In this document: one piece after another, positions 1 to 20,925 of the stretch | How the letters are laid out: every line of letters starts with the position of its first letter | Position numbering within the stretch: position 1 is the stretch's first letter | Assembly (NCBI GenBank): GCA_016098155.1 | Contig: JAAAJB010000602.1 | Coordinates: 1 to 20,925, forward strand | Reading direction: 5' to 3' | DNA from: Actinomortierella ambigua | Taxonomy: Eukaryota; Mortierellomycota; Mortierellomycetes; Mortierellales; Mortierellaceae | DNA length: 20,925 nucleotides | Made by a program: the position numbers and the translations under genes | Notes under the pieces: generated by a model | The model's database searches: none | Told to the model about the DNA's origin: nothing | The model's input: only the letters and a program-made list of their open reading frames with translations

Positions 1-260
1 CTGTTGTTGTTGCTGTTGTTGCTGTTGTTGTTGCTGTTGTTGTTGGTGGTGGTGTTGGTTTTGCTGCAGTTGCAGTTGCTGTTGTTGCTGTTGTAGTTGC
101 AGTTGCTGTTGCAGTTGCAGCAGTTGTTGTTGTTGCTGCTGCAGTTGCTGCTGTAGTTGCTTTTGCTGCTGCTGTTGCTGTAGTTGCTGTAGTTGCTGCT
201 GTTGCTGTTGCTGTTGTTGTTGTTGTTGCTTGCTCTGTTGCTTGTTCTGTTGCCTGTTCT
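1..260 (-). repeat. CAG/CAA trinucleotide repeat coding polyglutamine
   Basis: Read on the minus strand in triplets from position 1, almost every codon is CAA or CAG. These are broken by CTG/CTA (Leu), CAC (His), AAC, AAG and AGC, with no stop through about 260 bp. CAA and CAG are mixed, so this is an interrupted repeat rather than a pure expansion. It continues past the left edge. Confidence 0.9.
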
Positions 261-1601
261 GTGACTTTTTCTGTTGCTCTTGCTGTTGCTGCAGCAGATG
301 TTGTTGATATCCTGGGTGGCTCTGCTCGCTTATCTCCTGTGATGAGGCAAAGGTGGTGGCAGCGCCAGGCGGGACATTGCTCTGAGCGGCGTGAACCTCT
401 TGATTTTGAACGACCTCTGCCTCACCCGATGGCAGATAAATCCAATCCTTCTGACGTGAGGCGTTGGTCTTCTTCATAAACATGGGGTCGTTGGCTACAA
501 AGAACTCGACGATGGGTGCCAAGGGTTCATATTTCGCTAGAGAGCCTACAAGCTTCCTAGGGATCACCTGGAGGAAAGTGTTGTATCTTTCAGCAAAAAT
601 CTCCAGCAGACCTCCAACGATGAACTCTGATACATCCTCATCCAGCTCTACCGCGCGATGTTGCTCAAGAGTCCTCTCGAGGACGGCCATTTTTGTGATC
701 TGCGGACGTTCTACTTCCGGTACGGTTCGGCTCTCTGTCTTGGGCGAGACCCTATCGAGGACCGTGACGACCTCGCGCATAAAGCTGACCGATACCGCAA
801 AGAGGGGCACGTCTGCGTCTTGCGAGCCTTGCACGAGGGGTGTCTTGAAGATGTATTCAAACTGTGCCTTTAGTCCGCGCGCGTCGGGATCGATCCCAAA
901 CATCTTTTTGAACAACTCTATATGGAGGCGACGCGGCATTCTCGTGCTGCCGTTCCACGTGAGAACCCGCAAGAGCCCTCTGAGAAACATGATGCAGGCA
1001 ATGCGTTTGACTAGCTTGTACTGCATAACCGTTGGTGCTTTAGCCCTCATCCAGTCGTTCACTATTTTGTGTTTTTATGCGTGGAATAGAAGTCGATTAT
1101 TACGCAAGTTCTCACCGCGTTCTTGCTCACCAGATCTATCAAGCAAAGCAACGAAGCAAGTACAGTGTTGATACCTGAGGCTGTCCCTTTAACAATGTCG
1201 GCAAATTCACTGGCTGCCATCTTCTCAAGGGCCAAAGGGCTGTTATAGACGGTATTTGCAGGCAAATCGGGGAAAAGGGCTTTAAAGGCCTTTTCCCGTC
1301 GAGTTTGGTTGGTTTCGGAAGCCTGTGCTGCTGGCGATGGCTGCTGCTGCACCGAGGGTGTCTTCGAACGTGTGTTATGAGGAGTGTAGCCCACTGAAGC
1401 TATGGGCTGCATCATTGAGGCGGCGACTGCGAAACCAGGCTGTGAAGGGGCGCTGGATGCCGCTGGCGGAGGTTGAGGTGCATTGGGCAGCATGGGGCAC
1501 AGAGAGGGGGGGGGGATTGTTTGTGCAATCGAGTTGAATGAAGAAAGAATCAAAGATTGCAGTTTTTGATTGACCTGGCGTTTCTTCCTTTTTGGTGGCA
1601 A
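1..1601 (-). CDS. Unknown protein with basic N-terminus and very long glutamine-rich C-terminal tail (partial)
   Basis: I do not recognise this gene. The minus frame is open from 1061 to the left edge, so the C-terminus is missing. A plausible intron at 1174-1062 (GTATCA...ATAG) joins it in phase to an upstream exon (about 1601-1175). The upstream part starts with a basic, nuclear-localisation-like run (PPKRKKRQ), followed by a Pro/Ala/Gln-rich disordered segment. The middle, roughly 250 residues, looks globular and alpha-helical (for example KRIACIMFLRGLLRVLTWNG and EFIVGGLLEIFAERYNTFLQ). The tail is about 100 residues of Gln with Leu, His, Lys and Asn. The start is unresolved: no in-frame ATG lies at the head of the basic segment. 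Translation could begin at the ATG at 1493, or an upstream exon may splice in at the CAG near 1611. A nuclear or regulatory protein would fit the composition, but that is a guess. Confidence 0.6.
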
Positions 1602-1731
1602 CGATGAGAGCTGACCAGGTGGAGCAAACGTAAACTCTAATTGTAGCGCGCAGCTCCGCTTTTTTTTCCTTCTGCTTTATTCTTTTTCCTCTTTTACATT
1701 CCAATACATCCATTATTACATCACATCATCA
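1602..1731. promoter_or_regulatory. Short divergent intergenic region (putative bidirectional promoter)
   Basis: Only about 130 bp separate the minus-strand polyQ gene from the start codon of the plus-strand gephyrin-like gene. The segment is pyrimidine-rich on the plus strand just before the ATG at 1732, as is common upstream of fungal starts. No specific operator is recognised. If the polyQ gene has an extra 5' exon, it would lie here and shorten the gap further. Confidence 0.45.
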
Positions 1732-4670
1732 ATGACAGACAAATTGCGCGTAGGAGTCCTCACCAGTAAGAACTCGCTGCTCCAGTGCAGCCAAAGGCAG
1801 CTGCTGGATATCACCGCTCAGCCTTTTGTTGACCTCACTCTCGTGTGACCAATACTCTATTTTTTTCCCATCACCCAGTTAGCGATACTGCATCGACGGA
1901 TCCGGCAGCAGATGCCAGTGGCCCAGCCCTGTGCAGGCTCATTGAGGCTGAGCCCCGATTCACCGTCGAGACGACGGCGATCATCCCGGACGACTTTAAG
2001 AAGATTCAAAAGACGGTGACCGCTTGGTGCGATGATCTCGATCTGCACCTCGTCCTCACTACAGGTGGAACTGGCTTTGGTGTTCGCGACTGCACTCCGG
2101 AGGTATGGTGGCATTATCCTCGTATGGATCCATGGGAAAAGCCTTTATGCACTAGGAAAACAATGGGAAAGATTTTCATTCTGCTCTACTAGTAGAGGGA
2201 GGGGGTATCATGGTGTACCTCTTTATGAGTCATCTGTACGGTACGGATACACTCACTACATACTGAACAGAATTTTTTCTTACATGTATTTTTTTATTCG
2301 CGCATCCGTCTGCGGTGCATAATACTACTCGCATTACCACTCTAGGCTGTTCAACCTCTGCTCGACCGCCTCACGCCTGGCATCACACACTTGATCTTTG
2401 CAAAGTCGATTGAGATTACGCCATTTGCTGCATTGTCTCGCGCCATCTCGGGTATTCGAGGCAGGACCGTGGTGCTGACTTTCCCCGGAAGCCCCAAGGC
2501 TGTCAAGGAGAATTTCGCGGCAGTAGCGAAGATGCTACCGCATGCGGTTGATCTCGCATGCGGTGGCACAGGCAAGAAGGTGCACGAGAAAATGCAAGGA
2601 GGCCCCCGACCATCAGGAGCCACTGCTGGTAGCGATCAAGCTGCTGTAAGTGGTAGTGCAACAGGACATCACCATCATGGACATGGTCATGGACATGGTC
2701 ATGGAGGACATACCTGCTTCCACCATAGTGACTCTGCTGCCAAGGCAGGAGCACAGTCTTTAGGCTTGGATACACCAGGTAAGAACGCAGAAGGAAGACC
2801 ACAGTCGATTCAATGGAGTAGGAATATGTTAAAAAAAAACAAAGGAAAAACAACAACAGCATAAAAAGACTCATCTATTGTCATCGATGTCACTTTTTTT
2901 TTAATTTCCTCCGATGAATTCTCTGTGTAGTGGCCAAGCGCTTGCGCCATTCTCCATATCCTCTCACACCGATGGACAAGGCGCTATCAACAGTCATGGA
3001 TAAGGCTGTGCCGTTGGATTCTGTGCGCATGCCTGTGAGTGAGGCTCTAATTGGCTATATTCTGGACGAGGATGTAGTTGCTGTTGAGGCAGTACCTGCA
3101 TACCGTGCTTCTATACTTGATGGTTATGCCGTTATCGGTAAGAGCCTTGTCATAGTACATATTTGTCATGCTCTAGTGGTTGATTGATTGTTGAAGTAGC
3201 TCACACTCTTTTCACTGTCTGATAGATACGGATGGACCTGGAGAGTATCCTGTAACGGCAGTTTCCATCGCTACTGCAAACGAGGAAGGTGCCAAGGGAC
3301 AAGTCCGCCTGGCACCCGGTCAGATTGCCCGTATCACGACGGGAGGGGCACTTCCCGAAGGAGCGACCGCTGTCGTCATGGTAGAGGATACCTTGTTGAT
3401 CAAAGCGTCCGAGGATGGCACAAAAGAAGAGGTTGTCGAGATCCGTGCCAAGGTGCGCCCAGGCGAGGCTATTCGTGAGATTGGCTCCGACATTCAGATA
3501 GGGCAAGTAGTCTTGAAGAAGGGGCAGATGATTTCGGCGATTGGCGGAGAAATTGGCGTCATGGCTTCGATCGGCGTCAAGGAGGTCCTTGTCCGCAAGC
3601 GCCCCACGATCGGATTTCTGTCGACAGGCAACGAGGTCGTCAACTTTAATAGCCAGGAGACACTCAAGCCTGGTCAGATCCGCGATAGCAATCGCCCGAC
3701 TTTGATGGCTGCTACAAAGGCTGCTGGGTTCAACCATGTTGACCTTGGTGTTGCTCCTGACACGTAAGCAGGAATATTGATATGATGTGACTGAAGATTC
3801 TTTACAACTTTACCACCCGAAAGTTCTACTAACTATTCTTGAAAAATGGTGTTGCTACTAGTCCTGAAGAGCTTGAGGCAGCTATCAAGAAGGGATTCGA
3901 TCAATGCGAAATTGTCGTGACTACAGGAGGCGTTTCGATGGGCGAGATGGATCTTCTCAAGCCCATCCTCGAACAAAAGTTGGGTGCGACCATTCATTTT
4001 GGGCGCATCATGATGAAGCCAGGGTAGGTGTCTTTGAACCGAACTTTCCTTTTTTTTTTTGGAGACCAGATCGGATAGAAACAGACTGTTACTGACCTTA
4101 ATTTCTTTTCATTATTACATTGGATACAGAAAACCAACAACATTCGCGACAGTGCCTCGTGACGAGGGCCGTGCTCCACGGTTGATGTTTGGTCTTCCCG
4201 GTAACCCAGTGTCGGCCACTGTGACGTTCAACCTCTTTGTCTTGCCGGCACTCCGCAAGATGGCTGGTTATGAGCGTTACAGCTGGCCTAGTATCCAAGC
4301 TGAGGTAGGAGAGAGGAGCCATCCCATCGTAGTCGTCATACGGAAAAAAAATTGACGTAATTTACAGCACACCTTGCCTCCTCTAACTTTGCGCTTTCCA
4401 ATTTTTATTTTTATATTTATATTCTTATTGTAGCTAATGCATGACATCCCTCTGGACGAACGCCCAGAGTACCAGCGCGCCATTGTTTCAGTGAACAGCG
4501 ACAATGGCGGCTTGGTTGTGCAGTCTACAGACAGGAATCAGATGAGCAGCCGCTTGGTGACTATGCTTGGCGCCAACGGCCTCCTTGTTCTGCCAAGCCG
4601 CACCCAAGACCGCAGGGTTGTCACCAAGGGCAGCAAGATTGAGGTGCTGCTCATTGGGCCGTTGAACTAG
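1732..4670 (+). CDS. Gephyrin-type molybdenum cofactor synthesis protein (MogA-MoeA fusion), eight exons
   Basis: This bifunctional enzyme carries out the last steps of molybdenum cofactor synthesis. The G domain adenylylates molybdopterin and the E domain inserts molybdate. The exons join in phase: 1732-1765, 1879-2102, 2346-2778, 2931-3137, 3226-3763, 3862-4023, 4130-4304 and 4434-4670, giving 669 aa. The N-terminal G domain (about residues 5-165) shows VGVLTISD, TTGGTG (near 72) and RDCTPE. The C-terminal E domain (about 231-669) shows [40 protein letters not shown] and [16 protein letters not shown]. The G-then-E order matches animal gephyrin and fungal CnxE/Nit-9 rather than plant Cnx1. 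Between the domains lies a histidine-rich linker. In fungi the cofactor serves nitrate reductase and other Mo enzymes in the cytosol. No frameshift or missing key motif was seen. Confidence 0.95.
2664..2730 (+). repeat. Histidine-rich linker between G and E domains
   Basis: Near residues 193-215 of the gephyrin-like protein the sequence is [15 protein letters not shown], then HTCFHH. It is encoded by a GGACATGGTCAT repeat. The run contains more than ten His and one Cys and lies in the linker that is least conserved across this family. It could bind Zn or Cu, but binding is inferred from composition only. Confidence 0.9.
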
Positions 4671-5586
4671 GCGAATAAAACGTTGCCTCGTCCGTCTCGA
4701 TCGTATGCTCTTACATACATATGAGTGTTACATATGAGTGCTCCTCGAAGGGAGAGTAGTACATGATGGTTAGGAGATGGTGCGGGGTCGAAGAAAAGAG
4801 TGTATGGTTGTGGGACACGATAGCAAAAGATGTCAACATTGCATAAGCTGGTTCTCTTTTTTTCTTTCACTCGGGATGGATGGATGATTGATCCTTCAGC
4901 ATAGTGGATCTCTCCTGGGTCACAGAATGATTATCCTCACCAAGTATTGCATGTTTAGAAGCGTGATACAGAGTGGGTCTTGGACGCACACACACGCGCA
5001 CACAGGGGAGTCATAATATCACTCACCCTAGCCCTCCTGTCAGGTCACGTCGGATAGCCCAATACCGCGGGCTTATTCAAGGAGGCAAGAGTCGGCGGAG
5101 CCCTTTCAAATTGAGAGAGCTGCGACCAACCATTTTTCTCAAATTGTGCAGGAGATCAAAGCGATCGTTCTCAAGCATTCGCTTTGGGTTACATGAACGG
5201 ACAACCGTTGAGGCCGATTGGCCCCTCGATTCATTTTGTTTTGTACTCGCGCGAATAGGGGAAAGAGGAAGTACAAAGGGGATATAGGATAGGATCTTCA
5301 GGGTCCATCAGATCCAGGAGGAAGGGGTACATGGATGTGCTACCATGTGCATGTCACACCGAAAGGAGCGAGTGGACGAGCGTTTGGGCCAAAGAATAAA
5401 AAAAAGGGCGATCTGTTCCCAACTGTTTTATGATAAATTAAACGACTGTCTTCCTATTCCTGTCGTTTATTTTTCTTTGCTTCCTTTCCTCTCCCTCCAT
5501 TTCCTTCGTCTGTACCATTTCACTGCACACATTCTGCATCTCATTAGTTTTTTTTTCTCACTTTGCTACTTGCAGTCATTTCACTC
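4671..5586. other. Intergenic region, no gene seen
   Basis: This 916-bp stretch separates the gephyrin-like stop from the start of the beta-helix gene. No open frame carries recognisable coding signal. A small near-duplication of TACATATGAGTG occurs at about 4715-4741. From about 5440 to 5580 the plus strand is strongly pyrimidine-rich, as expected of a fungal promoter and 5' leader for the gene starting at 5587. No tRNA or other RNA gene was recognised. Confidence 0.6.
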
Positions 5587-5723
5587 ATGAGTTTCGAGCA
5601 GATTGGAAAGCGGGCCGGACTGGCCATTGGCAACTATGTCAGAAGTATGCAGGGCCAACTCCTCTACACAAGAGTATCTCACTGTCGGACATTACGCCTG
5701 TAGTAGTCTCTCACCCTTTTCGT

Positions 5724-5773
<50 letters not shown>

Positions 5774-7924
5774 TTTCTCTCTTTATCTCGTTTTCCTCTC
5801 TCTTTCTCTATCTCTCTCGATAGACGTCATGAGAGAAAGTTCAAATAGGCCAGTGCAGCCCCCCATGCACTCGTTTCCCTCTCAATCGCAGGCACACCAG
5901 AACATGGTGGCCTCACAGTATCCAGGTGGTCAGTACCCTGGCTACCCTGGCTACTCTAGCCACCCTGGCCACCCTGGCCACCCTCCTTCACAAGTGTATG
6001 TGAGCCTGTTCTCTCTCTTTGACGTCATTGAAGACGATGGTGATGAGAACCTGGGTCGTTCCGCCACCAAAAAAATTTAATCTGGGACACTTTTTTTTAA
6101 TCTCCACACTAACCCGTAGTCGATATTTCCATGTTTCAACTATAATAGTTCATACGACCACGCACCACCGCCTGCGTACGACATGAACCAGCGCCCATTG
6201 GCTGACGTGGGTGACCTGAGGGCACTCAGTTTGCCCGACTCGAACCAAAACACCATTCCCGACTTTTCGCGCGTCGGCTACCGTGAAGGATGTGCTCGCA
6301 TCCCTCTCGTCCCCGTCCAGATGGTCCTCCAGCCCTCCAATAACCCTGCCGTCGATGACACGGAGAGAATCCAGCATGCGATTGACTATGTCGCCAAACT
6401 ACCCCTGTTTCCTATGGGCAACGACGGTGCTCAAGTCCGAGGAGCTGTACTCTTAAAGGCCGGTACATACCGAGTCGCTGGCGCGATCATCATCAACGCC
6501 TCGGGTGTCGTCCTCCGCGGCGAGGGACAGGACCATGATGGAACGACCATCGTTGCGACCGGTAAAATCCAGCGCGACTTTATCCTCGTGAACGGCATAC
6601 TCACCTCGGATATGGGCACGGTCGAGAAGCAGCATCAGTTGGCCAGGAAGAGCGAGATGATGCCTCGGAACGGATACAAAGGATGCAAAAAGTCTGCGAC
6701 ATACACGCGCCAGGGGCTTTATATTCCTGTGGGTACCGTTCACTTGCCTGTCGACTCTGTCCAGGGTTACCATGTGGGCGAGGAGATTGTGATTGAGCGA
6801 CCGGGAACGGACGAGTGGATCCGTGACATTGGCATGGACAATCTTCCACCACGACCGAACGGGCAGCCGTCGGTACCGTGGTCGCCCTCGACATACACCT
6901 TTCGGTTTGAGCGTCGCATTGTGGCGATTGATGTGGCCACCAATACGTTTGTTCTGGACATTCCGATGGTGATGTGCTTGGACCCAAAGTACCCGCCGGC
7001 GCGTGTGTTTGGATTGGTCTACAAACTGCCGATGATTTCGGATGTCGGGGTTGAGAACCTTCGGCTGATCAGCGAAACAAACTCTGCCAAACCCGAGGAC
7101 GAACAACACGGATGGTATGCAGTCGTGATGGACAATACTGTGCATGGCTGGGTGGCCGATGTGACCACACAGCGGTTTGTCAGTGGCATCTTTGCCAGTC
7201 TGTGGTCGCGCTATGTCACGATTCAGGACTGTGCAGTTCTCGACCCGGTCTCAAAGCCAACCGAGGGTGGTCGCCGGTACCAGTTCAACCTCAGTGGTCA
7301 GAAGGGGCTCGTCAAGCGCTGCTATACCGAGAATGCTCGTCATGATTTTATTACCCTTGGTCGTGTCTGTGGTATGTCCTCTGTCTTTCTCTCTAGTTTC
7401 CAATTCGTCTATTTAACGATCGCTCTTGTGAATCTCACTTTTTACAATCATTTTTTTTCTTCTTCTTCTTCTCCTTCTTTATTGTAGGTCCGAATGTGTT
7501 TGTGGACTCGACGGGTGTCAATGGCAACAACGATACGGGACCACATGAGCGGTGGGCGATGGGAATCCTGTACGACAACATTACGTGTTCGACAATCAAT
7601 ATTCGGCAGCGGTCGTGGATGGGGTCTGGACAAGGGTGGGCGGGCGTGTTCCATGTTGTGTACAACTGTACGGCAACGATGAATAATAATTGTTTCCAGA
7701 ATCCGCCTGGGGCGACCAATTGGATTGTTGGGTTCTGCGGAGGGATGACGCGCAAACCGACGTTTGATGCACCGTTGGCCATATGTCATTCGGTCAACAC
7801 GCGGGTCGAGCCACGGAGCCTGTACTGGGCACAGCTTATCCGGCGCATGAACAATGATGTGCAGTATGTCAAGGCGAATGCGGGTGCTGAGGCGCGCAAC
7901 AACTATGGCCCGCGGCATCCTTGA
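5587..7924 (+). CDS. Right-handed beta-helix (pectin-lyase-like) protein, no visible signal peptide, four exons
   Basis: Exons 5587-5644, 5824-5995, 6149-7371 and 7488-7924 join in phase to give 629 aa. Residues 1-90 form a disordered N-terminal part: an amphipathic start (MSFEQIGKRAGLAIGNYVRN), then Pro/Tyr/Gly/His-rich repeats. From about residue 110 the protein resembles the pectate-lyase-3 / pectin-lyase fold. It has AVDDTERIQHAIDYV (a DDT-IQ-AID pattern near residue 140), GAVLLKAGTYRVAGAIII and GVVLRGEGQDHDGTTIVATG. Later rungs are rich in Asn, Val and Ile. The closest family impression is bacterial and fungal beta-helix proteins of unknown substrate, and no catalytic residue can be assigned. 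Polysaccharide lyases and hydrolases are usually secreted, but the N-terminus has no hydrophobic signal segment. The protein may therefore be intracellular, non-classically exported, or start at an exon I missed. It is convergent with the tail-tube gene, with 225 bp between the stops. Confidence 0.85.
5729..5830 (+). repeat. CT-dinucleotide-rich microsatellite inside intron 1 of the beta-helix gene
   Basis: A long CTCTCT run with T-rich interruptions fills most of the 179-bp intron (5645-5823). It supplies a very long polypyrimidine tract just before the acceptor at 5823. Length variation here could affect splicing. Confidence 0.85.
5914..5990 (+). repeat. Tandem YPG/HPG repeats in the N-terminus of the beta-helix protein
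   Basis: Residues about 50-75 read QYPGGQYPGYPGYSSHPG, then HPGHPP. They come from repeated 9-12 bp units (CCTGGCTAC, then CCTGGCCAC). Such Tyr/Pro/Gly repeats occur in flexible, self-associating or membrane-associated N-termini, for example some annexins. No partner can be assigned from sequence. Confidence 0.8.
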
Positions 7925-8149
7925 AAGGTTGTTATATTTTTATTAAATATTTTGTGTTATTTTATTTTGGCGAGATTGCCACATTACGAAACGGAGAGAG
8001 AGAGAGAGAAGAGCCAGACTGATTCTTAATCAGAGATTCCCTGGAGAGAAATGCAGATAATATTTTGTTAGATATGTCGTACGATATGAGGGCAGAATCA
8101 TATGTAGGATTGTTTGTATTATGCTGTGCCTACTTGGTGATTCTCCCAC
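7925..8149. other. Shared 3' region between convergent genes, with a GA microsatellite
   Basis: The 225 bp between the two stops are AT-rich. TTATTAAATATTTTG just after the beta-helix stop is a likely polyadenylation context. A (GA)n tract of about 16 bp lies at 7994-8009. The 3' UTRs of the two convergent genes probably overlap here. Confidence 0.55.
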
Positions 8150-8566
8150 TCATTGCGACGGCGTCACAGTTATGCTCGATGCCGTAAGACACAGCTCGTC
8201 GATGGTCGCCTCTTCACTCTGGGCATCAAGGCCGGGCGCACTCAGACAGGTTGAAAAGGCATCAACGAGATTCCACGTCATGTAGACGTTGTCTTCTGAT
8301 GTGCCGATCAGATAGATTGCAGTGTCCCTCTTTACCGCCGCGCCTGAAGACATCCAGTCATAGAAACCGGCCTGACCACGGAAAATGCCTTGTCTGAGAG
8401 CGATGGTCGGCGGGACCTTCTTGCCGGGCATCTGATATGGCCCACCCATTCCATCTTTGTAATCGATAGTCTCGGATACCATGTCCAGGCCTGTGGCGCT
8501 CTTGAATGGGATCACTTCATCGCCAAGTGAGAGACGAAACCGATACTCGGAAATCTGAGTAGACAT
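8150..8566 (-). CDS. Phage / contractile-injection-system tail-tube protein (T4 gp19-like family)
   Basis: This is an uninterrupted 138-aa gene with an ATG at 8566 and a TGA at 8152-8150. The layout matches the gp19 / TIGR02241-type tail-tube family, which forms stacked hexameric rings of phage tails, pyocins and injection systems (Afp1/Pvc1 type). It has an N-terminal strand pair EYRFRLSLGDEVIPFKSATG, then LDMVSETIDYKDG and a loop with a PGKK turn. These are followed by TIALRQGIFRGQAGFYDWMS, the central strand pair AIYLIG and VYMTWNLVDAFS, and the closing APGLDAQSEEATIDELCLTA. Members are usually 140-165 aa, so this copy looks full length. There is no signal peptide or membrane segment. An in-frame GTG at 8620 is a less likely start. 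The flanks are plainly fungal and a 5' UTR intron is predicted, so the gene appears nuclear. No sheath, baseplate or ATPase gene is in view. Family assignment is by pattern recognition, not a search. Confidence 0.85.
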   Translation of the reverse strand: MSTQISEYRFRLSLGDEVIPFKSATGLDMVSETIDYKDGMGGPYQMPGKKVPPTIALRQGIFRGQAGFYDWMSSGAAVKRDTAIYLIGTSEDNVYMTWNLVDAFSTCLSAPGLDAQSEEATIDELCLTASSITVTPSQ

Positions 8567-8579
8567 TCTTATGGATAAT

Positions 8580-8676
8580 CTGAGAATACATATGCATAAG
8601 CTGATGAAGTTAGCGCGCACGCTGTTGGATCGAGGATCATAAAATGGTTCACGGGAGATATGAGACGGCGACTCAC
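8580..8676 (-). other. Predicted spliceosomal intron in the 5' UTR of the tail-tube gene
   Basis: On the minus strand a near-consensus donor (CTG|GTGAGT, intron starting at 8676) is followed by a fungal-type branch site (GCTAAC, 8614-8609). An acceptor (TTCTCAG) ends at 8580, 13 nt before the ATG. The intron would be 97 bp. No ATG occurs in the roughly 80 nt upstream of the donor, so it would be non-coding leader. This is the main sequence-internal sign that the gene is transcribed as a eukaryotic gene. Confidence 0.6.
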
Positions 8677-9518
8677 CAGTGGTTCTTACAGGAGTGAAAG
8701 ATGCGACTGGGAGGGAATGGTGTAAAGTGAGAAAGTGAGAGATCGGAAAGGGAAGATGGCATTTTATAAGATCCAGGGGCCTCTGACAGGAGTGAGAAAA
8801 AAAAGGCTTTCGTGTCGTTCCCCCTTCCTTCTGGCATGCAGAAAGAAGTGGACACAGGGGGTGCGGACCCTTGAATTATTCTTTGTCCACTCTTTGCTAC
8901 CGCTAGACAAAAGTCCCATGCTGCCCACACCACCTCAACAGTCGACTCGGATGTTCTATTCGAATTAAAAAAAATGGGATCAACAGCACCTGCTTACTGG
9001 TCGCTTTTCTAGCAGGGCGTATACATTGTCAAGTTGTGACGCAGAGGACAGCAGACGCAGCAAGAGGCAAGAGCAGATGCTCTAAGTGCCCAGCTTGTTA
9101 GTCGTAAGACACTAGTAAAAGCCAAGGTCGCAGCAGCAGCAGGGAAGGAGAGCAGGCGAAGCACGAAGTAAGAGCTGGTTAATGCCAGCTGCCCGTCTCA
9201 GGAAACAGGCAGCGCGTAGAAAAGAGCTTGTACAAGCAAGCAATCTACACAGGGGGGTGCGCTAGATCGTGTCAGTCATGTGATCGAAGGTGGCCTTATG
9301 AGACAAAGCTCAGGCACACAAAGTGCTCTCGTGCACTTTTTTTTTTGGGTCTGCTCCCCCATCAGCTTGCCAGGACGACTTTCTCTTCCACGCACACATT
9401 CCTCACCCACCTTCCATTTCACCGCATAGACACTCCAGGGACCAACAGAGACATCGCGAAACAACAATAACAGCAACAACAATTATATACCCTTCCTCGC
9501 CCCACCTTCTCCTCCTGA
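8677..9518. promoter_or_regulatory. Divergent intergenic region between tail-tube and dynactin genes
   Basis: About 840 bp separate the leader of the minus-strand tail-tube gene from the dynactin ATG, so both promoters must lie here. I saw no open frame with coding character. A motif ACACAGGGGG(G)TGCG occurs twice (8852-8865 and 9247-9261). The region just before 9519 is rich in CAA/ACA and pyrimidines, typical of a fungal 5' leader. No RNA gene was recognised. Confidence 0.5.
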
Positions 9519-12500
9519 ATGGCAACCAACTCTGGAGCTGCCACCGACTTTGAAGTTGGCACCCGCGTCGAGGTGGCCGGAGGCAATCAGGGCACTGTCC
9601 GCTTTTCAGGCACCACCGCCTTCGCAGGTGGCAGATGGGTTGGCATTGAGCTCGACCTACCGCAAGGCAAGAACTCGGGTGTCGTCGCCAACAAACGCTA
9701 CTTTGAATGCAAGCCTGACCATGGACTGTTTGTGCGGCCCTCCCAAGTTCGTGCCATTGATGATGGCCCTCAGGTAATAATGGCATGAGGCCTTTGCATG
9801 CGTGTGCTTTTTGGTGGTGGTGGTGGTGGGAGCTCCTCCTGTCTCTGTCAAGCTGTATATGCGTACTCGCCCATGTACCATTCTAACATGACCACCACAT
9901 ATGTTTCACGGCACATATTATTTAGGGCTCGACTGCAACACCACCAGCAACAGCGACAGCATCAGGACGGACCTCACGCCCTGCATCCATGGTAGGACGT
10001 ACGCAAGGTGCATCGACGGCAGCAGGCCGAATGGCGACTCGGACGGGTACTTCCGCGTCTGGAGGACCAGCTGGCGCTGGAGGAAGCACCTCTAGCTCTC
10101 GTGTGGCGGCGGCCACCTCACGCCCTGCCTCACGCCGCACCAGCACTCTTGAGCCCCAGTCAGATGCACCAGCCCGTGTCCGTGTCGCTCCTTCGTCTTC
10201 GTCAGCAGCCGCATCGTCCGCACGTGCGATTGTGGGCGGAGGAGCAGCAGCAGCAGCAGCGCGAGGAACAGCAGCACGAGCAAGGGCGACCTCGACCTCG
10301 TCACCCACGCCCACCCCTACACCAGTCGTTATCCGAGGACGAACCGAGCTCGAGTCTTCGACCCCGAGCACGCCAACAGTCGCTCAGCCTCCACCCGCCG
10401 ACTTTCCATCCTCCTCCTCCTCTTCACCATCGCCCTCACCGACACCACCACCACCACTGCCACCGTTGTCGTCATCGTCGTCATCATCGTCTCGCCAGCC
10501 AACTCCTGTTCAACAGCATCAACATCACCCAAGCGAGTTATCATCGTCGACGCTCGAAGATATCCACGAGTCGTCGCAACTGGCGCGGGATAGCCCAACT
10601 CCAAGCGAGCCAGAGTCTGTAAACAGTGGCAAGGCAACGCCGCCACCCAACTTTGCACCAAAGGCACCGCCTGCTGCAGTCTCTCTACCAGCCCCAGCTC
10701 CACCACGCTCTCAGCTTTCTTCTATGCCCTCGGGGATTCCCTTGGTTGGCGGCGGTGGTGGTGTTGGAGCGACTGGCTCCTTGCTCGTTGCTCCCAAGGT
10801 GATGCACCAGCAACAACAACAACAACAACAACAGCCGCCCTCACTGGCATCCTTGGGACCAGCTCAGCGGATGGAGGCAAGCGTGCCACTCAAGGACTAT
10901 GAAGAGTTGCGCATCAAGCTTCGCATCCTGGAGGCGAAGCGAACAGAGGACCGTGAGCGGCTTAAGGAAGCGGAGAGAATCAAAGAGGAGTCCGAGCAGT
11001 TTCAGTCCATGCGACCCAAGCTTCAAGGTAAAGAAAAAAAAAACCAAAAAAAACCACATCGAAAAAAAGAATGGTTACGATAGTCATGAGAAGAGGAAGG
11101 GGAGGAGAGAGAAGGGAAGTGAGGGGGGGGGGGAAGGGAACATTTCAAGGAGGATGAGGCCGCTCTTCTCTTCTTCCATCCCTTTCTCAACTATGATCTT
11201 CCAACGTCACTCAACTGAATGACCCTTTTTTTTCCTGGTCAACCTTAATCTCGAAACAAACTAGCCAAGTTGGCTGAAATGCAGCAGGAGCTCCGGGATG
11301 CTAAGCGTGCGCTGAAGGACGCTGTTTCGGATAAGGATTCGTTCGAGGGCAAGTACAACGATACCCTCGACTCGCTCGAAGTGGCGTTGCTGGACAAGGA
11401 GATGGCGGAGGAGAAGGCCGAGACACTTCAGCATGAAGTCAACACGCTCAAAGAGAAGGTGGAGGAGCAAACGGTCGACCTACGTGTTCTTCAGAACGAA
11501 GATAGTAAGTGCGCTACCAGGACTTTTTTCACATGCTCCGCCTTTTTTTTGTTTGTTGCAAGGTAATTGTATCCAATGGCTGAAGATGACCAACACAAAC
11601 AAACAAACAAAAAACGTTCTGTTCATTAGGTGGCACGGCTGGCATGGACGCAGTCCGTGCAGTGCAAGTTGAGCGTCAGAATGAACGTCTTCAGGAGGCC
11701 CTCATTCGGTAAGCATATAGCGTTGGCTGACCCTTTTGTGTAACCACCCCCCCCCCAATACGCCCTCGAAAGGAAGAGAGAACAAACACTGATTCCCCGA
11801 TTCTCCATTACTGCCTCTTCCCCCATGTCCTTTCTCTAATATTCTAGCCTGCGAGATGTCACCAGTGAACAAGAAGCCGAACTGCAGCGCAAGATCCGCA
11901 ACCTGGAGCGCGAGGCGTCGTCCTTGCAAGAAGTGCAAGCCGAGAATGAAAAGCTCAAGGAGAGTGTCGAGACGGCGGAGAACCAAATCGAGGACCTGAA
12001 GCAGCGGCTGGACGATGCGATCGGGGCCGAGGACATGATTGAGCAGCTCTCGGAGAAGAACATTTTGTTGACGGAAAAGGTCGAGGAGCAACAGGCCGTG
12101 ATTGACGATCTCGAGGCCCTTAAGGAGCTGAACGATGAGATGGAGGAGGCCCATCAGGAGAATGCCAAGCAGATGCAGGCCGAGATCAATCTCAAGGACA
12201 CCCAGTTGCGCGAGCATCAGAAGCGGATCGAGGCCCAAGAGGAGAGCATGGCCGATTACGAAAACACCATCCTTCAATTCCGCGAGTATGTGGCGACGTT
12301 GCAGGCCGATCTTGAACAGATGCGCCAGCGGGAAGAGGCGAGACAGGCGGGGGCCAATGGTGGTGCTGGTACTGGTGGCGCTGGTGGTGTAGGCGGCATA
12401 GGCACGCAATCACAGGCAATGCTGAGCTTGAACCTGCAGCTACAGTCGACGGCGATGAAGGCGCAGGCCAAGGCGATTGATCTGGAGCTGCGCAAGCTGG

Positions 12501-15185
12501 ATGCGTTGCAGGCGAACGATAACCTGCAGCTGGTGCAGCCGTACCTGCCGGAACGGTTCTTCAAGACGGAGAATGACTCGATACAGTGTTTCCTGTTGTT
12601 CAAGCGGCTGGCGTACAAGGCGGATCTGATGATCAAGCATCTGGAGCAGCAGTACAACATTGCGGAGAAGATTGTGCAGACCCAGGTCCCACAGGAGCTG
12701 GTCGCGACCTGTGAGGTCCGTCAGAGGCTGGCATGGTTCGGCGATCTGTCGAAGCGCTTTGTGTCGTACATTGAGGGATGTCCCGTCGAGGTGTTTGGCA
12801 AGATGGGACAGGTCTACCATGACCTGTTGGGCACGGAGCGACGACTGGACAACTGGGTGAGTCTGTTACGGAAGGAGGAGCTGAACGAGACCGAGTGTGT
12901 GGTGGATCTGAAGCGGGCGATTTCGCAACTGGATCATCTGGCCGAGACATACCTGACGGCGACCAAGTTGGATCTGGCGGATCGGTACTATGGTACAGCG
13001 AGAGCACTGGACCTGAACCTGGATCGCATGGTGGTTAACCTGTCGACGGTGAACTCGATGCTGGCCCAGCGGGAGGATGGGTTCCGAGTCGTGGACACGG
13101 ACGATGTGCAGTACCAGTTGACCCATACGTTGATGGCGCTGGTGACACAGGCCAAGTCTGGAAAGGTAGCGACGCGCAAGATCCTGCGTCGGTTGGACGA
13201 GTTGGCTGCGCAGACGATGGTGGTCCCGTCCGAGTCGCTGTTGTCGCAGTACAGGAATGTGTCGCAGGCGTCGAGCAAGTTGGGCGAGTTTACGTACGAG
13301 TTTATCCGTAGCATGCTCACATATATCCGCCAGCGCCGCGAGGGCTCGTCGACTGCAGAGACGATCCAGGTCACGATCGCGAATGTCACCGATGCTCATT
13401 TGGGCGTGAGCGAGACGAGCATGTTGGACGGATGCCGCAAGCTGCTGAATGGGTTGTTGCAGGATCTGTCTAGCTTGCTGGAGGGAATCTTGGAACCGGA
13501 TGTTGCTACTAAGGGTATGTCTTGTTTTTTTTTTGGGATATGTGCAAATATCACTGGTTCTGTTATGGTACCACGATTTTGTTGGTACTTACTCCTGTCT
13601 TTCTCCTCCTTCTTCCTCCTCTGTGATTATACTGAAAAAAAAATGCCATCTAGTGACAAAGGCTGAAAAGGCGTGGGTTCTCCGTGCCAAGGACATCAAG
13701 GCCGAGGTGGTGGTCAACACGGATGCCGAACAAAAGGCACAGTCGCTGCAGGATCAGGTGCTTAAGCTGGTCAAGGACGCCAAGCTGAAGGACCAGGCGC
13801 TGCAAGAATCCAATGTCAAGATTGATTTGTTGAACAAGAGGATGGAGACGTTTAAGAAGCAGGCAGAGCAGATCTCGTACCTGGACCAGAACATCGACAA
13901 GGCAAAGTCACAGGAGAAGGCCTATGAAGAGCTGATTCAGAATCTGCAGACAGACATTGCAGACATGCAGCAGGAGAACGCACAGCTGAAGCGTGCGCTG
14001 CGCAAGACGGAGAACCGCGGCATGATGTCCTCCTTGAAGCGACCAACGGTACCGGGTGTGCCTGGAAGCCCAGGCAGCACGGTTGCCGGCGCAGGACCGG
14101 GCAACGGTAGCACCGGTAGTCTTGGAGGCTCGATGATTCTGGGCGGGCTCGATCAGGATGGCATGGTCGTTGGTGGTGTATCGAGCTTGAGTCTTGTGAG
14201 CGCGGACGGTCTGGAGAACCTGCCGAGCCGGGAGCTGTTGGTGCAGATGGAGTCCCTCAAGGCGGCCCTCCGGTACGTTCGGTCGGAGAATGCGGCGCTT
14301 CGTACACGGGCGGCAATGCAGGATCTGGGTCTGTCGAACGACATGTCCCTGTTGCACTTGCCACTGAGCCAGGTGCACTTGGAAGGCACGGCCTATGCGC
14401 TGGCCGAGTCTGCAGCGACGCAAAAGGAGGACGCGCGGATGATGGAGACGATTGCCTCGCTGGTCGCCAAGAAGAAGGCTTCCACCGCCGAAGCTTCCTC
14501 CTCTGCGGCGTTGGCAAGCATTCGAAGTGGATTTACCAGCAGTGGTAGGGGTGGACTGACCAAGGCAGAGGAGCTAAAGGCGGTGGCACTAGAGAGCAGA
14601 AAGCTGCTGCGAGAGGCCCGATGGGTGTGTGCATCGCCCAAGGTGGTGGACTTGACGCTTTCGCGCCAGGCTACTTTGGCGGCCGTGGGTGAATCTTTGC
14701 CTATGGCCACAGCACCAACGACAGAGACCGAAGACGCCGCCTCTTCCGCGTCGGCGAAGACATCTGCCGTGGATGGCTCGGCAAGCAAGCGGCCAGCACG
14801 CTGGCAGTCGTTGCAGACACGGCCTGAGTGGCAGTACCACACACAACAGGCGGTGCTGACGACGATTGGGAAGCGCAGTGTGGAGTTGCGTGAGAAGCTG
14901 GCTCGCTTGTCACGACCGGTGGCTGGTAGCAGTGGCAGCAGCACCGCCAACACGACCACTACACTGATGACGACGACGACGACAAAACTCCAGAAACTGT
15001 CGACCGTGGTGAGCGAGAAGCCGATTGCGCGTGTTCGGTTCCCACCGTCGATGAGTGCGCTCTGTGGACCTGTTGCTGGACACAATGCTGATGGTGATTC
15101 ATCAAAGGCTCTGCGCAAGGACCTGAGCGTGTACCTAAAGAGTCCCCACGAATTTGAAGCAGTTCACAACCTGTTTGTGCGATAG
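9519..15185 (+). CDS. Dynactin subunit 1 (p150-Glued), six exons
   Basis: This is the largest dynactin subunit, which links cytoplasmic dynein to microtubules and cargo. Exons 9519-9773, 9926-11027, 11265-11504, 11630-11708, 11848-13514 and 13654-15185 join in phase to give 1624 aa. Residues 12-78 are a CAP-Gly domain (VGTRVEVAGGNQGTVRFSG, then GGRWVGIELD, GKNSG, GLFVRPSQV). Residues about 86-400 are Ser/Pro/Thr/Ala-rich and basic, with a short polyQ near 380, matching the usual microtubule-binding basic linker. Residues about 404-726 form the first coiled coil (AKLAEMQQELRDAKRALKDA, VQVERQNERLQEALIRLRDV). From about 750 comes the conserved dynactin region (NLQLVQPYLPERFF, ADLMIKHLEQQY). A second coiled coil spans about 1115-1240 and a low-complexity C-terminal part ends at the TAG. 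The CAP-Gly loop is GKNSG, not the usual GKNDG. A run of six glycines separates the first coil from the dynactin region. Confidence 0.95.
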
Positions 15186-15289
15186 ATGACACTTTGCATG
15201 GGAAAAAAAAGAAATAAGAAAAAGAGAAGGAAGGATATCCCTCACCATCACTTTGTTTATAACAGCAGTAGCATTTTTTTGCAGAAGCA

Positions 15290-15730
15290 CTAAACGATAT
15301 ACCAGTCAATGTTAAAAGCCACGTTGTCCAAGTATGTACATGTTCGTACTGCATGACGGCATGAAAGCAGGGTTCGGGGAAGTTGGCCAAACTCACTTGA
15401 AAGGTGTTCGGCGGATTGTGGGTGTTCCCCGCATTCTCCTTTGGGCCTCCGCACCGTCCAGAACCACCACTGTGAGGAAGGAGAGAGGGAGGGCCATCTT
15501 GGTGGTGTATTTGTTTGCAACCCAGGGTGGCACATTCAGAGCAGTGGACTATCTGCCTCTGAGCTGTCATGTTGGAGAAGGGAGGGATGCAAACCCACCT
15601 GCCTCGAAGAACGGTCGTTGACCAGTGATCCATCAATAATGTTCCAGAGAGTCGGTTGTCGTTGCTTCGCCCCACCAGTAGTGTTCCTGAATTGCCCGCA
15701 AATCTGAGGTTGGAAACTCCAGTTTTTTGA
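15290..15730 (-). CDS. Candidate small spliced gene between dynactin and allantoinase (unknown)
   Basis: Three minus-strand segments join with consistent phase and good splice sites: an upstream part ending at 15599, then 15469-15397, then 15348-15290. The introns are 15598-15470 (GTGGGT...CACAG) and 15396-15349 (GTGAGT...TGCAG). The joined frame reads LWNIIDGSLVNDRSSRQ, WWFWTVRRPKGECGEHPQSA and TYLDNVAFNIDWYIV, then TAG. I do not recognise a family, and the start codon is not resolved because the frame stays open upstream into the allantoinase promoter. It would be convergent with dynactin. Other frames in this region also stay open by chance, so this could be untranslated DNA. Confidence 0.3.
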
Positions 15731-15977
15731 GACTCGCGAAATAAAAAAACTTTCACCAATCCCCCCACCCCCATTGGTGGGGACAACCTTCGCAACCACT
15801 ACCACAGTTCGTTGACTGAGGGAAGAAGGACGAACGTTTTCATTGCGGGCAGCTGAGAAAGGGGGAGGGGGGACGAGGAGGAGAAAAGAACCGATATTTT
15901 GTGTGTTCTCTCTTTCTCTTTTGACTTTCCCCACCTCCCTCATTCCGCATTTCAACAAAAAACATTTGCTTTCAGCC

Positions 15978-17464
15978 ATGGCCAAGATTGTCATTACCTC
16001 CAACAAGGTCCTCCGCACCCCTGCTCAGCCCGCGGCGCCTGGCACCATTATTGTCGACAAGGCCACTGGCAAGGTTGTCGAGGTGCTGGACACTGTCAAG
16101 GCTCGCGCTGACTTTTCTGCTGATCAGGTCACGTCCGAGCAGGACTTTGTCCAGGCCGGCGACCTGGTCGTCATGTCGGGTGTTGTCGATGCCCACGTTC
16201 ACATTAACGAGCCCGGCCGTACGGACTGGGAGGGCTTCTACACAGCCACTCGCGCTGCTGCTGCTGGTAATAATTGGGCGACAGGAAGAAAGAGACTAGG
16301 ATAGTTCAGGGCATGGGAAAGAGCAATTGCTAACCCTCTTTTTTTTATTTTTGCCTCTCTCTACTACTAGGTGGTGTGACGACGTTGATTGATATGCCTC
16401 TCAACTCCATCCCCCCTACAACGACCGTGGAGAACCTACATATCAAGACGTCAGCCGCCAAGGGCCAGGTGCATGTGGATGTAGGCTTTTACGGCGGTGT
16501 GATCCCCGACAACGCCGAGGACCTGATTCCGCTGGTCCAGGCTGGCGTCAAGGGCTTCAAGTGCTTCATGATCGAGTCTGGCGTGGACGAGTTCCCCTGT
16601 GTGAACGAGGCCGAGATTGCGGCGGCGATGAAGAAGTTTGAGCAGACAGACTCAGTCTTTATGTTCCACGCCGAGCAGGACTGTGGCGACATTCCAAAGC
16701 CTGAGGGCATGGACCCCAAGGCCTACAACACCTTCCTGCACCAGCGCCCCCAATTGCTCGAGACCAACGCCATCCGCACCATCATCCGCCTGATGAAGGA
16801 CCACCCCAAGGTCCGTTGCCACATCGTTCACCTGTCGGCTGCCGATGCCCTGCCCATGATCCGCGAGGCCAAGGCCCAGGGCCTGAAGCTGACCGTCGAG
16901 ACCTGCCCACACTACCTGTCGTTGAACTCGGAGGCCGTCCCCGACGGTGCCACCCAGTACAAGTGCTGCCCCCCGATCCGCGAGGACGAGAATCGTGACA
17001 AGCTGTGGGCGGCGTTGAAGGAGGGCACGATCGACTATGTTGTCTCGGACCACTCGCCCTGTGTGGTCGAGCTGAAGCTGATGGAGGCCGGTGACTTTGT
17101 CGGTGCTTGGGGCGGCATTGGCGGCCTGCAGTTTGGCATTCCCGTCGTCTGGACAGAGGCCCGCCGTCGCGGCTGCACGATCCAGGATCTCAACAAGTGG
17201 CAGTCGTTCAACACTGCTCGTCAGGTTGGTCTGCGTGGCGTCAAGGGCTCGATCGAGGTCGGTTGCGATGCCGACTTTGTCGTCTGGGACCCCGAGGAGA
17301 CCTTTGTCATCCGCGAGGAGATTATCGAGTTTAAGAACAAGGTCACCCCATACATGGGCCGCACCTTGCATGGTGTTGTCAAGGAGACCTATGTTCGCGG
17401 ACAGCGTGTCTGGAAGGCTGGCCAGTTTACCTCTGACAAGCCCCTGGGCAAGCTGCTCCTGTAA
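15978..17464 (+). CDS. Allantoinase (allantoin amidohydrolase), two exons
   Basis: Allantoinase hydrolyses allantoin to allantoate, letting a fungus use purines as a nitrogen source. Exons 15978-16266 and 16371-17464 join in phase (intron GTAATA...CTACTAG) to give 460 aa, the normal length. The start ATG lies in GCCATGG, a strong context. Amidohydrolase metal-site motifs are in order: [17 protein letters not shown] with the HxH at about residues 73 and 75, GVKGFKCFM with the probable carboxylated Lys near 160, MFHAEQD with His near 196, HIVHLS with His near 250, and SDHSPC with Asp near 323. The [17 protein letters not shown] and VSDHSPC forms favour allantoinase over dihydropyrimidinase or dihydroorotase. 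No signal peptide is seen. The gene is strongly biased to G/C-ending codons, which suggests good expression and creates long antisense open frames. Confidence 0.95.
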
Positions 17465-17484
17465 AAAAAAAAAAAAAAAAAAAA
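17463..17484 (+). repeat. Poly-A tract at the allantoinase stop codon
   Basis: The TAA stop runs directly into a total of 22 consecutive A residues. The gene keeps its intron, so this is not a processed copy. It may be a homopolymer in the 3' UTR or the scar of a retroelement tail. Confidence 0.9.
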
Positions 17485-17683
17485 TAGCCAGCAAACACAC
17501 CAACATTGTAGATACCATTAAAAACGTGCAATCCATCTGATTATAGTGTCTAGAATGAAGTATGACTGCAAGTGAACAAACGCTGTTGTGCAGGATGAGT
17601 GCAAGGGTCAGGGATAGTGACAATGGGACTAGAGACAAGCTGGGTTCCACACCATTCTAAGTGGTATTTCACCAGCTGTGACT

Positions 17684-18300
17684 TTATTTGAGTTTTGAAT
17701 TTTTGTTGGTAGGGTTCACACTATCTTGCAACAGCTCGCGAGCCTCATGATCCAAAGGTCTCGCCTCTTCCTCTCGGGCCGATACCTCTGCCTTGATATG
17801 CAATGCAAGAGTGATACTTCGATGGCCTCCTTGCATCTCTTTCTGAACCACTTTTCTTAAGAGGGACGTATAAGGTGTCAAAGTGAACGAGGCGGAAAAC
17901 ACCACAGAAGTCGAGGCGCCAGAACTTTGTTCGTCGTTGAACATGCTAGATCCGAATACAGCGAGTCCACGCCGTGGGAGAGAGTGCTTCGATGTTGCCT
18001 TCACCTAACTGACCTATGAATCCTTCATAGCTCTGCCAAGCTTGAACTCGTCTTGCCGCATCTTCTTGGTCTTGGCATTATGAACGCTCGACGACTCTGA
18101 AAGGTAAAGCTAGTTGCCTTCCTATACCGTGACTGCATCGGCGAATTGGCCAGCCTGCATTACCTCTGTTAGGCCATCTCTCTCTTTCAGCTCTTGCGTT
18201 CCTGCACGCCTGTGATAAGGATCTCCAAATGCCGCGTCTCGAGTTCAGTTATGGTCATTGCACCCCTGTTGAAACACCACGTCAGATCCACGAATCCTTG
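17684..18300 (-). pseudogene. Decayed protein-coding remnant, unknown family
   Basis: Minus-strand translation gives strongly protein-like segments, but in changing frames. The first is FVDLTWCFNRGAMTITELET followed by HLEILITGVQERKS and a stop. In another frame come ELKERDGLTEVMQAGQFADA and LYLSESSSVHNAKTKKMRQD, then EFKLGRAMKDS, with in-frame stops between and after. A last open stretch holds RRGLAVFGSSMFNDEQSS and HRSITLALHIKAEVSAREEE, ending in a TAA at 17686. Some breaks might be short introns (for example GTATAG...TTTCAG near 18130-18100). At least two in-frame TAGs near 18010-18025 have no obvious intron to remove them. I infer a frameshifted relic of a repeated gene or mobile-element protein. 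I cannot name the family. Confidence 0.5.
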
Positions 18301-18328
18301 CCCTATATACAAACAAGGGAAATGGAGC

Positions 18329-18936
18329 CTAGTCGTCCCCGAAACTCATCGGTAGCGTTGCCACGTAGTGCTCGATGGTCTTCCTGGCCCCCCAGCGCGC
18401 TTCAGAGTAATCCAGGCGCGACATGGAGTGCACGGGCGTCGTCATCGGCATCGTCATCGGCGGCGGCGGCGTCTCTCTCGCCAAGATTGGCTGGTTGATC
18501 TTGGCCTTCGATCGATCCACCAACTTGGCCGTCTTACTCGCCTCCGCTTCGGCCCTCTCAATCGCTCTCCTTTGTGCCCTCCTTTCCTGGCGATCTGTGC
18601 CAAGAGGCAGCGCGTTATGTAGCGCCTGTGCCTTTATAAGACACTTTACTCGCCGCTGCTGTTGCCTTCTCCGAAAGTGGCGGTAAGGGCACCTACGGTT
18701 GTGGCAAGACCACCTGCGGTTGCCGCGGGGATATATGTGGGTGTGACGCAGCGGCGGTCGATCTAAGGACTGCATTGGCTGGCCTGGGGACATTTGGGGC
18801 TGCCAGCGATGGGTTAATGTCGCACCAGGCTGCTGCCCAGAAAGGCTTCGATGAAGCCCGCTGCTGTTGCTGCCCTACCTGTAGCCAAGGGAGGGGCGGG
18901 CGCTAATGGGTGCGGCAAAGTCGGATAAGAAGCCAT
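18329..18936 (-). CDS. Uncertain multi-exon gene, unknown function
   Basis: The 3' part is protein-like. It follows an acceptor (TTGGCACAG) near 18605 and reads RQERRAQRRAIERAEAEASK, then KTAKLVDRSKAKINQPILAR and HSMSRLDYSEARWGARKTIE, ending in TAG at 18331-18329. A GTAAAG donor about 65 bp upstream joins it in phase to a segment reading VPLPPLSEKATAAA. Further upstream an ATG at 18936 (MASYPTLPHPLAPAPPLAT) with a GTAGGG donor could be the first exon, splicing to 18799. A TAG between these parts (near 18700) is not removed by any intron I can find. The gene is therefore either misread here or broken. The visible product is basic, Ala/Pro-rich and partly helical, with no family recognised. Confidence 0.35.
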
Positions 18937-19287
18937 GGTGTTTGGAAAAAAGGGAACACTAGCAATCTCATGCACCGATTTTTTTATCCTTTCAGTCACG
19001 GGTGAAAGAGCATCACGAGCTATGATGGGCGAGCAATGCTATTATTAACTCACTCGAAACTGCTGTTGGCGACAAGGGCAGATGTAAAGAGCCTATCCAA
19101 AAAGATCATTGTCCACGGGCTTATCCATAACGAAGCTTGTCCCGATATGTGGAGTCATCCAGGCTCTACATCTCACTATGGTATCCTTGGTTAGCGTTGG
19201 GGACTCAATATGGGCTCAAACCTGCGCCGCAAGCCCGTGTGTTGGTGACATAAGGACGCCCAGTCAATGTAGATGAGAATGGAGCTT
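18937..19287. other. Non-coding stretch, nothing recognised
   Basis: No supported gene, RNA or repeat was seen in this roughly 350-bp interval between two weak minus-strand candidates. It may hold the promoter of the gene starting near 18936. Confidence 0.4.
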
Positions 19288-19690
19288 TTATTCGTCGCCC
19301 TCTTGATCCTCGTCGTATCATCCGCTTCCTCTGGTGGCAGAACTGCCCACCATGGTAAGTAGGTCCTGTAGCATCTCTGGCGGGTACTCGGCACCTCGCA
19401 CACGTACATTGTAATGATCTACCCCGCCATACATATTCCTGCAAGGCGCCTGAGATGCTCCGCAAATATCGATAATAGTTGGCTCCTTGTGAATCGATGA
19501 GTACTCAATGAAAGAACATTAAGATCACAGAATACTTCTCCTTCAGCTCCTGTCGAAAAGTCGATGTTGAGTTAGCCAAGTCTGCAGGCGAAGTTCGGTG
19601 CAGCATGAATATGAGCTTCTTACTCAGTGCTGTACTATCTCTCTTATATAAAAAAAGAAGAAGAATGATACAGGTCAAGGGCGAGAAAGA
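19288..19690 (-). pseudogene. Second decayed coding remnant, unknown family
   Basis: On the minus strand one frame reads STALSKKLIFMLHRTSPADL, ANSTSTFRQELKEKYSVIL, then a TGA at 19507-19505. The same frame then gives LIDSQGANYYRYLRSISGAL and QEYVWRG. The protein-like signal then shifts frame to NMYGGVDHYNVRVRGAEYPP and EMLQDLLTMVGSSATRGSG, a TGA at 19320-19318, YDEDQEGDE and a TAA at 19290-19288. The acidic end looks like a true C-terminus. One frameshift and two internal stops argue for decay, although a short intron over the first stop is possible. The family is not recognised. It may share an origin with the remnant at 17.7-18.3 kb, which I cannot prove. Confidence 0.5.
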
Positions 19691-20451
19691 GCAACTTAAG
19701 GCGTCAGAACCCCCTGTTCACTAGCATCCTCTTCTCCCGCCTGCGTTCTAACCTGCACACCCCCCTCCTCGATATTTGACTTTCTATCTCTGTCTCTCTT
19801 TAATGAAAATTATGGTGGGTCTCTCAGTCTTCCTCCCTTGCCTCAAGCAAATAGTGGTATTCGGTAGGGCTTGGACTAACAAATCGATTGGTGTATGGCG
19901 GACGGTGCTACGACGTCTGTGCGAGGAGAAAAGCGGAAAAGAGTGCAGGCACGTTGGACAGGATGGACTAGCAAAAAAAAAAAAAAAAAAACGACAACAA
20001 AGCACGTTGCGCGCGGGACTGGACACTGTCCATCGCAGCCTCGACGCAGCTGGAAGTCATCGAGTCGCAACGACCTCAACCAATGCCACCACTCACTGGC
20101 TCTCTGCTGTTGCGTCAGTAGGGGTCCGACAATGGTCCCGTAGTGTTGTGTTGCCCGTCCGTCATCGCCGCTTGCAGCTATCGTAGGTAGCAGAGTTGGT
20201 CCCTTGGGCGATATCAACCATCGGCCGAGGACCTCAGAGTAGAGTATAGAATCGTCAGTCCAGAGTAGAACATAGAACCGTCAGTCCTGGGCGATATCCC
20301 ACCCACGATTTCTAGGCCAAACCGGGTTTTAGCAGTATTTGTACTTGTTTCGCGTTATTTTTTTTTTTCACGAGAATCATTTGGTGGCGTCGAGCCCGAC
20401 GCCGCATGCTGAAGCAGAATGGATATTGGATGAAGAAAATAAGGGACATTG
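19691..20451. other. Gene-poor region with short repeats and a poly-A run
   Basis: No supported gene was seen in about 760 bp. Open frames on both strands here lack protein-like composition. The region holds a poly-A run (about 19973-19991), a 26-bp tandem duplication (20235-20286) and a repeated TGGGCGATATC (20205-20215 and 20288-20298). Confidence 0.5.
20235..20286. repeat. Two tandem copies of a 26-bp unit
   Basis: Units 20235-20260 and 20261-20286 both run from CAGAGTAGA to CGTCAGTC and differ at three positions. They sit between the two TGGGCGATATC copies, which together suggest a small nested duplication. Confidence 0.85.
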
Positions 20452-20838
20452 CTAAATCATCCAGATATCTTGGAGAGGCCTTCCAACATGGATTACAGAA
20501 AACGTTGTTCGTACCTGAGAGAGGTTATCGCTCTCGACGGTGGCCTTTCCGCTGTCTAGAAATAGTTCGAAGCCCTTGACCTCTGAAAACCAGCAAAAAG
20601 AAACAAGTAATTGATTGTGAGGGGGTGGGGATGGGAGGCTATTCTGCTACACCAGATGCATCATACCAATGTCAGAAGGCCTTCTACAGTGAAGTCGCAT
20701 TAGCTTACGAGCGTTCTTCTTGAGGATGCGGGTGGCAGCGCGCGGGCAGCCAGAGCAGGTCATGGTAGCATAGTGCTTATAGGTCTCAGAATTTCGAGAG
20801 AATTGCACAATGGAGAAAAACTCGTCAGCCTACAGGGA
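20452..20838 (-). CDS. Atx1-like copper metallochaperone, partial and possibly decayed
   Basis: Atx1 carries Cu(I) in the cytosol to the P-type ATPase Ccc2. The minus strand shows SETYKHYATMTCSGCPRAAT then RILKKNA, with the metal-binding MTCSGC motif intact (ATG at 20763). A donor GTAAGC at 20708 and an acceptor TTTTCAG at 20583 form a 126-bp intron that keeps phase. Exon 20582-20515 then reads VKGFELFLDSGKATVESDNL and ends before a GTACGA donor. The beta-alpha-beta order matches a heavy-metal-associated domain. The 3' end is unclear: neither reading through to the TAG at 20454-20452 nor splicing to the nearby CAG/TAG acceptors gives the expected Lys/Gly-rich C-terminus. The usual initiator before SETYK reads AAT here, so an upstream exon may lie past the right edge (a TAG acceptor ends near 20839) or the start is lost. 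Confidence 0.65.
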
Positions 20839-20925
20839 TATCATTTGGACCTAAAATGCACGTCGGCAACACTGTCACCAAAGCCTGAGCAACGTTTCTT
20901 GGTGATGCCGCAATCCTCTGGCCCT

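Follow-up and report, generated by a model that had tools for sequence, protein, structure and literature searches.

A tube gene between two intron-bearing fungal genes

The window analysed here is the whole 20,925-nucleotide stretch of contig JAAAJB010000602.1 from a genome assembly of the soil fungus Actinomortierella ambigua (GCA_016098155.1). Its minus strand carries a single, intron-free open frame that runs from an ATG at 8566 to the end of its stop codon at 8150 and encodes a 138-residue protein, which we assign to the inner tubes of contractile injection systems of the eCIS type. A sequence-only reading of the same DNA had placed an intact frame for 138 residues at 8150..8566, and position, length, and ATG-to-stop integrity are as it described, but the strand had to be corrected to minus: frame 1 of the plus strand is interrupted by stops over this interval, and all of the motifs quoted for the product are recovered in the minus-strand translation.

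The same reading put the gene between a beta-helix gene and dynactin, both intron-bearing, and exon mapping agrees. On the left, on the plus strand, is a pectate-lyase-like beta-helix gene with two introns (exons 5865-5995, 6149-7371, and 7488-7921, mapped with protein P0003); on the right, also on the plus strand, is a dynactin p150-type gene with a CAP-Gly and a dynein-associated domain (9519..15182, stop codon excluded; six exons and five introns, mapped with P0123, which is DFQ27_007619 of A. ambigua and is 100% identical where it was searched). The interval from the tube gene to dynactin contains a diverged interspersed repeat (9037-9214), 74-76% identical to at least four other places in the genome (C397, C13, C46, and C468), beyond which we found no sign of a transposon carrier near the tube gene. 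The window contains no Rfam family above gathering score and no tRNA. Elsewhere on its plus strand, open frames at 2391-3767 match MoeA_N and MoCF_biosynth (the latter below cut-off in one frame) and mark a molybdenum-cofactor gene, perhaps of gephyrin type; by Pfam, 16376-17464 holds an amidohydrolase-family gene, perhaps a dihydropyrimidinase.

Family membership and predicted fold

Membership of the gp19 family, as first claimed from the letters alone, is borne out by Pfam PF06841 (Phage_T4_gp19), which the protein matches at 63.2 bits (E 2.8e-17) against a cut-off of 28.2; a chance origin of this match is negligible. The second profile named at that stage as a check, NCBIfam TIGR02241 (conserved phage tail region protein), was matched less well: 55.5 bits (E 5.1e-15), short of the 62.4 set as its curated cut-off. 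The CIS5 inner-tube adaptor profile (NCBIfam NF053770) gave 37.7 bits, far under its curated cut-off of 260, and PHROGs gave a weak tail-tube match (E 0.013). Among the nine distinct PDB sequences found at E <= 1, the closest are the PlPVC1 tube (9qgl, 2.9e-31), Afp1 (6rao, 7.3e-29), and Pvc1 (6j0b, 1.2e-28), followed at about 2e-10 by the Anabaena (7b5h) and Algoriphagus (7adz) tubes.

Aligned with 26 bacterial tubes, to which it is 36-47% identical, the fungal protein keeps 19 of the 25 columns that are invariant in the bacterial rows, and 31 of the 45 that are at least 90% identical there. Tail-tube subunits assemble as hexameric rings that stack. The remaining 14 of these 45 conserved columns are altered, and the fungal protein lacks about the first 9-14 residues and, behind the helix, 3 more, so that it may or may not form rings.

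The predicted single-chain model (mean pLDDT 80.1, pTM 0.74) has the tail-tube beta-barrel, and the structural comparison that the sequence-only reading had proposed matches it to the solved eCIS tubes Pvc1, PlPVC1, and Afp1. In Foldseek, the top 8 of 638 matches to the model are contractile injection system tubes, the best six at E <= 1.3e-11 with TMq 0.69-0.72.

The locus in other assemblies

The genome holds one tube match in its 33.8-Mb assembly, a draft of 846 contigs. A single-protein search of about 5.8 billion proteins yielded just one relative among six candidates: DFQ26_008895, from a second A. ambigua assembly, which is 93% identical and annotated as a 'hypothetical protein'. The beta-helix protein has its best match in DFQ26_008896 (P0003); the two DFQ26 genes bear consecutive tags, and both are recorded with a 13913-base contig. 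A search for orthologues at the same locus, suggested at the outset, has therefore found a tube gene adjoining the same beta-helix gene, an agreement that covers the beta-helix flank; no dynactin of A. wolfii or DFQ26 is among the 120 of 346 dynactin matches listed. The protein searches covered the tube, a beta-helix exon, and dynactin, and more distant relatives of the tube may exist in other fungi.

In a third assembly, BGZ73, the dynactin (BGZ73_006963, P0124) and beta-helix (BGZ73_006964, P0004) genes are both recorded with a 19338-base contig, and their consecutive tags suggest that no annotated gene separates them. BGZ73 may thus have an empty tube site, or perhaps an unannotated gene there. 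Its beta-helix protein diverges by 13% across the 396 residues that were searched. BGZ73 is labelled A. ambigua; both neighbouring proteins differ by 12-13% over the parts searched, so that it may be another species.

An assembly artefact, or a bacterial contaminant joined to fungal DNA, is a further conceivable account of the gene, and the draft state of the genome leaves some room for it, but we regard it as very improbable and largely refuted: i) intron-bearing fungal genes lie on both flanks, in one contig; ii) the second assembly has the same neighbour with a different tube allele; iii) neither FtsZ_C (PF12327) nor Bac_DnaA (PF00308) has a match in the assembly, each being positive in 13 of 14 control genomes; and iv) no bacterial protein above about 47% identity to the fungal tube was found. 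A contaminant contig was rejected on the first three grounds.

Bacterial relatives and possible donors

Of the phrase 'phage or injection-system tail tube', with which the sequence-only reading summed up the protein, the tail-tube family stands but the phage tail does not, since the protein groups with eCIS inner tubes of the Afp1/Pvc1 type. Phage origin was rejected, a tblastn search with the tube having matched none of 50,697 phage records. The viral_contigs set gave 36 matches, 35-47% identical to the fungal tube (one locus, L076, reaches 47%); many are more than 93% identical to Photorhabdus or Serratia eCIS tubes, and we take these matches, judging from their sequences, for eCIS clusters sorted as viral. 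A single-protein scan of the same set returned nine stretches, none a relative. Plasmids gave 46 matching records among 72,556 at E <= 1e-5, mainly from Serratia (32), besides Chromobacterium (4) and Mycetohabitans (3), and 84,980 prokaryote species genomes gave 62 matching loci, all bacterial by title, the best being 46% identical (Dyella choica).

A tree with bacterial tubes, another of the analyses initially proposed, places the fungal pair inside the eCIS tubes, on a 49-row branch (support 100/98) whose named members are nearly all proteobacterial. This tree has 60 rows, 55 further hits having been dropped (near-duplicates more than 93% identical, and one weak hit), and is rooted at the midpoint only. 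The two fungal tubes pair at 100/100 and are nested among proteobacterial eCIS tubes within a 37-row clade (94/86), where the fungal branch, 1.45 changes per column long, joins an open fork; in a rebuilt tree, the pair joins loci L076 and L061 with support of 26/0. Topology tests on groups named after the first tree had been seen did not reject grouping with Mycetohabitans tubes (p-AU 0.181) or with Dyella, Pluralibacter, and Shewanella (p-AU 0.461), but did reject a placement of the pair with Bacteroidota and cyanobacteria (p-AU 0.0014). An endosymbiont donor, as in the Mycetohabitans grouping, is allowed by these sequences. With this nesting, the intron-bearing flanks, and the DFQ26 locus, the horizontal transfer into a fungal nuclear genome that was originally proposed is upheld.

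Downstream of the tube gene, Mycetohabitans endofungorum strain B3 has, among others, three sheath genes, a second tail protein, baseplate V, and gp25, the three sheath genes standing in a row (L002, 12470-16303). Two further Mycetohabitans strains (L003, 7371-7793; L004, 7371-7793 and 9627-10295) have a transposase gene directly upstream of the tube gene, and the sheath gene that comes first behind the L004 tube gene is annotated at 669 bases only, which suggests that the cluster has been remodelled. Five loci (L051, L054, L062, L066, and L104) each carry two eCIS tube gene copies about 0.7-3 kb apart.

Divergence between strains

Between the window's tube (assembly tag DFQ27) and that of DFQ26, 10 of 138 residues differ and no gap is needed; nine of these differences can be explained by single-nucleotide changes; the beta-helix proteins of the same two assemblies differ at 1 of 596 (Fisher p 3.9e-7). 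Of the 50 columns with at least 85% identity across the 26 bacterial rows, none is touched by the 10 tube changes (P 0.0135). The avoidance weakens at stricter thresholds (P 0.024 at 90%, 0.054 at 95%, and 0.153 at 100%), and at laxer ones a single change hits at 80% (P 0.030) and two at 75% (P 0.085). Less targeted tests of the substitutions are weak (mean column entropy, p 0.20; profile probability, p 0.064).

How large the excess is depends on how constrained the neighbour is taken to be. The N-terminus of the beta-helix protein evolves fast (30 of 56 residues differ from BGZ73, versus 77 of 540 elsewhere), and after scaling by this region the tube still exceeds expectation (P 0.0009 or 0.0025); if unconstrained sequence is instead assumed to run at k times the neighbour rate, P is 0.0001 for k=2, 0.011 for k=5, 0.11 for k=10, and 0.39 for k=20. 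The signal of positive selection varies accordingly, and it is drawn from the protein sequences of two strains. We read these sequences as suggesting that the tube evolves fast, possibly under positive selection, while its conserved core is spared.

Two other accounts of this divergence have to be considered. The first, which we rate as quite possible if short of an even bet, is that the gene is a passenger: a real and recent transfer from an unsampled, divergent bacterial donor, now unused and drifting, whose frame is open for lack of time. The many differences in the tube beside the single one in its neighbour are what drift might produce, and the excess loses significance at the tenfold rate; nor is the open frame much of an objection, for only 3% of mutations would create stops in the tube gene, making it weak evidence for constraint. 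Against drift stand the avoidance of conserved columns at the 85-95% thresholds, the rate above that scaled from the neighbour's fast N-terminus, and the absence of any indel between the two tubes.

The second, which overlaps the explanation that we prefer, is that of a fast-evolving functional gene under diversifying selection in conflict with bacteria. We consider it improbable; in such a conflict the protein might act as a decoy, disturb the contractile tubes of bacteria, or keep endobacteria in check. Bacterial eCIS are assembled inside bacteria, where a fungal protein would not meet their parts, and the rate excess on which diversifying selection would rest vanishes if the neighbour is strongly constrained. 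In its favour, that excess comes with an untouched conserved core; M. (now Actinomortierella) ambigua can host Burkholderiaceae-related endobacteria (one of one isolate; PMC6307997); and eCIS-related genes of Streptomyces are reported to affect competition with fungi (PMC8505568).

Upstream signals and codon usage

On the minus strand, a TATAAA box (8763..8768), a consensus match only, lies 202 nt before the ATG and is followed by a pyrimidine-rich stretch. Downstream of it is a candidate 97-nt 5′UTR intron (8580..8676, minus strand) with a GTGAGT donor (8676-8671), a branch-like CTAAC from 8613, and a TTCTCAG acceptor that ends 13 nt before the tube ATG. The search pattern for this arrangement of donor, branch, and acceptor was written after the sequence had been seen. 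When the 300 nt upstream are shuffled 3000 times with dinucleotides preserved, 0.27% of the shuffles contain it, and 0.07% do so with an acceptor no more than 40 nt from the ATG; of the real 300-nt stretches on each strand of the window, 4 of 413 contain it. All seven introns mapped here are longer (116-237 nt), and their donors are GTATGT (three), GTAATA, GTAAAG, GTAAGT, and GTAAGC, none of them GTGAGT; given this and the post hoc pattern, the 97-nt intron is a candidate only. Such signals nonetheless speak against an unused passenger.

Codon usage points the other way. The tube gene has a GC content of 53.2% (GC3 60%) versus 58.3% (68%) for the other coding exons of the window that were used, and its codons fit those of host genes poorly (-2.7 nats, with 2 of 36 overlapping host segments lower). 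Poor codon fit and restricted distribution both favour the passenger account. They also count against the explanation that we prefer, as do the weak untargeted substitution tests and the atypical donor and length of the candidate intron; the restriction is to two strains of one species, through the single relative among six candidates.

A lone tube gene in the fungus

It is well supported that the eCIS tube gene of A. ambigua is real, lies in the nuclear genome, was acquired horizontally, and stands alone. The sheath (PF04984) has no match in the genome (3 of 14 control genomes were positive), nor has the gp25-type baseplate (PF04965; 2 of 14 positive); the Pvc16_N tube terminator (PF14065) has none there or in any control genome. 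Contraction requires the sheath and gp25 baseplate genes, for which these searches came up empty, so the fungal tube is not a complete injector.

The explanation that we prefer is that a CIS1/Afp1/Pvc1-type inner-tube gene passed from a proteobacterium into the nucleus of the A. ambigua lineage, inserting between the beta-helix and dynactin genes; that a eukaryotic-type promoter of its own would drive its transcription there, the 5′ leader probably being spliced; and that the product would be a 138-residue cytosolic protein with the tail-tube fold, most likely assembling unaided into hexameric rings or short tubes. Lacking sheath and baseplate, it could not be a contractile injector but would probably be used as a self-assembling ring or tube, which might, for example, act as a scaffold or a carrier, or play a part when the fungus meets soil or endohyphal bacteria. 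As a whole, with expression, ring or tube formation, and an own promoter all included, we hold this explanation to be somewhat better than an even bet. Its observed parts are the family, the predicted fold, the nuclear location, the shared neighbour in a second assembly, the one copy, and the failure to find sheath and gp25; transcription, the 5′UTR intron, selective maintenance, cytosolic location, ring formation, and a use for the protein are inferred.

We wish to stress that a role in encounters with bacteria is a guess, if the most interesting one because M. ambigua can carry Burkholderiaceae-related endobacteria. A fuller version, in which the fungus would have domesticated the subunit to form rings or nanotubes in its cytosol, with a fast variable surface and a fixed core owing to conflict or partnership with bacteria in or around the hyphae, seems to us unlikely. 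If a fungal nucleus does carry such a gene, intact and integrated, a eukaryote would be seen to be able to take over one self-assembling part. Among the open-licence PMC papers listed (titles and the beginnings of abstracts), none reports a eukaryote-encoded eCIS tube.

Comparison with known systems

Transfers of bacterial genes to Mortierellomycota are described, for example NOD-like receptors from Mycoavidus (PMC11291939). Like the one proposed here, these are inter-kingdom and concern the same phylum; no tail-tube case was found there, and the words 'phage' and 'contractile' are absent from its main text. Self-assembly by one subunit also has a precedent: a single siphophage tail-tube protein is reported to form long tubes in E. 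coli as well as in S. cerevisiae when no other phage protein is present (PMC6466441), and this precedent, taken with the conserved columns that the fungal protein keeps, is why a cytosolic ring or short tube would be expected of it, although the tube that assembled in yeast is a siphophage tube and not an eCIS tube.

The fungal tube shares the general fold predicted for it with T4 gp19 phage tail tubes and T6SS Hcp, but these have weaker Foldseek E-values than the eCIS tubes and, in the rows of the structural comparison, are only about 6-17% identical, versus 37-40% for Afp1, Pvc1, and PlPVC1. It is these last three, Afp1 (6rao), Pvc1 (6j0b), and PlPVC1 (9qgl), that it resembles in both sequence (E 1e-28 to 3e-31) and predicted fold; unlike them, it sits in a eukaryotic nuclear genome in which no sheath or gp25 gene was found, and it has nothing that corresponds to the first ~14 residues of Afp1. 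The eCIS tube of Mycetohabitans endofungorum, a Rhizopus endosymbiont, is 40-42% identical and belongs to the same family; in strain B3, however, the tube gene stands in a cluster with sheath, baseplate, and gp25 genes, whereas the fungal tube gene stands alone.
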